DNA of 64,000 nucleotides from NCBI GenBank assembly GCA_023381615.1, contig JAMCQL010000065.1:56531-120530 (forward strand). The letters are read 5' to 3'. The translations under genes were made by a program, and so were the position numbers. This stretch comes from Bacteroidota bacterium (GTDB lineage Bacteria > Bacteroidota > Ignavibacteria > Kryptoniales > JAKASW01). Of this stretch, positions 1 through 64,000 are shown piece after piece. The notes below the pieces were generated by a model. That model had not been told where the DNA came from. It worked only from the letters and a program-made list of their open reading frames with translations, and searched no databases. Position 1 is the stretch's first letter; each line of letters starts with the position of its first letter.

Positions 1-85
1 AACAAGAAGAGTGGCGCAGCCGCGTCAATTCATAACTCGAAGTTTAAGATCGACGAAACCGCGATGATGCACGGTTCAGCTTTCC

Positions 86-3007
86 TTGCTTATCTCACCA
101 TCGAATACTTGTCCCAAAGGGATCCATTCGGAAAGCAGCGTGAACGCAGCCGCTAAAGAAAACATCTCCAAGCTTCTCCAGAAAGTCTTTGAATTAGTTG
201 TCAATTCCGGCGCGGACGTCAACCCGACGGAGTATATTGGAAAAATCGAGCAGCGGAGCGCAGCGCTGCCGGATCAATTCATGGCGCTGAATAATCTCGA
301 ACGATTTCTTGCCGCAACACCCAATTCGGCCTCCATTTTATCGGACTTCTCGAAGAACGAAAAACTTCTTGGCGATTTCATGAATATCGTTTCAACGAGC
401 CAGTACCTCGCAGATATTTTCGTGCAGCACCCTTCGTATTTTCGTTACCTGTTTTCTCCGTTAGGAATAGAATCCCAGCTCAATCCCGACTTCCTGCTTT
501 CTGAACTTTCGAGGCAAGCTGAGATATACAAAGATGTCTCTCATAAAAGCGATTACATCAGAAGAATTTACAAACGCGAAATACTTAGAATCGGCGGGCG
601 CGACATTTGCGGCCGGGATAATATCATAGACACCACGCTGCAAATTTCACAATTGGCTGAATCGATTCTGAGAGTCTCTTTCGAAATAACTGCTGATGAG
701 TTCAAAGAAAAACGTGGGATTTCTCCGCCACAGATAAGTTGTATTGCGCTCGGAAAATTTGGCGGCAGCGAACTCAATTACAGTTCCGACATCGATTTAC
801 TTTTTCTTTATTCCGTGGCACAGGACAAAAGCGACCACGATGCTTCGGAACAGGCGAACTATTTCGTGAGCCGGTTGATAAAACATCTAACGTCGGAATC
901 TGTCGAGGGACATCTCTACAGGATTGATTTGCGGCTTCGCCCTGACGGCGCCGCCGGTGCAGTGGCGCAAAGTCTCGAGAGCGCAATTGCTTATTATGAA
1001 TCTCGCGGCGAACTCTGGGAAAGACAGATGCTGATCAAAGCGCGGCATGCTGCGGGAGACGAAACAGTCAGCCAGACATTCTTGAATCATCTTAGGCCGT
1101 TTATTTACCCGCGAACTTGGCTGGAAAATCCTCTCGACGAAATCCCGCGGATGAAGATCCGAATCGAGACCGCCAATCAGAGTGAACTGAACATTAAACT
1201 TCGCCGCGGCGGAATTCGCGACATTGAGTTTATCGTGCAGGCGCTGCAATTACTCAATGGCGGCTCGCGTCCGAATATTCAAACCGGCAGCACACTAAAC
1301 GCGATCACGCTCCTCGAGAAAAGCAAGATCATAAACAAGCAAGAGGCTTCCCTGCTTTCCAACGCTTACAAATTTTTCAGGCTGGTGGAACACAGGCTTC
1401 AGCTTTTCAAAAACCTTCAGACGCACACTTTGCCATCAGACGCGGCGGAATTCAGAAATTTGTCGAAACGGTGCGGTTACAAGAACGAACGAAAGTTTAG
1501 GAATGAACTGTTCGGGTACTTCGACGCTGTCGCAAATTTATTCAACAACGTCTTTCATATCGAGCAGTCCATTGAGAGAACAGAGATCGAACAATTTCTG
1601 GAAGGCTCGATCAATGACCGGAGAACTCGCCGCGTTATGGAAAACTATGGTCTCGTGAACACGGAAGAGAGTTACAAAAATGCTCAATTTCTTTCGCGCG
1701 GCATCACGCGGGCGGGAGACGTTGAGTTCCCCGCTGGAGTAACCAAGGCGTTTCGGGAAATCGCGCCGCAGCTTTTCGAAGACATAAAGCTGACAGTGGA
1801 TCAGGACATGACGCTGAAGAATCTCTCGCGGTTGGCGCCGTCGGTAAAAAGCTTGGAGGTCTTTTATAAATCTCTCGCCGACGAGCATTTCAGAAAGTTG
1901 ATCCTGACACTTTGCTCGAAGGGAACGCGGTTTGTCGATTATTTGACGGTCGAGCCCTTGCTTCTCGACCTGATCATTTCCCCGGAGAGGCTTCTTGATA
2001 CAGAAATCTTCTTCACAGATTTCTTACCCGTGCCGCTCCTGAAGGAATTCAACGAGATCAAGTTGGGCATGTTGTATTTGCTTGGCGAAATTTCACTTTC
2101 CGAAATGCACAGCAAGTGGACTAACGTAGCCGAAAGATTTTTCGTGCATGCAATCGAAAAGATTTTTCCCAAGAGCCGGCCTGCAGTTATTGCAGGCGGG
2201 AAATTTGGATCGAGAGAAATGTCCTTCATGTCGGATCTCGATGCCATTTTCATTCTTCCGGACAAACTTGCACGAAACAAGCCATCGTTCGAAAAGAAAA
2301 TTCCAAAAATTCAGGAATCGCTCCTCGACGAAAATGGCAATCCGGTGTTTTCGGTCGACTTGAAACTACGTCCGGAAGGAAAAAGTGCGCCGCTTCTGAT
2401 GACCGAATCCGAATACGCGCAGTATTTGGAGAAGCGTTTGTCCGTTTGGGAAGTAATGTCAATGACGAGGTTCAGAAATCTTTCTACTTCAGAAAATATC
2501 TTTTCAATGATCACGAGAACCGTCGGGAGCTTCAAGCTGACTCAGTCATCTCTGAAAGAAATTGCCTCGCTCTACAATAAAGTCATTCAGAGCAAGAGTT
2601 ACTTCGATGAGATTGACGTAAAGTTTGGAGACGGCGGCATGTTTGCAGTTGAGTTTCTGGTCCAGACGCTCGCGCTTAATAGTGCTGAAGCGTTGATGGA
2701 ATCTTTTCCGACTGCGATAGTCAATATGATAGAAAAGCTGAAGGATATTGATGCGATATCTGAAGAAATTGCCGACGAAGTGAAAGAAAGCTACGAGTTT
2801 TACAGAATGATAGAGTTTTCAAATTACGTCTCATTGTCGAAGACGAACCACAAGATTCCGCATGATGAGCGTGAACTTACTTCACTTGCGGCGCATCTCG
2901 ATTTCAAAAACCCGGATGAGTTCATGGACAGTCTCAAATCACGGATGAGACGAATGAGTTCCCTGTTCAAGAAAGTAACCGCAGATCTCATTGCGGCAGC
3001 AGGCTGA
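86..3007 (+). CDS. glnE: Bifunctional glutamine synthetase adenylyltransferase/deadenylase (GlnE)
   Basis: Two nucleotidyltransferase modules: ISCIALGKFGGSELNYSSDIDLLFLY and VIAGGKFGSREMSFMSDLDAIFI, plus LRRGGIRDIEFIVQ. 973 aa. TTG start at 86 uncertain; in-frame GTG at 140 is possible. Confidence 0.93.
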   Translation: MLISPSNTCPKGIHSESSVNAAAKENISKLLQKVFELVVNSGADVNPTEYIGKIEQRSAALPDQFMALNNLERFLAATPNSASILSDFSKNEKLLGDFMNIVSTSQYLADIFVQHPSYFRYLFSPLGIESQLNPDFLLSELSRQAEIYKDVSHKSDYIRRIYKREILRIGGRDICGRDNIIDTTLQISQLAESILRVSFEITADEFKEKRGISPPQISCIALGKFGGSELNYSSDIDLLFLYSVAQDKSDHDASEQANYFVSRLIKHLTSESVEGHLYRIDLRLRPDGAAGAVAQSLESAIAYYESRGELWERQMLIKARHAAGDETVSQTFLNHLRPFIYPRTWLENPLDEIPRMKIRIETANQSELNIKLRRGGIRDIEFIVQALQLLNGGSRPNIQTGSTLNAITLLEKSKIINKQEASLLSNAYKFFRLVEHRLQLFKNLQTHTLPSDAAEFRNLSKRCGYKNERKFRNELFGYFDAVANLFNNVFHIEQSIERTEIEQFLEGSINDRRTRRVMENYGLVNTEESYKNAQFLSRGITRAGDVEFPAGVTKAFREIAPQLFEDIKLTVDQDMTLKNLSRLAPSVKSLEVFYKSLADEHFRKLILTLCSKGTRFVDYLTVEPLLLDLIISPERLLDTEIFFTDFLPVPLLKEFNEIKLGMLYLLGEISLSEMHSKWTNVAERFFVHAIEKIFPKSRPAVIAGGKFGSREMSFMSDLDAIFILPDKLARNKPSFEKKIPKIQESLLDENGNPVFSVDLKLRPEGKSAPLLMTESEYAQYLEKRLSVWEVMSMTRFRNLSTSENIFSMITRTVGSFKLTQSSLKEIASLYNKVIQSKSYFDEIDVKFGDGGMFAVEFLVQTLALNSAEALMESFPTAIVNMIEKLKDIDAISEEIADEVKESYEFYRMIEFSNYVSLSKTNHKIPHDERELTSLAAHLDFKNPDEFMDSLKSRMRRMSSLFKKVTADLIAAAG

Positions 3008-3018
3008 GGGAAAAGTAT

Positions 3019-5013
3019 TTGGAAAGCACGCAAAGGACTTTCCCGACAAAAGGGACTCCTAAACAAAAAGTATCCTCGAAGCTAATCGATTCGGGCAGAC
3101 TAAAATTTGAGAGAACCGATTTTCTTATTGCCGGTTCGCTGGCGGCGTTCTCTTTCTTCGTTTATTTGCTCACGATGTCGAGAAGCATTCCACCCATCGA
3201 CGGCGGAGAGCTAACAACCGTCCTCTGGACACTCGGCATCGCTCACCCAACAGGCTACCCACTTTTTACGCTTCTCGGATATGCATTTGTCCACATTCCA
3301 ATCTTTCGTGAAGTTGCAATGCGGGCAAACTTGTTCGCCGCGGCATGCACAGCGCTTGCCGGCGGAATTTTCTATTTTGTGTTCCAGCGGGCGCAGTTGT
3401 TGCTTGCGCTAGGTGAGCCTACTCTAAACAAAAAGTCGATGAGTTCGAATCAAGAACAATCGAAGAATTTTAAGAGCCCCACGGATGACGTCTCTCCTTT
3501 TCGTTTAGCTTCGACGATTGGTGCACTTGTGCTCATCTTTTCGAGGACGTTCTGGGACCAGAGCACGTCGGTGGAAGTCTATCCGCTCCAGCTTTTACTT
3601 TTTGCATCTATTCTGACGGTGTGGCTCGGATTTTATGCGCGCCAGACGAAATCACGCGGGTTTTTTGCAGGCTTGTTCTTGGGGTTAGGCTTCACCAACC
3701 ACATGACAACGGTTCTGACCGTTCCTGCGCTTCTATTTCTGTTGTTCTCGAGCTACAGACAGAGAAAATTCGAATGGCGAATTCTCTATTTCGTAATATT
3801 CGGTGGAGCTTTAGCTTCCCTGCTGTACATTTATCTTCCTCTGCGCGCTTCGCAGAATCCGATTCTCGATTGGGGAAATCCGGATACTCTCCAAAGATTT
3901 TTCTGGCACGTTACCGGCAGACAATTCAGGACGTGGATGTTCAGCTCGTGGGATGTGTTTCAACACCAATTGGGAGTTTTCTTTTCAAGTCTTTATCCGG
4001 AATTTAGGATTACTCTTGTTGTGGCAATTATAGGAATTGTCATTTCAATTTTCTCATATAGAAAATATTTCTGGTGGACGATCCTTCTTCTTATCGGCGA
4101 CCTGATCTACGCGGCAAATTACAACATCCATGACATCGCCAGTTATTTCCTGCTTGCTTATATTGCGCTGACACTTTTCGCGGTAATCGGATTTCGATTT
4201 GCGGTTAACATTTTGCTTAAGTTTTTCCACGGGAATGTTGCGGTCGCCGCTCTGCTGGTTTTGTTCCCTGCGTTCTCAGTGATTGCAAACTTCAGCGAAG
4301 TCGACGAAAGCAAAGATTATTCGGTGGAAATGTACACACGAGATATCTTGACGAGTCTCCCGCAAAATTCTGTCGTGATCTCATACCAGTGGGACACTTT
4401 TGTTTCGGCATCTCTGTATTATCAAAACGTAGACAAACTCCGCAAGGACATAATTGTCGTTGATAAAGAATTGCTGAGACGATCGTGGTACGCAGCAGAA
4501 GTGCACAATCGTTACGCTTTTCTTTTTCCGAAAGATGATCCTGTTTATAAGGCTTATCAGGATAACCTGCGGCTTTTTGAAAACGATCTGCCATACGATC
4601 CCAATTCTATCGAGCATAGTTACTCCAATTTTATTCGCGAGATAATTTTAGGCTCGCTGCAGAATGAAAGAGAGGTCTTTGTTGGACCTGAGATCGAGGA
4701 TCAATATCTCTATGGCCTGAACAAAGTCCCTTACGGCTTACTGTTCGAAGTCAAAACAGATACGGACTATGTTCCATATAACGCGGCTGGATTGGACGGC
4801 TTCCGGGCAGCGGAGAAAATACACAGTGACTATTCAAAGCAAATCTTAGGTTTCTATACAAGAATGTCCCTTGCGAGGGCGGCGTACGAATACAATCATA
4901 AATATCTTAATCTTACTTTATCGTGGCTCGATAGGGCGCTTCAAGTCGATCCAACCTTGCAAGCCGCACAGACAGCGAAACTCCAAATATTGCAGGATCT
5001 TAAATCGAAATGA
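3019..5013 (+). CDS. DUF2723 family multi-spanning membrane protein (TMEM260-like / O-mannosyltransferase-like)
   Basis: Motif DGGELTTVLWTLGIAHPTGYPLFTLLGYAFVHIPI typical of DUF2723; many TM segments; TTG start. Confidence 0.8.
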   Translation: MESTQRTFPTKGTPKQKVSSKLIDSGRLKFERTDFLIAGSLAAFSFFVYLLTMSRSIPPIDGGELTTVLWTLGIAHPTGYPLFTLLGYAFVHIPIFREVAMRANLFAAACTALAGGIFYFVFQRAQLLLALGEPTLNKKSMSSNQEQSKNFKSPTDDVSPFRLASTIGALVLIFSRTFWDQSTSVEVYPLQLLLFASILTVWLGFYARQTKSRGFFAGLFLGLGFTNHMTTVLTVPALLFLLFSSYRQRKFEWRILYFVIFGGALASLLYIYLPLRASQNPILDWGNPDTLQRFFWHVTGRQFRTWMFSSWDVFQHQLGVFFSSLYPEFRITLVVAIIGIVISIFSYRKYFWWTILLLIGDLIYAANYNIHDIASYFLLAYIALTLFAVIGFRFAVNILLKFFHGNVAVAALLVLFPAFSVIANFSEVDESKDYSVEMYTRDILTSLPQNSVVISYQWDTFVSASLYYQNVDKLRKDIIVVDKELLRRSWYAAEVHNRYAFLFPKDDPVYKAYQDNLRLFENDLPYDPNSIEHSYSNFIREIILGSLQNEREVFVGPEIEDQYLYGLNKVPYGLLFEVKTDTDYVPYNAAGLDGFRAAEKIHSDYSKQILGFYTRMSLARAAYEYNHKYLNLTLSWLDRALQVDPTLQAAQTAKLQILQDLKSK

Positions 5014-6116
5014 TATTCCTCAGTTTACTCAAAGTCTTCGCCATTCTATATCTCGCTGAACTCGCTTTATATTCCTACGCTGCTTATCGTTCCCGCAGAC
5101 AAAGTAAGCGAGCGAATAAACTCACCCCGCTCCCAAAAGTGTCGGTCGTTGTCGCCGCGAAAGATGAAGAGAAAAATCTGCCTTCATGCCTTGACTCGCT
5201 TGTGAAGCTCGATTATCCAAAAGACCTTCTTGAGATAATTGTAATCAACGACCTCTCTTCCGATTCAACTCCGACCATCATCGACGATGTTGCACGCAAA
5301 TTTAATTTCGTGAAACGAGTTGACGCTGTTGAAAACAATTTGATGCGCGGCAAAGCCAATGCGCTTTCTCAGGGAATAGACAAAGCGAACGGCGAGTTCG
5401 TCTTCTTGACAGATGCAGATTGCACTGTTCCTTCCACCTGGATCACAGAGACATTAAAGTATTTCGACGATGCGACCGGCATCGTAGGCGGCGTTACTCT
5501 AATTTCAGATACCGGCAAGCCGGTCTACAGCGTTCAGGCGCTCGATTGGGATTTTCTGCTCAGCGTCGGCGCAGGCGCCGCAACTCTCGGAAAACCCATC
5601 GCCTGTCTCGGAAACAATCTCGTTTTCAGAAAAAGTGCCTACAAAGAAGTCGGGGGTTACAGAAAAATCAAGTTTAGCGTAACGGAGGATTACGCGCTCT
5701 TCAAAGCTGTCGCCGAGTCTCGCAAATGGAAATACCGTTTCCCGATGGACAAGCTTACACTTGTCCAAACTCTTCCGGTGGAGACTCTACGGGAAGTGTT
5801 TTCACAGAGAAAACGATGGGCTACTGGAGGCAAAGACACGGGACTCTTCGGATTCCTGACACTTGTGCCCGGTTTTTTCTTCCATTGGCTGATTTTATTA
5901 TCTGTTTTCTCTTCGGTAGGTCTCTTCGCGAAACTTTTTCTGCTGAAGCTGCTGCTGGACGCTTTTTTTGTTTTTCCGACCCTCATGCACTATGGAAAAA
6001 TTGCTCACTTGAAATTCATACTTTATTTTGAGATTTATTACTTAGTTTATGTCGCAATTCTTCCGTTTACTGTCTATTTCGGAAAGGGAATAACCTGGAA
6101 AGGGCGAAAATACTAA
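5010..6116 (+). CDS. Family 2 glycosyltransferase with C-terminal TM helices
   Basis: KVSVVVAAKDEEKNLPSCLDSLVKLDYPKDLLEIIVINDLSSDST; FLTDADCTVP; QRKRWATGG; C-terminal hydrophobic helices. Confidence 0.9.
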   Translation: MIFLSLLKVFAILYLAELALYSYAAYRSRRQSKRANKLTPLPKVSVVVAAKDEEKNLPSCLDSLVKLDYPKDLLEIIVINDLSSDSTPTIIDDVARKFNFVKRVDAVENNLMRGKANALSQGIDKANGEFVFLTDADCTVPSTWITETLKYFDDATGIVGGVTLISDTGKPVYSVQALDWDFLLSVGAGAATLGKPIACLGNNLVFRKSAYKEVGGYRKIKFSVTEDYALFKAVAESRKWKYRFPMDKLTLVQTLPVETLREVFSQRKRWATGGKDTGLFGFLTLVPGFFFHWLILLSVFSSVGLFAKLFLLKLLLDAFFVFPTLMHYGKIAHLKFILYFEIYYLVYVAILPFTVYFGKGITWKGRKY

Positions 6117-7118
6117 ATGTCTGAATCGTTTGAACGATTCGAGTACATAGAAGATTTTTCAATTTCATGGCGTGAGCTGAGGATACCCCTGCACCTGACG
6201 CTGTTCCTCATCACTTTATTTACAACCACGCTCGCGGGAGTAGAATGGATCGGAAGAGATCCGTTCAATCTTTTGAATTTTAAATTTGGATTGGCTTACA
6301 GCTTTTCTCTCCTCCTTGTTCTCGGCACGCACGAGTTCGGACATTTCTTTTATTCCCTCAAGCATCGTGTCAGGGCGACTCTGCCTTACTTCATACCGTT
6401 CCCCATTTTTCCCGGCATGTTAAACTTCGGGACACTCGGCGCCGTCATACGCACGAAAACAGTAATTCCTTCGCGCAAGGCGATATTCGATATCGGAGTT
6501 TCAGGACCAATAGCGGGCTTCATCGTGAGCGTAGCAATTTTGATTTTTGGTTTCACGCACTTGCCGTCAAGAGAGTTTCTGGTTCATATTCATCCAAATT
6601 ATAATTTCGCGACGAATACGGTTCCCGATTCCGAAGGCATTCCTCTTGCTTTCGGCAACACCATACTCTTTAAATTATTGGAAGTCCTTTTCACCAATCC
6701 GCATAAAGAATTCGTTCCCCCGATGACTGAGATTTATCACTACCCTTTTCTATGTGTCGGATGGTTCGGACTATTCGTTACCGCGATGAATCTGCTCCCG
6801 ATCGGACAGCTTGACGGCGGACACATGATCTACGCAATGTTTGGCAAAGCCCACAGAAAAATCGCGAGAGTGTTTTTCTTTATAATACTTATCGTCGGTC
6901 TGCTGGGACTTCTTCCGCTTGCCGGAGTCGACGCGAACCTTGGCTGGACCGGATGGCTGTTCTGGTGCTTGATCTTATTCTTCGTCATAAAGCTCGACCA
7001 CCCGCCGGCGTTAGATTCGAGTCCGCTCGATACTAAAAGAAAAATAGTCGGCTGGTTAACAATTCTTATTTTCATCGTTTCGTTTTCGCCAACTCCTTTT
7101 ACAATCTCACTGAGGTAA
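6117..7118 (+). CDS. Site-2 protease family (M50) membrane metallopeptidase
   Basis: GTHEFGHFFYSLKHR (HExxH) and NLLPIGQLDGGHMIYA motifs; TM segments. Confidence 0.88.
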   Translation: MSESFERFEYIEDFSISWRELRIPLHLTLFLITLFTTTLAGVEWIGRDPFNLLNFKFGLAYSFSLLLVLGTHEFGHFFYSLKHRVRATLPYFIPFPIFPGMLNFGTLGAVIRTKTVIPSRKAIFDIGVSGPIAGFIVSVAILIFGFTHLPSREFLVHIHPNYNFATNTVPDSEGIPLAFGNTILFKLLEVLFTNPHKEFVPPMTEIYHYPFLCVGWFGLFVTAMNLLPIGQLDGGHMIYAMFGKAHRKIARVFFFIILIVGLLGLLPLAGVDANLGWTGWLFWCLILFFVIKLDHPPALDSSPLDTKRKIVGWLTILIFIVSFSPTPFTISLR

Positions 7119-7120
7119 TT

Positions 7121-7924
7121 TTGAAGAAAACACTTTTCGTACTATCACTCAGTTTACTGATCGCTGCATGTCAAAAGGCTGATAATGTCATAATCGACAG
7201 CTCGCAGCCAATCAACGTGCAACTGACATACTTTGACAAAGACAGCATCGACATTGCCCGGTATATCAGCAATACTTCAACAAAACCAACGATTAGCGAC
7301 AGCTTTCAAGTGGTCTTAAGCTCAACACAGAATTTTGCATATCTTGATGTGAAAGTAGAAAACGATTCCGGCATGACCTTGAATGATGTTTCGTATTCTA
7401 CTGCCGCGGGGCGCTTAGTATCAGGAACGATTACGACAGCCTTTTCAAATGTTTACGTCGGCGATATTACCTATACCTTTACTGCATACAACAAACAGGC
7501 TTCACCGGGAGACTTCGCGATAAAGTTGGTGCGGCTTTTCAATTCAAAGAACCAGGCACCCGTTATAGACAGCGTATCGGTGCCTGACTCCGTACAGATA
7601 GATCCAACATCCAATGTTGTCTTTAATCTTTATGCGTTCGTCCACGATGCGGCGGGCCTGAGCAATATTGCAAAAGTATATTTTAACACGACCAAGCCTG
7701 ATGGGACCCCATCTTCCGGAAATCCCTTCATGATGTATGATGATGGTGGTGCAAGCGGCGCCCCCGGTGATGACGACGCGGTCGCAAATAACGGTACCTA
7801 CACTCTGGCAATCCAACTTCCGCCAGGCACAGCGATTGGAACCTATGGGTTCACATTCTATGCAGTTGACCGCAGCGGCCTCTCAAGCACACCGATCTCA
7901 CGCAATATTAAGGTATATAAATGA
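7121..7924 (+). CDS. Predicted lipoprotein with Ig-like C-terminal region
   Basis: Signal peptide plus lipobox MKKTLFVLSLSLLIAAC; YDDGGASGAPGDDDAVANNGTYT...YAVDRSGLSS; TTG start; 4-nt overlap with next ORF. Confidence 0.7.
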   Translation: MKKTLFVLSLSLLIAACQKADNVIIDSSQPINVQLTYFDKDSIDIARYISNTSTKPTISDSFQVVLSSTQNFAYLDVKVENDSGMTLNDVSYSTAAGRLVSGTITTAFSNVYVGDITYTFTAYNKQASPGDFAIKLVRLFNSKNQAPVIDSVSVPDSVQIDPTSNVVFNLYAFVHDAAGLSNIAKVYFNTTKPDGTPSSGNPFMMYDDGGASGAPGDDDAVANNGTYTLAIQLPPGTAIGTYGFTFYAVDRSGLSSTPISRNIKVYK

Positions 7925-9450
7925 AATCAACTCTCGCTCTTGCAATTGCCTTTCTCGTCACCAGCGCCAATGCGCAATTTCTCAAACAGACTTACAAACT
8001 GGATGGACTGCCCTCACAGCCTTCAAGTAATTCAATCAGTCAAATATTGATAGTGAACGGAGAAGTCTATATCGGAACTGACAAGGGATTGAACATGACC
8101 AACGGCGGCGGACTCGCTCTTCAAACGAACATCGGGACCAATGGCCCAACAGGTGTAAGTGTAAATGCAATCGCCGTCAAAGGAGATACAATAGTTGCGG
8201 CAGTTTCGACCACAATGCAGCAAAGTGGAACAACCTACCCTGTGGGCAAAGGGCTCTATGCTTCAACTGATGACGGAACAACGTGGACTCAGGAGCCGCA
8301 AAGCCTTGACTCACTCGCTGATTCAACTGTCACTTTCGGAAATAACGTCCTGACTGCACTTCCCGTTACGACAGACGTTAACAACATTTCGTACTCGCTT
8401 GCTTTTTATAAAGGTTATCTCTACGCCGCCAATTTTGCAGGCGGATTGAGAAGAAGCGCCGATCTCGGCAAAACATGGCAAAGAGTTGTTCTGCCACCTG
8501 ACTATCTCAACTACATAACCGAAGACAGCAGCTATACTTTCCAATTGTCTCCTGTCGCCGGCGCCCTCACCTCGGAAAGCAATCTGAATCACAGAGTCTT
8601 CTCCGTCTATTCGGATGGCGACAGTGCATTGTACGTCGGCACAGCGGACGGAATAAACAAGACCACCGACAATGGCTATTCCTGGTATAAGTTCACTCAC
8701 CAAAATCAGTCAAGTCCAATATCGGGAAATTTCGTCGTCTCGATAACTGCTCAAGACTATGGCACTGAACACAACATCTGGGCGGCGACAGTGAATGCAA
8801 ACGATCCAACCGAAATGCCGGCTTTGAGTTACACGACTGACGGCGGTGCAAGCTGGCATTACATCCTTGCAGGGCACTTCTTTCACAGTGTCGCATTTCA
8901 GGGAAACATCGTGTATGGTGCGTCTGATGACGGGCTTTTCAGAACTTCAGACCTGGGACGCTCTGCCCAAGTGATTACCAACATCTTTGACCCAACAACA
9001 AGACAGTCGATTTTATCCCAAGCTTTTTATGCGGTTGCAACGAACGGAGATTCGATATGGGTCGGATCAGGCGATGGCCTCGCTATGGGAATCGATAACG
9101 GGACAGGATTTGATTTGAGTCAGTGGCATGTTTTCAGAGCATTCGCCAGCGTTGCCGCCACAAATTCGACGTACTTTTATCCGAATCCATTTTCCCCGCA
9201 GCTCGATGTTGGTAGAATACATTATAATGTCAAGACTCCGAACAGCACGGTAACGGTCAGGATCTACGACTTTGCAATGCACATCATTTACACTTTGACG
9301 CAGAACGCGGCGCGCAGCGCAGGCGAACAGGATGAAGTTTGGAACGGCATGGACTCAACCGGAAAGACGGTCGACAACGGAGTCTATTTCTACAGTGTAG
9401 TCATAAATAACCAAGGCCCGATCTGGGGAAAAATACTGGTGGTGAGATGA
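7921..9450 (+). CDS. Secreted beta-propeller (BNR/sortilin-like) protein with FlgD/T9SS-like C-terminal domain
   Basis: Repeated T(T/S)DxGxTW-type motifs (ASTDDGTTWTQE, RSADLGKTWQRV, KTTDNGYSWYKF, YTTDGGASWHYI); C-term YPNPFSP...VTVRIYDFA...WNGMDSTGKTVDNGVYFYSV...GKILVVR. Confidence 0.8.
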   Translation: MKSTLALAIAFLVTSANAQFLKQTYKLDGLPSQPSSNSISQILIVNGEVYIGTDKGLNMTNGGGLALQTNIGTNGPTGVSVNAIAVKGDTIVAAVSTTMQQSGTTYPVGKGLYASTDDGTTWTQEPQSLDSLADSTVTFGNNVLTALPVTTDVNNISYSLAFYKGYLYAANFAGGLRRSADLGKTWQRVVLPPDYLNYITEDSSYTFQLSPVAGALTSESNLNHRVFSVYSDGDSALYVGTADGINKTTDNGYSWYKFTHQNQSSPISGNFVVSITAQDYGTEHNIWAATVNANDPTEMPALSYTTDGGASWHYILAGHFFHSVAFQGNIVYGASDDGLFRTSDLGRSAQVITNIFDPTTRQSILSQAFYAVATNGDSIWVGSGDGLAMGIDNGTGFDLSQWHVFRAFASVAATNSTYFYPNPFSPQLDVGRIHYNVKTPNSTVTVRIYDFAMHIIYTLTQNAARSAGEQDEVWNGMDSTGKTVDNGVYFYSVVINNQGPIWGKILVVR

Positions 9451-10376
9451 AAACTTTCTCTTTATTGCTGATGCTCTGCTCTGTCTCTTTTGCTCAGAGT
9501 TATCCCGGCAGCTTTGCACGGATCGGACTGAATGCAAAAGGAATGTCACTCGGAAATTCGTTGTCGGCGGTGACAACAGGCAATGTCTACAGTTTTTATA
9601 ATCCTGCACTTGCGTCGTTCCAGGACGGCGGGAGTGTTTCCGCATCTGTCGCCCTTTTATCATTGGACAGGCAGTTGAACGTTTTGACATACACCCAAGG
9701 CGTTAAACCAACTGCCGGTATATCTTTGGGAATAATAAACGCCACAGTCTCCAACATCGACGGCAGAGACAACGACGGCGTGCACACGACAAATCTCTCG
9801 ACAAGCGAAAACTTGTTCTACTTCAGTTTCTCAAACAGGTTCATGGAAAAGCTATCTCTTGGCGTGAGTCTAAAAATGTACTACTACAAACTTTATTCAA
9901 GCCTGACTTCCACTTCCATCGGTTTTGATTTTGGCGGGGTCTATCAACTCTCAAATTCTTTTTCTATTGGTGTTGCAGCAACTGACATTGGTGAAAGCTA
10001 CCATTGGGATTCTTCAAAGCTATATGGAACCGACGGGTCGAATTTCTCAACTCCATTCCCGCATGTTTTCCGAATTGGCGCCGCTTATAATTTGCCGCAG
10101 TACGATCTGTCTGTTTCAGCTCAGTACGATATTGCACCGGCGCCTCTCAGCGCGCTCAGGGCTGGCATCGAGTTCACTCCGCTCGACGTCCTTGCGCTCC
10201 GGGCAGGACTCTCCGCCGGAAATGAGCAATATGTCGGGACCAAAGTTACTCCATCGTTCGGTTTCGGAGCAAAACTTGCCTTCCTCGACTTCACGCCCGA
10301 AATCAACTATGCTTATGTCTTCGAACCGTTCACCCCTTACGGCATACAAACTTTGACATTAATTTTTGGGTTTTGA
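9447..10376 (+). CDS. PorV/PorQ family outer-membrane protein
   Basis: Signal peptide; ARIGLNAKGMSLGNSLSAVTTGNVYSFYNPALAS signature; ends in FGF, beta-barrel pattern. Confidence 0.8.
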   Translation: MKTFSLLLMLCSVSFAQSYPGSFARIGLNAKGMSLGNSLSAVTTGNVYSFYNPALASFQDGGSVSASVALLSLDRQLNVLTYTQGVKPTAGISLGIINATVSNIDGRDNDGVHTTNLSTSENLFYFSFSNRFMEKLSLGVSLKMYYYKLYSSLTSTSIGFDFGGVYQLSNSFSIGVAATDIGESYHWDSSKLYGTDGSNFSTPFPHVFRIGAAYNLPQYDLSVSAQYDIAPAPLSALRAGIEFTPLDVLALRAGLSAGNEQYVGTKVTPSFGFGAKLAFLDFTPEINYAYVFEPFTPYGIQTLTLIFGF

Positions 10377-11287
10377 CTTCCATGAAATATCTAAATTCGA
10401 TTTTCGCTTTTCTGATACTTGCGTCTTCGACGGCTTTCTCCCAAGCTGGCAGTGCAGGTTTTCAGATTCTGAGACTTGGTTATTCCGCACGCGATCTTTC
10501 GCTCGCTAACTCCGCCGATGCAATCACAAAAGAGCCAATAGCGGTGTTCATTAATCCAGCTGGACTTGCTTCGGATGAAAGCGAGAATGGCATCGGCTTA
10601 GACTTCATGCTGACACACAGAACTTACATTGCAGGAACGACCATCGATTTATTTGGAACGCGTTTCGAGAGCGGGGGCATTTCTTTCGGCACAAGTCTGC
10701 TTCTTTCAAGTGTTCCGGATATTGAAGTCAGGACTGTCCCCGGCGACCCACAAGCGACATTTTCCGCCAAAGATTTCGTGTTTGCCGCTGGAGTCGCGCG
10801 CAAATTCGACAAAATGGACATCGGCGTTTCAGCAACGTATCTGTATGAGAAACTTTTCGTCTACGAATCGCAGGGATTTGCTTTCAATGGCGGAGTAAAG
10901 TATTCACCTGCGCAGAATATTGAGTTGGGACTTTCCGCAGGAAATTTCGGATCAACGACGGCAATGCTCTCGCAGACTATCGCTCTTCCAATCTTCCTGC
11001 GCGTCGGAGGAAGCTACACTAAGACTTTAGACGATAACTTCTCTGTAACCGGTTTCCTCGGCGCTGCAACGTACAAGTCCGGCGGCATCACACCGAGCGT
11101 TGGAGCGGAATTCAACTATCAGAATATACTCAAACTCAGAGCGGGCTACGCTTCGGGCAGCGACATAACAGGATTTTCTTTTGGAGCCGGCGTGAACTAC
11201 AATTTCTTAAGATTCGATTACTCTTACGTCCCGATGAAACTCGATTTCGGCAATAGCCAAACGTTTACATTGTCATTCATTCTCTAA
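10373..11287 (+). CDS. PorV/PorQ family outer-membrane protein
   Basis: GFQILRLGYSARDLSLANSADAITKEPIAVFINPAGLAS signature; paralogous architecture to the preceding ORF; TTG start. Confidence 0.8.
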   Translation: MTSMKYLNSIFAFLILASSTAFSQAGSAGFQILRLGYSARDLSLANSADAITKEPIAVFINPAGLASDESENGIGLDFMLTHRTYIAGTTIDLFGTRFESGGISFGTSLLLSSVPDIEVRTVPGDPQATFSAKDFVFAAGVARKFDKMDIGVSATYLYEKLFVYESQGFAFNGGVKYSPAQNIELGLSAGNFGSTTAMLSQTIALPIFLRVGGSYTKTLDDNFSVTGFLGAATYKSGGITPSVGAEFNYQNILKLRAGYASGSDITGFSFGAGVNYNFLRFDYSYVPMKLDFGNSQTFTLSFIL

Positions 11288-11288
11288 G

Positions 11289-12413
11289 ATGTCCAAAGGA
11301 TCCTTCGGACTTGATGTTCTCATCGTCGTCAGCTCAGATCCTCGATACGACACGCGGAGCACAAAGTATCTAAGCGCTCTCCTCGAAGCCGGATTTAAAG
11401 CAAAGGTTGTAGGAATCTCCTCGGACGGAACGGCAGAGAAAAAAGAAGAGTTGGTCAGAGCGCCCGTCAGCGCGAAGGGCGGAAAGAGCTTCTTTCTCGA
11501 GTTCTACCAGAAAGTAATACCGGAAATGTATAGATCGCCTGCAAAGATCGTAATTGCAGGTGATTTGTTTTCCCTGCCCCCTGCAATCATAAACAAACAC
11601 CGATACTCTAAAGGCGCAAAACCCGTTAAGCTGATCTACGACTCGAAAGAACTTTACGAAGAGCTTCCCAGTCTTAAAGCAAAGCGCACCAGCTTCCTCT
11701 TTTGGAATCTCGTAGAGAAAAGCTCCATAAGATATGTCGATGCAGTACTAACGGTAAATCAATCTATCGCCGATATTCTTGAAGCGAGATGGCATTTGCC
11801 GACAAGCGTGGTAATGAACGTGCCTGATCTGAGCAATCCGCCAATACCGAAGGATAAGTCTTTTGATAAAATCTTTCTGGCATTCTCAGGAGGGTTGCAG
11901 CGTGGGCGTGGTCTGCACAATCTGATAAATTTATTGACAGTTTTGCCGGAGAAATATGAACTGCGTTTCGTGGGCGATGGTGTTTTGCGCAAAGAATTGG
12001 AACGGCAGGCTCTCTCGCTGGAACTCGAGAAGAGAGTTCATTTCGTCGGAAGAGTGAATAACTCCGAAGTAGTGAACGAACTTTCCAAATCGCACATCGG
12101 CATTTACTTAATGGAAAACACAGGACTCTGCCACTATCTCGCTCTGCCGAACAAGTTTTTTCAATTCATTTCGGCAAGACTTCCTGTTATCGTGTCGAAC
12201 TTTCCGGAGATGGAAAAGATTGTGAATCAATTCCAGATAGGGTTCGTTGTTGATCCATCAAATATCGAGGAAATTGCCAAAGCTGTGCTTGAGTTGACAA
12301 AAGATGAAGGAACCTATCACAAACTTGCTGTAAACTGCGAGAAAGCGGCAAAAGTATTGAATTGGCAGGTCGAGAAAGAGAAATTTCTAAAAGCGGTACG
12401 TAACTTAGTTTAG
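11289..12413 (+). CDS. Glycosyltransferase (GT-B, GT4-like)
   Basis: LAFSGGLQRGRGLHNLINLLTVLPEKYELRFVGDGVLRKELERQALSLELEKRVHFVGRV; C-terminal GT4 pattern. N-terminus MSKGSFG lies in a palindromic element. Confidence 0.82.
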   Translation: MSKGSFGLDVLIVVSSDPRYDTRSTKYLSALLEAGFKAKVVGISSDGTAEKKEELVRAPVSAKGGKSFFLEFYQKVIPEMYRSPAKIVIAGDLFSLPPAIINKHRYSKGAKPVKLIYDSKELYEELPSLKAKRTSFLFWNLVEKSSIRYVDAVLTVNQSIADILEARWHLPTSVVMNVPDLSNPPIPKDKSFDKIFLAFSGGLQRGRGLHNLINLLTVLPEKYELRFVGDGVLRKELERQALSLELEKRVHFVGRVNNSEVVNELSKSHIGIYLMENTGLCHYLALPNKFFQFISARLPVIVSNFPEMEKIVNQFQIGFVVDPSNIEEIAKAVLELTKDEGTYHKLAVNCEKAAKVLNWQVEKEKFLKAVRNLV

Positions 12414-13769
12414 AAGGCCGAACTTCTTTCGCTTTTCCCAAAGCGTTTTTCTTGTTACTCCTAATTGCTTTGCCGTTGCCTCAAGGTTGAAGTTGTTCCA
12501 CTCCAAAACTTTTTTCAGATATTCCCCTTCTACCTGATCTAACGACAATCCCTTCGGCAGATGCAGTCCGTTGTCATAATTCTGAACTTGCGACGCAATA
12601 TTCGAAAGCGTGATTTCATCTCCGTCGATATGTTCCTTCTCCGCAAATATCATCGCACGCTCAACAACATTGCGCAACTCGCGGACATTGCCGGGCCAAT
12701 CATGCGACAGCAGTTTCCGCTCCGCGGAGCTGGTGAAACCCTTCACATGCTTTTTGAATTTTGAATTGAAGTCCTCAATGAATTTCCGTCCAATCAAAAT
12801 TACATCTTTGTCGCGATCGCGCAACGGCGGCACGGTCAATGAGACCACGTTGATGCGGTAGAACAGATCGCTGCGGAATTTTCCCGTACTCACTTCATTT
12901 TCCAGATCAGAATTTGTTGCAGAGACGACTCTCAAGTCGACAGGGATTTCCTCAAGTCCGCCGACTCTTCTGATCCTTCTGTTCTCGATGAACGACAAAA
13001 ACTTTGCCTGCAAACCGAGGTCCATGCTTGTTATTTCGTCGAGGAGCACAGTTCCGCTGCTTGCTACTTCGAGCAAGCCCTTTTTTGAAGTCTTCGCGTC
13101 CGTAAATGCACCCTTTTCATATCCGAATAGCTCGGCTTCGAGCAAGTTCGACGGAAGCGATGCGCAGTTAATTTCCATGTAACGCTTGTCCGAAATTGGA
13201 CTCGTGTAGTGAATAACACGCGCGACAAGATTCTTGCCGACTCCGCTCTCACCGCGCAAAAGAATAACAGCCTCAGTTACATAAGAGACACGCTTGATGA
13301 ACTCACGCATAGCCACTATCGGTTCGCTCTCGCCGATGAGATTGTCGAATGAATAGCGTGACTTGAAACCGGACTTTATTTCATCAACCTCGGTACGCAA
13401 GCGGCCCACTTCCACAGCGCGCGCGATCGCCAGCTTGAGCTCGTCAAAGTTGATCGGCTTTGTCAGGTACTCGAAGGCGCCGGCTTTCATTGCTCGAACT
13501 GCGGTATCCACAGCGGCCTTTGCGGTAACCAAAATTATCGGCATGAACCGCGACAACCCCCGGAGCTTGTCGATCATTTCAATGCCGTCCATTCCCGGCA
13601 TCATTACGTCGCTGATAACGACATCGGGATATTCGTTCTTGATCGCCTCGATGAGACTTGCGGGATGGTTGAAGAACTTCATGCTGAATTGCTCGTTCCG
13701 CAAACCATACTTGACTAGTTTGATGATGTTTTCATCGTCGTCGAGAAAATAGATAACTGCTACCGCCAT
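12405..13769 (-). CDS. NtrC-family sigma-54-dependent response regulator
   Basis: Receiver domain (FLDDDENI, PDVVISDVMMPGMDGIEMI), AAA+ (GESGVGKNLVARVIH, ELFGYEKGAFTDA, FRSDLFYRINV), C-term Fis-type HTH. Confidence 0.95.
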   Translation of the reverse strand: MAVAVIYFLDDDENIIKLVKYGLRNEQFSMKFFNHPASLIEAIKNEYPDVVISDVMMPGMDGIEMIDKLRGLSRFMPIILVTAKAAVDTAVRAMKAGAFEYLTKPINFDELKLAIARAVEVGRLRTEVDEIKSGFKSRYSFDNLIGESEPIVAMREFIKRVSYVTEAVILLRGESGVGKNLVARVIHYTSPISDKRYMEINCASLPSNLLEAELFGYEKGAFTDAKTSKKGLLEVASSGTVLLDEITSMDLGLQAKFLSFIENRRIRRVGGLEEIPVDLRVVSATNSDLENEVSTGKFRSDLFYRINVVSLTVPPLRDRDKDVILIGRKFIEDFNSKFKKHVKGFTSSAERKLLSHDWPGNVRELRNVVERAMIFAEKEHIDGDEITLSNIASQVQNYDNGLHLPKGLSLDQVEGEYLKKVLEWNNFNLEATAKQLGVTRKTLWEKRKKFGLLN

Positions 13770-13877
13770 GATGTCTAAATATAGTTTATGGCGCTTAGAT
13801 GCACAACAAAATTTATGACAGACTCAGAACTCAACCGTTAAAGTTAAATCAAGCCTGCGTACAACGCATCCTCAGAC

Positions 13878-14954
13878 TCAACTCCTTCTCAGACACTCCC
13901 GCACTGAATCAACAAAATAATCGCTCTCCTCTTTGGAACCCGCGTTTACCCGCAGGTAATTTCCCAGCATAGGATAAGATGACACGTCTCGCACTAGCAC
14001 ACTTTGTCTTTCCAGCAACTCCTCAAACATTTTGCTTGCCGGCAAAGGAGTCGAGAACAAGAAAAAGTTGGAATCCGAATCAATAATCTTTACGCCATCC
14101 AATTTAGACAACTTATCCATCATCATGGATCTTTGCTGTTTCAGAAACTTTATCCGTTCTTCGAACAGATCGCGGTGCTCGAGAAGTTTCAACGCAGTGA
14201 ATTCCGAAAGAGGGTTGACCGTGAACGGAATTTTAACTTTCAATATTTCAAAAGTCGTTTCTGGATGCGCGACAAGATAGCCGATTCTCAGTCCGGCAAG
14301 ACTGAAAGCTTTAGAAAAAGTCTTCAGGATCACAAGATTCTTGTGAGTTTCCACCAAGTCAATTGCGCTCGGCTTTTCAGAAAATTCGATGTACGCCTCG
14401 TCGAGAAGCACAATCGCGCCTGTGGATTTCAACAATTCGACGATGAACTCCCTCGAAACCGATTTCCCTGTCGGATTATTTGGAGATCCAATTATGATAA
14501 GCCCTCGTTCCATGGTACGGGCTATCTCCAGTATTTTGCTGACGTCAAAATTCAGATCAGCATCAGCATAAACCTTTATTACATTGCCGCCGAGTATTCT
14601 CGAAATCTTTTCAAACAAGTAGAACGTCGGCTGCGGTATCAGAACATCTGTTCCATCTTGCACAATTGAGATCGCCGCAGTGTAGATAAGTTCGTTCGAA
14701 CCGTTAGCACCTATGAACGACTCCTGAGGTAAATCAAATATTTCGGAGAGGCGCTTCGGCAGCGCGGTCGAGAACACTTCCGGATATCTGTTCCAGCTTA
14801 TCCGAGAAAATTCTTCAATAATTTCTTTCTTGAGTTCGGCTGGAATATCAAACGGACTTTCGTTTTGATTCAATTTTATTTTGGCTGGGTGACCTGAAAC
14901 CGCATAAGGCGAGAGGTCGAGCACACTCTTTCTAAAATTACTTTTTACGTCCAC
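13878..14954 (-). CDS. hisC: Histidinol-phosphate aminotransferase
   Basis: KLNQNESPFDIP, NNPTGKSVSREF, LLDEAYIEF, KTFSKAFSLAGLRIGYLVAHP; adjacent to hisD. Confidence 0.95.
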   Translation of the reverse strand: MDVKSNFRKSVLDLSPYAVSGHPAKIKLNQNESPFDIPAELKKEIIEEFSRISWNRYPEVFSTALPKRLSEIFDLPQESFIGANGSNELIYTAAISIVQDGTDVLIPQPTFYLFEKISRILGGNVIKVYADADLNFDVSKILEIARTMERGLIIIGSPNNPTGKSVSREFIVELLKSTGAIVLLDEAYIEFSEKPSAIDLVETHKNLVILKTFSKAFSLAGLRIGYLVAHPETTFEILKVKIPFTVNPLSEFTALKLLEHRDLFEERIKFLKQQRSMMMDKLSKLDGVKIIDSDSNFFLFSTPLPASKMFEELLERQSVLVRDVSSYPMLGNYLRVNAGSKEESDYFVDSVRECLRRS

Positions 14955-16254
14955 CTTTATCTCTTACTCTAATGGAAAGTGCGTGAGCAATTAAGCCTTC
15001 GTTCTCGGCAAAGATTTGAATTTTCTTTGAATCTCTTTCGAATGCTTTTTGTGAATACTGAATCAAGCTCGAGCGTTTTACGAAATCGTCAACGTTGAGC
15101 ACCGAAGAAAATCTCGCGGTCCCGCCTGTTGGAAGGACGTGGCTTGGTCCGGCGAAATAATCGCCAACCGGTTCCGGAGAATACCTTCCCATGAAAACTG
15201 CGCCTGCATTTCTGATTTGGCTTAGAACTTCCCAATCGTTTACGGCAACAATTTCAAGATGCTCGGGAGCTATCTCGTTCACCAGCGCAATTGCGTCAGG
15301 CATTTTGTCAACTACAAAAGCCGCGCCGTTGCGACGCATAGACTCAACAGCAATTTCTCGCCGGGACAAATCTTCAAGAAGCTTTTCAATTTTCTTTTGA
15401 ACTTTCTGTGCCAAATTCTTCTCGGTTGTAACCAACACAGCGGCGGCGTTTGGGTCATGCTCTGCTTGTGCAAGAAGATCGGCGGCAACCTCAGACGGCT
15501 CGGCAGTTGAATCCGCCAATACCACGACCTCGCTTGGTCCGGCTATCATGTCGATATCCACATCTCCGTAGACAATTTTTTTCGCTGCCGCGACGTAAAC
15601 ATTCCCCGGGCCGACAATTTTATCGACCTTCTGAACGGATTCGGTGCCATAAGCGGCGGCGGCTATTGCCTGCGCTCCACCGACCGAATACACGTTCTCG
15701 ATTCTAAGAACGCTGCACGTTGCAAGGACAATTTGGTTGACCGTGCCATCTTTATTGGGCGGCGTAAGAACATAAATTTCTTTCACGCCAGCAACCAAGG
15801 CGGGAACAGCATTCATGATTACCGTCGATGGATAAGCGGCTGTTCCACCCGGCACGTAGAGCGCCACTTTTTCCAGCGGAATAATTCGCTGACCGAGCAC
15901 CGTCCCGTCGTCTTGCTGAACAATCCATGAATTTTGTCTCTGCTTCTCGTGAAATTTTCTGACATTGTCTGCGGCTTCCGAGATTATGCTCAAGATCCTT
16001 TCGCTGACGTTGGTTCTCGCCCGCTCGATTTCTCCTTTCGGAATTTTAACTCGCGTCAATGATACACCATCGAACTCTTTCGTAAATCGAATCAATGCGG
16101 CGTCGCCTTCCGAGCGAACTGCATTAACGATCTCTGTCACTTTTGAAATGAGTTGACCATCCAGAGCTAAATTCCTGCTTTTTATTTTTCGCAGGCGTTC
16201 CTCTGCTTCTTTACTGCCCAAGCTGAGAATCGGAAATAGATTCAATTTTTTCAT
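14938..16254 (-). CDS. hisD: Histidinol dehydrogenase
   Basis: IPLEKVALYVPGGTAAYPSTVIMNAVPA, VDMIAGPSEVVVLAD-like, LAQAEHDPNA, AGPSHVLPTGGTARF. Confidence 0.97.
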   Translation of the reverse strand: MKKLNLFPILSLGSKEAEERLRKIKSRNLALDGQLISKVTEIVNAVRSEGDAALIRFTKEFDGVSLTRVKIPKGEIERARTNVSERILSIISEAADNVRKFHEKQRQNSWIVQQDDGTVLGQRIIPLEKVALYVPGGTAAYPSTVIMNAVPALVAGVKEIYVLTPPNKDGTVNQIVLATCSVLRIENVYSVGGAQAIAAAAYGTESVQKVDKIVGPGNVYVAAAKKIVYGDVDIDMIAGPSEVVVLADSTAEPSEVAADLLAQAEHDPNAAAVLVTTEKNLAQKVQKKIEKLLEDLSRREIAVESMRRNGAAFVVDKMPDAIALVNEIAPEHLEIVAVNDWEVLSQIRNAGAVFMGRYSPEPVGDYFAGPSHVLPTGGTARFSSVLNVDDFVKRSSLIQYSQKAFERDSKKIQIFAENEGLIAHALSIRVRDKGGRKK

Positions 16255-16371
16255 CTGATATAAATTTAGGCGAGGCTACCGTTCTTTCCAATTTTGTGAT
16301 TCAAATTACGAAGTGAATATCGGTGGAGTTCTGACTAAATCCGAAGTCTTACATTTCTGCACGAGTGAACT

Positions 16372-16542
16372 ACCACCGCCAGAGGTGGTGGCTTCGTAGA
16401 AAACGATAAGCTGGATTTCCTTCATGTAGTCCTGCATCCTAACTCACCCCCCATCCCCTCTCTTTCGCAAAGAGAGGGGGAGTGAAGGGGTGAGTTCGAC
16501 CGGCAAAGCCATTCGTCCATACCCACTGCCATAGGCAGTGGG
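16372..16542. repeat. Cluster of three strong palindromes between hisD and the next ORF; candidate MITE/PATE-like element
   Basis: ACCACC-gccaga-GGTGGT (16372-16389); ACTCACCCC...CCCCTCTCTTT-cgc-AAAGAGAGGGG...GGGGTGAGT (16442-16495); CCCACTGCC-ata-GGCAGTGGG (16522-16542). Confidence 0.75.
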
Positions 16543-16555
16543 TTTTCACGTCGGA

Positions 16556-17647
16556 CTAAAACTGCATCTCACAGACGACTCCGAACAAATCATGATAAAT
16601 GCCCGAGTTCCACTCCGGATTTTTTGCGTACGAAAGTTCAAGCGACATTATCGGCAAGTTGGGCAAAACAAGTTTAGTCGGGAATCGTAACGAGAATCCG
16701 TAAGAAAAACCCGTCCCCATCTGTGAGACCTGAAGATTATTGGACTGGTCAACGACTGTAACCTTTGGAGTTTTCAGGGTGTAACCAACACGCACTGCAA
16801 GCACACCCAGCGCAGTTGTCTCCAGGCCAAGTCTGTATTGATCTTTTTGTGCGATAAAACTATCAAGTGGATTTGAGTTACTTAACAAATGAGAGTAATC
16901 AGCAACAGCAGTCAATTTAAATAATTCGAAATTGGCAATCTGGTAATTAGAAGCAAAAGTGTATGCGACCCCAACACTAAAGAGCTGAGGAATTTTTACG
17001 TCCGGATTTGAAGAAACTAATGGATATACACCACTCATCGTGGTACTTGAAAGCACATTGGAAAACGACGTCCCGGCGGAGAAGATGGCTCTAAAGAACA
17101 TGTTATCGGCAAGCACCGTCCTGTTCGCGACACCCACATCAAAAGTAAATTTGTTCATTCTTGACTGGGTTAGGTAATTAGCAAATGGAACCGGTGATAT
17201 GACCACCACTAACCTTTCGAAAGTCAAATACTTGCCAGTTATGCCAAATGAAAAACCAAACGGCAACTGCACCCCAAATCCGAGGGCTGAAATTGTCGTT
17301 CGCCATCCTCCTAATTGAAAATTATTGTAACTGACTCCAACTCCGAGCGGTCCGGCAGGAAATGCGGCTGACAAATCCCACGTCTGCAAAATTCCGTTTG
17401 CCAAGAACCGCGATGAAGAATCCGGGGAGAGGGGTTGGCTGATATTGCGGGAAAAATACTCAAAGTCAGATCCTACGTAGACGTTTTGCACAAAAGCAAG
17501 TCGAGCAGGATTCAACAAAACAGCGTGTGCATAATCTGGATCAGCAACATAAGCAGACATTCCCGCCGCTCTATTCGGCAGGATATATTCGCCGTCGAGA
17601 AACAGACTCTGCGATAATGCCGACTTTGCAGCGACGAAGATCAACAA
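16556..17647 (-). CDS. Outer-membrane beta-barrel protein, PorV/PorQ (UPF0164)-like
   Basis: Signal-like N-term; RAAGMSAYVADPDYAHAVLLNPARLAFVQN; alternating barrel pattern; C-terminal aromatic residue. Confidence 0.62.
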   Translation of the reverse strand: MLIFVAAKSALSQSLFLDGEYILPNRAAGMSAYVADPDYAHAVLLNPARLAFVQNVYVGSDFEYFSRNISQPLSPDSSSRFLANGILQTWDLSAAFPAGPLGVGVSYNNFQLGGWRTTISALGFGVQLPFGFSFGITGKYLTFERLVVVISPVPFANYLTQSRMNKFTFDVGVANRTVLADNMFFRAIFSAGTSFSNVLSSTTMSGVYPLVSSNPDVKIPQLFSVGVAYTFASNYQIANFELFKLTAVADYSHLLSNSNPLDSFIAQKDQYRLGLETTALGVLAVRVGYTLKTPKVTVVDQSNNLQVSQMGTGFSYGFSLRFPTKLVLPNLPIMSLELSYAKNPEWNSGIYHDLFGVVCEMQF

Positions 17648-17664
17648 GAATGCTATTTTATTTC

Positions 17665-20600
17665 TCAGAAGTCGCCTCCGAGCGAGAAGTAGAATTTCGG
17701 ATAATGAAAGCCCTCGATATTATACTGCCACGCATAATCAAGCCTCAGTACAAAATACAAAAATGGGACCCTCGCTCCAAAGCCGGAACCGACCAGTAAA
17801 TCCTGTGTTACTGTCTGGCCAGAAGCGTCTCTTCTGAAAGGCTTGTACTGAGAAACTGAAGTAAACGCACTTCCCGCATCGACAAAAATTACTCCTTCAA
17901 TATTAGAAAGCAAAATCGGAATCAATCCGGGCACGAAGTACCTCACGAGCGGGAATCTCACTTCCATGTTTGTCAGGAAATATTTTGTCCCGAGCTGAGC
18001 GTTGAAGTCGTAACCACGGAGTGGAAACACGGGTGTGAGAAAAGCATAGTCCGCCACAGAGCTTATCGGAATATTTACAGTCGAATAATTCGTGTTTATC
18101 CAGTTGCTCATGCCGCCGATAAAGAATTTCTGCGGATTAGCGCCGACACTCGCCGCGCCTGCCGCCCGGAACGCAAACGTGTTCACGTCAAAGAAAGGAA
18201 GATAAGTCCTGTAATCAAACTGACCCGTCACAAATCCAAGAAAACTAGATGCGATTTTTGGCACATAAGTCAGCGTCAAATTGTATCGTGTGCCGTTCAC
18301 GGGAGCAAAATAACCTGCGAGAGTATTATCGCTCACGTAACTCATAGAACTCAAAAGAGCATTTGCAGAGGAGCCGAGATCGGCTGGGTTGTCAATATTC
18401 TGTCGCGAAATCCCTAGGTATGCAAAATTGAAATCGAGGCGATTGAATCTGTCAAAAGGTCGTGACATGGAAAGCTCGCCTATCAACGACTGGAAACGGT
18501 TGATTTCGTAATTCCCTGTCAAGTCATCGTAGAGATAGAGAAAAGCCGCCGTGTGGAGGAAACTGACTCCGTAGTTGATTTTTGATGCCAGATTCTGGTA
18601 CGAAAGCGCATAGTCGCTGTTCTTCAGGTCTATTACAAAATCGGTGTAGATGGCGATCTGATTATTCCCGAGCATGTCGCTGAAAGCCAGCTCAGTGGCA
18701 CCCTGAAAACCGTAGAGCGTGTTGAAGCCGGCTCCTCCCGCAATTATGTCAGGAGTAAAATCAATTTTGTACGGAAAAGGTATGAAATTACCAAGCGAGT
18801 CCACATTCCCTTTCAACAAGAAAGGAGAAACTTTCGGTTTGTTGTTCTCGCTTCCATATTCCGGAGCGAATACAAGATGACTGAAGTCTGAAGCAGTTGA
18901 AGCTCCATAAAGGGAAGTCAGATTTTTTGTGTTGTTAGTGCTGGTCTTCGAAGCCACTTCCCGCTTCGCGAAGAAATCTTTCACATAAGTCGTTGGGACA
19001 AGCGGCCCATTCATTTTGTGGTCGAGCGGCAAATCAATTGTGAATACGTCGTAGCCGCCGTAGTTCAAAGCAGCAAAGGCTAACTTCTGGCCGTCGCGCG
19101 AGAGAGACGGGTCTTCAATTCCATAAAGGGAATTTGTAAGCGGTACTTCTTTGTCGGTCTCAAAATTTTTGTAATAGAGATTGGAGATTCCATTCCTTGA
19201 TGAAACAAATATCAAGCCTTTGCCGTCGGGCGTCGGAAGCGGATATGAATTATCTCCGCCGTGCGGAACTGTGTTGGGAATATTCGGGAAATTAGTCCGT
19301 GTAATTCGCTCTATCTTCCCTGTCGCCACATCTATTGAAAAGATGTCAAGCGGATTTCCCGCTGCCCAGTGCGCCACATCTAGCGGATTTCCCTTCTGAT
19401 ATAAACTGTCTCCACGGTCAGAATCAAAAAATATCTTCTTCCCGTCGACAGACCAATGAGGCGCCTGGTCTGTGAAAATATCATTCGTGAGATTTCTAAC
19501 TTCATGCGTCCCTAAATTGTAAATATAGATATCGGACTGCAATGGCTTATACGCCGAGAAGGCAATTTCCTTTCCGTCCGGAGAAAAATCTATTCCGTTA
19601 ATTCCGTCAAACTGCAGATCGGGAAGTTCTTTTGTCTCGCCCGTATTAACATTTATCATGAAGATTTTATCATATTCGCCGGTTTTTGAGGCGACGGCGA
19701 CCTCCTTCCCATCCGGAGACCAGGCAATACCGGGCGTAAGCAGATGGAGTTCCTCGAAATTTGCCGTCCGGTTTCCCTTGACAAGTACGCGAATGAGTCT
19801 GCCTGTTACCGTCGACATCAAGTCGATATCAAAATACCCGGAGCGATTCGTTATGAAAGCGATCTTGTCGCCATGCGGGGAAATGACCGGAGTCGAATTG
19901 TAAAAACTGCCGTCCTTTTGATGGTCGGTCACTCTTCTCGCAAACTTGTCCAGTGACTCTCTCTCTCCAACCTCCGGGAAATAGACTTTGCGATTGTATT
20001 TCAGCCACTTCTCGGAAAGTTGATCGACGTTCAGCCCGATTGCTCGTTGAAAACCTCGGTTAACGCTGCGAGTCGCAAGAACCGCATGTACGATCTCGCC
20101 AATTTTTTCACCGCCATATCTTTCGTCAATGTAATGCCATACAGATTCGCCGCCGCGATAATCAAGATAACCATTAAGATATTCTATCGGCGGCATGTAA
20201 CCGTTCACCGTCGCATCAATTAGGAACTCATCTGAGGCCACTTCCCAGTGAGAAAGCGACTGATATTCGGCCATGCCTTCATTGAACCATGTCGGAAGCT
20301 GGAAGGTAATGTTGCGCTCGATGATAGACTGGATCGAACCGCCGTAAAACATTTCATCAAAGACAGCGTGGACGAGTTCATGGTGAGTTACATGGCGCAT
20401 CAGGCTCAGGCTTCCTTCCCACGGAAGCACAACCCTGTTCTTGTACAATTCCGTAACACCGCCCGTGCCTTCCTCTAAATATTCTTGGACAATGTTGTTC
20501 TGCTGGAAATCATTGTGGGAATTGAAGATCGCAATATTGATGCGCTTGTTAATCTGATAATGGAAGCTTGCGCTGATCGACGCAAGGGAACTTTCCGCTT

Positions 20601-20778
20601 CGACTGCGACAAACTGCGCCAGATCATATCCTCTATGTGTAAAATACACATTGAAGTGACGCGACTGGATGTATCTCCACTTAAAATCTTTGTAATGGAC
20701 TTTATTCTGGCCGAATTCCTGGGCAGAGACTGTGGAAGCAAGAACAAAAATTGTCACGAGAAACAAAAGCCTCTTCAT
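17665..20778 (-). CDS. Secreted gluzincin-like peptidase / TolB-like (PD40) propeller / BamA-like beta-barrel fusion protein
   Basis: Signal peptide; THHELVHAVFDE (HExxH) and WFNEGMAEYQS; WSPDGKEVAVAS, FSPDGKEIAFSA, WSVDGKKIFFDSDR propeller blades; C-terminal barrel ending FYFSLGGDF. Confidence 0.82.
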   Translation of the reverse strand: MKRLLFLVTIFVLASTVSAQEFGQNKVHYKDFKWRYIQSRHFNVYFTHRGYDLAQFVAVEAESSLASISASFHYQINKRINIAIFNSHNDFQQNNIVQEYLEEGTGGVTELYKNRVVLPWEGSLSLMRHVTHHELVHAVFDEMFYGGSIQSIIERNITFQLPTWFNEGMAEYQSLSHWEVASDEFLIDATVNGYMPPIEYLNGYLDYRGGESVWHYIDERYGGEKIGEIVHAVLATRSVNRGFQRAIGLNVDQLSEKWLKYNRKVYFPEVGERESLDKFARRVTDHQKDGSFYNSTPVISPHGDKIAFITNRSGYFDIDLMSTVTGRLIRVLVKGNRTANFEELHLLTPGIAWSPDGKEVAVASKTGEYDKIFMINVNTGETKELPDLQFDGINGIDFSPDGKEIAFSAYKPLQSDIYIYNLGTHEVRNLTNDIFTDQAPHWSVDGKKIFFDSDRGDSLYQKGNPLDVAHWAAGNPLDIFSIDVATGKIERITRTNFPNIPNTVPHGGDNSYPLPTPDGKGLIFVSSRNGISNLYYKNFETDKEVPLTNSLYGIEDPSLSRDGQKLAFAALNYGGYDVFTIDLPLDHKMNGPLVPTTYVKDFFAKREVASKTSTNNTKNLTSLYGASTASDFSHLVFAPEYGSENNKPKVSPFLLKGNVDSLGNFIPFPYKIDFTPDIIAGGAGFNTLYGFQGATELAFSDMLGNNQIAIYTDFVIDLKNSDYALSYQNLASKINYGVSFLHTAAFLYLYDDLTGNYEINRFQSLIGELSMSRPFDRFNRLDFNFAYLGISRQNIDNPADLGSSANALLSSMSYVSDNTLAGYFAPVNGTRYNLTLTYVPKIASSFLGFVTGQFDYRTYLPFFDVNTFAFRAAGAASVGANPQKFFIGGMSNWINTNYSTVNIPISSVADYAFLTPVFPLRGYDFNAQLGTKYFLTNMEVRFPLVRYFVPGLIPILLSNIEGVIFVDAGSAFTSVSQYKPFRRDASGQTVTQDLLVGSGFGARVPFLYFVLRLDYAWQYNIEGFHYPKFYFSLGGDF

Positions 20779-20912
20779 ATCTTTTCCTCAAACTGAATAA
20801 AGTAATGTTAGAATTTTTTTCACGATAGTGCCACTTCTAAAAAGTAATACTGTGCTTTCAGGATAAAACAATTAATTCAACCAACTTGCCGCATCCACAC
20901 AACGGAATGCGC

Positions 20913-20936
20913 TCCCTTGTCAAGGGGGACAAAAAG
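20913..20936. repeat. Palindromic TCCCTTGTCAAGGGGGACAAAAAG, possibly related to the 55.4-kb hairpin repeat
   Basis: Direct reading; compare reverse complement of the RAYT-linked unit, CCTTGTCAAGGACAAAAAG. Confidence 0.45.
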
Positions 20937-21125
20937 CGTTCACGAACAGGTAGGTGATCCGCGCTCAATATTTCCCCTTCTTACCAAGGAGAGCTTCCCC
21001 GACTTATCAGGGGGATGAAGCCGACGGCTCGGCTCGTCGAGGGGAGGTCAATCCTATTCATAAAATACCCTCACTTCAAAACACAACCTTGGTTAATTGA
21101 AATGGTTCTAAGAAACGCATTCGAA

Positions 21126-21872
21126 TCACGGGGCAAGCGTCATATGATTCACAACGTCCCTGACTCCAGTAGCAAGCGATGCATCTTCAAGCGCAGAATC
21201 CATCTCGCCAAAATCTTTTACCTGCCCCGTCAAAGTCACCACACCATCTTTCACGTCAATCATTATATTGCTATGAACAAGCCTGTCAAGCTTGAAAAAG
21301 TGCTCAATATCTGCCTTTATCTGACTATCGGAGCGCGGCTTAGCAGGAACAACCGTCAAGTCATTCTCGACGTTGCGTGCTCCGTACGTATTTTCCGCCA
21401 CACCTTGAGCGAGCTGCTTTTGAAGATAAGATGAAACCTTCCCAGTCAGAGTCACTTCTCCATTTTTCACTTTTACGACAACTGCGGCGTTTTGAAGTTC
21501 AGCATTCCGCTTGATCGCATTTCGCACATCATCCAGGATCAAGTCGTCTCCTCTTACGCCGGGAACGACTTTCAAATTATTCACTATATCCTTAACACCT
21601 GCCACTTTTTTAACATCGGCAACGACACGATGCAGTTCACGAAAATTAGTGACGGTTCCATTGAGCTTTACCGATCCGCCATTTACGTCGGCGGTTATAG
21701 CTACATCCGGTAGTTGTGAATCCAGAAGCAAGAAGCTTTCCACTTGTGATTTAATTCTGTCGTCTGGAATGTGTTTCTCGAAAACGGCGCTTTCTTTAGC
21801 GCATCCGATCAATAAAATTGGAAAAAGCAAAAGGATCGATTTGATTATTAAAGAACGCATAATTTCCTCCAT
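21126..21872 (-). CDS. BON-domain lipoprotein (three BON repeats)
   Basis: LLIGCAK lipobox; repeated VNGGSVKLNGTVTNF / VKNGEVTLTGKVSSY / VKDGVVTLTGQVKDF. Confidence 0.88.
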   Translation of the reverse strand: MEEIMRSLIIKSILLLFPILLIGCAKESAVFEKHIPDDRIKSQVESFLLLDSQLPDVAITADVNGGSVKLNGTVTNFRELHRVVADVKKVAGVKDIVNNLKVVPGVRGDDLILDDVRNAIKRNAELQNAAVVVKVKNGEVTLTGKVSSYLQKQLAQGVAENTYGARNVENDLTVVPAKPRSDSQIKADIEHFFKLDRLVHSNIMIDVKDGVVTLTGQVKDFGEMDSALEDASLATGVRDVVNHMTLAP

Positions 21873-22028
21873 CTTTTTTTAGATCCGCTTCCCTTTGGAA
21901 GACCAATGAAACAATTCAGATACTTTAACAGAAGATAAATCAATTCAGTTTCTGCAAAATTCAATTAAGTTAGACGCACACGGCAATGAAAAGTAACCGT
22001 GAAATTACACCACAATATTAATTTTCTT

Positions 22029-23231
22029 TCACTTCAGGGTAATCTTCAGCGCGTCCAATTTCCTTCCATCGGACTTCAAGACTTCAAACTCAAGGTTATT
22101 GATATAGATTTTTTCACCCTGAAATGGGATTCTTCCTACCTGAGAAGTTATCAACCCGGCAATTGTGGTGAACTCGCCTTTCGGAAGTCTGATTTTGAAG
22201 GCTCTCTCGATCTCTGTGATTTCAGTGTTTCCCTGCAAAATAGATTGCTTCATGCCTATGCGCTTTATCCTCTCTTCATTTTCCCAAATAGCTACATCGC
22301 CAAGGAACAGCTCCATAACATCCGAGGAAGTAACGAGACCGGCGGTTCCGCCAAATTCATCTATCAAAATCGCCACGTAAACTTTCTCAGCCCTGAACTC
22401 TTCGAGTAAATCGATTACCGTTACGTTCTCCGGCACAAAAAGAACATCGCTGACGATCTGGTCAGCAAACTCAACTTCTCGAAAGAGATCTTTTGCGTGA
22501 ACAACGCCGACAATGTTGTCGATCGAAGAGTCGTAGATTATTACTTTCGTCTTCCGTGCTTTCTCGAAAATGTTCCTGAGCTTATCAATGGTGGTACCGA
22601 GTTCAGCTGCGATGATCTGTGTTCTCGGAATCGCAATACTGCGGACAGAAAGGTTAGCATTTGCAATCAGCTTGCGAATTATATCTGACTCGATTTTGTC
22701 CAAATACCCGCTGCCGACCGTGCTGCTGAGGAAACGATAAACGTCGCGCTTCTGAAAAATCAAAGATTCCGACGGAGTGTGCAATACCTTATCGGCGATA
22801 AATGCCGATGCCCTTGCCGTGAATTTCACGACGGGCTTTGCTACAATGTAGAACGACCTTACGAACGGCAGGAGAAGTCGCGCCGAAGGTTCGGAGTTCT
22901 CAAGCGCCGCGCTCTTGGGAATCAGCTCACCAAAGAGGAATCCAATGGAGGTAATAAGAGGAAGAACGATGGACATCTGGATTTGCATTCCCTCGTGAAA
23001 AACGATTTCTGCAACAGACGCAAAAATCGTGATGAAGAGATTGCTTGCCACAACTACTGTCGCGAAGAAGACATCGTTGTTTTGAAGAAAGAATAAAGTT
23101 GACCTGGACGAAAAACCGGTTCCGCGATTTACGACGAGCGCAACTTTGTCGGCGGAGACAAACGAAGTCTCGGCGGCTTCAAAGCAAGCTACCAAGATCA
23201 AAGATAGGATGAGTACGATAAACTCAGTCAT
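22029..23231 (-). CDS. CNNM/CorC-type hemolysin-family protein (DUF21-CBS-CorC_HlyC)
   Basis: N-term DUF21 membrane region, RSIAIPRTQIIAAELGTTIDKLRNIF, IVGVVHAKDLF, VAILIDEFGGTAGLVTSSDVMEL. Confidence 0.93.
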   Translation of the reverse strand: MTEFIVLILSLILVACFEAAETSFVSADKVALVVNRGTGFSSRSTLFFLQNNDVFFATVVVASNLFITIFASVAEIVFHEGMQIQMSIVLPLITSIGFLFGELIPKSAALENSEPSARLLLPFVRSFYIVAKPVVKFTARASAFIADKVLHTPSESLIFQKRDVYRFLSSTVGSGYLDKIESDIIRKLIANANLSVRSIAIPRTQIIAAELGTTIDKLRNIFEKARKTKVIIYDSSIDNIVGVVHAKDLFREVEFADQIVSDVLFVPENVTVIDLLEEFRAEKVYVAILIDEFGGTAGLVTSSDVMELFLGDVAIWENEERIKRIGMKQSILQGNTEITEIERAFKIRLPKGEFTTIAGLITSQVGRIPFQGEKIYINNLEFEVLKSDGRKLDALKITLK

Positions 23232-23306
23232 CTTGAACCAATCAAGAAATGAGAGAATAATTGTCCGAAGTGTGAGTTACCCACCGTGCCGGACTGGTGA
23301 ATTTCA

Positions 23307-23732
23307 TCAAGGCGTTCCCCAATTCCTTTCTTTGGGACGCAGCTTATCTTTGAGTAAAACCACAAACAGAACCACTACAGCTGCCGTTGTATCAACCAGA
23401 AGATCTTTTATGTCCTCCGTTCTTCCGGGAACAAAAGACTGGTGATATTCGTCAGCCGCAGCATACAATATGACGAAGAAGAGAGTCATCACGAGGCTGA
23501 ACTCGCTGAGAAATCGGCTGAAATTTTGATATCGCAACGCCCTGTAACCAAGATAATAGAGCATCCCGAACAAAAGACTATGCGCAATCAAATGAGCTTC
23601 AGGAAACTCAAACGGGGAATAAGTTGATCCCCGCATTGATGAAAGCGTGTAGATGAGCGCCATCCAAATGAGGACGGGCAGTTGAAATTTCAGGAAGTCA
23701 GGATATTTTTTCGAATTCAAAAATCTCTCCAT
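23307..23732 (-). CDS. VanZ-like family protein
   Basis: LPVLIWMALIYTLSSM...HLIAHSLLFGMLYYLGYRAL...AAADEYHQSFVPGRTEDIKDLLVDTTAAVV. Confidence 0.88.
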   Translation of the reverse strand: MERFLNSKKYPDFLKFQLPVLIWMALIYTLSSMRGSTYSPFEFPEAHLIAHSLLFGMLYYLGYRALRYQNFSRFLSEFSLVMTLFFVILYAAADEYHQSFVPGRTEDIKDLLVDTTAAVVVLFVVLLKDKLRPKERNWGTP

Positions 23733-25278
23733 TTTCTATTTTTCCAAATGCACCCGGCAAGCTCTCTATGACATCGGTTGCAATCAGCGAGTACATCCCT
23801 TTAGATTCAAGAGCTATGTCCCCGGCAACGCTGTGTAAATACACTCCAGTAATTGCGGCATCGACCGAGCTCAGCTTTTGTGCTAACATCGCGGCGATAA
23901 TTCCCGTAAGCACATCGCCCATTCCCGCAGTAGCCATTCCCGGGTTACCATGGACATTCACAAACACTTTTCCATCTTTTGAAGCAATGACAGTTGGAGA
24001 GCCTTTCAAGACGAGCGTGATTTTATTGTCTTTTGCGTAGCGACGAGCGATCTCTACCCTGTCTCTGGCGATTTCGGCTGGAGATAATTTTGTGAGACGG
24101 CTGAACTCACCGTGATGAGGAGTCATAATAATTTCGCCATGGCTCTCCTGCAAAATGCTCGGCTGATCTGCAATTGCATTAAGCGCGTCCGCATCAATGA
24201 GTATCGTTCCGTCATGGCTTCTAACAATCTTGAAAATAAGCTGTGCAGTCTCCTGATTTCTCGACAAACCGGGCCCGATTACGAGAACATCCGACCACTC
24301 GAAGTACTTCTGGACTTGCAGAAGCACGGCAAGAGATAGGCTTCCGTCGCCGGTCTCAGGAAGCGGCACTGTCATTACTTCGGTCAGTTTAGCTTCGTAG
24401 ATAGTATTCAGATTCGACGGAACTCCAAGCACGACCGCTCCCGCGCCGGCTCGCATCGCCGCCTGACCGACCATCACACCCGCGCCTGTTAAACCGACAG
24501 AACCAACCAATCCAAAAATTTTTCCAACGGCATGCTTATAAGTTTCTGTCTTGCGACGCGGAAGTAAATTCTTGACGTCTTTACATGCGATGACAAAAGT
24601 TTCAACGCTTTTCAGAGACTCAAGGTCGCCGGGCATTCCGATATCCACGACAAAGACTTTGCCCGAGTTTTCTTTCCCGTCGTTCATCAAAAGACCGCGT
24701 TTGAGATTTCCCATCGTTGCGGTCGCAACTGCTCTGGAAGATGCGTTGAACACTGTGCCGTTGTTTGAATTGAGTCCGCTCGGCACGTCAACGGCAAGAA
24801 CAGGAGTTTTTGTTTGCAGCATCAAGTAGATCGCTTTCTGGACGGTATCCTTTGGTTCACCGCTCAGACCTGTTCCGAGAACCGCATCAATGACAAGATC
24901 GAAATCGTCGAGCGAAACCGGGGTCTTATCCAATTCCAGAAGTTCAACGTTCGCACGGCCACTCGGCAATTGTTTTAATTTGTCGTAGAAGATCTTTGCG
25001 TCACCGGTTATTTCCGCCTCAGTCCCGACCAAATAAACCTTGACAATCGCTCCCATTCCCGCAAGATAGAGAGAAGCTCCAAAGCCGTCGCCGCCATTGT
25101 TTCCCTTTCCGCACAAAGAGACGATGTGTTTGCCACGGACTTCGCCGAGAATTTTAGCCGCTGCCTTGGCAACGCCGAGGCTTGCCTTGTCCATGAGTGC
25201 TTCACCGCTTGCCTTCCCGCTTTCGACAGTCTCGCGGTCGCACTCTCTCATTTCATCTGCTGTTAACAAGTATTCCAT
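23698..25278 (-). CDS. Bifunctional NAD(P)H-hydrate epimerase / ADP-dependent NAD(P)H-hydrate dehydratase
   Basis: VSLCGKGNNGGDGFGASLYL; DVPSGLNSNNG; KGSPTVIASKDGKVFVNVHGNPGMATAGMGDVLTGIIAA. Start placed at internal ATG (MEYLLTADEMRECDRET). Confidence 0.94.
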   Translation of the reverse strand: MEYLLTADEMRECDRETVESGKASGEALMDKASLGVAKAAAKILGEVRGKHIVSLCGKGNNGGDGFGASLYLAGMGAIVKVYLVGTEAEITGDAKIFYDKLKQLPSGRANVELLELDKTPVSLDDFDLVIDAVLGTGLSGEPKDTVQKAIYLMLQTKTPVLAVDVPSGLNSNNGTVFNASSRAVATATMGNLKRGLLMNDGKENSGKVFVVDIGMPGDLESLKSVETFVIACKDVKNLLPRRKTETYKHAVGKIFGLVGSVGLTGAGVMVGQAAMRAGAGAVVLGVPSNLNTIYEAKLTEVMTVPLPETGDGSLSLAVLLQVQKYFEWSDVLVIGPGLSRNQETAQLIFKIVRSHDGTILIDADALNAIADQPSILQESHGEIIMTPHHGEFSRLTKLSPAEIARDRVEIARRYAKDNKITLVLKGSPTVIASKDGKVFVNVHGNPGMATAGMGDVLTGIIAAMLAQKLSSVDAAITGVYLHSVAGDIALESKGMYSLIATDVIESLPGAFGKIENGEIFEFEKIS

Positions 25279-25296
25279 ATAATCTCCCTCACAAGA

Positions 25297-25327
25297 TAAA
25301 AAAAGCCGCTCCAAAAGTGAAGCGGCT
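25297..25327 (-). terminator. Intrinsic terminator downstream of nuoN
   Basis: Minus strand: AGCCGCTtcacttttggAGCGGCT followed by TTTTTTT, just after the nuoN stop at 25351. Confidence 0.85.
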
Positions 25328-25350
25328 GCGACAGATTTCTACACTTTCTT

Positions 25351-26802
25351 TTAAAACAACTTTTCCGTCAATGCCACGATGTACCCGGGTACCAATCCAA
25401 GCCCAATTACCGCAGCAGCCGCAATAATCAAAGCCGTGGCTCCCAACTTCGAGATCGGTACAGCCGTGCTCCCCTCCGCTCCAAAGGATCCCGACTGCGG
25501 TCGGGACAAATCTTTGAAATACATATTGACGACAACGTTTATATAGAAATAAACCGAGACAACACTCGCCAAAACTCCGACAATCGCGAGCCACGTCAAA
25601 TTCGCAGTGACTGCCGATGCAAAAAGATAATACTTTCCGAAGAATCCTGCGAAAGGAGGCAGACCGGCAAGAGAAAACATGAAGAGCGCCATCAATGCCG
25701 CAATGAACGGATGACGATAAGCGAGTCCTTCGTAATCTGAAATCTTCAGGTATTTTCCTTCCTTGCTTTCGAGTACCGAGACTACACCGAAGGCGCCAAT
25801 CTGCATGAAGGTGTAAGCAAGCATGTAATACAAAACGCCGGTTCTTCCTAAGCTATTTGCGGACGCAATTCCGACAAGCGCATAACCGGCATGGGCGATA
25901 CTCGAATACGCCAGCATTCGCTTGATATTCTGCTGGACAAGAGCGATGAGATTTCCTAAAACCATAGTAAACGCCGCGAGATACGCAATCACCAATTGAA
26001 ACTGCCATGTCGGGCGAATTGAATAGCTGAACACGATCACCAGTGCCGCAAATCCGGCCGCCTTGCCTCCTGTTGACATGAAACCAGAAATAGTTGTCGG
26101 TGAACCCTCATAGACGTCAGGAACCCACATGTGAAAAGGTACGGCGGAAATCTTGAAACTCAGTCCGACCAGGATCAACGCGGCTCCGATCCAGAGAAGC
26201 GGGTCGCCTTGAATTGAAGCGAACTCACCGAAAATTACCGCAAGATTCGTTGTGCCGCTCGCGCCATAGACAAGAGAAATTCCGTATAGAAAAAATCCTG
26301 TCGCGAACGCGCCAAGCAGAAAATATTTCAATGAAGCCTCGTTGGACTTTGTGTCGCGGCGAACAAATCCGGCAAGGACGTAGAGGCTGATCGACATCAG
26401 CTCAAGGCCGAGGAAAAGCACCATCAAGTCCCGCGCGCTTGCCATGAGCATCATACCGACTGTCGCAAACACAACAAGTGAATAATATTCGCCGTAATGA
26501 ACTTCTTCCTTCTCAAGATACGGCTTCGACAGAAGCACGCTCAACCCCGCGCTGAGCACGAATACAACTTCGAAGAAAGCCGGAAATCTCCCCGTGAAAA
26601 CCATTCCGTTGAACGCATCGCCCGAAGCAAAATATGTATTCACCGTCAAAGCGCCTGTTACTACCAAGCCAAGAAGCGTCAGCCAGTAGACGACATTTGC
26701 GGGCTTCTTCAAAGTCGCGTCGACAACAAGCAGGAGTAGAGAATAAACACTCAGAAAAATAATCGGACTAGCAGCAATTAGATCATTGTAATTAAAAAAC
26801 AT
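25351..26802 (-). CDS. nuoN: NADH-quinone oxidoreductase subunit N
   Basis: VLFLGLELMSISLYVLAGFVRRDTKSNEASLKYFLLGAF; PFHMWVPDVYEGSPTTISGFMSTGGKAAGFA. Confidence 0.95.
   Translation of the reverse strand: MFFNYNDLIAASPIIFLSVYSLLLLVVDATLKKPANVVYWLTLLGLVVTGALTVNTYFASGDAFNGMVFTGRFPAFFEVVFVLSAGLSVLLSKPYLEKEEVHYGEYYSLVVFATVGMMLMASARDLMVLFLGLELMSISLYVLAGFVRRDTKSNEASLKYFLLGAFATGFFLYGISLVYGASGTTNLAVIFGEFASIQGDPLLWIGAALILVGLSFKISAVPFHMWVPDVYEGSPTTISGFMSTGGKAAGFAALVIVFSYSIRPTWQFQLVIAYLAAFTMVLGNLIALVQQNIKRMLAYSSIAHAGYALVGIASANSLGRTGVLYYMLAYTFMQIGAFGVVSVLESKEGKYLKISDYEGLAYRHPFIAALMALFMFSLAGLPPFAGFFGKYYLFASAVTANLTWLAIVGVLASVVSVYFYINVVVNMYFKDLSRPQSGSFGAEGSTAVPISKLGATALIIAAAAVIGLGLVPGYIVALTEKLF
25480..25510. 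repeat. Palindromic element inside nuoN
   Basis: tccaaaggatcccgactgcggtcgggacaaa; read in frame as SRPQSGSFG on the minus strand. Confidence 0.7.
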
Positions 26803-26847
26803 TGTCTTCCTCGAAGATTACTCCGTCCATTCTCTAGAAGGACGGAC

Positions 26848-27570
26848 TCACTTTAGGTTCTCTTTCAGCCAATCTATGACGAGCTTTTTTGCTTCAGGCT
26901 TTTTATTCAAAAGAAAGATTCCGTGCTCGGATGCGTCGTCGAAGACTTTCACTTTCTTTGGAGCGTCGGTATAGTTTGCGGCAAGCTCTTCTGCATCCTT
27001 CGCGTGTGTCCCATCTCCTTTTGCGGCAATATAAAAGACCGAACGCATTCGATGCTTGCCCGGTTTATGTTTCAGGAAATCGAGAACGCCTTTCTTTGAA
27101 CTCGAAATCGCAACGGCGGTTTTGACGTTCTCCGGATAAATCGCATTCGCTCCGCAAGCGATGTAACCGCCAATCGATGTTCCGACGACAGCTAACCTGT
27201 GCACATCAACGCCCTTCTGTTCCTCCTCCGAAGGAGTCCGTGTGACTCTTAGGAGTCCATCGGACAACCAGTTCAAAGCTCCGTCGAAATCGAATGGAGC
27301 CTGCTGGGGATCGATGAGAAGCGACGTCATATCTTTTACTTTGTCCGAAGCGCCGTGACCGCGAATATCATAAGCCAACACTTTGTAGCCGGCATTGACA
27401 AGCTCATCGGGAAAAGTCCCCCACTGTTCTTTGCTCTGGTAAAATTGATGTACGAGCACGACACATGGCTGGGACACATCTTTCTTTGCCGCGTCGAAAT
27501 AGAAATCTGCAGCGATATTGAAGTGGTCGGGAGTCGTGAACTTGAGCGTTTCCTTTTCAACCTTACCCAT
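26848..27570 (-). CDS. Alpha/beta hydrolase (dienelactone-hydrolase-like)
   Basis: PCVVLVHQFYQSKEQW, YDIRGHGASDK, VVGTSIGGYIAC nucleophile elbow, ASEHGIFLL. ATG 27570 with AGGAG-type SD preferred over the longer ORF. Confidence 0.85.
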   Translation of the reverse strand: MGKVEKETLKFTTPDHFNIAADFYFDAAKKDVSQPCVVLVHQFYQSKEQWGTFPDELVNAGYKVLAYDIRGHGASDKVKDMTSLLIDPQQAPFDFDGALNWLSDGLLRVTRTPSEEEQKGVDVHRLAVVGTSIGGYIACGANAIYPENVKTAVAISSSKKGVLDFLKHKPGKHRMRSVFYIAAKGDGTHAKDAEELAANYTDAPKKVKVFDDASEHGIFLLNKKPEAKKLVIDWLKENLK

Positions 27571-27581
27571 AGCTGCTCCTC

Positions 27582-27600
27582 TCCAAAGGATCCTTCGGAC
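27582..27600. repeat. Intergenic palindromic element TCCAAAGGATCCTTCGGAC
   Basis: 19-nt exact match to 11292-11310. Confidence 0.7.
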
Positions 27601-27776
27601 ACTCATTCCAAGAACCAAAAATGAAGCCGCTGACCAAAGGAAGAAAAACGATGGACGTAATCTACCGGGAGGTAATTTCTCACGCCGATTTGCCATCGCA
27701 TCTGCATTTCCTTCAAGTCTCCTTTCTTCAGAATAAACCACTACAGCGCCGCTCTCAGCCTTAGGCTGAAATCGTC

Positions 27777-29309
27777 TCACCACGTTGACGCGGAAAGTGC
27801 GCCAATTCTAGCCTTGGTCATAGTATCAACCAAAGCTCTGACCGCCGGCTCACTTTTGGACAAAAATGTCATCGGATGAACGCCGATCCAGACTACGAAC
27901 AACACCATTACTGCGAGAACCGCTATTTCGCGGACGTTCAAATCCTTCATTTGCTCATTCTCCGGCTTGTCCACAGTCTTGAAAAACACCCGCTGGTACA
28001 TCCAGAGCAAGTAAACTGCCGCAAGAATAACTCCGCTTGTTGCCATGATCGCAAAAGCAGGACTGCCGAGGAAATCGCTCTTGAATGAGCCGACAAGAAT
28101 TAGAAACTCCCCGACGAATCCATTTAATCCCGGAAGGCCGACCGAGCCTAACATGGCAATCATGAAAAATGTCGCCAAAATCGGAACGACTCTCGCCAAC
28201 CCTCCGAAGTCACTGATTAGTCTCGTATGTCTCTTGTCGTACATTATTCCGACCAGAAGAAAAAGCATGCCTGTCGTAAGTCCATGGTTGACCATCTGGA
28301 TAACGGAACCCTGTATTGACTCGACCGTAATGGCAAAAATTCCAAGCACGACAAAACCGAGGTGCGCTACAGAGGAATAGGCAACCAATTTCTTCAAATC
28401 TTTTTGCACCATCGACACAAGCGCACCGTAAATAATTCCGATGATTGCAAGTATCGCCATGAGCGGCAGGAATTTAAATGCAGCCTGCGGGAAAAGTGGA
28501 AGCGAAAATCGCAGGAGTCCGTATGTTCCCATCTTCAAAAGCACGCCTGCCAGCAAAACGCTGCCCGCCATCGGCGCTTCTGTATGCGCGTCGGGAAGCC
28601 AAGTGTGCAGCGGGAAGATCGGAACTTTGATCGCAAAGCTGAGAGTGAATGCAAGGAACATCCATGTCTGTATTGAAATCGGAATTGTCGGGCCGATCTT
28701 ATATAACTCTACCAAATCCGTCGTGAACTTTCCGCCCGGCAGTGTCCCGGCATAATAACCGAGCCAGATAATCGCCACCAGCATCAGCAGACTGCCGAAC
28801 ATCGTGTAAATGAAAAACTTTATCGCCGCATAAATCCTTCTCTCATGCCCCCAAATGCCGATGATGAAATACATTGGGATAAGCATCGCTTCCCAGAAAA
28901 TATAGAACAGGAACAGATCGAGCGATGAGAACACTCCTAGCATTCCAACTTCGAGAAGGAGAACGAAGAAGTTAAAAGCCTTTATTTTTTTTGTGATCGA
29001 GGACCACGACGCAACCAATGAAATAAGCGTGAGGAATGTCGTGAGAACGATAAGCAGAAGCGAAATGCCGTCGATGCCAAGATGGTACGACACATTCAGG
29101 CTGTAAATCCACGGCACCTTCTCAACAAACTGGAAGCCCGGTTTAGAAGCATCGAAGTTGAGGTAAAGAAGCACAGAAAAGACAAATGTAATTGCCGCAA
29201 ACAAAATCGATAAACTCTTAACCAGCTTCTCGCTCCCGACCAACAGGAGAATTATAGCTCCAACGAGCGGTGTGAAAATTATGTAAGTCAAAAAATGAGT
29301 TTCGAACAT
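27777..29309 (-). CDS. nuoM: NADH-quinone oxidoreductase subunit M
   Basis: FPLHTWLPDAHTEAPMAGSVLLAGVLLKMGTYGLLRF; MLIPMYFIIGIWG. Confidence 0.96.
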   Translation of the reverse strand: MFETHFLTYIIFTPLVGAIILLLVGSEKLVKSLSILFAAITFVFSVLLYLNFDASKPGFQFVEKVPWIYSLNVSYHLGIDGISLLLIVLTTFLTLISLVASWSSITKKIKAFNFFVLLLEVGMLGVFSSLDLFLFYIFWEAMLIPMYFIIGIWGHERRIYAAIKFFIYTMFGSLLMLVAIIWLGYYAGTLPGGKFTTDLVELYKIGPTIPISIQTWMFLAFTLSFAIKVPIFPLHTWLPDAHTEAPMAGSVLLAGVLLKMGTYGLLRFSLPLFPQAAFKFLPLMAILAIIGIIYGALVSMVQKDLKKLVAYSSVAHLGFVVLGIFAITVESIQGSVIQMVNHGLTTGMLFLLVGIMYDKRHTRLISDFGGLARVVPILATFFMIAMLGSVGLPGLNGFVGEFLILVGSFKSDFLGSPAFAIMATSGVILAAVYLLWMYQRVFFKTVDKPENEQMKDLNVREIAVLAVMVLFVVWIGVHPMTFLSKSEPAVRALVDTMTKARIGALSASTW

Positions 29310-29324
29310 TTTGTTGTTCTCAGA

Positions 29325-31274
29325 TTACTTCAAGATTAAGTATCCAACCACGAAAATTATTCCAATCACGAAAGCCAAAGCATAGTTCTGAACAAATCCC
29401 GTTTGGATTTTGCGCAGGGCCCTGCCGAAGAATCTCACGGTTTTTCCCGTCCCGTTGACGGAGCCGTCGATCAAAATCTCATCAACGCCGCGCCACAAGT
29501 ACCTGTCACTGACGTAGAGCATCGGCTTAACGATTATCGCCTGATAAATCTCGTCGATGTAATACTTGTTGAGCATGATCTCGTAAAAATCTCCGGCGGC
29601 CTTCTTGAGCTTAGCAGAAAGTTCGGGCCGTTTAAGGTACGCAACATACGCCAGATAGATTCCGCCGATGCCGAGAAGCACAGAGATTGTCATAAGAATA
29701 TATTCAGTCGAGTGCTCGAGGAAGAAAAGCGAAGGCATCTTTGCTTCCGCATTCGCGAAGACCGGCTCGAGGAATTTGTCGAAAGTTTCGCCGCCGCCGA
29801 GCGCCGCAGGAATTCCTATCCATCCGCCGACGACCGAAAGGATTCCAAGCACCCAAAGCGGAATCAGCATCGTCTTAGGCGCGTCATGCACATGAATGTG
29901 GTGCACATCGAAGCGCGGCTTTCCCTCGAAAGCCATGATGAAAAGTCTGAATATATAAAATGCCGTCAGGAACGCCGTGATGGCGCCGATCAGCCACAGC
30001 AAAAACGAACTCGCATACGCATGAGCAAGTATCTCGTCTTTGCTGAAGAAACCCGCAAGCGGCGGAATACCGGAAATTGCAAGACTCGCCAATAGAAAAG
30101 TCTTGTAAGTCCCCGGCATCAATTTCTTTAAGCCGCCCATGTTGCGCAAATCCTGATTCTCATGGAGCGCGTGTATGATCGCGCCGGCTCCGAGGAAGAG
30201 CAGCGCCTTGAAGAATGCGTGCGTCATAAGATGGAATATCCCAGCACCGAATGCGCCAACGCCCATTGCAAGGAACATGTAACCGAGCTGACTTATTGTC
30301 GAGTATGCTAAAACTTTCTTGATGTCATTCTGTACAAGACCCATGCTCGCAGCGTAAATCGCGGTAACAGCGCCGACGATTGCAACTATCAACATGGCAG
30401 TTGGAGCAAGCGCATAAAGAACGGCGCTTCGCGCGATCATGTAAACACCGGCGGTGACCATCGTCGCGGCGTGGATCAACGCCGAAACCGGCGTCGGACC
30501 TGCCATGGCATCGGGAAGCCAAATGTACAAAGGTATCTGTGCGCTCTTTCCTGTTGCACCGATGAAGAAAAGAATTGCGATCCATGTTACGGTTGCGTCT
30601 CCGGTAGCGAAACGCGATGCGGCTCCCTGAAATATTGTATCGTAGTTGAAAGTGCCGAAGTTCGTGAATATCAGGAACATTCCAATCAGGAAAGCAAAGT
30701 CACCGATTCGGTTGACGATGAAAGCTTTCATTCCAGCATCGCCCGTCCACTTTATGTTGACGCCCTCGAACTTCCTGTCGTACCAGAATCCGATCAGCAA
30801 ATACGAACACAGTCCGACGCCTTCCCAACCTAAGAACATCAACAAGTAATTGTCGGCGAGGATCAGATTGAGCATCGCGAAGACGAATAGGTTCAGGTAA
30901 GTGAAGAACCTGAAGACACCTCTGTCTCCGTGCATGTAGCCGATGGAATAGATGTGGATGAAGAAACTCACTCCGGTAACGATGAGAAGCATCACAATCG
31001 AAAGCGGGTCTATCAAATACGAAACGCTCACCGCAAGATTTCCCGCCGCGATCCATTTGTAAACGTCGACGACGTGACTGCGTGCATCGGCAGGTTCGCC
31101 GAGCATGTTGACAAGAATAAAAATCGCAGTGAGAAATGAGAGACCAATCGTCGCGCTTCCGATTACGCCGACAACCTTTTCGCCCAGCTTCTTTTGTATC
31201 AGACTCCCGAAGAGTCCGTTAATTAATACACCGATTATAGGAAATGCGACAACGTAGACAATCAAATTTTGCAT
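29325..31274 (-). CDS. nuoL: NADH-quinone oxidoreductase subunit L
   Basis: FFTYLNLFVFAMLNLILADNYLLMFLGWEGVGLCSYLLIGFWY; PLYIWLPDAMAGPTPVSALIHAATMVTAGVYMIAR. Confidence 0.97.
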   Translation of the reverse strand: MQNLIVYVVAFPIIGVLINGLFGSLIQKKLGEKVVGVIGSATIGLSFLTAIFILVNMLGEPADARSHVVDVYKWIAAGNLAVSVSYLIDPLSIVMLLIVTGVSFFIHIYSIGYMHGDRGVFRFFTYLNLFVFAMLNLILADNYLLMFLGWEGVGLCSYLLIGFWYDRKFEGVNIKWTGDAGMKAFIVNRIGDFAFLIGMFLIFTNFGTFNYDTIFQGAASRFATGDATVTWIAILFFIGATGKSAQIPLYIWLPDAMAGPTPVSALIHAATMVTAGVYMIARSAVLYALAPTAMLIVAIVGAVTAIYAASMGLVQNDIKKVLAYSTISQLGYMFLAMGVGAFGAGIFHLMTHAFFKALLFLGAGAIIHALHENQDLRNMGGLKKLMPGTYKTFLLASLAISGIPPLAGFFSKDEILAHAYASSFLLWLIGAITAFLTAFYIFRLFIMAFEGKPRFDVHHIHVHDAPKTMLIPLWVLGILSVVGGWIGIPAALGGGETFDKFLEPVFANAEAKMPSLFFLEHSTEYILMTISVLLGIGGIYLAYVAYLKRPELSAKLKKAAGDFYEIMLNKYYIDEIYQAIIVKPMLYVSDRYLWRGVDEILIDGSVNGTGKTVRFFGRALRKIQTGFVQNYALAFVIGIIFVVGYLILK

Positions 31275-31335
31275 AATGTATCCTTATTAGGAAGGTACCG
31301 TGCCCTCTTTTCCGGAGAATCCTTAGGATTAGGAA

Positions 31336-31647
31336 TTACCATTTCAGAACGTTGACTTCGTCTATATTTACAGTTAGCCTGTTGCGGAAAAGCGCAATGA
31401 TGATCGCAAGCCCTACGGCAGATTCAGCTGCGGCAACCGCAATGACAAAGAATACGAGAATCTGTCCTGCCGGATTACCAGAGTAAGCCGAGAAGGCAAT
31501 CAGCGAAAGGTTCACCGAATTAAGCATCAGTTCAATTGACATGAAGATCACAATCGCATTGCGGAGAGTCAACACTCCGACGACGCCGATAGTGAAAAGT
31601 ATTGCGCTGAGTCCGATGTAATAACTTAATGGTATCATTTCATTCAA
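31336..31647 (-). CDS. nuoK: NADH-quinone oxidoreductase subunit K
   Basis: [47 protein letters not shown]. Confidence 0.95.
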
Positions 31648-32206
31648 ATTTTTTCTTTGCGAGGAAAATTGCTCCGACGATAGCGGCTAAGAGCAGGATT
31701 GAAGTTATCTCAAACGGAAAGAGATAACTACTGTAGAGAACCTTGCCAATTGCTTCGACGGTTCCCATCGAATCCGCCTTCGGAGATAACTCTGAGGTCG
31801 AAGTGAAATTCATTACGAAGTAGAGAATCTCGACAAGCAGTGCGATCGCAAGCAATGCGGCAATCGACTTTCCCGAATTGAGTTTCCATTTGAGGAGCTT
31901 ATCATCGCCCAAGTTGAGGAGCATTATCACGAACAGGAAAAGGACCATGATAGCGCCGGCATAGACGGTTATCTGGATGATCGCGATGAACTGCGCTCGA
32001 AGGAAGAGATAGAGAACTGCAATGATAAAGAAATTAAAGACGAGATAAAGCGCGCTGGTGACGGGATTTTTGCGGGTTATCATCAAGATGGCGGAGGCAA
32101 TGGCAGCCGCGGCAAGGACAAGAAAGACAATCAGTTCAAAATTCAACCGTATTACCTCCGATATATTTTCAGAACGGAAAAAATATAAAATAAGAGAGAA
32201 AAACAA
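31640..32206 (-). CDS. nuoJ: NADH-quinone oxidoreductase subunit J
   Basis: [51 protein letters not shown]. Confidence 0.94.
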
Positions 32207-32526
32207 TCAACGTTAAAAGAAAAAACGCTTCTGTGGTCGTTATTCGTCATGCTGAATTTATTCCAACACTTTCTCTGCAATCACATTCGATTCCTCGGAT
32301 GCCGAAACGAGTGGCGCAAAGCGCAATGGCGCTTGAAGTGCTCATTCGGGATGACGGGGGTTAGCTTGACTTTTTGGAAGTGCATTCATAATATTTTCAG
32401 ACTTAGAGTTTGTGAAAAGCATCAGTGTGCTATTGGTTCCGGCTTGTCCGGGTTAGGTAATCAATTTAATGTTTAAAGGAAAGTGGGAAACTTGCTAATT
32501 TCAATTAACTTGTAGTGGTTTTGTAA

Positions 32527-33012
32527 ATGTCTGATAAATCGAAAAAAGATAAATCCCAAACGAATCTAAAAGGAGCACGTCATTATTTTTTCTTGAATCC
32601 TTACGGTTATATGGCTTTTAGCCGGTGTCCAAAATGTGAAGAAAAAACGAAAATTAGAAAGTGTTGCTTACTTATTCATGTTGAACCTAACTTTTTATTA
32701 TCTCTCAACAAGTCTTGTGGATATTGTCCCACGTGTGATTTGATTATTGTCAAGCAAGCAGACTTAGAAAGGCTTCTAATCGCCATCTGCGAACAAAATG
32801 CACCAGATATTATAGGTAATGAATATTTTGTTTATGGTACAATGGATAGAAAAGCTTGGAGAAATGGACAAACAGAAAAGGTAAGTCACCAAGAGGCAAT
32901 AAAATGTTCTTATCCTTTTAAGGATATTTGGAAGTTCGAAGTAAGTCCAGCAGGGTGGTATCCCGAAAAGCAGGTGAAAGCGGAAATTGAGAAATACCCC
33001 GACAGCGTATGA
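32527..33012 (+). CDS. Hypothetical protein with two CxxC-type zinc-ribbon-like clusters
   Basis: CPKCEEKTKIRKCC and CGYCPTCDLIIV; AT-rich local sequence; ATG start. Confidence 0.55.
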   Translation: MSDKSKKDKSQTNLKGARHYFFLNPYGYMAFSRCPKCEEKTKIRKCCLLIHVEPNFLLSLNKSCGYCPTCDLIIVKQADLERLLIAICEQNAPDIIGNEYFVYGTMDRKAWRNGQTEKVSHQEAIKCSYPFKDIWKFEVSPAGWYPEKQVKAEIEKYPDSV

Positions 33013-33107
33013 CAATGCATATCTGGCTTCGTGCTTTTCCATCTTTAGTGCCCAAGCCTGCCACCCCTTCAACTTGCAACTTTCCCACTTTACAAATAAT
33101 TTCGCTT

Positions 33108-33317
33108 ATGAATTTATTTCAGGATTTTCTCTATTGCTTCATACCTCTCTTTATCTTTAGGGCGATTGACATCTTCGGCGTCTTGCCGATCTTTGTCTCG
33201 TTTACCGGAGGAATGAAAAAGTCAGGAAGACGTAAACTCGTATTAGAAGCTTCCCTCTCGGCAATCGCGGTAATGATGATCCGCGTCGGTATCACGGATG
33301 CAATCTTAAAACATTAG
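33108..33317 (+). pseudogene. MarC-family membrane protein remnant, apparently internally deleted
   Basis: MNLFQDFLYCFIPLFIFRAIDIFGVLPIFVSFTGGMKKSGRRK (MarC N-term-like) joined to LSAIAVMMIRVGITDAILKH (MarC C-term-like); about 69 aa versus roughly 200 aa for the family. Confidence 0.55.
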
Positions 33318-33326
33318 GAGACTAAA

Positions 33327-34118
33327 ATGGATTTGGGACTGAAAGACAAAACCGCAATCGTCGCCGCATCAACGAAAGGATTGGGAAAGGCAACGGCAAT
33401 TGCACTCGCCTTGGAAGGCGCGAATGTCGTGATCAACGGGCGGCATAAACAAAATCTTAACGACACGGTTGATGAAATAAAAAGCAAGACCGGCAAGACT
33501 CCGCTCGCAATTCAAGGAGACGTTACGCAGGCAGAAGATATCGACAGGCTCTTTGATGAGGTAGTAAAACATTTCGGCACAGTTCATATCTTGGTTTCTA
33601 ATGCCGGAGGGCCGCCCGCAGGAAGTTTTTCCGACTTCAACGACGAGCAATGGCTGAACGCCGTAGAGCTGAATTTGATGAGCACCGTTCGTCTTATAAG
33701 AAAAGCAACTCCGATAATGCAAAAACAAAAATGGGGCCGCATAGTAAACATCACATCGCTTACGGTGAAGCAGCCTGCCGACAATCTTCTGCTTTCCAAT
33801 TCTGTCCGCGCAGCCATCATCGGATTTGCGAAGACGATTTCTCGCGATCTTGCGCCGCACAACGTTCTCATAAATAACATCGCGCCATATTACGTGGCGA
33901 CGAAAAGGATAGACTACCTGATGGAAGAAACCGCCGCAAAAAGAGGAATTACGAAAGAAGCCGCGCTTAAAAACATCATCAAAGAAATCCCGATGGGAAG
34001 GCTCGGCACCCCTGAAGAGTTCGGCGATTTCGTCACTTTCCTTTGCTCGGAAAAGAACAGTTACGTTACCGGCGCGACGATCCAGTTCGACGGCGGAGCT
34101 TACAGAGGAATGTTATGA
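33327..34118 (+). CDS. SDR family oxidoreductase (FabG-like)
   Basis: KTAIVAASTKGLGKATAIALALEGANVVINGR; NAGGPPAG; C-term VTGATIQFDGGAYRGML. Confidence 0.92.
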   Translation: MDLGLKDKTAIVAASTKGLGKATAIALALEGANVVINGRHKQNLNDTVDEIKSKTGKTPLAIQGDVTQAEDIDRLFDEVVKHFGTVHILVSNAGGPPAGSFSDFNDEQWLNAVELNLMSTVRLIRKATPIMQKQKWGRIVNITSLTVKQPADNLLLSNSVRAAIIGFAKTISRDLAPHNVLINNIAPYYVATKRIDYLMEETAAKRGITKEAALKNIIKEIPMGRLGTPEEFGDFVTFLCSEKNSYVTGATIQFDGGAYRGML

Positions 34119-34134
34119 ATCGCAACTCAAAAGG

Positions 34135-34172
34135 CTTGTCCCGACCCAGTCAGGATAATGAGCCTATGGCTC
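34135..34172. repeat. Intergenic copy of the GTCCCGAC..GTCAGGAT palindromic element plus GAGCCtatGGCTC
   Basis: cttgtcccgacccagtcaggataatgagcctatggctc; aligns with the nuoN and aroQ copies. Confidence 0.65.
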
Positions 34173-34339
34173 AAAATCTCAAATGCCAAACCCACAGCTC
34201 AAAGCACAAAACTAAGTACAAACACTATATAAAGTAGTCTCACCACAAACGAGAATCAGTTTTGAACTTCGAGTTTCAATTTTTCCCGAATGTCCGAAGG
34301 ACCTCTTCGGGAGACTTTTGAATTTTGAGTCTTGACTTT

Positions 34340-36628
34340 TTAATATCCTATCTTCCCGCTCGGCTGTGAACCTGCTTGCTGGTTCGGAGAAGTGTGGACG
34401 TTGCAGACCGGCGGCAAATACTTTGAGTTGAAAATCTCGGTGATCTTCTGCGGGCAGAACTCTGTAGCAAGCATTCCCGTCTGTGCACAAATCGTTGCGG
34501 TAACGACTCCATCCGGCTGGACAAATGACGAAATCGGGAGTCCGATGTCTTTGTCGTCGTAAACATCTTTCATGAATATTCCCCAGATAGGCGCCGCGGC
34601 TCTCCCGCCCTGCCCGTCCCAGTCTGTGAAGTGCACCCGGTCATCGTCAAAGCCGACCCAAGCTCCTGCTACGAGCTGAGGTGTATATCCGACGAACCAT
34701 GCGTCGGCAAAATTCTGAGTCGTTCCCGTTTTCCCCGCCGCATCGAGATAAAAATAATTCCTGATCCTCGATCCGGTTCCGCCGTTTATTACGCCGCGAA
34801 GCATGTCGGTCATTAAATAGGCCGTCTGCTTGCTCAGAACTTCAGTGGCTTGCATATGATTTTGTTCAATGACATTTCCGTTCTTGTCCTCGATTCGCAA
34901 AATCGAGATCGGCTTTGTAAGCACACCTTCATTTGCAAACACGCCGTAAGCGGAAACAAGTTGAATGGGTACAACCGAAGCCGTTCCAATCGCTATGGAA
35001 GCATAAGGAGGGATGTAAGTAGTGATCCCCATTCGGTGTGCATATTCGATCACCTGGTTTATCGGAGCAATTTCCTGGATCGCGCGCACGGCAACAACAT
35101 TGATGGAATACTTCAGAGCATTACGTAGAGTCACCTCGCCGTCGAATTCACCGTCAGCATTTCGAGGCGACCAGCGAGTGCCGTCAGGCATGATGACTGT
35201 CACTGGCTGATTGAGCAGTTTGTATGACGGGGCATATCCATTATCGATTGCCACAGTATAAACAAAAGGCTTGAATGCGGAACCGGGCTGGCGTTCGATT
35301 TGAGTTACGTGATTGAGCCCATAGCGGAACTGCCTGTAATTCGACGCGCCGACAAGAGCTTTTATGTAACCTGTTTTCGGATCGATGCAAACAAACCCGA
35401 CCTGAATGGTCTGCTCCGCTTTCTTCACGGAATCCACAAAGGCAGGACTCGAACGAAGACTTTTGTAAATGGCTTTGCGCTCTGCTTCATTTGCCGCATC
35501 GTGGTACTGCGGAGTGTCTTTTATCGCTTTGTCAACCGCCGACCACAAAGTCGCCTGATTCGCTTTCCAATTCCATCTTGAGTCGAACATCTTCTGATAT
35601 TCTTGTATATGCTGGTCAACAGCTTGATCTGCGTACTGCTGCATTCGTGAATCAAGAGTCGTGTAAACCGTCAATCCGTCGCGGTAAATATCGAAGCCGT
35701 ACTTTTCCGCTTTCCTCTCAAGTTCCTGCCTGACCATTTCAACAAAATGCGGAGCCAAGCCTGTCGACGGGCCGTGATACTTGATGTCAAGCGGCGCCTT
35801 CCTCGCCTCTTTATAGGTCGCTTCCGAAATTTTTTCGTCATCAAGCAAATTCTTCAGCACGATATTGCGAACCGCCATAGCACGCGACGGATGATCGAGA
35901 GGATCGTATCTTCCGGGCGACCTCAGCATTCCGATAAGGAGCGCTGCCTGCGGCAAAGTGAGGTCAGAAGACGACTCATCAAAATAAAGCTGGGATGCCG
36001 ACTCAATCCCGTAAGAGCCTCGCCCGAAATAGACGTCGTTAAGATACATGGCGAGAATTTCCTGCTTCGTATAAGTCCGTTCTATCTGGACAGCAGTTAT
36101 CGCCTCGCGTATTTTCCTTGTCAGCGTTACGTCCTGGTTCAAATAAAGATTTCTTGCTAATTGCTGCGTGATCGTGCTCGCACCTTCCTTCGCGCGCATG
36201 TGAATAATGTCTATCGCCATCGCGCTCATGATTCTCAGCGGGTCTAATCCCCAGTGCGAATAAAACTTCTTGTCCTCCGTGGAAATCAGGGCTTGTACCA
36301 CATAGTGCGGAACTTCCTTCAGGTCTGCAAGCGCACGATTCTTCATGAAGAATTGGTCGATGATCTGCCCGTCTGCCGAAAGAACTCTGGTCGCCAATTC
36401 CGGCTTGGGATTCTCGAGTTCTTCAAGAGAAGGCAATCCGCTGATTACATAAAAAACATATCCTGTGAGCAGAACGACGAGCGCGGTTATTATACCGAAC
36501 CTGAAAGCTCGTTTGTTTCTGGTAGTGCGCTTTTTCTTTTTGCGCGCTGACTTCCTGTATTCAGGATCATTGAAATATCGCTCCATAACTTCCCTTGAAT
36601 AACGCCACTTCATCTTTCGAATTCCCAT
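34340..36628 (-). CDS. Penicillin-binding protein 1A (transglycosylase/transpeptidase)
   Basis: ALISTEDKKFYSHWGLDPLRI, GASTITQQLARNLYL, RQPGSAFKPFVYTVA, AGKTGTTQNFADAWFVGYTP. Confidence 0.96.
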   Translation of the reverse strand: MGIRKMKWRYSREVMERYFNDPEYRKSARKKKKRTTRNKRAFRFGIITALVVLLTGYVFYVISGLPSLEELENPKPELATRVLSADGQIIDQFFMKNRALADLKEVPHYVVQALISTEDKKFYSHWGLDPLRIMSAMAIDIIHMRAKEGASTITQQLARNLYLNQDVTLTRKIREAITAVQIERTYTKQEILAMYLNDVYFGRGSYGIESASQLYFDESSSDLTLPQAALLIGMLRSPGRYDPLDHPSRAMAVRNIVLKNLLDDEKISEATYKEARKAPLDIKYHGPSTGLAPHFVEMVRQELERKAEKYGFDIYRDGLTVYTTLDSRMQQYADQAVDQHIQEYQKMFDSRWNWKANQATLWSAVDKAIKDTPQYHDAANEAERKAIYKSLRSSPAFVDSVKKAEQTIQVGFVCIDPKTGYIKALVGASNYRQFRYGLNHVTQIERQPGSAFKPFVYTVAIDNGYAPSYKLLNQPVTVIMPDGTRWSPRNADGEFDGEVTLRNALKYSINVVAVRAIQEIAPINQVIEYAHRMGITTYIPPYASIAIGTASVVPIQLVSAYGVFANEGVLTKPISILRIEDKNGNVIEQNHMQATEVLSKQTAYLMTDMLRGVINGGTGSRIRNYFYLDAAGKTGTTQNFADAWFVGYTPQLVAGAWVGFDDDRVHFTDWDGQGGRAAAPIWGIFMKDVYDDKDIGLPISSFVQPDGVVTATICAQTGMLATEFCPQKITEIFNSKYLPPVCNVHTSPNQQAGSQPSGKIGY

Positions 36629-37347
36629 GTTAATAGTTGCATCGCCTCGCCGTCAAAGATTCCATACGTGAAATTGCGCAGCCAGTCACCCAAATTGACG
36701 TAAATTCCTTTTCCAAAACGCTCGAACTTCGGAATGTGGTTGTGTCCCATGATAACAAAGTCATAGCCTTCGTTGGTCTTCTTCTCTGCGAGGTGCATCA
36801 TTCCGTCGGTCTCTCCGAAGTCTTTGTTCGAAGTGTACTCGCGGCTCTTCTTTGAAAAAGCCTTCGCAAGCGAGAAACCGACATCAGGATGAATCCATCT
36901 GATGACTGAGCGGACAAAACCTTTTCTCAAAATCTTTTTCAACATCCTATATCCTGAATCTTTCAAAGCCAAGCCGTCGCCGTGTATCACCAAAAACTTC
37001 TTCCCGTTGATCTCTTCAGAAAATCCATCCTGATACACTCGAAGTCCGACCGATTTAGAAAAAAACTCGCCAAGGAAAAAATCATGGTTCCCGGCAACGT
37101 AATCTATGACGATGCCGTTGTCTACCATCTCTTTTAACTTCGCGTATAGCCAGAAATAATTCTTCGGGACAACGTATTTGTATTCATACCAGAAATCAAA
37201 AAGGTCTCCAACAATTATCAACCTGCTTCCATTTTCAATTACAGTATCGAAAAACTTCAATAGCTCGGTTTTTCTCTTAGCCTCAAATTCGACATGGAGC
37301 GAGGGCGCGCCCAAATGTATGTCGGAAATAAAATAGACAGGTTTCAA
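36610..37347 (-). CDS. lpxH: UDP-2,3-diacylglucosamine diphosphatase (LpxH-like)
   Basis: FISDIHLG, IVGDLFDFWYEYK, YVAGNHDFFLG, VIHGDGL, VIMGHNHIP. Confidence 0.9.
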   Translation of the reverse strand: MKPVYFISDIHLGAPSLHVEFEAKRKTELLKFFDTVIENGSRLIIVGDLFDFWYEYKYVVPKNYFWLYAKLKEMVDNGIVIDYVAGNHDFFLGEFFSKSVGLRVYQDGFSEEINGKKFLVIHGDGLALKDSGYRMLKKILRKGFVRSVIRWIHPDVGFSLAKAFSKKSREYTSNKDFGETDGMMHLAEKKTNEGYDFVIMGHNHIPKFERFGKGIYVNLGDWLRNFTYGIFDGEAMQLLTWEFER

Positions 37348-37794
37348 CTACTTCTTCACTTTTATCTCGATTGAAGATTCATCTTTTCCCATCCGGCACC
37401 ACCCTTCCGTCTCCGAGCAATAAGTGTAGCCAACAACGAAGTTCAGCTTGTGCACACCGGCTTTCATTCCGGTTACTTTGCATTCAACTTTGATCGGCTT
37501 TGATGAATCAAGATACTCGCCGGCTTTGGGAATCTCTGTAACGGTCAGACTCGCCCCTTCGGTTTCGGACTTCACGGAAACAGGCGGCTGCGCATTTATG
37601 TGAACGCCGGCAACAGATTTTAATCTCACGAAGAACGAAAAAGATTGCCCGTTTTTGACTTCTACACTTGCGGGCTTAACCTCGACACTCACTTCCTTTT
37701 TTGAATTAAATGCAAAACTCATCGCCATCACCATGATTAACAAAAATAACCTCAATTTCATTCTCCTCAAGTTTCGGTTGTTCGACTTTGCCAC
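37348..37794 (-). CDS. Secreted protein similar to the DsbD N-terminal (alpha) domain
   Basis: Signal peptide; VHINAQPPV...GYTYCSETEGWCRMG. Confidence 0.55.
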   Translation of the reverse strand: MAKSNNRNLRRMKLRLFLLIMVMAMSFAFNSKKEVSVEVKPASVEVKNGQSFSFFVRLKSVAGVHINAQPPVSVKSETEGASLTVTEIPKAGEYLDSSKPIKVECKVTGMKAGVHKLNFVVGYTYCSETEGWCRMGKDESSIEIKVKK

Positions 37795-39029
37795 TGGACT
37801 TTGACTTGCTGGAGCAATATAAGACCGCCAATAAAAAATATCAGCACCGAGAGGACGGCTATCCGCTGGCTCCCGGTGAAACTCGAAATCGCGCCAAAGG
37901 TCAAAGGCCCCATGATGGCAGAAGCGTTCCCGGCTATGCCGTCGTAGAACCCAAAGAATTCCGCCGCGTGTGCCGGCGGCGTCAGCAGAGCCATCAGGCT
38001 TCTGCTTGAAGATTGAGACGATCCGATTGCCACTCCTGCAAAAAGCCCGACGATGTAAAACTCCGTTTTGGTCTGAATGAAAAACGCAGAAAGCACAACA
38101 CCGATCCAGATCAACAGAGTGATATTTATGCTGCGCTTTGGGCCCCAGTGGTCTGTCAAAATTCCGAACACTACGGAGCCTAAGATTGCAGTTGTCTGTG
38201 CCACGATGAAAAATATTATCACCTCAACCGGCGTGAACCCGAGTGTTCCGCGGGCGTAGAGCGCAGAGAAAAATATTACCGTGTTCACACCATCAATGTA
38301 CAGGAAAAACGCGAGGAGAAATCTCGAGAGAGATTTGTATTGCCCAAGCCTTTTAAAAGTTCTGACGGCGCGGCGAAAACCCAGCCGGAAATACGGGAGT
38401 TTGGGGTGATAAATGCCCGTGTGGTCGCGAAGCCTGAGGAATGCGGGTATTGAAAACACAGCAAAGAAGCCCGCCGCAATCAGAAAACTTTTTCTAAAAT
38501 TATCAATGTTGGATGGCTCGAACCCGCCTTTAATAAATGGAAACGTAATTGCGAGTATCGAAAGAGCGCCAAGGTATCCCATCGCAAAACCGTAGCCCGA
38601 CGCGCGTCCGTAAACATGTTTCGGCGCAATTTCCGGAAGGAATGCATCATAGAAAGTATAGCCGCCTTGGAAACCGACATTCGCCGCGATGAAGACCAGC
38701 ATGCCGGGAAGAACCATTCCTCTTTGGATCCAATAGAGGAAAGCCGTTCCAAATATGCAAAGCGCCGAAAAGGCGAGAAGAAATCTTTTTCTACGGTGCG
38801 AGTAATCGCTCGCGGCGCCTAAGACGGGCGAAAGTCCAGCCGCGATGATCATCGAGATGCTGTCGGCAAGCCCCCAATAAAAATCACCGCGCGAAGTTCC
38901 GGCAGCCACGATCTCTCTGAAGTACAATGCAAAGCCGACGGTTTTTACCATCACGGAAAATGAAGTGCGGGCATAATCAAAAAGCGCCCACGAGAAAATT
39001 GTGTAGCGCGAATAACGTTCGCCGATCAT
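37767..39029 (-). CDS. MFS transporter, UMF1/Atg22-like
   Basis: SWALFDYARTSFSVMV; SPVLGAASDYSHRRKRFL; AGVAIGSSQSSSRSLMALLTPPAHAAEFFGFY. Confidence 0.9.
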   Translation of the reverse strand: MIGERYSRYTIFSWALFDYARTSFSVMVKTVGFALYFREIVAAGTSRGDFYWGLADSISMIIAAGLSPVLGAASDYSHRRKRFLLAFSALCIFGTAFLYWIQRGMVLPGMLVFIAANVGFQGGYTFYDAFLPEIAPKHVYGRASGYGFAMGYLGALSILAITFPFIKGGFEPSNIDNFRKSFLIAAGFFAVFSIPAFLRLRDHTGIYHPKLPYFRLGFRRAVRTFKRLGQYKSLSRFLLAFFLYIDGVNTVIFFSALYARGTLGFTPVEVIIFFIVAQTTAILGSVVFGILTDHWGPKRSINITLLIWIGVVLSAFFIQTKTEFYIVGLFAGVAIGSSQSSSRSLMALLTPPAHAAEFFGFYDGIAGNASAIMGPLTFGAISSFTGSQRIAVLSVLIFFIGGLILLQQVKVQWQSRTTET

Positions 39030-39493
39030 GGCTTTTTCTTTGACGAAGTGTTGATGAGTCCCCTTCCACTCTTATTAACTCTGCCTTCGCCGACAAGCTG
39101 TTTCAGTGCCGCGTCGATAATGCCGTTCACAAACTTTGGACTTTCTTCAGTGCTGTATCGCTTCGCCAATTCGATAATTTCATTTATCGTGACTTTCGTC
39201 GGAATTTCCGAGGAATAAAGAATTTCGGCGATCCCCATTCTAAGCAAAGCGCGATCAATCGGATTGACTCTTGAAATGTCCCAGTGCTCGAGATGTTTCT
39301 GAAGAATGGAATCTAGATCAGTCAAGTTTTCAAGCGTATCACGATAAAGTTTCTTCGCGAATTCCAATGCCGGTCCATTTTCAATATCCTTGAAAATGTC
39401 CGCGCTCAAAAAATCCGGCGCTGAACGTGAAATATCATACGCATAAAGCGCTTGAAGAACACGTTCGCGGGCAAGCCTGCGCTGCGACGTCAT
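39026..39493 (-). CDS. nusB: Transcription antitermination factor NusB
   Basis: RRLARERVLQALYAYDIS; INEIIELAKRYSTEESPKFVNGIIDAAL. Confidence 0.95.
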   Translation of the reverse strand: MTSQRRLARERVLQALYAYDISRSAPDFLSADIFKDIENGPALEFAKKLYRDTLENLTDLDSILQKHLEHWDISRVNPIDRALLRMGIAEILYSSEIPTKVTINEIIELAKRYSTEESPKFVNGIIDAALKQLVGEGRVNKSGRGLINTSSKKKP

Positions 39494-39559
39494 GACTCAC
39501 ACTGCTCTGTTAAAGTTAAAGACAGGTTTAAAACTTGTCTCAACATATACATATACATC

Positions 39560-40489
39560 TTAGACTCCAAAAAGTAAGTAAACTTGCATCGCCGCCGATT
39601 CACGCACGCGATAATATAACTCGCCTGGTATCGACATCCTGTAATCGCTCGCCATCCCCTTCACACTAGCGTTATCCCATCCACACATCAACAATACACG
39701 CGGCAAATGCCACTTGTCGCTCACGATCACTATTCGTTTCATCCCGAGAGAATCGATCAGCACATCCTTGACAAATCTCGCCTGATCCGCCGTGCTGAGA
39801 GTGCTATGCTCTTTGATTATGTCGGAGTCGGGAATACCATTTTCCTGAAGATACGCCGCTTCAACCTCAGACTCGACAGTGCCGAAACGCTTGGTTCCTC
39901 CCGTAACGACTATCTTCTTTGCTCGTCCGGATTTAAAAATCTTGACAGCGCCGTCGAGCCTGCCGCGAAGCAGCGGACTGGGCCTCTGCTTTCCCCAAAC
40001 AGATGCGCCAAGCACCACGGCAGCATCTGTCTTCGAATTGCGGTTGAAAGCCTCACCATCTGAAAAAGTATAAATGAACCCGATGAACGTACAAACGATG
40101 AAAATGAGAAACGCAGTCGAAAGAATTTTGCTGAACCCGGCTCGCTTAGAGGCTGCCGTGACGAATGCAGTAGAAAGCATGAGCAGCAGTGCCGCGTAAG
40201 CCACAACAGAAGCTTCGTCTTTGAATTGGCTCTCTGGCGAGAGGTAAAATGAACTGACAAAAAACACCGCGGCAAAGAATGCGAATAGAAACATCCGGGC
40301 GTTGGTAAATTTTCTCGATGAAAGTTCGGCAAGCAGAATTGCAGCCAAAACAAGCGCGGCAAGAGGCAAGTTGTGCGGGCTGAGTATTCCGTCTTTTGTG
40401 TTTTCCGCAACGGCTCGATGCACGAATATCTTCAGCGCTGCTATGACGCTCAAAAATACGGCTGTGTGCAAAAGAACTTTAAATCTCAA
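39560..40489 (-). CDS. YdcF/ElyC/SanA family (DUF218) membrane protein
   Basis: AAVVLGASVWGKQRPSPLLRGRLDGAVKIFKSGRAKKIVVTGG; EHSTLSTADQARFVKD. Confidence 0.87.
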   Translation of the reverse strand: MRFKVLLHTAVFLSVIAALKIFVHRAVAENTKDGILSPHNLPLAALVLAAILLAELSSRKFTNARMFLFAFFAAVFFVSSFYLSPESQFKDEASVVAYAALLLMLSTAFVTAASKRAGFSKILSTAFLIFIVCTFIGFIYTFSDGEAFNRNSKTDAAVVLGASVWGKQRPSPLLRGRLDGAVKIFKSGRAKKIVVTGGTKRFGTVESEVEAAYLQENGIPDSDIIKEHSTLSTADQARFVKDVLIDSLGMKRIVIVSDKWHLPRVLLMCGWDNASVKGMASDYRMSIPGELYYRVRESAAMQVYLLFGV

Positions 40490-40575
40490 GTGTCAAAAGA
40501 AAATTGTTTATCTCTGGTTTCTGCAACCAAATTTAAGACAACGGGGCGGGAATTAAAAGACGTGGTGAGTATTTA

Positions 40576-41055
40576 TCAGCGCGGGCGTCCTTTCATCCTT
40601 TGCTGCATTATCATTTTGATTCTGTCGCGAATCTCACGCTGGAATTTCTGCTCAAACACCAGGTATCTCGCGATTTCAGTGGGCGTTAGTATTTGGCCCA
40701 ACGATTGAAGAAATTGCCTGTGAGCGCCGACAAGTTGATTGTCCAGCTCGATCACTTGCTGTATCTGATTCTTCATATCTGCGTCACTCACACTGTCTTT
40801 CAATGCAGTGCCAAGTCCGCTAACAAGTTGCCTTCTTTCCGTGGTAATCTTCTTCAACTCATCATTATATTTGTTGTACAATGGAAAGAACTTTTCCGCT
40901 TTCTCTGTCGGAAGGTCCATCTCCTTCGTCATCTGCCAGATTTTTATTTGCTCAAGCTGCCTTCTCACTTCGGGATTCCCCATTCCCATCCCCTGAGCAA
41001 ACACGAAAGACAAAGGAATCAGAAAAACTAAAAACAAGACTACGATTCTTTTCAT
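40576..41055 (-). CDS. Small secreted Spy/CpxP-like periplasmic protein
   Basis: Start at internal ATG (MKRIVVLFLVFLIPLSFVFAQ signal peptide); helical E/K/Q-rich body; next to ECF sigma/anti-sigma genes. Confidence 0.6.
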   Translation of the reverse strand: MKRIVVLFLVFLIPLSFVFAQGMGMGNPEVRRQLEQIKIWQMTKEMDLPTEKAEKFFPLYNKYNDELKKITTERRQLVSGLGTALKDSVSDADMKNQIQQVIELDNQLVGAHRQFLQSLGQILTPTEIARYLVFEQKFQREIRDRIKMIMQQRMKGRPR

Positions 41056-41065
41056 GGTGTTCCTC

Positions 41066-41638
41066 TTAGTTGGAAATACTATTTCCGGTAAAATCGAAAT
41101 TATCAAGGGACTTGGACGAATCTGCAACGGATACCCACATTGATTTAACCACTTCTTCCTGCACCGAATCATCGACAGAGCTTATCTCGTCGACCTCGTC
41201 TACCTGTGGAGAAGCTGCATCAACATAATTTACATTTAAAGTCGGAAGCGTAACCGCCTGATCGAGAGGCAGTGAAGTGGCGAGCGCCGCGACGCTCTGC
41301 ACTTGAGGAGCCGGCTTGAGCGCAAACTCATAAACACCGACGCCGATAATCAACAAGAACACTGCCAGTCCGCCCGCAAGAGCCGGAACTCTCCATCTCG
41401 CCGAGTGCGGCTCAGAGACTCTCTCCATAATCAAAACGCGCAGCTCCTGCCAAAATGCGTCGGGATATTCTTCAATCCCCACTCCTTCAAGAGCCTTGAT
41501 AGGCACCCGCATTGCTTCGAGTTCGGCTTTGCACTTCGCGCAAGCCTCAAGATGATTCTCAATATATTTTTTGAGGTTCGGTTCAATCTTGCCGAGCAGA
41601 TAGTCCGGCAAATTTACCATCACATCATCACATCGCAT
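41066..41638 (-). CDS. Anti-sigma factor (zf-HC2 type, single TM)
   Basis: CDDVMVNLPDYLLGKIEPNLKKYIENHLEACAKCKAELEAM (HxxxCxxC) plus a TM helix; directly downstream of the sigma factor. Confidence 0.85.
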   Translation of the reverse strand: MRCDDVMVNLPDYLLGKIEPNLKKYIENHLEACAKCKAELEAMRVPIKALEGVGIEEYPDAFWQELRVLIMERVSEPHSARWRVPALAGGLAVFLLIIGVGVYEFALKPAPQVQSVAALATSLPLDQAVTLPTLNVNYVDAASPQVDEVDEISSVDDSVQEEVVKSMWVSVADSSKSLDNFDFTGNSISN

Positions 41639-42176
41639 TTTTCAAATACTCCCCTATTTTCTTCATCGCATGAAAATAATTTGCTTTCATCGCTCCGAGC
41701 GACCTGTGCATCATCTGCGCAATCTCTTCATATGAAAGTTCCTCGTAAAATCTCAAAATAAAAACTTGTCTCTGCTGAACCGGCAACGCCGCGACTGCTT
41801 CCGAAACAAGTTTTTTCAATTCAGCCCGATCAGCTTCACGCTGAGGCTCATTACCACCTGTCAACATATTCGATACCAACTCGTCCAGTCTCACGACTGC
41901 TCTTACTTTTCTTTTTCTCAAGTAACTTATTGCGACATTCGTTGCGATCCTGTAAACGTAAGTGTAGAGATTCGAATCGCCGCGGAATTTCTTCAACGAG
42001 GCATGAAGTTTTATGAAGACTTCCTGAGTCGCATCTGCAGCTTCGTCGTCGTCATTTATCATTCTCTTCACAACGAAGAACACTTTCTTCTCATAGCGAC
42101 TTACCAGTTCGCCGAACGCACGGTCGTTCCCATTCTTTACTTGTTCAACGAGCTCTGAATCGCTTAGACTCTGCAT
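41628..42176 (-). CDS. RNA polymerase ECF sigma factor (RpoE-like)
   Basis: DRAFGELVSRYEKKVFFVVKRM...ADATQEVFIKLHASLKKF...ALPVQQRQVFILRFYEELSYEEIAQMMHRSLGAMKANYFHAMKKI. Confidence 0.95.
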   Translation of the reverse strand: MQSLSDSELVEQVKNGNDRAFGELVSRYEKKVFFVVKRMINDDDEAADATQEVFIKLHASLKKFRGDSNLYTYVYRIATNVAISYLRKRKVRAVVRLDELVSNMLTGGNEPQREADRAELKKLVSEAVAALPVQQRQVFILRFYEELSYEEIAQMMHRSLGAMKANYFHAMKKIGEYLKNAM

Positions 42177-42345
42177 TCAAAGAACTTCAGTTATTGTTCT
42201 GCTTCGTGAAATATTGCGAACACCGATATCTCTAATCCTCCGACTCGTTTTGAATCATACATCTTAGTTCTGAAGAGACATCTTTCTTCGTGATTTTCAA
42301 ATTAGATTCGCTAATGTGACGCGAAATCGGAGGGTTTGGTTTAAG

Positions 42346-42714
42346 TCAGATTTCAATGACGACAACCGCCACGACATAGTCCCCGGAATGCGAAAGCGAC
42401 AGAAATATCCTTTTATTTCCAAAGCTCTTGAGAGCAAGCCCGCCCAGTCGGAAAAAAGGCTTGCCGCTTTTTTCGTTTATGACCTCGACCTCCTGCCAGG
42501 AAAAATCGCTGTTCCAACCTGTGCCAGTCGCCTTGCTGAAAGCCTCCTTCGCGGCAAACCGAGCGGCGTAATGCTGAAACGGATTTGGCTTCGCCGAACA
42601 GTAAGCTTTCTCTTCGCTCGTGAAAATCTTGTCCATGAAAAGGGCGCCGTAGTCTTCAATGCTCTTTTGTATCCGGCTGACTTCAATTATGTCGACGCCG
42701 ACTCCCTCAACCAT
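42346..42714 (-). CDS. acpS: Holo-[acyl-carrier-protein] synthase
   Basis: GVGVDIIEVSRIQKSI; FTSEEKAYC; AARFAAKEAFSKATGTG; SLSHSGDYVVAVVV. Confidence 0.94.
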   Translation of the reverse strand: MVEGVGVDIIEVSRIQKSIEDYGALFMDKIFTSEEKAYCSAKPNPFQHYAARFAAKEAFSKATGTGWNSDFSWQEVEVINEKSGKPFFRLGGLALKSFGNKRIFLSLSHSGDYVVAVVVIEI

Positions 42715-43393
42715 CGGAATTTTCCTTTTTGATGAAGCCGATCAACTCTTGAATATCGTTCGCCTCATAATCACCGCCGGAGACTCCTGTGTTGAACGTA
42801 TCACCGTAACGCGCAAAGACCGTCTTCATCCCGACTTGTTTTGCGCCGATGATATCGCGCTCAGCCCAATCGCCGACCATCAAAGCCTCCTGCGGCTTGA
42901 TATCAAGCCTGTTCAGCGCAAGTATGAACGGCGCGGGGTGCGGCTTGCGCTCATTCGTGTCGTCGAATGTAATGACGACATCAAAGATGTGGTGCATGTT
43001 GAGGTAAGTCAAACGAAGCCAGGCTTCCTTCGACGGCGCATCTGAAATCACCGCGAGTTTCATCCCCATCTTTAACAACTCATAAAGCGTGATGTAGACA
43101 TGCGGGTAAGGTACAAGAGCCGCTTCACGTGCGCGACGGTAAGCGACAACTCCGGCAGATAGAATTTTGTGATTTACTTTGTCAAAAATATCTGCGAGAA
43201 GCGAATCGAAGACATATTGAAACTCGATTCCCTTTTCCTTGTAGATGGCATCTATCCGCTGTTTGACCTCATCATAAGAAAGCTCAAGTCCGGCATCGAT
43301 CATTGCTCTTATCGCCGCATCTATCGCCTCACCCTTCATCTTCATGAAGTCAACAAGTGTATTATCAAGATCGAATATTACAGCTTTGATCAC
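42707..43393 (-). CDS. HAD-superfamily hydrolase (TIGR02253-like)
   Basis: VIFDLDNTLVDFMKMK; LAVISDAPSKEAWLRL; RKPHPAPFILAL; MVGDWAERDIIGAKQVGM. Confidence 0.92.
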   Translation of the reverse strand: MIKAVIFDLDNTLVDFMKMKGEAIDAAIRAMIDAGLELSYDEVKQRIDAIYKEKGIEFQYVFDSLLADIFDKVNHKILSAGVVAYRRAREAALVPYPHVYITLYELLKMGMKLAVISDAPSKEAWLRLTYLNMHHIFDVVITFDDTNERKPHPAPFILALNRLDIKPQEALMVGDWAERDIIGAKQVGMKTVFARYGDTFNTGVSGGDYEANDIQELIGFIKKENSDG

Positions 43394-43851
43394 TTCTTGT
43401 CCCGACGAAGGTCAGGATCCTTCAGAAGAAGCTCAGAAAGCGCAAAAGCCGCGGCAAAGTATGAAAATTTTCCGAAACCGGTTACGGTCCCCTTGCATAC
43501 TTCGGATATTGCGCTCTTTCTTCGAAATTCTTCACGGGCGAATACTTGAGAGAGGTGCACTTCGACGACAGGCTTCTTGATAGCGGCAATGGCATCTCTC
43601 AAAGCGTAACTGTAATGAGACAACGCGCCTGCGTTTAGAATAACACCGTCAAATCCATCTCGCTCGACAGATTGAATTTTGTCTACCAGCTCGCCCTCGC
43701 TGTTCGTTTGAAAAAACTCAAACGTGACATCGGGAAACCGGTTCATCAACTCTGAATTTATCATCGCAAGCGTATCGCTGCCGTAGATCTGCGGCTCGCG
43801 CAAGCCTGTGAGATTAAGATTAGGTCCGTTGGCTGCGAGAAGTTTCATCAT
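43390..43851 (-). CDS. aroQ: Type II 3-dehydroquinate dehydratase
   Basis: LAANGPNLNLTGLREPQIYG; QTNSEGELVDKIQ; GVILNAGALSHYSYALRDAI; VEVHLSQVFAREEFR. C-terminus overlaps a palindromic element. Confidence 0.95.
   Translation of the reverse strand: MMKLLAANGPNLNLTGLREPQIYGSDTLAMINSELMNRFPDVTFEFFQTNSEGELVDKIQSVERDGFDGVILNAGALSHYSYALRDAIAAIKKPVVEVHLSQVFAREEFRRKSAISEVCKGTVTGFGKFSYFAAAFALSELLLKDPDLRRDKK
43396..43427. repeat. Palindromic element encoding the C-terminus of aroQ
   Basis: cttgtcccgacgaaggtcaggatccttcagaa; minus-strand frame KDPDLRRDKK*. Confidence 0.65.
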
Positions 43852-44113
43852 GTGGCTCCATCTGTTCTTCGATGTACTCGCGCACCGCAGGCTTCAAGAA
43901 AAGGTTTTCGATTCCGACTTCAGATAGACTTTTCGCCAGCGTAGACGCGCGGTGTTTTGGTTCGAATCTTTTATTTATGACAATGAGTTTCTCTTCCTTC
44001 AAAATACAATATCCGCCGCTAAAATCTCCCTTCTCGTAAATCACCTTTAACCCGAGTTGCAAGGCGGCTTCTTCTAATTCAGCTATTAACGCTTCTGTCT
44101 TCAGCTTCGGCAT
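43820..44113 (-). CDS. Conserved small protein of unknown function
   Basis: 97-aa ORF overlapping aroQ start; coherent sequence EAALQLGLKVIYEKGDFSGGYCILKEEKLIVINKR. Confidence 0.65.
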   Translation of the reverse strand: MPKLKTEALIAELEEAALQLGLKVIYEKGDFSGGYCILKEEKLIVINKRFEPKHRASTLAKSLSEVGIENLFLKPAVREYIEEQMEPHDETSRSQRT

Positions 44114-44717
44114 TTTCTAAAATTATCTTTTCTGATTTTTTCTTTTTTATCGGACGAAAGACGATGGCTCCAATCGCACTATAATACGAAAGTATCGCAA
44201 TTACTGATAATCCACCAAGTCCGCGGACGCGCTCCGCAAATAATCTCCGCATCTCTTCGCGCAGCGGGCCGGGATCGGCGCCAAGGAAAAGCTGTAATTG
44301 GAAGTCAACGTATGAAACGAAGAATTTGAAATCGAGATAGGAAGTGTACATCTCGACAGGAATAAACATGGCAAACAGAATCACTGCCATCAGCGCGTTC
44401 GGATGCTCCTTCATTTTTAGGTTGGATTTCAAAAGGAAGACCACAAAACCGACGAGCGCCATCGCGTATCCGAAGACTATCAGCAGCGAAGTCCTCGCGA
44501 GGAGATTGTAGATCTCCTTTTCCGCATCGAACGGAATGTCCTGCCGGAATTTCAGCGTCCCTATTTCGACGAGATCGTTTCCGATTATTGCGCGAGCCGT
44601 CGAACCACCTAGGTAGAATATTCCGCCAACAATCATAATAAAAAGCGCAATCCTCGCACCTCTTGGGAGGCGTTCCTCGCTAAAAATATTGTCCTCCGCT
44701 ATCGTTTCGACAGTCAT
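44079..44717 (-). CDS. Membrane protein of unknown function
   Basis: Several TM segments (RIALFIMIVGGIFYLGG..., LLIVFGYAMALVGFVVFLL...); ATG at 44717 preferred. Confidence 0.65.
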   Translation of the reverse strand: MTVETIAEDNIFSEERLPRGARIALFIMIVGGIFYLGGSTARAIIGNDLVEIGTLKFRQDIPFDAEKEIYNLLARTSLLIVFGYAMALVGFVVFLLKSNLKMKEHPNALMAVILFAMFIPVEMYTSYLDFKFFVSYVDFQLQLFLGADPGPLREEMRRLFAERVRGLGGLSVIAILSYYSAIGAIVFRPIKKKKSEKIILENAEAEDRSVNS

Positions 44718-44745
44718 TTTGCCGCAATATCCGTTAATATGTTTA

Positions 44746-45588
44746 TCACAATTTTTCCGGCGTCTCGATGAACTCGGCGGAACATCTTTCCGGCAAAAGA
44801 GAGCGCTCAAAAGCCAAATCGAGAAAGAGCTGAATAGCTTCCTTTCCCTTTTTTCCATAATCGAGCGTCCAATCGTTCACGTACATTCCGACAAATTTGT
44901 CCGCAAGATTCGTGTCCATTCCGCGCGCAAAACTCAAGGCATATTCCAAAGCTTCTTCGCGATGCTCAAGAGAATAGGCGATACTCTTCTTTAAATAGTA
45001 AGCAGCTTTCTTCTTAACATCGAGTGGTAAATCGCGGCGGATCACATTTCCGCCCAAAGGCAGAGGCAATTTGAATTTTTCTTTAAACCAGGCACCGAGG
45101 TCAACAATGTTATGAAGTCCGCTCGTTCCGTAAGTAAGTTGACCTTCATGTATGATCAGTCCTGCCTCGAACTCACCGGCGATCACTTTGTCGGTTATCT
45201 GGTCGAACGGGACGACCTCATATTCAAATTTCCCCGCGAATATACTCAGCGCAAGATACGCTGAAGTTCTTTTGCCCGGAATCGCGATCTTGAGATTGTT
45301 GATGTCTTCAACTCTGTACGGCTTCCTGCTGACAACCACCGGTCCGTAGCCGTCTCCCATGCTCGCGCCGCTGCTCAGCATCTGATACTTGTCGGCGACA
45401 TAGGGGTATGCGTGAATGGAAACCGCGCTCACCTCGTATTCACCTTTCATCGCTTTCTGGTTCAACGTTTCGATGTCGCTTAAAATATTCTCAAATTCAA
45501 TTTCGTCAGTGTCAAACTTATTGTTTGCAAGTGCATAAAACATGAACGCATCGTCCGAATCCGGACTGTGAGCAACTCTAATTTTCAC
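44746..45588 (-). CDS. mqnD: 1,4-dihydroxy-6-naphthoate synthase (MqnD-like, futalosine menaquinone pathway)
   Basis: VKIRVAHSPDSDDAFMFYAL; GYGPVVVSRKPY; AIPGKRTSAYLAL; GLIIHEGQLTYG; GTG start at 45588. Confidence 0.88.
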   Translation of the reverse strand: MKIRVAHSPDSDDAFMFYALANNKFDTDEIEFENILSDIETLNQKAMKGEYEVSAVSIHAYPYVADKYQMLSSGASMGDGYGPVVVSRKPYRVEDINNLKIAIPGKRTSAYLALSIFAGKFEYEVVPFDQITDKVIAGEFEAGLIIHEGQLTYGTSGLHNIVDLGAWFKEKFKLPLPLGGNVIRRDLPLDVKKKAAYYLKKSIAYSLEHREEALEYALSFARGMDTNLADKFVGMYVNDWTLDYGKKGKEAIQLFLDLAFERSLLPERCSAEFIETPEKL

Positions 45589-46327
45589 TCTTCTTTCCTT
45601 TCTTCTTTTCCACAGGATTCCGACTCTTGCCGGAAGAAAAACTAAATGCTGAAGGGCACAATTCATTTAAGATGCATTCTTCGCACTTCGGAGCGCGCGC
45701 GATACAAATTTTCCTTCCGTGCGACATCAAAAGATGATTGAGCGTTGTCCAATTATTTTTGGGAAACAATCCCATCAAATCAAATTCTATCTTCGTCGGA
45801 TCGTCTGTCTTGCTGAAACCGAGTCTCTGCGCCAGTCTCCGAACGTGTGTATCGACAGCAATTCCCGGAACACCGAACGCATTACCCAACAGAACATTTG
45901 CAGTTTTCCTTCCGACGCCGTCGAGCGTCAAGAGTTCTTCCATCGTGCGTGGAACTTCTCCGCCAAATTTCTCAACGATAGCTCTACTGCAGTTCATCAC
46001 CGCTTTTGCTTTTTGCCTGAAAAATCCCGTCGACTTGATGTCTTTTTCAAGCTCGCGCCTATCAGCTTCCGCAAAACTTTTCAGCGTAGGGTATTTTCTA
46101 AACAGATCAGGAGTCACGATGTTGACACGAGCATCGGTACATTGCGCAGACAAAATTGTCGCAACCAACAGCTCAAACGGAGTATTGAAGTCGAGCGCGA
46201 TCTTTGCTTCTGGATAATTTTTCTTCAGCAGCGCAAATACTTTTTTCGCGCGATCCTTTTCGATACGTTTCCGGTCTTGTGATATTTCTTGTGCAGGCAC
46301 TTTCACAGTTTTTCGAGTTATTGACAC
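45578..46327 (-). CDS. nth: Endonuclease III
   Basis: PFELLVATILSAQCTDARVNIVTPDLF; LDGVGRKTANVLLGNAFGVPGIAVDTHVRRLAQRLG; CIARAPKCEECILNELCPS (4Fe-4S). Confidence 0.96.
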   Translation of the reverse strand: MSITRKTVKVPAQEISQDRKRIEKDRAKKVFALLKKNYPEAKIALDFNTPFELLVATILSAQCTDARVNIVTPDLFRKYPTLKSFAEADRRELEKDIKSTGFFRQKAKAVMNCSRAIVEKFGGEVPRTMEELLTLDGVGRKTANVLLGNAFGVPGIAVDTHVRRLAQRLGFSKTDDPTKIEFDLMGLFPKNNWTTLNHLLMSHGRKICIARAPKCEECILNELCPSAFSFSSGKSRNPVEKKKGKKSEN

Positions 46328-46395
46328 GTTAATTTAGTCAACTGAACCTGCTTAGGCAAACTCTGCGAGGACATGGCCGACTCCCCGCTCAGTCA

Positions 46396-46437
46396 CCTTT
46401 GCGCCTTCGCGGTGAAGAAAACCGCTAAGGCGCAGAG
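46396..46437. repeat. Dispersed hairpin of the 'CCTTTGCGCCTT..GCGG..AAGGCGCAGAG' type
   Basis: cctttgcgccttcgcggtgaagaaaaccgctaaggcgcagag; self-complementary. Confidence 0.7.
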
Positions 46438-46474
46438 ACGCTAAGTAATCAATTCCTTGACCTTGCGATGAGAA

Positions 46475-46849
46475 TCAGACCGACTCTTCCAACCCGGTTT
46501 CAAGTGGCGGGTATTTCAGGCGATCGGGGGCATAACGAGGACCTTTGATCAATAACCGTTCAATAACTTCCCCGCCAATTATGTGTCTCTCAATTATTTC
46601 GGCGACATCTTCCTCCTTCACGCTGCCGTACCATACACCTTCGGGATAAATGACGACATTCGGACCATGTGAACATGCGTCGAGGCATCCGGAAGCATTT
46701 GCTCTCACTTTTGCCTTCAAACCTCGTGCTTTCAGTTCCTTTTTAAATAACTCACGAATAGACTCGCTCCCCTTTTGCGCACACGAGCCTTTGGGATCGT
46801 CGTCTCTCCTCCTGTTCGTGCAAATGAAAATGTGTCTTACGTATCTCAT
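46475..46849 (-). CDS. (2Fe-2S) ferredoxin, thioredoxin-like fold
   Basis: RHIFICTNRRRDDDPKGSCAQKGSESIRELFKKELKARGLKAKVRANASGCLDACSHGPNVVIYPEGVWYG. Confidence 0.9.
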   Translation of the reverse strand: MRYVRHIFICTNRRRDDDPKGSCAQKGSESIRELFKKELKARGLKAKVRANASGCLDACSHGPNVVIYPEGVWYGSVKEEDVAEIIERHIIGGEVIERLLIKGPRYAPDRLKYPPLETGLEESV

Positions 46850-46853
46850 GTCA

Positions 46854-47111
46854 TTAACATGCTGGAAAGCTGTTTGAATTCACAAGCAAGAGAAGGTCGT
46901 TCTCGAAAGTATTGTTCCCAAAAGTCTCGTCCGAAGGATACTCGAAGCCCCTCGTTACATTGAAGAGCACGAAGGAACCGTCGGCGGCATTTTCACCGAA
47001 AAGTTTGTAAACAAAACTTGGTACCTGATTTCCCGGGGAACTTCCCGGATCGATTTCAAATTTCACAATTTCACCCGAGAATCCCTTGCTCATGAAAACT
47101 TGCATCACCAA
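46854..47111 (-). CDS. Small hypothetical protein
   Basis: 85-aa ORF in an operon-like tandem between two ferredoxin genes; 7-nt overlap with upstream gene. Confidence 0.5.
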   Translation of the reverse strand: MVMQVFMSKGFSGEIVKFEIDPGSSPGNQVPSFVYKLFGENAADGSFVLFNVTRGFEYPSDETFGNNTFENDLLLLVNSNSFPAC

Positions 47112-47392
47112 TACCCTGTAGTTATGCTGACATCTCCGAAGACTCTCGCACTACAAGCGACTCTCTCACTCTTACCGTAATCTCTGGTCTTCATCAATTT
47201 CTTCTCGCAATCTCCCGGTTGGGATAAGTTTTCAATTCCTGCGACCACTTCCACTTTGCACCAACCACACACACAGTCTCCTCTGCAGGAGCTTCCGATC
47301 GGAACTCCGTTGACTCGCGCAGCTTTGAAGAGTGTCTCTCCGTTTTTTATCTCGACTTCTCTATTAAGCGGAACGAATTTAACCTTTGGCAT
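47105..47392 (-). CDS. Plant-type [2Fe-2S] ferredoxin
   Basis: GVPIGSSCRGDCVCGWCKVEVVAGIENLSQPGDCEK; C-terminal VACSARVFGDVSI. Confidence 0.85.
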   Translation of the reverse strand: MPKVKFVPLNREVEIKNGETLFKAARVNGVPIGSSCRGDCVCGWCKVEVVAGIENLSQPGDCEKKLMKTRDYGKSERVACSARVFGDVSITTGYW

Positions 47393-49208
47393 TCTTTCCG
47401 AAGGATCTCGACGAGTCGTCCACGACCCTACTGGGTCGAAGACCCGTAGGTTTACAACTCTTCGAGTTCATAAACTCGTAGAGGAGTCGTCGACCTGTGG
47501 ACAGAAATTTCTTCACTTCATCGACGTCCATCGTGTTTACCAAATCGTCTTTTGTAAGCCAGCCCTTTCTTGCGATGAAAACTCCGTAAATGAAATCGGA
47601 CAATCCATCTTTCGAATGTGCATCAGGATTGATCGAAAATTTTATTCCGGCTTCCTTCGCTTTCTTTATTTCCCGCCAATCGATATCGAGGCGATGCGGG
47701 TTGGCATTTATCTCGATGACTTTCTTATTGCGGGCAGCGGTTTTTATAATTTCATCCATATCGACTTCGTAGCCGCTCCTTCCTAAGAGCAATCTTCCCG
47801 TCATGTGGCCGAGGAAAGTAACAAATGGATTCTTCAATGCTGTAGTAAGACGTTTTGTCGCTTCGTCTTTCTTCATGCTAAGCTTGCTGTGAACTGAACC
47901 CACCGAGAAATCGAGTTTCTTCAGCACCGCATCACTGAAGTCAAGTTTTCCATCGGAGAGTATATCGACTTCGCTCCCTTTGAAAACGAAGAAGCCTTTT
48001 CCCTCTTTATTGAGTATATCGACGGCATCGGACTGCTCTTTCAGCCTTTTCTCGTCAAGGCCGTTTGCATAGAATGCAGTCTTGCTGTGATCGCTCAGAC
48101 CGAAGTATTGGAATCCCAACTTGCGGGCAGCTTTGACCATATCTTCGATTGAATCCGCGCCGTCGCTCCAGTTTGTGTGCACGTGGAACAGGCCGAGAAT
48201 ATCTTCCGGCTCAACAAGTTTCGGTATATCTCCCTTTGCGGCGGCATTCACAGCTTCCTCATTTTCGCGAAGTTCCGGCGGAATAAACTGGAGCCCGATC
48301 TCACCGAATATTTCCTCTTCGGACTCGAAATGAATTTTGTCTTTTCCCTTTTTGAGTTCCCGCATGCCCAGATTATATCCGCGCGACGAAGCATACTCTT
48401 TAAAACTCGCAAAGAATTCCTTGCTGCCGGTCGAATGCAGAATAGCAAATGGATACTCGGCCTTATTTACGATAAAAAATTCAATTGGGATTCCATTTTC
48501 CCAAACCACGGAGACAAGGTCGCTTTGGACATCCTTGACTTTCTTGACACCTTTGAGTTTCTGCAGTGCCGCAAACAGTTTATCGCGCTCACCCGATCTG
48601 AATTTTATAACACAGTCGATGTCGCGGATTATTTCACGTCTTCGTCGGTAGCTTCCTGTGAACTGGTAATGCTCAACTCCGGAAAGTTTCTCAAGTTCGC
48701 CGGAAATTTGCAGCGCTGTTTCGTGAACGAGGTCGAGCAAGTGGTATTCGCTGTTTGCTTTCAATTGCTGGATCGCCGCGAAGACCTTGTCCTGCGTCTT
48801 TTTTCCGAAGCCTTTGAGTGTTACGAGACGGTTTTCGTTACAGGCATATTCAAGCTCGGAAATGGATTTTATGTCAAGCTGTTCATAAAGCGCGCGTACT
48901 TTGTTCGGCCCGAGTCCCTGAATTTTGAAAAGTTCAAGGAGCCCATCCGGAAAAGAACTCCGGAGGTCTTCCAAATAAGAGAGCTTGTCTGTCTCGACGA
49001 GTTCAGTCAGTTTCTTCGAAAGCGCCTCGCCGACACCCGGGATTTTTCTCGCTTCACCTTTTTTTATCAGCTCGACCACATCGGAAGTTGTCTGCGCGAT
49101 CGAACGGGCCGCACGGGAATAAGCACTGATTTTGAATTGGTCCTCGCCCTTCAGTTCGAGGAGCGAGGAAATTTCTTGGAGAACTCCGATGATTTCCTTT
49201 TTATCCAC
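47379..49208 (-). CDS. polX: DNA polymerase/3'-5' exonuclease PolX
   Basis: KIPGVGEALSKKLTELVETD, RRRREIIRDIDCVI, C-terminal PHP domain (FHVHTNWSDGADSIEDMVKAA, FGLSDHSK, EINANPHRLDIDW, INPDAHSKDGL). Confidence 0.95.
   Translation of the reverse strand: MDKKEIIGVLQEISSLLELKGEDQFKISAYSRAARSIAQTTSDVVELIKKGEARKIPGVGEALSKKLTELVETDKLSYLEDLRSSFPDGLLELFKIQGLGPNKVRALYEQLDIKSISELEYACNENRLVTLKGFGKKTQDKVFAAIQQLKANSEYHLLDLVHETALQISGELEKLSGVEHYQFTGSYRRRREIIRDIDCVIKFRSGERDKLFAALQKLKGVKKVKDVQSDLVSVVWENGIPIEFFIVNKAEYPFAILHSTGSKEFFASFKEYASSRGYNLGMRELKKGKDKIHFESEEEIFGEIGLQFIPPELRENEEAVNAAAKGDIPKLVEPEDILGLFHVHTNWSDGADSIEDMVKAARKLGFQYFGLSDHSKTAFYANGLDEKRLKEQSDAVDILNKEGKGFFVFKGSEVDILSDGKLDFSDAVLKKLDFSVGSVHSKLSMKKDEATKRLTTALKNPFVTFLGHMTGRLLLGRSGYEVDMDEIIKTAARNKKVIEINANPHRLDIDWREIKKAKEAGIKFSINPDAHSKDGLSDFIYGVFIARKGWLTKDDLVNTMDVDEVKKFLSTGRRLLYEFMNSKSCKPTGLRPSRVVDDSSRSFGKNAKG
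47396..47500. repeat. Cluster of short palindromes spanning the 3' end of polX
   Basis: GACGAgTCGTC; CTACtGGGTCgaaGACCCGTAG (47428-47449); AACTCttcGAGTT; GAGTTcataAACTC. Confidence 0.75.
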
Positions 49209-49804
49209 TACCTTCCCCCCGCAAATTTATAAAAAGCCTCGACCTGAACAGCGGTAAGAAAAATACCCAATAAAGCTCCGGCGGTCACCTGCGCTTTCGT
49301 GTGCGCCTTCAATTCAACTCTTGCCCAGGATACGATTATGATTAGCAAAAATGCCGGTAAAATCTTCCAGCCAAATACGATCGCAAGTACTGTGAGCGGA
49401 CCGGCGGCGCCCATCGCATGTGCGCTTATCTTCCACTGAGTGTTTATCAAAGAGATTATGAAAGTGTTTGTCGCATAACAAAACATCAATGCATAAATAG
49501 ACACCGACGCGTTCAGAATGTAAAGCACCAAGAATCCAACAAAGTAAAAGAGCACCGAGACCAGATACGGAATTGTTCTTTGCTCGCGAATAGGAACATC
49601 GATATCGGAGACTTTCTGCCTGCGAAACAGAAAGAACAAATAAGAGAATGGAATGGCCGTTCCAAAGAGCACCGAAATACCTGCGATAAGAAGCCTATTT
49701 GTTTCTTGCCCGGTGAAATAAGTAAGCAAGACAAAGGCAACCAGAGCAAATGTTGTTGGCATAAAAACGTAAGATATGACTTCAGCCGCCTTCTGTTTCA
49801 CCAA
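49208..49804 (-). CDS. PAP2-like membrane protein
   Basis: YATNTFIISLINTQWKISAHAMGAAGPLTVL; multiple TM; C-term AHTKAQVTAGALLG. Confidence 0.7.
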   Translation of the reverse strand: MVKQKAAEVISYVFMPTTFALVAFVLLTYFTGQETNRLLIAGISVLFGTAIPFSYLFFLFRRQKVSDIDVPIREQRTIPYLVSVLFYFVGFLVLYILNASVSIYALMFCYATNTFIISLINTQWKISAHAMGAAGPLTVLAIVFGWKILPAFLLIIIVSWARVELKAHTKAQVTAGALLGIFLTAVQVEAFYKFAGGR

Positions 49805-49856
49805 TGAATTTAGTTTGGCTTGCCCAAATTCGCAATAAACCCCGCAAGAGGAGAAG

Positions 49857-50078
49857 TTATTCCAATACTTCTATGATTTTACCGCGAGACATCCCGCCTT
49901 TGACCAAACGAATTTTCGAACGTGGTTTTTTCAAAAATTCGCTGAGCAAGTCCAGAACGGCTTCGTTAGCCTTCCCGTCAACCGGCTTGGCTCGCACGAA
50001 TATCTCGAAACTATCGGGACTCTTTGGGATCACTTTATTTTGCTTTGAGGATGGATGGACTTTGACTTTCAAATACAT
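49857..50078 (-). CDS. DUF167/YggU family protein
   Basis: MYLKVKVHPSSKQNKV...FEIFVRAKPVDGKANEAVLDLLSEFLKKPRSKIRLVKGGMSRGKIIEV; start at ATG 50078 because the longer ORF enters the tRNA. Confidence 0.92.
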   Translation of the reverse strand: MYLKVKVHPSSKQNKVIPKSPDSFEIFVRAKPVDGKANEAVLDLLSEFLKKPRSKIRLVKGGMSRGKIIEVLE

Positions 50079-50092
50079 TCGACTCTCAAGTG

Positions 50093-50167
50093 TCGGGGCG
50101 GTGGGATTCGAACCCACGACCTCTTGGTCCCGAACCAAGCGCTCTAACCGGGCTGAGCCACGCCCCG
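50093..50167 (-). tRNA. tRNA-Pro (anticodon CGG)
   Basis: Minus strand: CGGGGCG TG GCTCAGCCCGGTTAGAGC G CTTGG TTCGGGA CCAAG AGGTC GTGGG TTCGAAT CCCAC CGCCCCG A; full cloverleaf. Confidence 0.97.
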
Positions 50168-50250
50168 CAGATGTTAAGTTAACTTATCTGGGGTAAGAAC
50201 TGCAAGAATTGGATGAGATATTTTTGAGTCGAGGAAGCTTCGGCTATACC

Positions 50251-51357
50251 CTATGGCAGCGAGCTGTTGAACTTCTTTCTGCGGTTGCTGATGTAATCGA
50301 CGAAAATGTATTCACCAAGTTTATTCAAAGACGAATAGTAGGCGCGCCCCTTGTTAGCTTGAGTCAGTTCTTCCACGAAGTTTATCAGATACGGATCCTT
50401 CGCTACCATGAAAGTGCTAATGACGATTTTCTCTCTACGACACGCAACCGCTTCATCAAGTGTCTTATTGACTATCCTCGGGTCGAGTCCGAACGAGTTT
50501 CTGTATAGCCTGCCGGAATCATCGAAAATTGCCGAAGGCTTCCCGTCCGTTACATGAAAGATTTGTTTGTTTATGTTCCCTTTCCTCCGCAAGATACTAC
50601 GCGCAAGTCTAAGGGCAGCAAGTGTGTTTGTGTGGTACGGGCCGACCGTCACGAAAGGAAGTTCAGCCAGAGTTATTTCCTTCGCGTCGTCGCCAAAGAC
50701 AACTATGTTTAAGTGATCTTTCGGGAACTTAGTTCGTATCAGCTCGGCAAGCGCAAGAGAAACCTGCTTCGCCGGAGTGATTCTGTCCTCGCCGTACAAA
50801 ATCATCGAATGGCTGATATCGAGAAGCACGACAGTTGCGCAGTTTGTAAGATGCTCGGTCTCGTAAATTTCTATGTCGTCTTCTTCGAGTCGGAAATTGT
50901 CAATACTGTCATGTCTCAAAGCATTAGTGAGAGTCGAAGTAAGGTCGATGTTTGTTGGCAAATCACCGAACGTATATTTCTTCGTTTCGCTGAGCCGGTC
51001 TACTCCCTGTCCGGTGTGCGGCGATTCATGCGACCCTTCCGGGCTTTTCTTAAGGTTGGAGAAGACTTCGCGTAGGGCATCTTCGCGTATCCGCTGAACG
51101 CCTTTCGAAGTCAGAATGACAACATCCTTGGCGTCTTCGATATATCCGAGTTCTTTCAATTTGTTTATGAATTCCTCGAGCGTCATTTCCTGATCGAAGA
51201 GCTCATATTCCTGACCAAGCTGGCGCATCCATTCGAGAGCCTCCTCCGGATCGCCGCTCGTCTGCAGAAGAAGATAGCTGAACATCGAAAGCATATTTTG
51301 CAGGCGCTGTTCATCCGTCATCGAATTTTCCGTCCACTTCGAATATCTAAACTTCAT
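50251..51357 (-). CDS. VWA-domain protein (MoxR-associated)
   Basis: [33 protein letters not shown] (MIDAS DxSxS); [11 protein letters not shown]; partner of the MoxR-like ATPase upstream. Confidence 0.88.
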
Positions 51358-51502
51358 CGCTCACCTCACCTTTGTGCTCCTGCAGAGAACACCGCAAAGG
51401 CGCGACGGCGCAAGGAAACAAGAAGCTATACTAATCTCTGTGCGAAACGTCGGCACACTTCTTTGCGTCATTGCACCTCAGCGGTTTTTCATTTGTTTGA
51501 AA

Positions 51503-52171
51503 TCATCTTTCTGCAAACATCATTTGGACAAACGGATTATCCGATTTTTCTTTCTTCAGCGTGCTCTCGGGTCCATGCCCTGGAAATATTTTCACGTTTT
51601 CGGGAAGTGCTAATATTTTTGTCGAAATGCTTTTCGAAATTTCGTCATATGAACCTGAGGGCAAATCGGTTCTTCCAATTGAACCTGCAAACAAAGTATC
51701 TCCGGTAAACAAAACGCCTTCGCGTTCTTCGTATAAACAAACTGAGCCGGCAGAATGTCCGGGAGTGTGAATGACTTTGAAAGTTATATCTCCAATTTGA
51801 AGTGTTGTTCCTTCCTCGAGCGGGATGTCTATGCTGACAGGCTCAACCGGAACCGGCGGTTTAATTACAGTCCCCTTTGGATCGCACATCATCCAATCGT
51901 CCGCAGAATGTGCGCAAACACGAGCTTCAGTCAAGGATTTTAACTTTCTCATTTCGCCAATGTGATCCCAATGCCCATGAGTTGCTATTATGTACCGCAT
52001 CTTGAGATTTAGCTCTTTAACTCGTTTGTAGATCTTGTCGGACGACCAAAGTGGCACATCAATCACGACACATTCCCGCCATTCCGGATCATAGACCAGA
52101 TAGCCGATTGTCCAGATCGGGCCGTCTTCGAATTTCTCAATCAGTCCCGCGAAGCGGGATACTGCGGACAA
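51503..52171 (-). CDS. MBL-fold metallohydrolase (glyoxalase II-like)
   Basis: IIATHGHWDHIGE; VIHTPGHSAGSVCLYEE; LFTGDTLFAGSIGRTDLPSGSYDEI; IFPGHGPESTL; TTG start. Confidence 0.93.
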   Translation of the reverse strand: MSAVSRFAGLIEKFEDGPIWTIGYLVYDPEWRECVVIDVPLWSSDKIYKRVKELNLKMRYIIATHGHWDHIGEMRKLKSLTEARVCAHSADDWMMCDPKGTVIKPPVPVEPVSIDIPLEEGTTLQIGDITFKVIHTPGHSAGSVCLYEEREGVLFTGDTLFAGSIGRTDLPSGSYDEISKSISTKILALPENVKIFPGHGPESTLKKEKSDNPFVQMMFAER

Positions 52172-52173
52172 AT

Positions 52174-53739
52174 TCAGTCCTCCTCGTATCTTCTCTTCGG
52201 CGGAAAAATGCTTCCAACTAAATCTTTGTATGAAACAACATTGTCGGCATCATCTTTCGCTATACGAGAAAACTGGTGAAGTCCATCGAGAACAAACTCC
52301 ATTGAAGTCGCCAGTTCGTATTTCTTTGATTCGTCAACCTTCAGGTGTTTCTTCGCGACTTCCTTGAGGTTCGCCACTTTGCTCAATTCCGAATAATAAT
52401 CGTCGAACGGCATGTCGTCCGCTACTTCGATTTTATTTCCCGACTCGAACCATAAAATGATCGAAGTGTACTCGTCGTCCCGCTTCTTCGGTTCTTCACT
52501 TTGCGTACTACGGACTTTTTTCTGTAACGGATCCGGAAAATGTTTTTTGAAAGTTTCTCTGACCGCTTTGCCGATAAGCGCGCGGCTTACTTTCACAGAA
52601 CCTTCCTGTTCTCCTTCGAATACCAATTCAAGTTTCCCGGTCATTCCCGGAAGAACCTGCTGTAAGTCGCATATCCGCGGGACAATGACTTTCTCGCTGT
52701 TCATGATCGCTCGGCGCTCGGCGCTGCTTATTAAATTTTCCATGACGGAAATCGTCATCCTGACGCTGACGCCGCTTTTCTGATCGACGAACTCACTTCC
52801 GCGCGCCTGAAATGCAATCTCTTCGACGACTTCTTTCAAATAATGCGGCATGACAACTTCGCGGCCGCCATCTCTTGTGAGCCACGCCTCCTGTTCCGTA
52901 ATCTTCATTGCCTCTTCTATAGTGCGGGGATAATGCGTCAATATCTGCGAATCAATTCTGTCTTTGAGTGGAGTTATGATGTTCCCGCGGTTCGTGTAAT
53001 CTTCAGGATTTGCGGTGAAGACCATCAGCACGTCCAAAGGAATCCTCACATTGAATCCGCGTATCTGAATATCCTTTTCCTGCATGATGTTGAAGAGTCC
53101 GACCTGTATCCGAGGCTGCAAATCCGGCAGCTCGTTTATCGTAAACACTCCGCGATTCGTCCGCGGGATAATTCCGAAATGAATAGCTCCTTCGTGAGAA
53201 TAGTGAAGTTTCTGAACCGCCGCTTTGATGGGATCGATGTCGCCAATCAGATCGGCAATCGTTACATCCGGCGTGGCAAGCTTTTCGCCATAACGCTGTT
53301 CTGGAGCGAGCCAGTCTATCTCGACATCGCCGCCATGTTCCGCGACGAGATCGACACAGCGTTTGCAGACCGGATTATACGGGTTGTCATTTATCTCGCA
53401 GCCCTTTGTAACCGGAATAAAATCATCGAGAAGACCGATTAGGCTTCTTGCAATTCGCGTTTTCGCCTGCCCGCGCAAGCCGAGCAGAATCATGTCGTGC
53501 TTGGCAAGTATCGCATTCACTACCGACGGTATTACCGTTTTATCGTAACCAATTATACCCGGGAAAAGCGTCTCGCCCTTATTGAGTTTTGCAATCAGGT
53601 TCTTTCTCATCTCATCCTTAACAGAAAGGACTTTGTAGCCACTCTTCCTGAGTTCATCAATCGTTCGCGGCAGCTGCTTCATGTTTCTCTCTTCTCCATG
53701 CTGTGAATATATTTTCGCACTCACCAAAATGCAAACCAA
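52174..53739 (-). CDS. MoxR/BchI-like AAA+ ATPase
   Basis: MILLGLRGQAKTRIARSLIGLL; NRGVFTINELPDLQPRIQVGLFNIMQEKDIQIRGFNVRIPLDVLMVFTANPEDYTNRGNIITPLKDRIDSQILTHYP. Confidence 0.92.
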   Translation of the reverse strand: MVCILVSAKIYSQHGEERNMKQLPRTIDELRKSGYKVLSVKDEMRKNLIAKLNKGETLFPGIIGYDKTVIPSVVNAILAKHDMILLGLRGQAKTRIARSLIGLLDDFIPVTKGCEINDNPYNPVCKRCVDLVAEHGGDVEIDWLAPEQRYGEKLATPDVTIADLIGDIDPIKAAVQKLHYSHEGAIHFGIIPRTNRGVFTINELPDLQPRIQVGLFNIMQEKDIQIRGFNVRIPLDVLMVFTANPEDYTNRGNIITPLKDRIDSQILTHYPRTIEEAMKITEQEAWLTRDGGREVVMPHYLKEVVEEIAFQARGSEFVDQKSGVSVRMTISVMENLISSAERRAIMNSEKVIVPRICDLQQVLPGMTGKLELVFEGEQEGSVKVSRALIGKAVRETFKKHFPDPLQKKVRSTQSEEPKKRDDEYTSIILWFESGNKIEVADDMPFDDYYSELSKVANLKEVAKKHLKVDESKKYELATSMEFVLDGLHQFSRIAKDDADNVVSYKDLVGSIFPPKRRYEED

Positions 53740-53796
53740 CTTATTAGTACTGACACCATAATTGAAACTACTTCATTAAATTCATATTTTCTAACA

Positions 53797-54804
53797 ATGT
53801 CAAGGTCAAAAAAGCTCCTGATAAGATTGAGCTCAGCCGGAGACGTGCTGCTAACTTCCCCGCTTTTGAAGATGATAAAAGAAAGAGAACCGGATTCCGA
53901 AATTCATTTTGTCATAAAGGCACAGTACGCTGACCTCATTCGTTCTAATCCCAACGTAAATTATGTCCATTTAGTTCAGGATCACGCGAATTTTCATCAG
54001 CTTGAAAACCTTCGCCGGGAATTACTCCACGAAAATTTTGATACCACTCTCGATCTTCACAACAACTTCAGAAGCATCTACATAAGGAAAGAAACGGCAA
54101 AGGAAATTCGTGTCGTTGAAAAGGAAATTTTCAAAAGAGCACTGCTCGTAAAGACAAAGTTGAATTTGTTTTCAAACTCGCGATCGGTTGCATTGAAATA
54201 CGCACAGACCTATCAGAAATCGATCATGGAAGTGCCGAAGCCGGAGATATTCCTTCCAGAAGAAGTTATAGAAAAAATTGACTCACTTTGGAATAAAGTA
54301 AAAAAAGAAAATAGAAAGTCTGTATTCCTTTGCCCGGGAGCGAAGCACTTCACAAAGCGCTGGCCTGTCGAATACTGGACAGAGCTTGCGAAAAGAATCT
54401 CGCAAGAACATCAAGTCGCGCTGATCGGCGGAGAAGCAGACGTCGAGGCTTGCAGTGAAATAGGAAGAAACATAGACGCGATTAATTTCTGCGGGACGTT
54501 GACCCTCATTGAAAGCACCGCGATGTTAAGCCATGCTTCGGTTGTCGTAACGAACGATTCTTATTTGATGCATGCAGCGAACGCTCTCGGGAAAAATCTA
54601 GTGGCAATATTCGGATCGAGCGTTAAAGAGTTTGGGTTTTTCCCGTACGGAGTGAATTACAAAGTACTCGAAGTGGATGGATTAGACTGCCGCCCCTGTT
54701 CACACATCGGACGCGAGTCATGTCCGAAGAAGCACTTCAAATGCATGATGGAGACAAAACCGACTGCGGTTTATGAAGCAACAACGGCTTTGTTAAAACC
54801 CTGA
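53797..54804 (+). CDS. Glycosyltransferase family 9 (heptosyltransferase II-like)
   Basis: LLIRLSSAGDVLLTSPLLKMIKEREPDSEIHFVIK; LCPGAKHFTKRWPVEYWTELAKRI; VVTNDSYLMHAANALGKNLVAIFGSS. Confidence 0.92.
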   Translation: MSRSKKLLIRLSSAGDVLLTSPLLKMIKEREPDSEIHFVIKAQYADLIRSNPNVNYVHLVQDHANFHQLENLRRELLHENFDTTLDLHNNFRSIYIRKETAKEIRVVEKEIFKRALLVKTKLNLFSNSRSVALKYAQTYQKSIMEVPKPEIFLPEEVIEKIDSLWNKVKKENRKSVFLCPGAKHFTKRWPVEYWTELAKRISQEHQVALIGGEADVEACSEIGRNIDAINFCGTLTLIESTAMLSHASVVVTNDSYLMHAANALGKNLVAIFGSSVKEFGFFPYGVNYKVLEVDGLDCRPCSHIGRESCPKKHFKCMMETKPTAVYEATTALLKP

Positions 54805-54848
54805 AACCTGGACATAGTTTCTTTTTGTCCTTGACAAGGTTGGAGCAG
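54805..54848. repeat. Degenerate copy of the RAYT-linked hairpin repeat, upstream of the transposase
   Basis: aacctggacatagtttctttttgtccttgacaaggttggagcag. Confidence 0.85.
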
Positions 54849-54858
54849 TGGACCGAAC

Positions 54859-55425
54859 ATGGAATACAAAGAAAACTCATATTATCACATCTACAATCGC
54901 GGGACACACAGGCAAAAGATCTTCTTTGAGGGAGAGAATTATAGATATCTTACTACGTTGTTCTTGAAGAATTCCGCAAGGTACAGTGTGACAGTGGCAG
55001 CATATTGCCTGATGCCGAATCATTATCACCTCGTGCTCAAACAGAAACAACTGGGTTCAATCGGCTCGTTTCTCAGGACGACGTTTAATACATACACACA
55101 AGCGGTAAACATGCGCTTGGGTATAAGTGGCACATTATTCCAAGGGCAAGCAAAAGGAAAGGAGATCACAACCGATACATATTGTCTCCGGGTCATTCGG
55201 TATGTACATCTGAACCCCGTCGCCGCCAAACTGGTCACCTCAGTGGAAGACTGGCCATTCTCGAATTATCTTGAGTGGGTTGATAAGCGAAGGAGTCCCC
55301 TCGTGGACACCGAGTTGCGGGCAAGCTACTTCCCAAATCCTGAAGAATATCGGGAGTTTGTCAAAGGGTATCGGATGGAAAAGGAGAGAAGCGACATGAG
55401 TGATTTCTTATTTGACGAAGAGTGA
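54859..55425 (+). mobile_element. REP-associated tyrosine transposase-like gene (Y1/HUH, RAYT)
   Basis: YYHIYNRGTHRQKIFFEGENY; AYCLMPNHYHLVLKQ (HUH-like HYH); TYTQAVNMRLGISGTLFQGQ; LRVIRYVHLNPVAAKLV; 188 aa. Confidence 0.93.
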
Positions 55426-55436
55426 TTATCGCCTAC

Positions 55437-55646
55437 AACCTTGTCAAGGTTTCTTTTTGTCCTTGACAAGGTTGGCAGAGGCAATCACGAACCTTGTCAA
55501 GGTTTCTTTTTGTCCTTGACAAGGCTGGCAGAGGCAATCACGAACCTTGTCAAGGCAAAGAGCATTTCAACCTTGACAGGGTTGGCAGATGCAGTCACGA
55601 ACCTTGTCAAGGTTTCTTTTTGTCCTTGACAAGGTTGGAGCAGCGG
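55437..55646. repeat. Four-unit tandem array of a 13-bp-stem hairpin (REP/BIME-like) downstream of RAYT
   Basis: AACCTTGTCAAGG-tttctttttgt-CCTTGACAAGGTT-ggcagaggcaatcacg; units start 55437, 55490, 55543, 55600. Confidence 0.95.
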
Positions 55647-55650
55647 CACC

Positions 55651-56550
55651 TCAAGAGAGGTCTACTCCCGCAAGTACCTTCAATGCTTGGAGATACTTCT
55701 CACTCGTTCCGAGAATGATTTCTTCGGGAAGATTCGGCGCCGGTGGTTTCTTATCCCATTTGATCGAGAGCAGATAATCGCGCACGTACTGCTTGTCGAA
55801 GCTCGGCTGGGACTTTCCGACTTCATATTTTGCCTTATCCCAGAATCGAGAAGAGTCCGGCGTCAAAAGTTCATCTATAATAATAAGCTCACCGTTTTCG
55901 TCAACGCCAAATTCCATCTTCGTGTCTGCTATGATAATCCCTTTGCTCTCCGCGTACGATGCCGCGGCTTTGTAAATCTCTATCGTATAATGACGGACTT
56001 TTTCAGCGAGTTCCTTTCCGATGAGTTTCACGGTTTCATCGAAACTTATGTTCTCATCGTGAACGCCGATTTCAGCTTTGGTCGACGGTGTAAAGATCGG
56101 CTCCGGCAATTTTTCCGATTCGCGAAGTCCTTTCGGCAAGGAGATACCACAGACTGCGCCTGTCCGCTGGTAATCGTTCCAACCTGTCCCGCTTATGTAT
56201 CCGCGAACAATGCACTCGATCGGCAGAGGCTTTGTCTTTTTCACGATCATGCTTCGTCCCGCAAGTTCATCGGAATATGGTTTGCACTCAGCAGGATAAC
56301 TTTTCACATCGGTCGAGACGACATGGTTATCAACAATCTTTTTGTTGAACTCAAACCAGAATTTCGAAATTTGATTCAGAACTTTTCCTTTGAACGGAAT
56401 TCCGTTCGGCAACACAACGTCAAAAGCACTGATTCTGTCCGTGACCACAAACAATAATAATGATTCTCTCAGCTCGTAGACATCGCGGACTTTTCCCCGA
56501 CGGAAAAGTTTCAGATGTTTGTAATCCGTTTGTGTAACTACTTTTTCCAT
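55651..56550 (-). CDS. purC: Phosphoribosylaminoimidazole-succinocarboxamide synthase
   Basis: [87 protein letters not shown] 56550 preferred. Confidence 0.96.
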
Positions 56551-56582
56551 CTTCCTCTCTCTGTTTTGAAGTCTTGCGTAGA

Positions 56583-56627
56583 GTCCAATTCGTAATTGGA
56601 CCAGGAATCCGATTCCGAATCGGATTC
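56583..56627. repeat. Two adjacent palindromes GTCCAATTcgtAATTGGAC and GAATCCGATTcCGAATCGGATTC
   Basis: Self-complementary; context cgtagagtccRattcgYaatYggacc shared with 62176-62199. Confidence 0.8.
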
Positions 56628-56801
56628 TACATCGTTCCAATTGATCGCCGAATTACAAGATGAAGATAAAAACTCCGCGGCTATTTTCCGAATAGAAAGG
56701 TTTTCTTATTGTCAATAAAGGCAAAGAAAGTCCTAAGGTAAAGTCTGACTAGCAATCGCACGTCGTCACAGTCAAACCTCAATCCGGTTAAGAATCAAAT
56801 T

Positions 56802-57509
56802 CTACCTCAATTTTTTGTCGCTGTCTATTTGACCATCAAGGATATGAACGAGCCGTTTCGTCTCCGACGCAAAATGCTCGTCGTGCGTCACGACAACGAT
56901 GGTCTGGCCGGTTTCTTCATTCAACTTTGTAAACAATCTATAAATGACCTCGGCGCTTTTTGAATCGAGGTTGCCCGTCGGCTCGTCTGCCAGGATGACA
57001 ATCGGATTATTTGCAAGCGCGCGGGCAACCGCAACGCGCTGCTGCTGGCCCCCGGAGAGCTGGTTCGGCTTGTTGTGGAGTTTGTCTGGCAAGCCGAGCT
57101 GGGTGAGAAGTTCAGCCGCCCGCTTCTTTGCCTCATTAACCGGCACACGTCCGCGCGCCAACATGGGCATCATAACATTTTCAAGAGCGTTAAATTCCGG
57201 CAAGAGGAAATGAAACTGATAAACGAAACCAAGTTTTGCATTACGAATTTCCGCAAGCTGTTCCTCATCCATACTGCTTATTTCCTCACCATCGAGGAAA
57301 GCATTTCCGGAAGTTGGCTTATCGAGTCCACCTATCAAATACAGCAAGGTGGTTTTTCCTGAACCGCTTGGTCCGGTGATCGATGTGAACTCACCTCGTC
57401 TAATGTCAAGACTTATATCAGGAAGAATTGTCGTAACAATTTCCTCTCGACCATTCTTCATTATGAGTTCCTTGCTGACGTGTTCAAGCTTGATTATTGG
57501 ATCGTCCAT
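56802..57509 (-). CDS. ABC transporter ATP-binding protein (LolD/MacB-like)
   Basis: [64 protein letters not shown]. Confidence 0.94.
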
Positions 57510-58780
57510 TATCTTTCACCACGGAGAATTTCTACCGGATTTACTTTTGCAGCATTGCGCGAGGGACCGACTGCCGCGATTAGACTGACTATAAGCGCGA
57601 ATAAAGACGCCGCGACAAAATACACTGGATTTTTTCCCATAAGAAGTCTGTCGGTGCGTATCGCGCTCGCACTGGAAGACACCATCGGGATTGAAGAGAG
57701 GATCTCTATCATTACAAAGCCGAGCAAGCACCCGATCGCCGCGCCAACAAGAGCGACCATCGTTCCCTGCAGCATGTAGATGAGTGTGATTTCACTTCTC
57801 TTGAACCCAAGCGATTTCATAATCGCGATGTCGCGCGCCTTCTCCAGCACGTTTGTGATCAAAACGTTTGCAACGCCAAAGCCCGCAACCAAGATGACAA
57901 AGAAAACGAGGAAGTACACTATTCCCGACATCATCTTGAATAGAGCGACAACGCTCGCCGCTTTTTGTTCCCAAGTTTCCGCTTTGTAGTTTGTCACCTG
58001 TTCGATCGTGCGTGCCACAATGCCGTCTTTAGGCAAATCTTTCACGCGAATATAAAGATTGCTCGTTTCGTCAGGCGAAAAGCCCCCGATGTTCTGGCCC
58101 AATCGCATGTTAACGTAACAGTTGTCGTCAATATCGTTTATCCCCGTCATGAAAATTCCCACCACGCGCACGCTGTAAACTTTTCCCGACGGCGAAACGA
58201 GCTGCATTCGATCTTCCGTCTTCGCAGTCAAGTCCTTTGCGACGGTGCTTCCGAGCAAAATTCCGTCCGGAGTTTTTTCCAGCTCATCAAATTTCCCGCT
58301 CACCATATTTTGGCTGAACTTCTCTATGCCGTTTTCGAGCGACGGAATGATTCCGAATAGTTGGATGGGCTGCGAGACCGTGCCAAACATTCCAATGACG
58401 TCAATTGAGACTGACGGTGAAACGAGTTCGACCAGAGAATCACTTTTGATCAGCGTCTCGACTCTCGGATAATTCTTTATGACTTCCTGATCGCTGCGGC
58501 TGACATTCTTTATCATTCGGACTTGTGTCGAAGAGTCCGAATCGACAAGCTGGTCGGGAACTGTCGGTTTGACTTTTTCCCCCGATACTATAACGTGCGG
58601 TGCGATCTCGACAATCTTCTGGATAAAACTCTGAAGCAATCCATCCATCAAAGAGACAGCAGTGATCAGCACCATAACACCGACACTTATTCCCAAAAGC
58701 GTCAGGAATGTTTGACGCTTTCGGTTGAAAAGCTGCCTGAAAGCTATCATCGCGAGGGGGTAATTGAATTTCACTGTCAT
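57509..58780 (-). CDS. ABC transporter permease (MacB/FtsX-like)
   Basis: [61 protein letters not shown]-term [13 protein letters not shown]. Confidence 0.9.
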
Positions 58781-60045
58781 GCCCTCAATATATCCACCGG
58801 CTTGAGCCTTGCAGCGCGCCGCGCCGGACCGTATCCTGAAATTGCGCTGACGACAATTGCGAAAAGTGTCGTCAAGACATAAAACATCGGCTTCTGAACA
58901 GTGACAATATGATCGCTTCTTATCATGGCGCTTTTTCCGAAGGAAATCGGAAGCGACGAAATGAAATTGGTCAGATAATGTCCTGCCACACAGCCGATGA
59001 GAGCGCCGATTATTCCGAGAGTCAATCCTTCAACAAGGAAAATTAACTCAACGCTTCCTCTGCTGACCCCCATTGACTTCATGACCGCGATGTCGCGGCG
59101 TTTCTGGAGAACGATCGTGATGAGAACATTTGCGATTCCAAAACCGGCAACGACAAAGACAAAGATGACGAGAAAAAATGTGATGTTATTGTTTCGCTGG
59201 AAAAGTGAAAGCAAATTCTGGTTGGCTTCTTCCCATGTTTCGGTCTTGTATCCGGTCAGTTCGCTGATCTGCTTCGAAACCTGATCGACGACATCGAGAG
59301 ACGTCGTATGCACGCCCACCGCCGAGACAACGTTCTCGGGGAACCCGTTGATCGTCTGCGCAAGGCGGAGATTGATGTAGGCATTATTGTCATCGATCGC
59401 GCCAAAGCCGCTGGCAAATGTTCCAACGACAGTCAAATCATAAACTTTTCCGTTTTCTCCAGTGAACCTGACTAAATCGTGATATTGCGCTTCGATCTTT
59501 TTTGCCAGACCTGAGCCGAGCAATATTCCGTTCTTTGTGTAAACAAGTTCATCTAAACTTCCCGTGACGACGTTCTTCGCAAGCTTCGCAATTTTCGCTT
59601 CACGTCCCGGAACAACACCTTCCGCAACGCAGGAACGGGAAAGCGTTCCGCACCTCAAAACTCCGCGCGTGATCACAAAAGGAGAAACCGCGTCGATATT
59701 CGGAAGCGCGTCCACCAACGATACTATCTCAGTGTACGGCTTCACTTCCTTTTTTTCGTCAGGAACAATTCGCGAAACAACGTCGAAATAATTTTCCGAG
59801 TAAGGTGATGCGGCAAGAAGCAGACGCGCTTTGCCTTCAACTTTTTCGCCTTTGATAGTTATGAGCGGTGAAATGTCGATTATTTTATTTTTAATATCAG
59901 TCATAACGCCTTCCGCAAGACTGAAAGTCAGTATCATAACCATGGAACCGACAGCAACTCCCGCTATGACTAATATCGTCTGGCGCAGCTTAGCAGCGAG
60001 ATGGCGAACGGCGATGTTGAAGACGAACCTGATTTTCCGAAGCAT
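58777..60045 (-). CDS. ABC transporter permease (MacB/FtsX-like), second copy
   Basis: RQTILVIAGVAVGSMVMILTFSLAEGVM; FGIANVLITIVLQKRRDIAVMKSMGVSRGSV; C-term [12 protein letters not shown]. Confidence 0.9.
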   Translation of the reverse strand: MLRKIRFVFNIAVRHLAAKLRQTILVIAGVAVGSMVMILTFSLAEGVMTDIKNKIIDISPLITIKGEKVEGKARLLLAASPYSENYFDVVSRIVPDEKKEVKPYTEIVSLVDALPNIDAVSPFVITRGVLRCGTLSRSCVAEGVVPGREAKIAKLAKNVVTGSLDELVYTKNGILLGSGLAKKIEAQYHDLVRFTGENGKVYDLTVVGTFASGFGAIDDNNAYINLRLAQTINGFPENVVSAVGVHTTSLDVVDQVSKQISELTGYKTETWEEANQNLLSLFQRNNNITFFLVIFVFVVAGFGIANVLITIVLQKRRDIAVMKSMGVSRGSVELIFLVEGLTLGIIGALIGCVAGHYLTNFISSLPISFGKSAMIRSDHIVTVQKPMFYVLTTLFAIVVSAISGYGPARRAARLKPVDILRA

Positions 60046-61103
60046 CAGTCTGCCACTTCGACTCGTATACCATCTTTCAGATTCGCATCAGGCTGAGAGA
60101 TTATTTTCGCTCCCGGCTGGAGTTCGCCGCCGAGTATTTCCGCAAATTTGCCATCGGAAGCACCTAAAGTCACTTTGACCTCTTTGACTTTGCCGCCGTC
60201 GACCGCAAAGACGACGCTCGAGTTAGGCAATTGCATGACCGCGGTGCGGGGAACAAGAATTACATCTTTCAATTCCGACGAAATGATATTTACAGTTGCA
60301 GTCATTCCTACGGTCAGATTAGCAGGCGGGTTTTGAAGTTTTATGAAAACCTTCGAAGTCTTCGTAGCTTCATCTGTTTTCGGAACGATCCTGAATACAT
60401 AACCGTCGAATCTTTGGGAGCCGAAAGCATCAAAGGCGACGACGCTTTTCTGCCCATTCTTTATCCTCGCAAAATCCTGTTCGTCAACTTGCGCTTCGAC
60501 CACAATCGAGGACGGCGCGATCATCTGGAAGCATTCGCCGTTCGGCAAAAGATAGTCGCCCAACTTTGCGCTGGCGGAAATAACTATTCCGGAAAAAGGC
60601 GCGACCACTTTGGTCTTCGAGAGCTTCTCTTTCGAAATATCAAGCGCAATCTTGCGCTGCTGAAGATTTATCTTTGCCAGATCGACATCGCGCTGAGCAT
60701 CGTCAAGAGATTTTTTTGTCACGCTCAATGTTTTGAAGAGCTTCTCCGCTCGTTCCAAATTTTGAATTTTGTCCTGCAGATCTATCCTCGCCGACTCGAG
60801 GTCCGCCTGCGCCTGATCGACTCTCAGCAAATCATCGCTCTGGTCAGTTCGAAGAAGAACCTCTCCACGTTCCACTTTCATCCCTTCGAGCGCGCCAACG
60901 TAGGTTGCGATTCCGCCCGACTCGGAACGGAGTGTTGCAGTCGAATCCGCGCTTACGTTTCCGGTAGCATAAACAACGGTTATCAGGTTTCCTCTCTGAA
61001 CCGTGGTTACCTGCACCCGCTCGTGAACGAACAGCGACCGGTAGAGCAAGTAAGCAACGATAAGGACTGCTAAAGCAATGAGTACGATATATTTTCCTTT
61101 CAT
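60045..61103 (-). CDS. HlyD/RND-type periplasmic adaptor subunit
   Basis: VTTVQRGNLITVVYATGNVSADSTATLRSESGG; TKVVAPFSGIVISASAKLGDYLLPNGECFQMI; LTVGMTATVNI. Confidence 0.9.
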   Translation of the reverse strand: MKGKYIVLIALAVLIVAYLLYRSLFVHERVQVTTVQRGNLITVVYATGNVSADSTATLRSESGGIATYVGALEGMKVERGEVLLRTDQSDDLLRVDQAQADLESARIDLQDKIQNLERAEKLFKTLSVTKKSLDDAQRDVDLAKINLQQRKIALDISKEKLSKTKVVAPFSGIVISASAKLGDYLLPNGECFQMIAPSSIVVEAQVDEQDFARIKNGQKSVVAFDAFGSQRFDGYVFRIVPKTDEATKTSKVFIKLQNPPANLTVGMTATVNIISSELKDVILVPRTAVMQLPNSSVVFAVDGGKVKEVKVTLGASDGKFAEILGGELQPGAKIISQPDANLKDGIRVEVAD

Positions 61104-61717
61104 TTCGACTTTCCTTCCATACCGATGCCATCAAAAAACACGGAGACAAGGAAATCGACAGCTTCTTTCCTCATCTTCTCGTCGTGTTCGTAAAAAAGGT
61201 TATTCATGTGATATGCGTAAACCATGTGATTGAAAACCTGCGCCGCACGGAGCGCGTCAATTTTCTTGATTTGTTTTTGCTTTATCCCGCGGTTGAGTTC
61301 ACGCGCGAGGATATCGTTGAGCTTGTCGTGGATTTCGGCATGCGGACTCCCCTTCCAGCCCGCCATATTGATTCTGCCAACTTCTCTCATAAGCAGCCGG
61401 AAGAAATCAGCATGGTCGGAAAAACGCGTGATGAGCCTGTCGATGAACAAAGCAAACTTATCACGAACGGGCAAATCTTCCATCATCGCCTTTTCAGCGA
61501 TCTCGTTGATCTCACGGAAGACGTCCTCGACTACGCTCAGGTAGAGATCTTCTTTGTTCTTGAAAAATTTGTAGAGCGTTGCTTTCGCAAATTCGGCTCG
61601 CGCCGCCACATTGTCGATTGTCGTGCCGTTGTAACCCTTTTCGGAGAAGACTTCCCTTGCGGCTTCAACTATCGCCTTGCGCCGGAACTCGGTTTCGCGT
61701 TCTTTTCTTGATGTCAT
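61100..61717 (-). CDS. TetR/AcrR family transcriptional regulator
   Basis: RKAIVEAAREVFSEKGYNGTTIDNVAARAEFAKATLYKFFKNKEDLYLSVVEDV. Confidence 0.93.
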   Translation of the reverse strand: MTSRKERETEFRRKAIVEAAREVFSEKGYNGTTIDNVAARAEFAKATLYKFFKNKEDLYLSVVEDVFREINEIAEKAMMEDLPVRDKFALFIDRLITRFSDHADFFRLLMREVGRINMAGWKGSPHAEIHDKLNDILARELNRGIKQKQIKKIDALRAAQVFNHMVYAYHMNNLFYEHDEKMRKEAVDFLVSVFFDGIGMEGKSK

Positions 61718-61833
61718 AATACCACTGTCTCATTAATTGAACTATGCAGTTCAAATTTAGAAATGATTAGTTTTCAATACAAGTTCCGAACAAGCTTTTG
61801 CGGTATGGGCTCAGTGATGAGGCTGCTCTATTG

Positions 61834-62146
61834 CCACGAGCTTTCCTGTCCGCCATCTTCCTGGCGGAAGCTCGTGGATGACAAAGCTAAACCAATCGGG
61901 TTTTAACCCTCAAACGCCTCGGATAGGGGGCTAAAGCCCGAAAGGGTCGGGGGGTGTTCCACGACCTAAAGGTCGTGGCTATTGGCTCAACCCCGTGAGT
62001 AAGGCATTACGCTTTTGCGCTCCGCAGCCGAGCGACGAAACGAGGAAAAAGGAAACGAGGGTCGCGTCCTTTTCCTGCTCCGATGGTCTAAGCCGGCGCT
62101 GTCGTTCACGAGTTTGCCATCCCGATAAACCGAGGTTTATCGGGAT
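61834..62146. repeat. Intergenic cluster of strong palindromes
   Basis: CCACGAGCTT..TCCGCCAtcttccTGGCGGA..AGCTCGTGG (61834-61877); GGGTTttAACCC; GGGCTaaAGCCC; CCACGACCtaaaGGTCGTGG (61959-61978); ATCCCGATAAACCgaGGTTTATCGGGAT (62119-62146). Confidence 0.85.
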
Positions 62147-62179
62147 TCAACGAAGAATCAAAGAATGGGCTCCCGTAGA

Positions 62180-62198
62180 GTCCGATTCGCAATCGGAC
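62180..62198. repeat. Palindrome GTCCGATTcgcAATCGGAC, same family as 56583-56601
   Basis: Shared context gtagagtccRattcgYaatYggacc. Confidence 0.8.
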
Positions 62199-62208
62199 CG
62201 TGTTGCAC

Positions 62209-62739
62209 CTATTCCGAATCGTACTCGATCAGCGAATAGACGTCTTTGTTTGGGATAACCTTTCTGCCGTTAAGAAAGGTCAGCTCGATCAGGAAACAAA
62301 TTCCTTCCACTTTTCCCTGCAGCCGTTCGATCAGTTTGCACGCCGCCGATACTGTCCCGCCGGTGGCGAGCAGGTCGTCATGCACCAGGACCCTTTCGCC
62401 CGGCTGAATGGCGTCTTTGTGAATCTCCATCGAGTCGGTGCCGTACTCAAGCTGGTATTCCTGGCGGATCACTTCGGCCGGAAGCTTACCGGGTTTCCTT
62501 ATCGGCACGAATCCCGCACCCAATTCGTCTGCAATGACGCCGCCGAAAATAAAACCACGGGATTCCACGGAGACAACCTTGTCGATATGCTTATCCTTGT
62601 AATGTTCATAAAATTTTTCTACGACGTAATCGAACGCTTCTTTGTCTTTAAGAAGCGTCGTGATGTCGCGAAACATAATTCCTTTTTTAGGAAAATCCGG
62701 AACGGTTCTGATTTTGCTCTTGATGTCCACTATTCCCAC
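62209..62739 (-). CDS. apt: Adenine phosphoribosyltransferase
   Basis: IRTVPDFPKKGIMFRDITTLLKDKEAF; GAGFVPIRKPGKLP; GERVLVHDDLLATGGTVSAACKLIE. Confidence 0.97.
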   Translation of the reverse strand: MGIVDIKSKIRTVPDFPKKGIMFRDITTLLKDKEAFDYVVEKFYEHYKDKHIDKVVSVESRGFIFGGVIADELGAGFVPIRKPGKLPAEVIRQEYQLEYGTDSMEIHKDAIQPGERVLVHDDLLATGGTVSAACKLIERLQGKVEGICFLIELTFLNGRKVIPNKDVYSLIEYDSE

Positions 62740-63509
62740 TCCACTTGTTGTTTTTTTAAAAATCCGTTAACGCCCTTTTGGAAATCGTCCGTCGAACGCG
62801 CGGCAACGTTCATCGCAGCGCTGTATCTCAAGGCTTCTTCAAGAGTCATGTCCCTCACGATAGAAAGGATTTCTTTTGTAAGAGCAATTGCCTTCTTGCT
62901 CGTCCCGGCGACGAACTCCTTCAAGAATTGTTCGGTGTAAGTTTCAATCTTGCTGTCCCCGACCACTTCCGAAATGAGTCCGATGCGCAGTGCTTCTTCC
63001 GCATCGACAATTTTTCCGGTCAGGATTAACCTTCTAACGTCCGATTCCCTCAGCTTTCTAAGCGCGAGGTTCAAAACGACGGCGGGCACAAATCCGATCT
63101 TCACTTCCGTGAAACCGAACTTCGCCTTGTCGGAAGCGATGATCATATCGCACGCGAGTATCAGACCAAACGCGCCAGCCAAAGCTGGGCCTCTGACGAT
63201 CGCACAGACGAGTTTTTTGCTCCTGTAAATATCGAGCAAGAGATTCTTCAACGCGCATGAGTCTTCGAAATTTGCCGACGACGTATTCTGTGCAAGTCTC
63301 AAAAGATAATCGAGGTCGGCTCCGGCAGAGAACGCGCTTCCCTCGCCGCGGAACACGATCACGCGGACACCTTCATCCGTATTCGCCTGACCGAAGTAAC
63401 CCATTATTTCTTCCACTGCAAGATCATCGATTGCGTTTCGCTTTTCGGGACGATTCATCGTCAGGTACGCAACCTTGTCTTTGATCTCAAAGTTTACTCT
63501 TTTTCCCAT
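62730..63509 (-). CDS. Enoyl-CoA hydratase/isomerase family protein
   Basis: YLTMNRPEKRNAID; VIVFRGEGSAFSAGADLDYLL; ACDMIIASDKAKFGFTEVKIGFVPAVV. Confidence 0.93.
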   Translation of the reverse strand: MGKRVNFEIKDKVAYLTMNRPEKRNAIDDLAVEEIMGYFGQANTDEGVRVIVFRGEGSAFSAGADLDYLLRLAQNTSSANFEDSCALKNLLLDIYRSKKLVCAIVRGPALAGAFGLILACDMIIASDKAKFGFTEVKIGFVPAVVLNLALRKLRESDVRRLILTGKIVDAEEALRIGLISEVVGDSKIETYTEQFLKEFVAGTSKKAIALTKEILSIVRDMTLEEALRYSAAMNVAARSTDDFQKGVNGFLKKQQVEWE

Positions 63510-63741
63510 CTTTCACTCCTTTTCAGAAAGTGATTGAAACATAACGACAAATTGCAATGGCAATATGGTCAAATGAGAGGAAAGCATCAACCGAAGGGTC
63601 GGTTGACGAGACCTTGGATTGGACTTCGCTTCTGATTTGGAATGACTCTGGCGATTTCTAATCAGGCATTCGATGCGCAGGAGATGCGGATAGAAGCCCG
63701 GCCGAAAAGTCCCTTCCAAGAAAGATGGGACACAGGAATAA

Positions 63742-63780
63742 GAAATCCCCCTTTGTCCCCCTTTTTCAAAGGGGGATTTC
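63742..63780. repeat. Long hairpin GAAATCCCCCTTTG-tccccctTTTT-CAAAGGGGGATTTC
   Basis: Perfect 14-bp stem, 11-nt loop. Confidence 0.9.
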
Positions 63781-63893
63781 TCTGTGTAACAAAGGTGAAA
63801 CTTTTTGTTTTTTTGGCAAAGTTTTGTTTCCCGCAGATTTCGCTGATCTGCGCAGACTAGAGACGTGGACGAAAAGTCCCGCCATTGAATTTT

Positions 63894-63988
63894 TCTCTGT
63901 GGCTCTCTGTGTCTTCTCGGTGTCCCTCTGTGAAATTGCTCTTTTATTACACAGAGTTCCACTGAGAATCACGGAGTTCCACAGAGAT
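63894..63988. repeat. Imperfect large inverted repeat of the CTCTGTGG/CCACAGAG type
   Basis: ttctctgtggctctctgtgtcttctcggtgtccctctgtg ... cacagagttccactgagaatcacggagttccacagaga. Confidence 0.75.
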
Positions 63989-64000
63989 AACAGGTTTTCG

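Follow-up and report, generated by a model that had tools for sequence, protein, structure and literature searches.

A Y1 transposase gene flanked by near-palindromic hairpins without a GTAG foot in an Ignavibacteria genome

The REP transposases studied so far read a GTAG foot together with a hairpin. The solved Y1 relatives are established to act on single-stranded DNA in folded form (PMC8266576), and the repeats of TIRtrons can form moderately abundant, sometimes clustered families, some of which have been called double palindromic (Di Nocera et al. 2013, PMC3733652). In TnpA-Y1 subclass 2.1, by comparison, REP-like sequences are not reported and the proteins carry a C-terminal HTH-like domain (PMC6006769). 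Here we describe a locus that resembles each of these systems in part, found in a stretch of 64,000 nucleotides (the window) from a Bacteroidota bacterium of the class Ignavibacteria (GCA_023381615.1, contig JAMCQL010000065.1), in which a Y1/HUH transposase gene is accompanied by an array of hairpins (Table 1). We consider it probable (roughly 0.75) that the locus is a variant of the TIRtron/REPtron theme without a guide foot, whose enzyme would mobilise its own hairpin, activity and mobility being the inferred parts of this reading. It draws on an observed sequence pattern, the dispersal of the hairpin, empty sites in related genomes and an architecture that recurs across a family, together with a predicted protein fold.

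The element occupies the gap between two convergent genes, and the first base of its upstream hairpin unit directly follows the stop codon of the heptosyltransferase-like gene. The four hairpins originally predicted 3' of the transposase gene are present, with start-to-start distances of 53, 53 and 57 nt and spacers of 16 nt, and each folds: as single-stranded DNA all four far surpass their shuffled counterparts (z -5.0 to -6.7, with no shuffle as good). The single form proposed for them, a 13-bp perfect stem with an 11-nt loop, is not common to all: unit 2 has an outer mismatch and unit 3 has a mismatch in its arm and a 15-nt loop in place of the tttctttttgt common to the other three. The copy upstream of the gene likewise agrees only in part, as its right arm is intact but its left arm has decayed so that the unit does not fold, and it ends 17 nt before the ATG rather than 11 nt. 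The upstream and last downstream units also belong to a longer common direct repeat ending GGTTGGAGCAG[T/C]GG (54829-54852 and 55624-55647), and the transposase gene and array are thus bracketed by two copies of one hairpin plus tail. The arm is better taken as 15 nt, AACCTT-GTC-AAGGTT, which may form either a mini-hairpin on its own, with a 6-bp stem and a 3-nt loop (-3.1 kcal/mol), or a 15-bp hairpin with its partner arm (-15.3 kcal/mol). The nearly palindromic nature of each arm was the most informative point of the original description.

Table 1. Features of the transposase locus and its neighbours, in window coordinates.
Feature	Position	Strand	Remarks
Left neighbour, heptosyltransferase-like gene (name from sequence)	53797..54804	+	defines the empty site; adjoins purC in 11 congeners without the element
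Upstream hairpin unit, left arm decayed	54805..54841	+	AACCTGGACATAGTT-tctttttgt-CCTTGACAAGGTT; without fold, z -0.82
Y1/HUH (RAYT-like) transposase, 188 aa	54859..55425	+	HUH = H55-Y56-H57; putative catalytic Tyr Y115 in YVHLNP
Hairpin unit 1, alpha loop tttctttttgt	55437..55473	+	13-bp stem, -12.9 kcal/mol, z -6.73
Hairpin unit 2, alpha loop	55490..55526	+	z -5.57
Hairpin unit 3, beta loop caaagagcatttcaa, 41 nt	55543..55583	+	z -5.00
Hairpin unit 4, alpha loop	55600..55636	+	z -6.48
Right neighbour, purC-like gene (name from sequence), convergent	55651..56640	-	sequence

The encoded protein is the Y1-type product previously read from its YYHIYNRG, MPNHYHLVL and RYVHLNPV motifs. It matches the Pfam family Y1_Tnp at 30.1 bits, above the cutoff of 23, and its only strong match is to the NCBIfam model REP_Tyr_transpos, at 64.7 bits, which lies under the curated cutoff of 80 that defines a RAYT; all 43 homologues match the same model. 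The IS200 model scores 13.5 bits, and the grouping with IS200-like transposases that had been named as the alternative outcome did not occur. The features of a Y1 HUH enzyme, an HUH motif and a catalytic tyrosine, are both present, and H55, H57, Y115, N119 and P120 are invariant in the 43 homologues. The AlphaFold2 model (pLDDT 94.7) finds its best match among solved structures in 4er8, the E. coli TnpA-REP with a REP hairpin (E 1.5e-8), followed by the TnpA transposases of ISDra2 and IS608. The predicted structure ends in a short helical C-terminal tail, and Pfam detected no HTH family in the 43 family members. PADLOC returned no defence-system match for the locus, and the search for close relatives carried on plasmids or phages gave only distant matches (26-38% identity). 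The view of the protein as a Y1 transposase of RAYT-like kind that has a dispersed hairpin as its cognate is supported, with a score below the REP_Tyr_transpos cutoff and a hairpin design unlike that of the published GTAG REPs.

The hairpin is a dispersed repeat. Allowing one mismatch, CCTTGTCAAGG occurs 20 times in the window against 0.83 expected, and the whole genome holds 16 exact hairpins and 43 arms matching ACCTTGTCAAGG, compared with none of either in the reversed-pattern control. A covariance model built from 16 hairpins gave 47 matches, which correspond to at least 24 places of this GTC hairpin type when both strands are counted once. The plain count of CCTTGWCAAGG (63 in the genome) was rejected as overstating the family, because some matches (L018, L021) belong to unrelated CTCC/GGAG repeats, and the recount thus relied on ACCTTGTCAAGG and the covariance model. 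The hairpin occurs with loops of 11 and 15 nt and in a bare 33-nt form (15+3+15). Eleven of 18 dispersed sites lie outside any ORF of at least 80 aa and the remainder fall mostly in short, doubtful ORFs; copies are mostly between genes, in many cases no more than 60 nt from a gene end, and at four places at least two units lie close together in the manner of REP clusters. The locus thus shares with canonical REPtrons a cognate hairpin dispersed in intergenic DNA, at a copy number that is low for a REP. Exact copies are also present in congeners, at 0-6 per genome, so that confinement of the hairpin to this one locus is ruled out; it was not found in the 48 genomes of other genera save one with six transposase homologues. 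Among congeners, GTC hairpins are commoner where a GTC-type transposase is encoded (16, 2 and 6 versus 0-2; p 0.011, on small numbers and with orphan hairpins present), and some GTC or GCG hairpins are kept in congeners in which no transposase was detected, such as G006.

The same architecture recurs across 82 distinct homologous loci, drawn from records labelled Bacteroidetes/Ignavibacteria, Chloroflexi/Anaerolineae, KSB1, Neomarinimicrobiota, Cloacimonadota and others. Counting hairpins with arms of at least 11 bp within about 180-200 nt of the gene, we found one upstream in 60 and downstream in 62 of the 82 loci (73-76% of sides), compared with 33 of 1007 control windows (3%); at this threshold 48 loci are bracketed on both sides and about a quarter of homologue sides have no hairpin. 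The hairpins lie close to the gene: the median distance to the start codon is 21 nt on the upstream side, and to the stop codon 9.5 nt on the downstream side. Units are most often 33 nt long, with a 3-nt middle, pyrimidine-N-purine in 34 of 40, between two 15-nt arms. They have sharp ends, with about 1.6 bits at the initial A and at the terminal T and 0-0.2 bits at the bases outside. Arm sequences vary widely between loci (AACCTTGCGAAGGTT, AACCTCCCGGAGGTT, AAGTGCGACGCACTT, ATTTCCCCGGAAACT), and within one locus they reach 80% similarity or more in 41 of 48 cases, versus 11% across loci. Inside the arm, the position pairs 3-13, 4-12, 5-11, 6-10 and 7-9 show complementarity in 65-81%, where column make-up predicts 34-44%, which indicates that the palindrome persists although its bases change. 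Loci with more similar proteins also have more similar arms (Mantel r 0.42, n 72, exceeding all 2000 permutations); shared descent of the gene and its flanks could alone give such a correlation, which therefore shows joint inheritance and only suggests adaptation. The flanking hairpins are in direct orientation in 37 loci and inverted in 6 of the 43 resolved (binomial p 1.6e-6), a call that rests on few bases because the units are near-palindromic. As had been noted from the sequence alone, the hairpins bear no GTAG head: GT[AG]G stands at 7 of 244 feet, or 2.9% compared with a background of 4.0%. CGTC or GTAG feet, considered as a guide, likewise reached background level only.

These family-wide observations bear on an alternative in which the main role of the hairpins would be to terminate transcription or stabilise RNA at the ends of genes, their proximity to the transposase being incidental. 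The stems do fold well, and the mostly intergenic copies near gene ends would suit such a role, yet it would leave unexplained why the same arm recurs on both sides of the transposase, why the arms stay palindromic and why they track the transposase sequence, and no T-run follows any unit in the window. We regard this account as very unlikely.

Comparison with related genomes suggests that the gene and array are a lineage-specific gain. The orthologue of the heptosyltransferase-like gene was located in 11 of 12 congeneric genomes, and in all 11 it is adjacent and convergent to purC across a gap of 9-302 bp from which both the transposase and CCTTNNNAAGG are absent; the same gap in the window measures 846 bp. 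Orthologues of the transposase (66-69% identity) occur in two congeners at other sites. The simplest reading of these sequences is that gene and hairpins entered the gap in this lineage, loss in all the others being less likely. The congener gaps are too diverged for alignment to the exact insertion ends. The decay of the upstream hairpin suggests that this copy of the transposase may no longer move. A lineage-specific presence, an HUH/Y1 fold and flanking hairpins in direct orientation would also be expected of a classical IS200/IS605-type insertion sequence, with the hairpins as its ends and the scattered hairpins as remnants of deleted copies. This seems unlikely to us, since the genome has one full-length gene copy with paralogues at most 50% identical, unlike a high-copy insertion sequence, the score of the REP model is far above that of the IS200 model, and there are far more hairpins than copies of the gene, with clusters of hairpins in which the gene is missing.

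The genome contains further pairings of this kind. A paralogue 50% identical to the transposase is bracketed by GCG-centred arms, of which there are few further copies, and a third type of arm, TGACCGTCAC, lies on both sides of a truncated relative whose matched part covers residues 6-64 only and whose reading frame stops short of the catalytic tyrosine. The TGACCGTCAC hairpin family numbers 35 copies in this genome versus 0-4 in congeners, the pattern that spread within the genome would give. Given the empty site in the 11 congeners and at least two other pairs or remnants in the genome, the description of the locus as the resident RAYT/REP pair of its lineage does not stand. Several observations accompany the TGACCGTCAC family. 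Its 35 places comprise a 33-nt form and one of about 66 nt whose AT-rich middle is conserved, reminiscent of a miniature mobile element, and the sole relative found beside it, at C4:99346, is the truncated one. On contig C28 (L209), truA (368-1141, minus strand) contains an in-frame 33-nt unit of the family, which contributes residues resembling SDRHLQGDGHL; in several congeners this position is taken by other inserts, likewise in frame and inverted-repeat-like, and it offers no clean empty site from which exact unit ends could be read. At about 1190-1380 of that contig lies a tandem array of some seven half-units (AAGTGACCGTCACCTTTgAGGTGCTA) with a full hairpin at its end. In G049, a genome of the window genome's class, there are six homologues, and each of the three hairpin types searched is represented.

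Under the foot-less TIRtron/REPtron reading that we favor, the Y1 HUH enzyme most likely binds the cognate hairpin while this is folded as single-stranded DNA, would nick it through Y115 with a metal held by H55 and H57, and would join it elsewhere, such that a unit of 33-41 nt, whose 15-nt arms are AACCTTGTCAAGGTT and its complement, spreads in the genome. Recognition probably resides in the arms, either as the 6-bp mini-hairpin of the near-palindrome or as the arm-arm hairpin of 13-15 bp, with no conserved tetranucleotide guide outside the hairpin; it is the background level of GT[AG]G feet that points to the arms rather than to a foot tetranucleotide. The transposase gene itself probably moves, or has moved, between two hairpins of the same direction, like IS200/IS605 ends, and here it would have entered the gap between two convergent genes; the direct orientation of the two flanking hairpins, as IS200/IS605 single-strand transposons need, argues for this movement. 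Movement of the bare hairpin is suggested by copy number, as the genomes are too distant for comparison of sites with and without it. Binding, cleavage, choice of strand and the mobility of transposase and hairpin are thus what we infer from the observed patterns. More tentatively, these enzymes may constitute a widespread Y1 branch with a foot-less code, in which a 33-nt unit of two near-palindromic 15-nt arms, acting as one hairpin or two mini-hairpins, has arms specific to its enzyme, allowing several pairs per genome without cross-talk; we would currently hold this as a possibility rather than an expectation. Comparing a large, cross-phylum set of foot-less pairs with clear arms would reveal how such enzymes select their DNA, and the set would account for many of the short palindromes found throughout the genomes of uncultured Bacteroidota and Chloroflexota.

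We read the locus as a known kind of gene-repeat partnership in a new form, whose unit is well defined, lacks a foot, carries a dyad within the hairpin and is met again in many phyla. With the IS200/IS605 elements IS608 and ISDra2 it shares the fold and direct-orientation hairpins at both ends, but its flanks have no visible conserved guide or cleavage tetranucleotide, its copy number is low, and in place of several near-identical copies with a Y-x-x-x-Q motif there is a single copy with the NP-type YVHLNP. The motifs NH[YF]H, FQ and Y[IV]HLNP are those of TnpA-Y1 subclass 2.1 (Quentin et al. 2018, PMC6006769), a resemblance of motif rather than a phylogenetic placement; hairpins are the rule here, and Pfam finds no HTH. 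Foot-less enzyme-hairpin pairs across phyla contrast with the hairpin-less state reported for the protein group with these motifs. E. coli TnpA-REP (REPtron/RAYT, subclass 2.2; PMC6006769, PMC8266576; 4er8) offers the closest solved fold, the same HUH and Y-x-x-x-NP motifs, and a gene beside clustered and dispersed hairpins with loop subfamilies; it differs in the GT[AG]G foot of canonical REPtrons, absent here, in hairpins that are bulged rather than perfect, and in having DHLH, WE and YIHYNP where this protein has NHYH, FQ and YVHLNP. TIRtrons and their TIRYT transposases likewise have a Y1 gene bracketed by self-complementary non-GTAG repeats, as here, the window's own upstream unit being decayed. 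The published GGGGWSAS motif of TIRtrons (PMC3733652) is not evident in the family arms, and in place of inverted repeats at the ends, the family described here has predominantly direct, sharp-ended 33-nt units with near-palindromic, transposase-specific 15-nt arms, distributed over many phyla.
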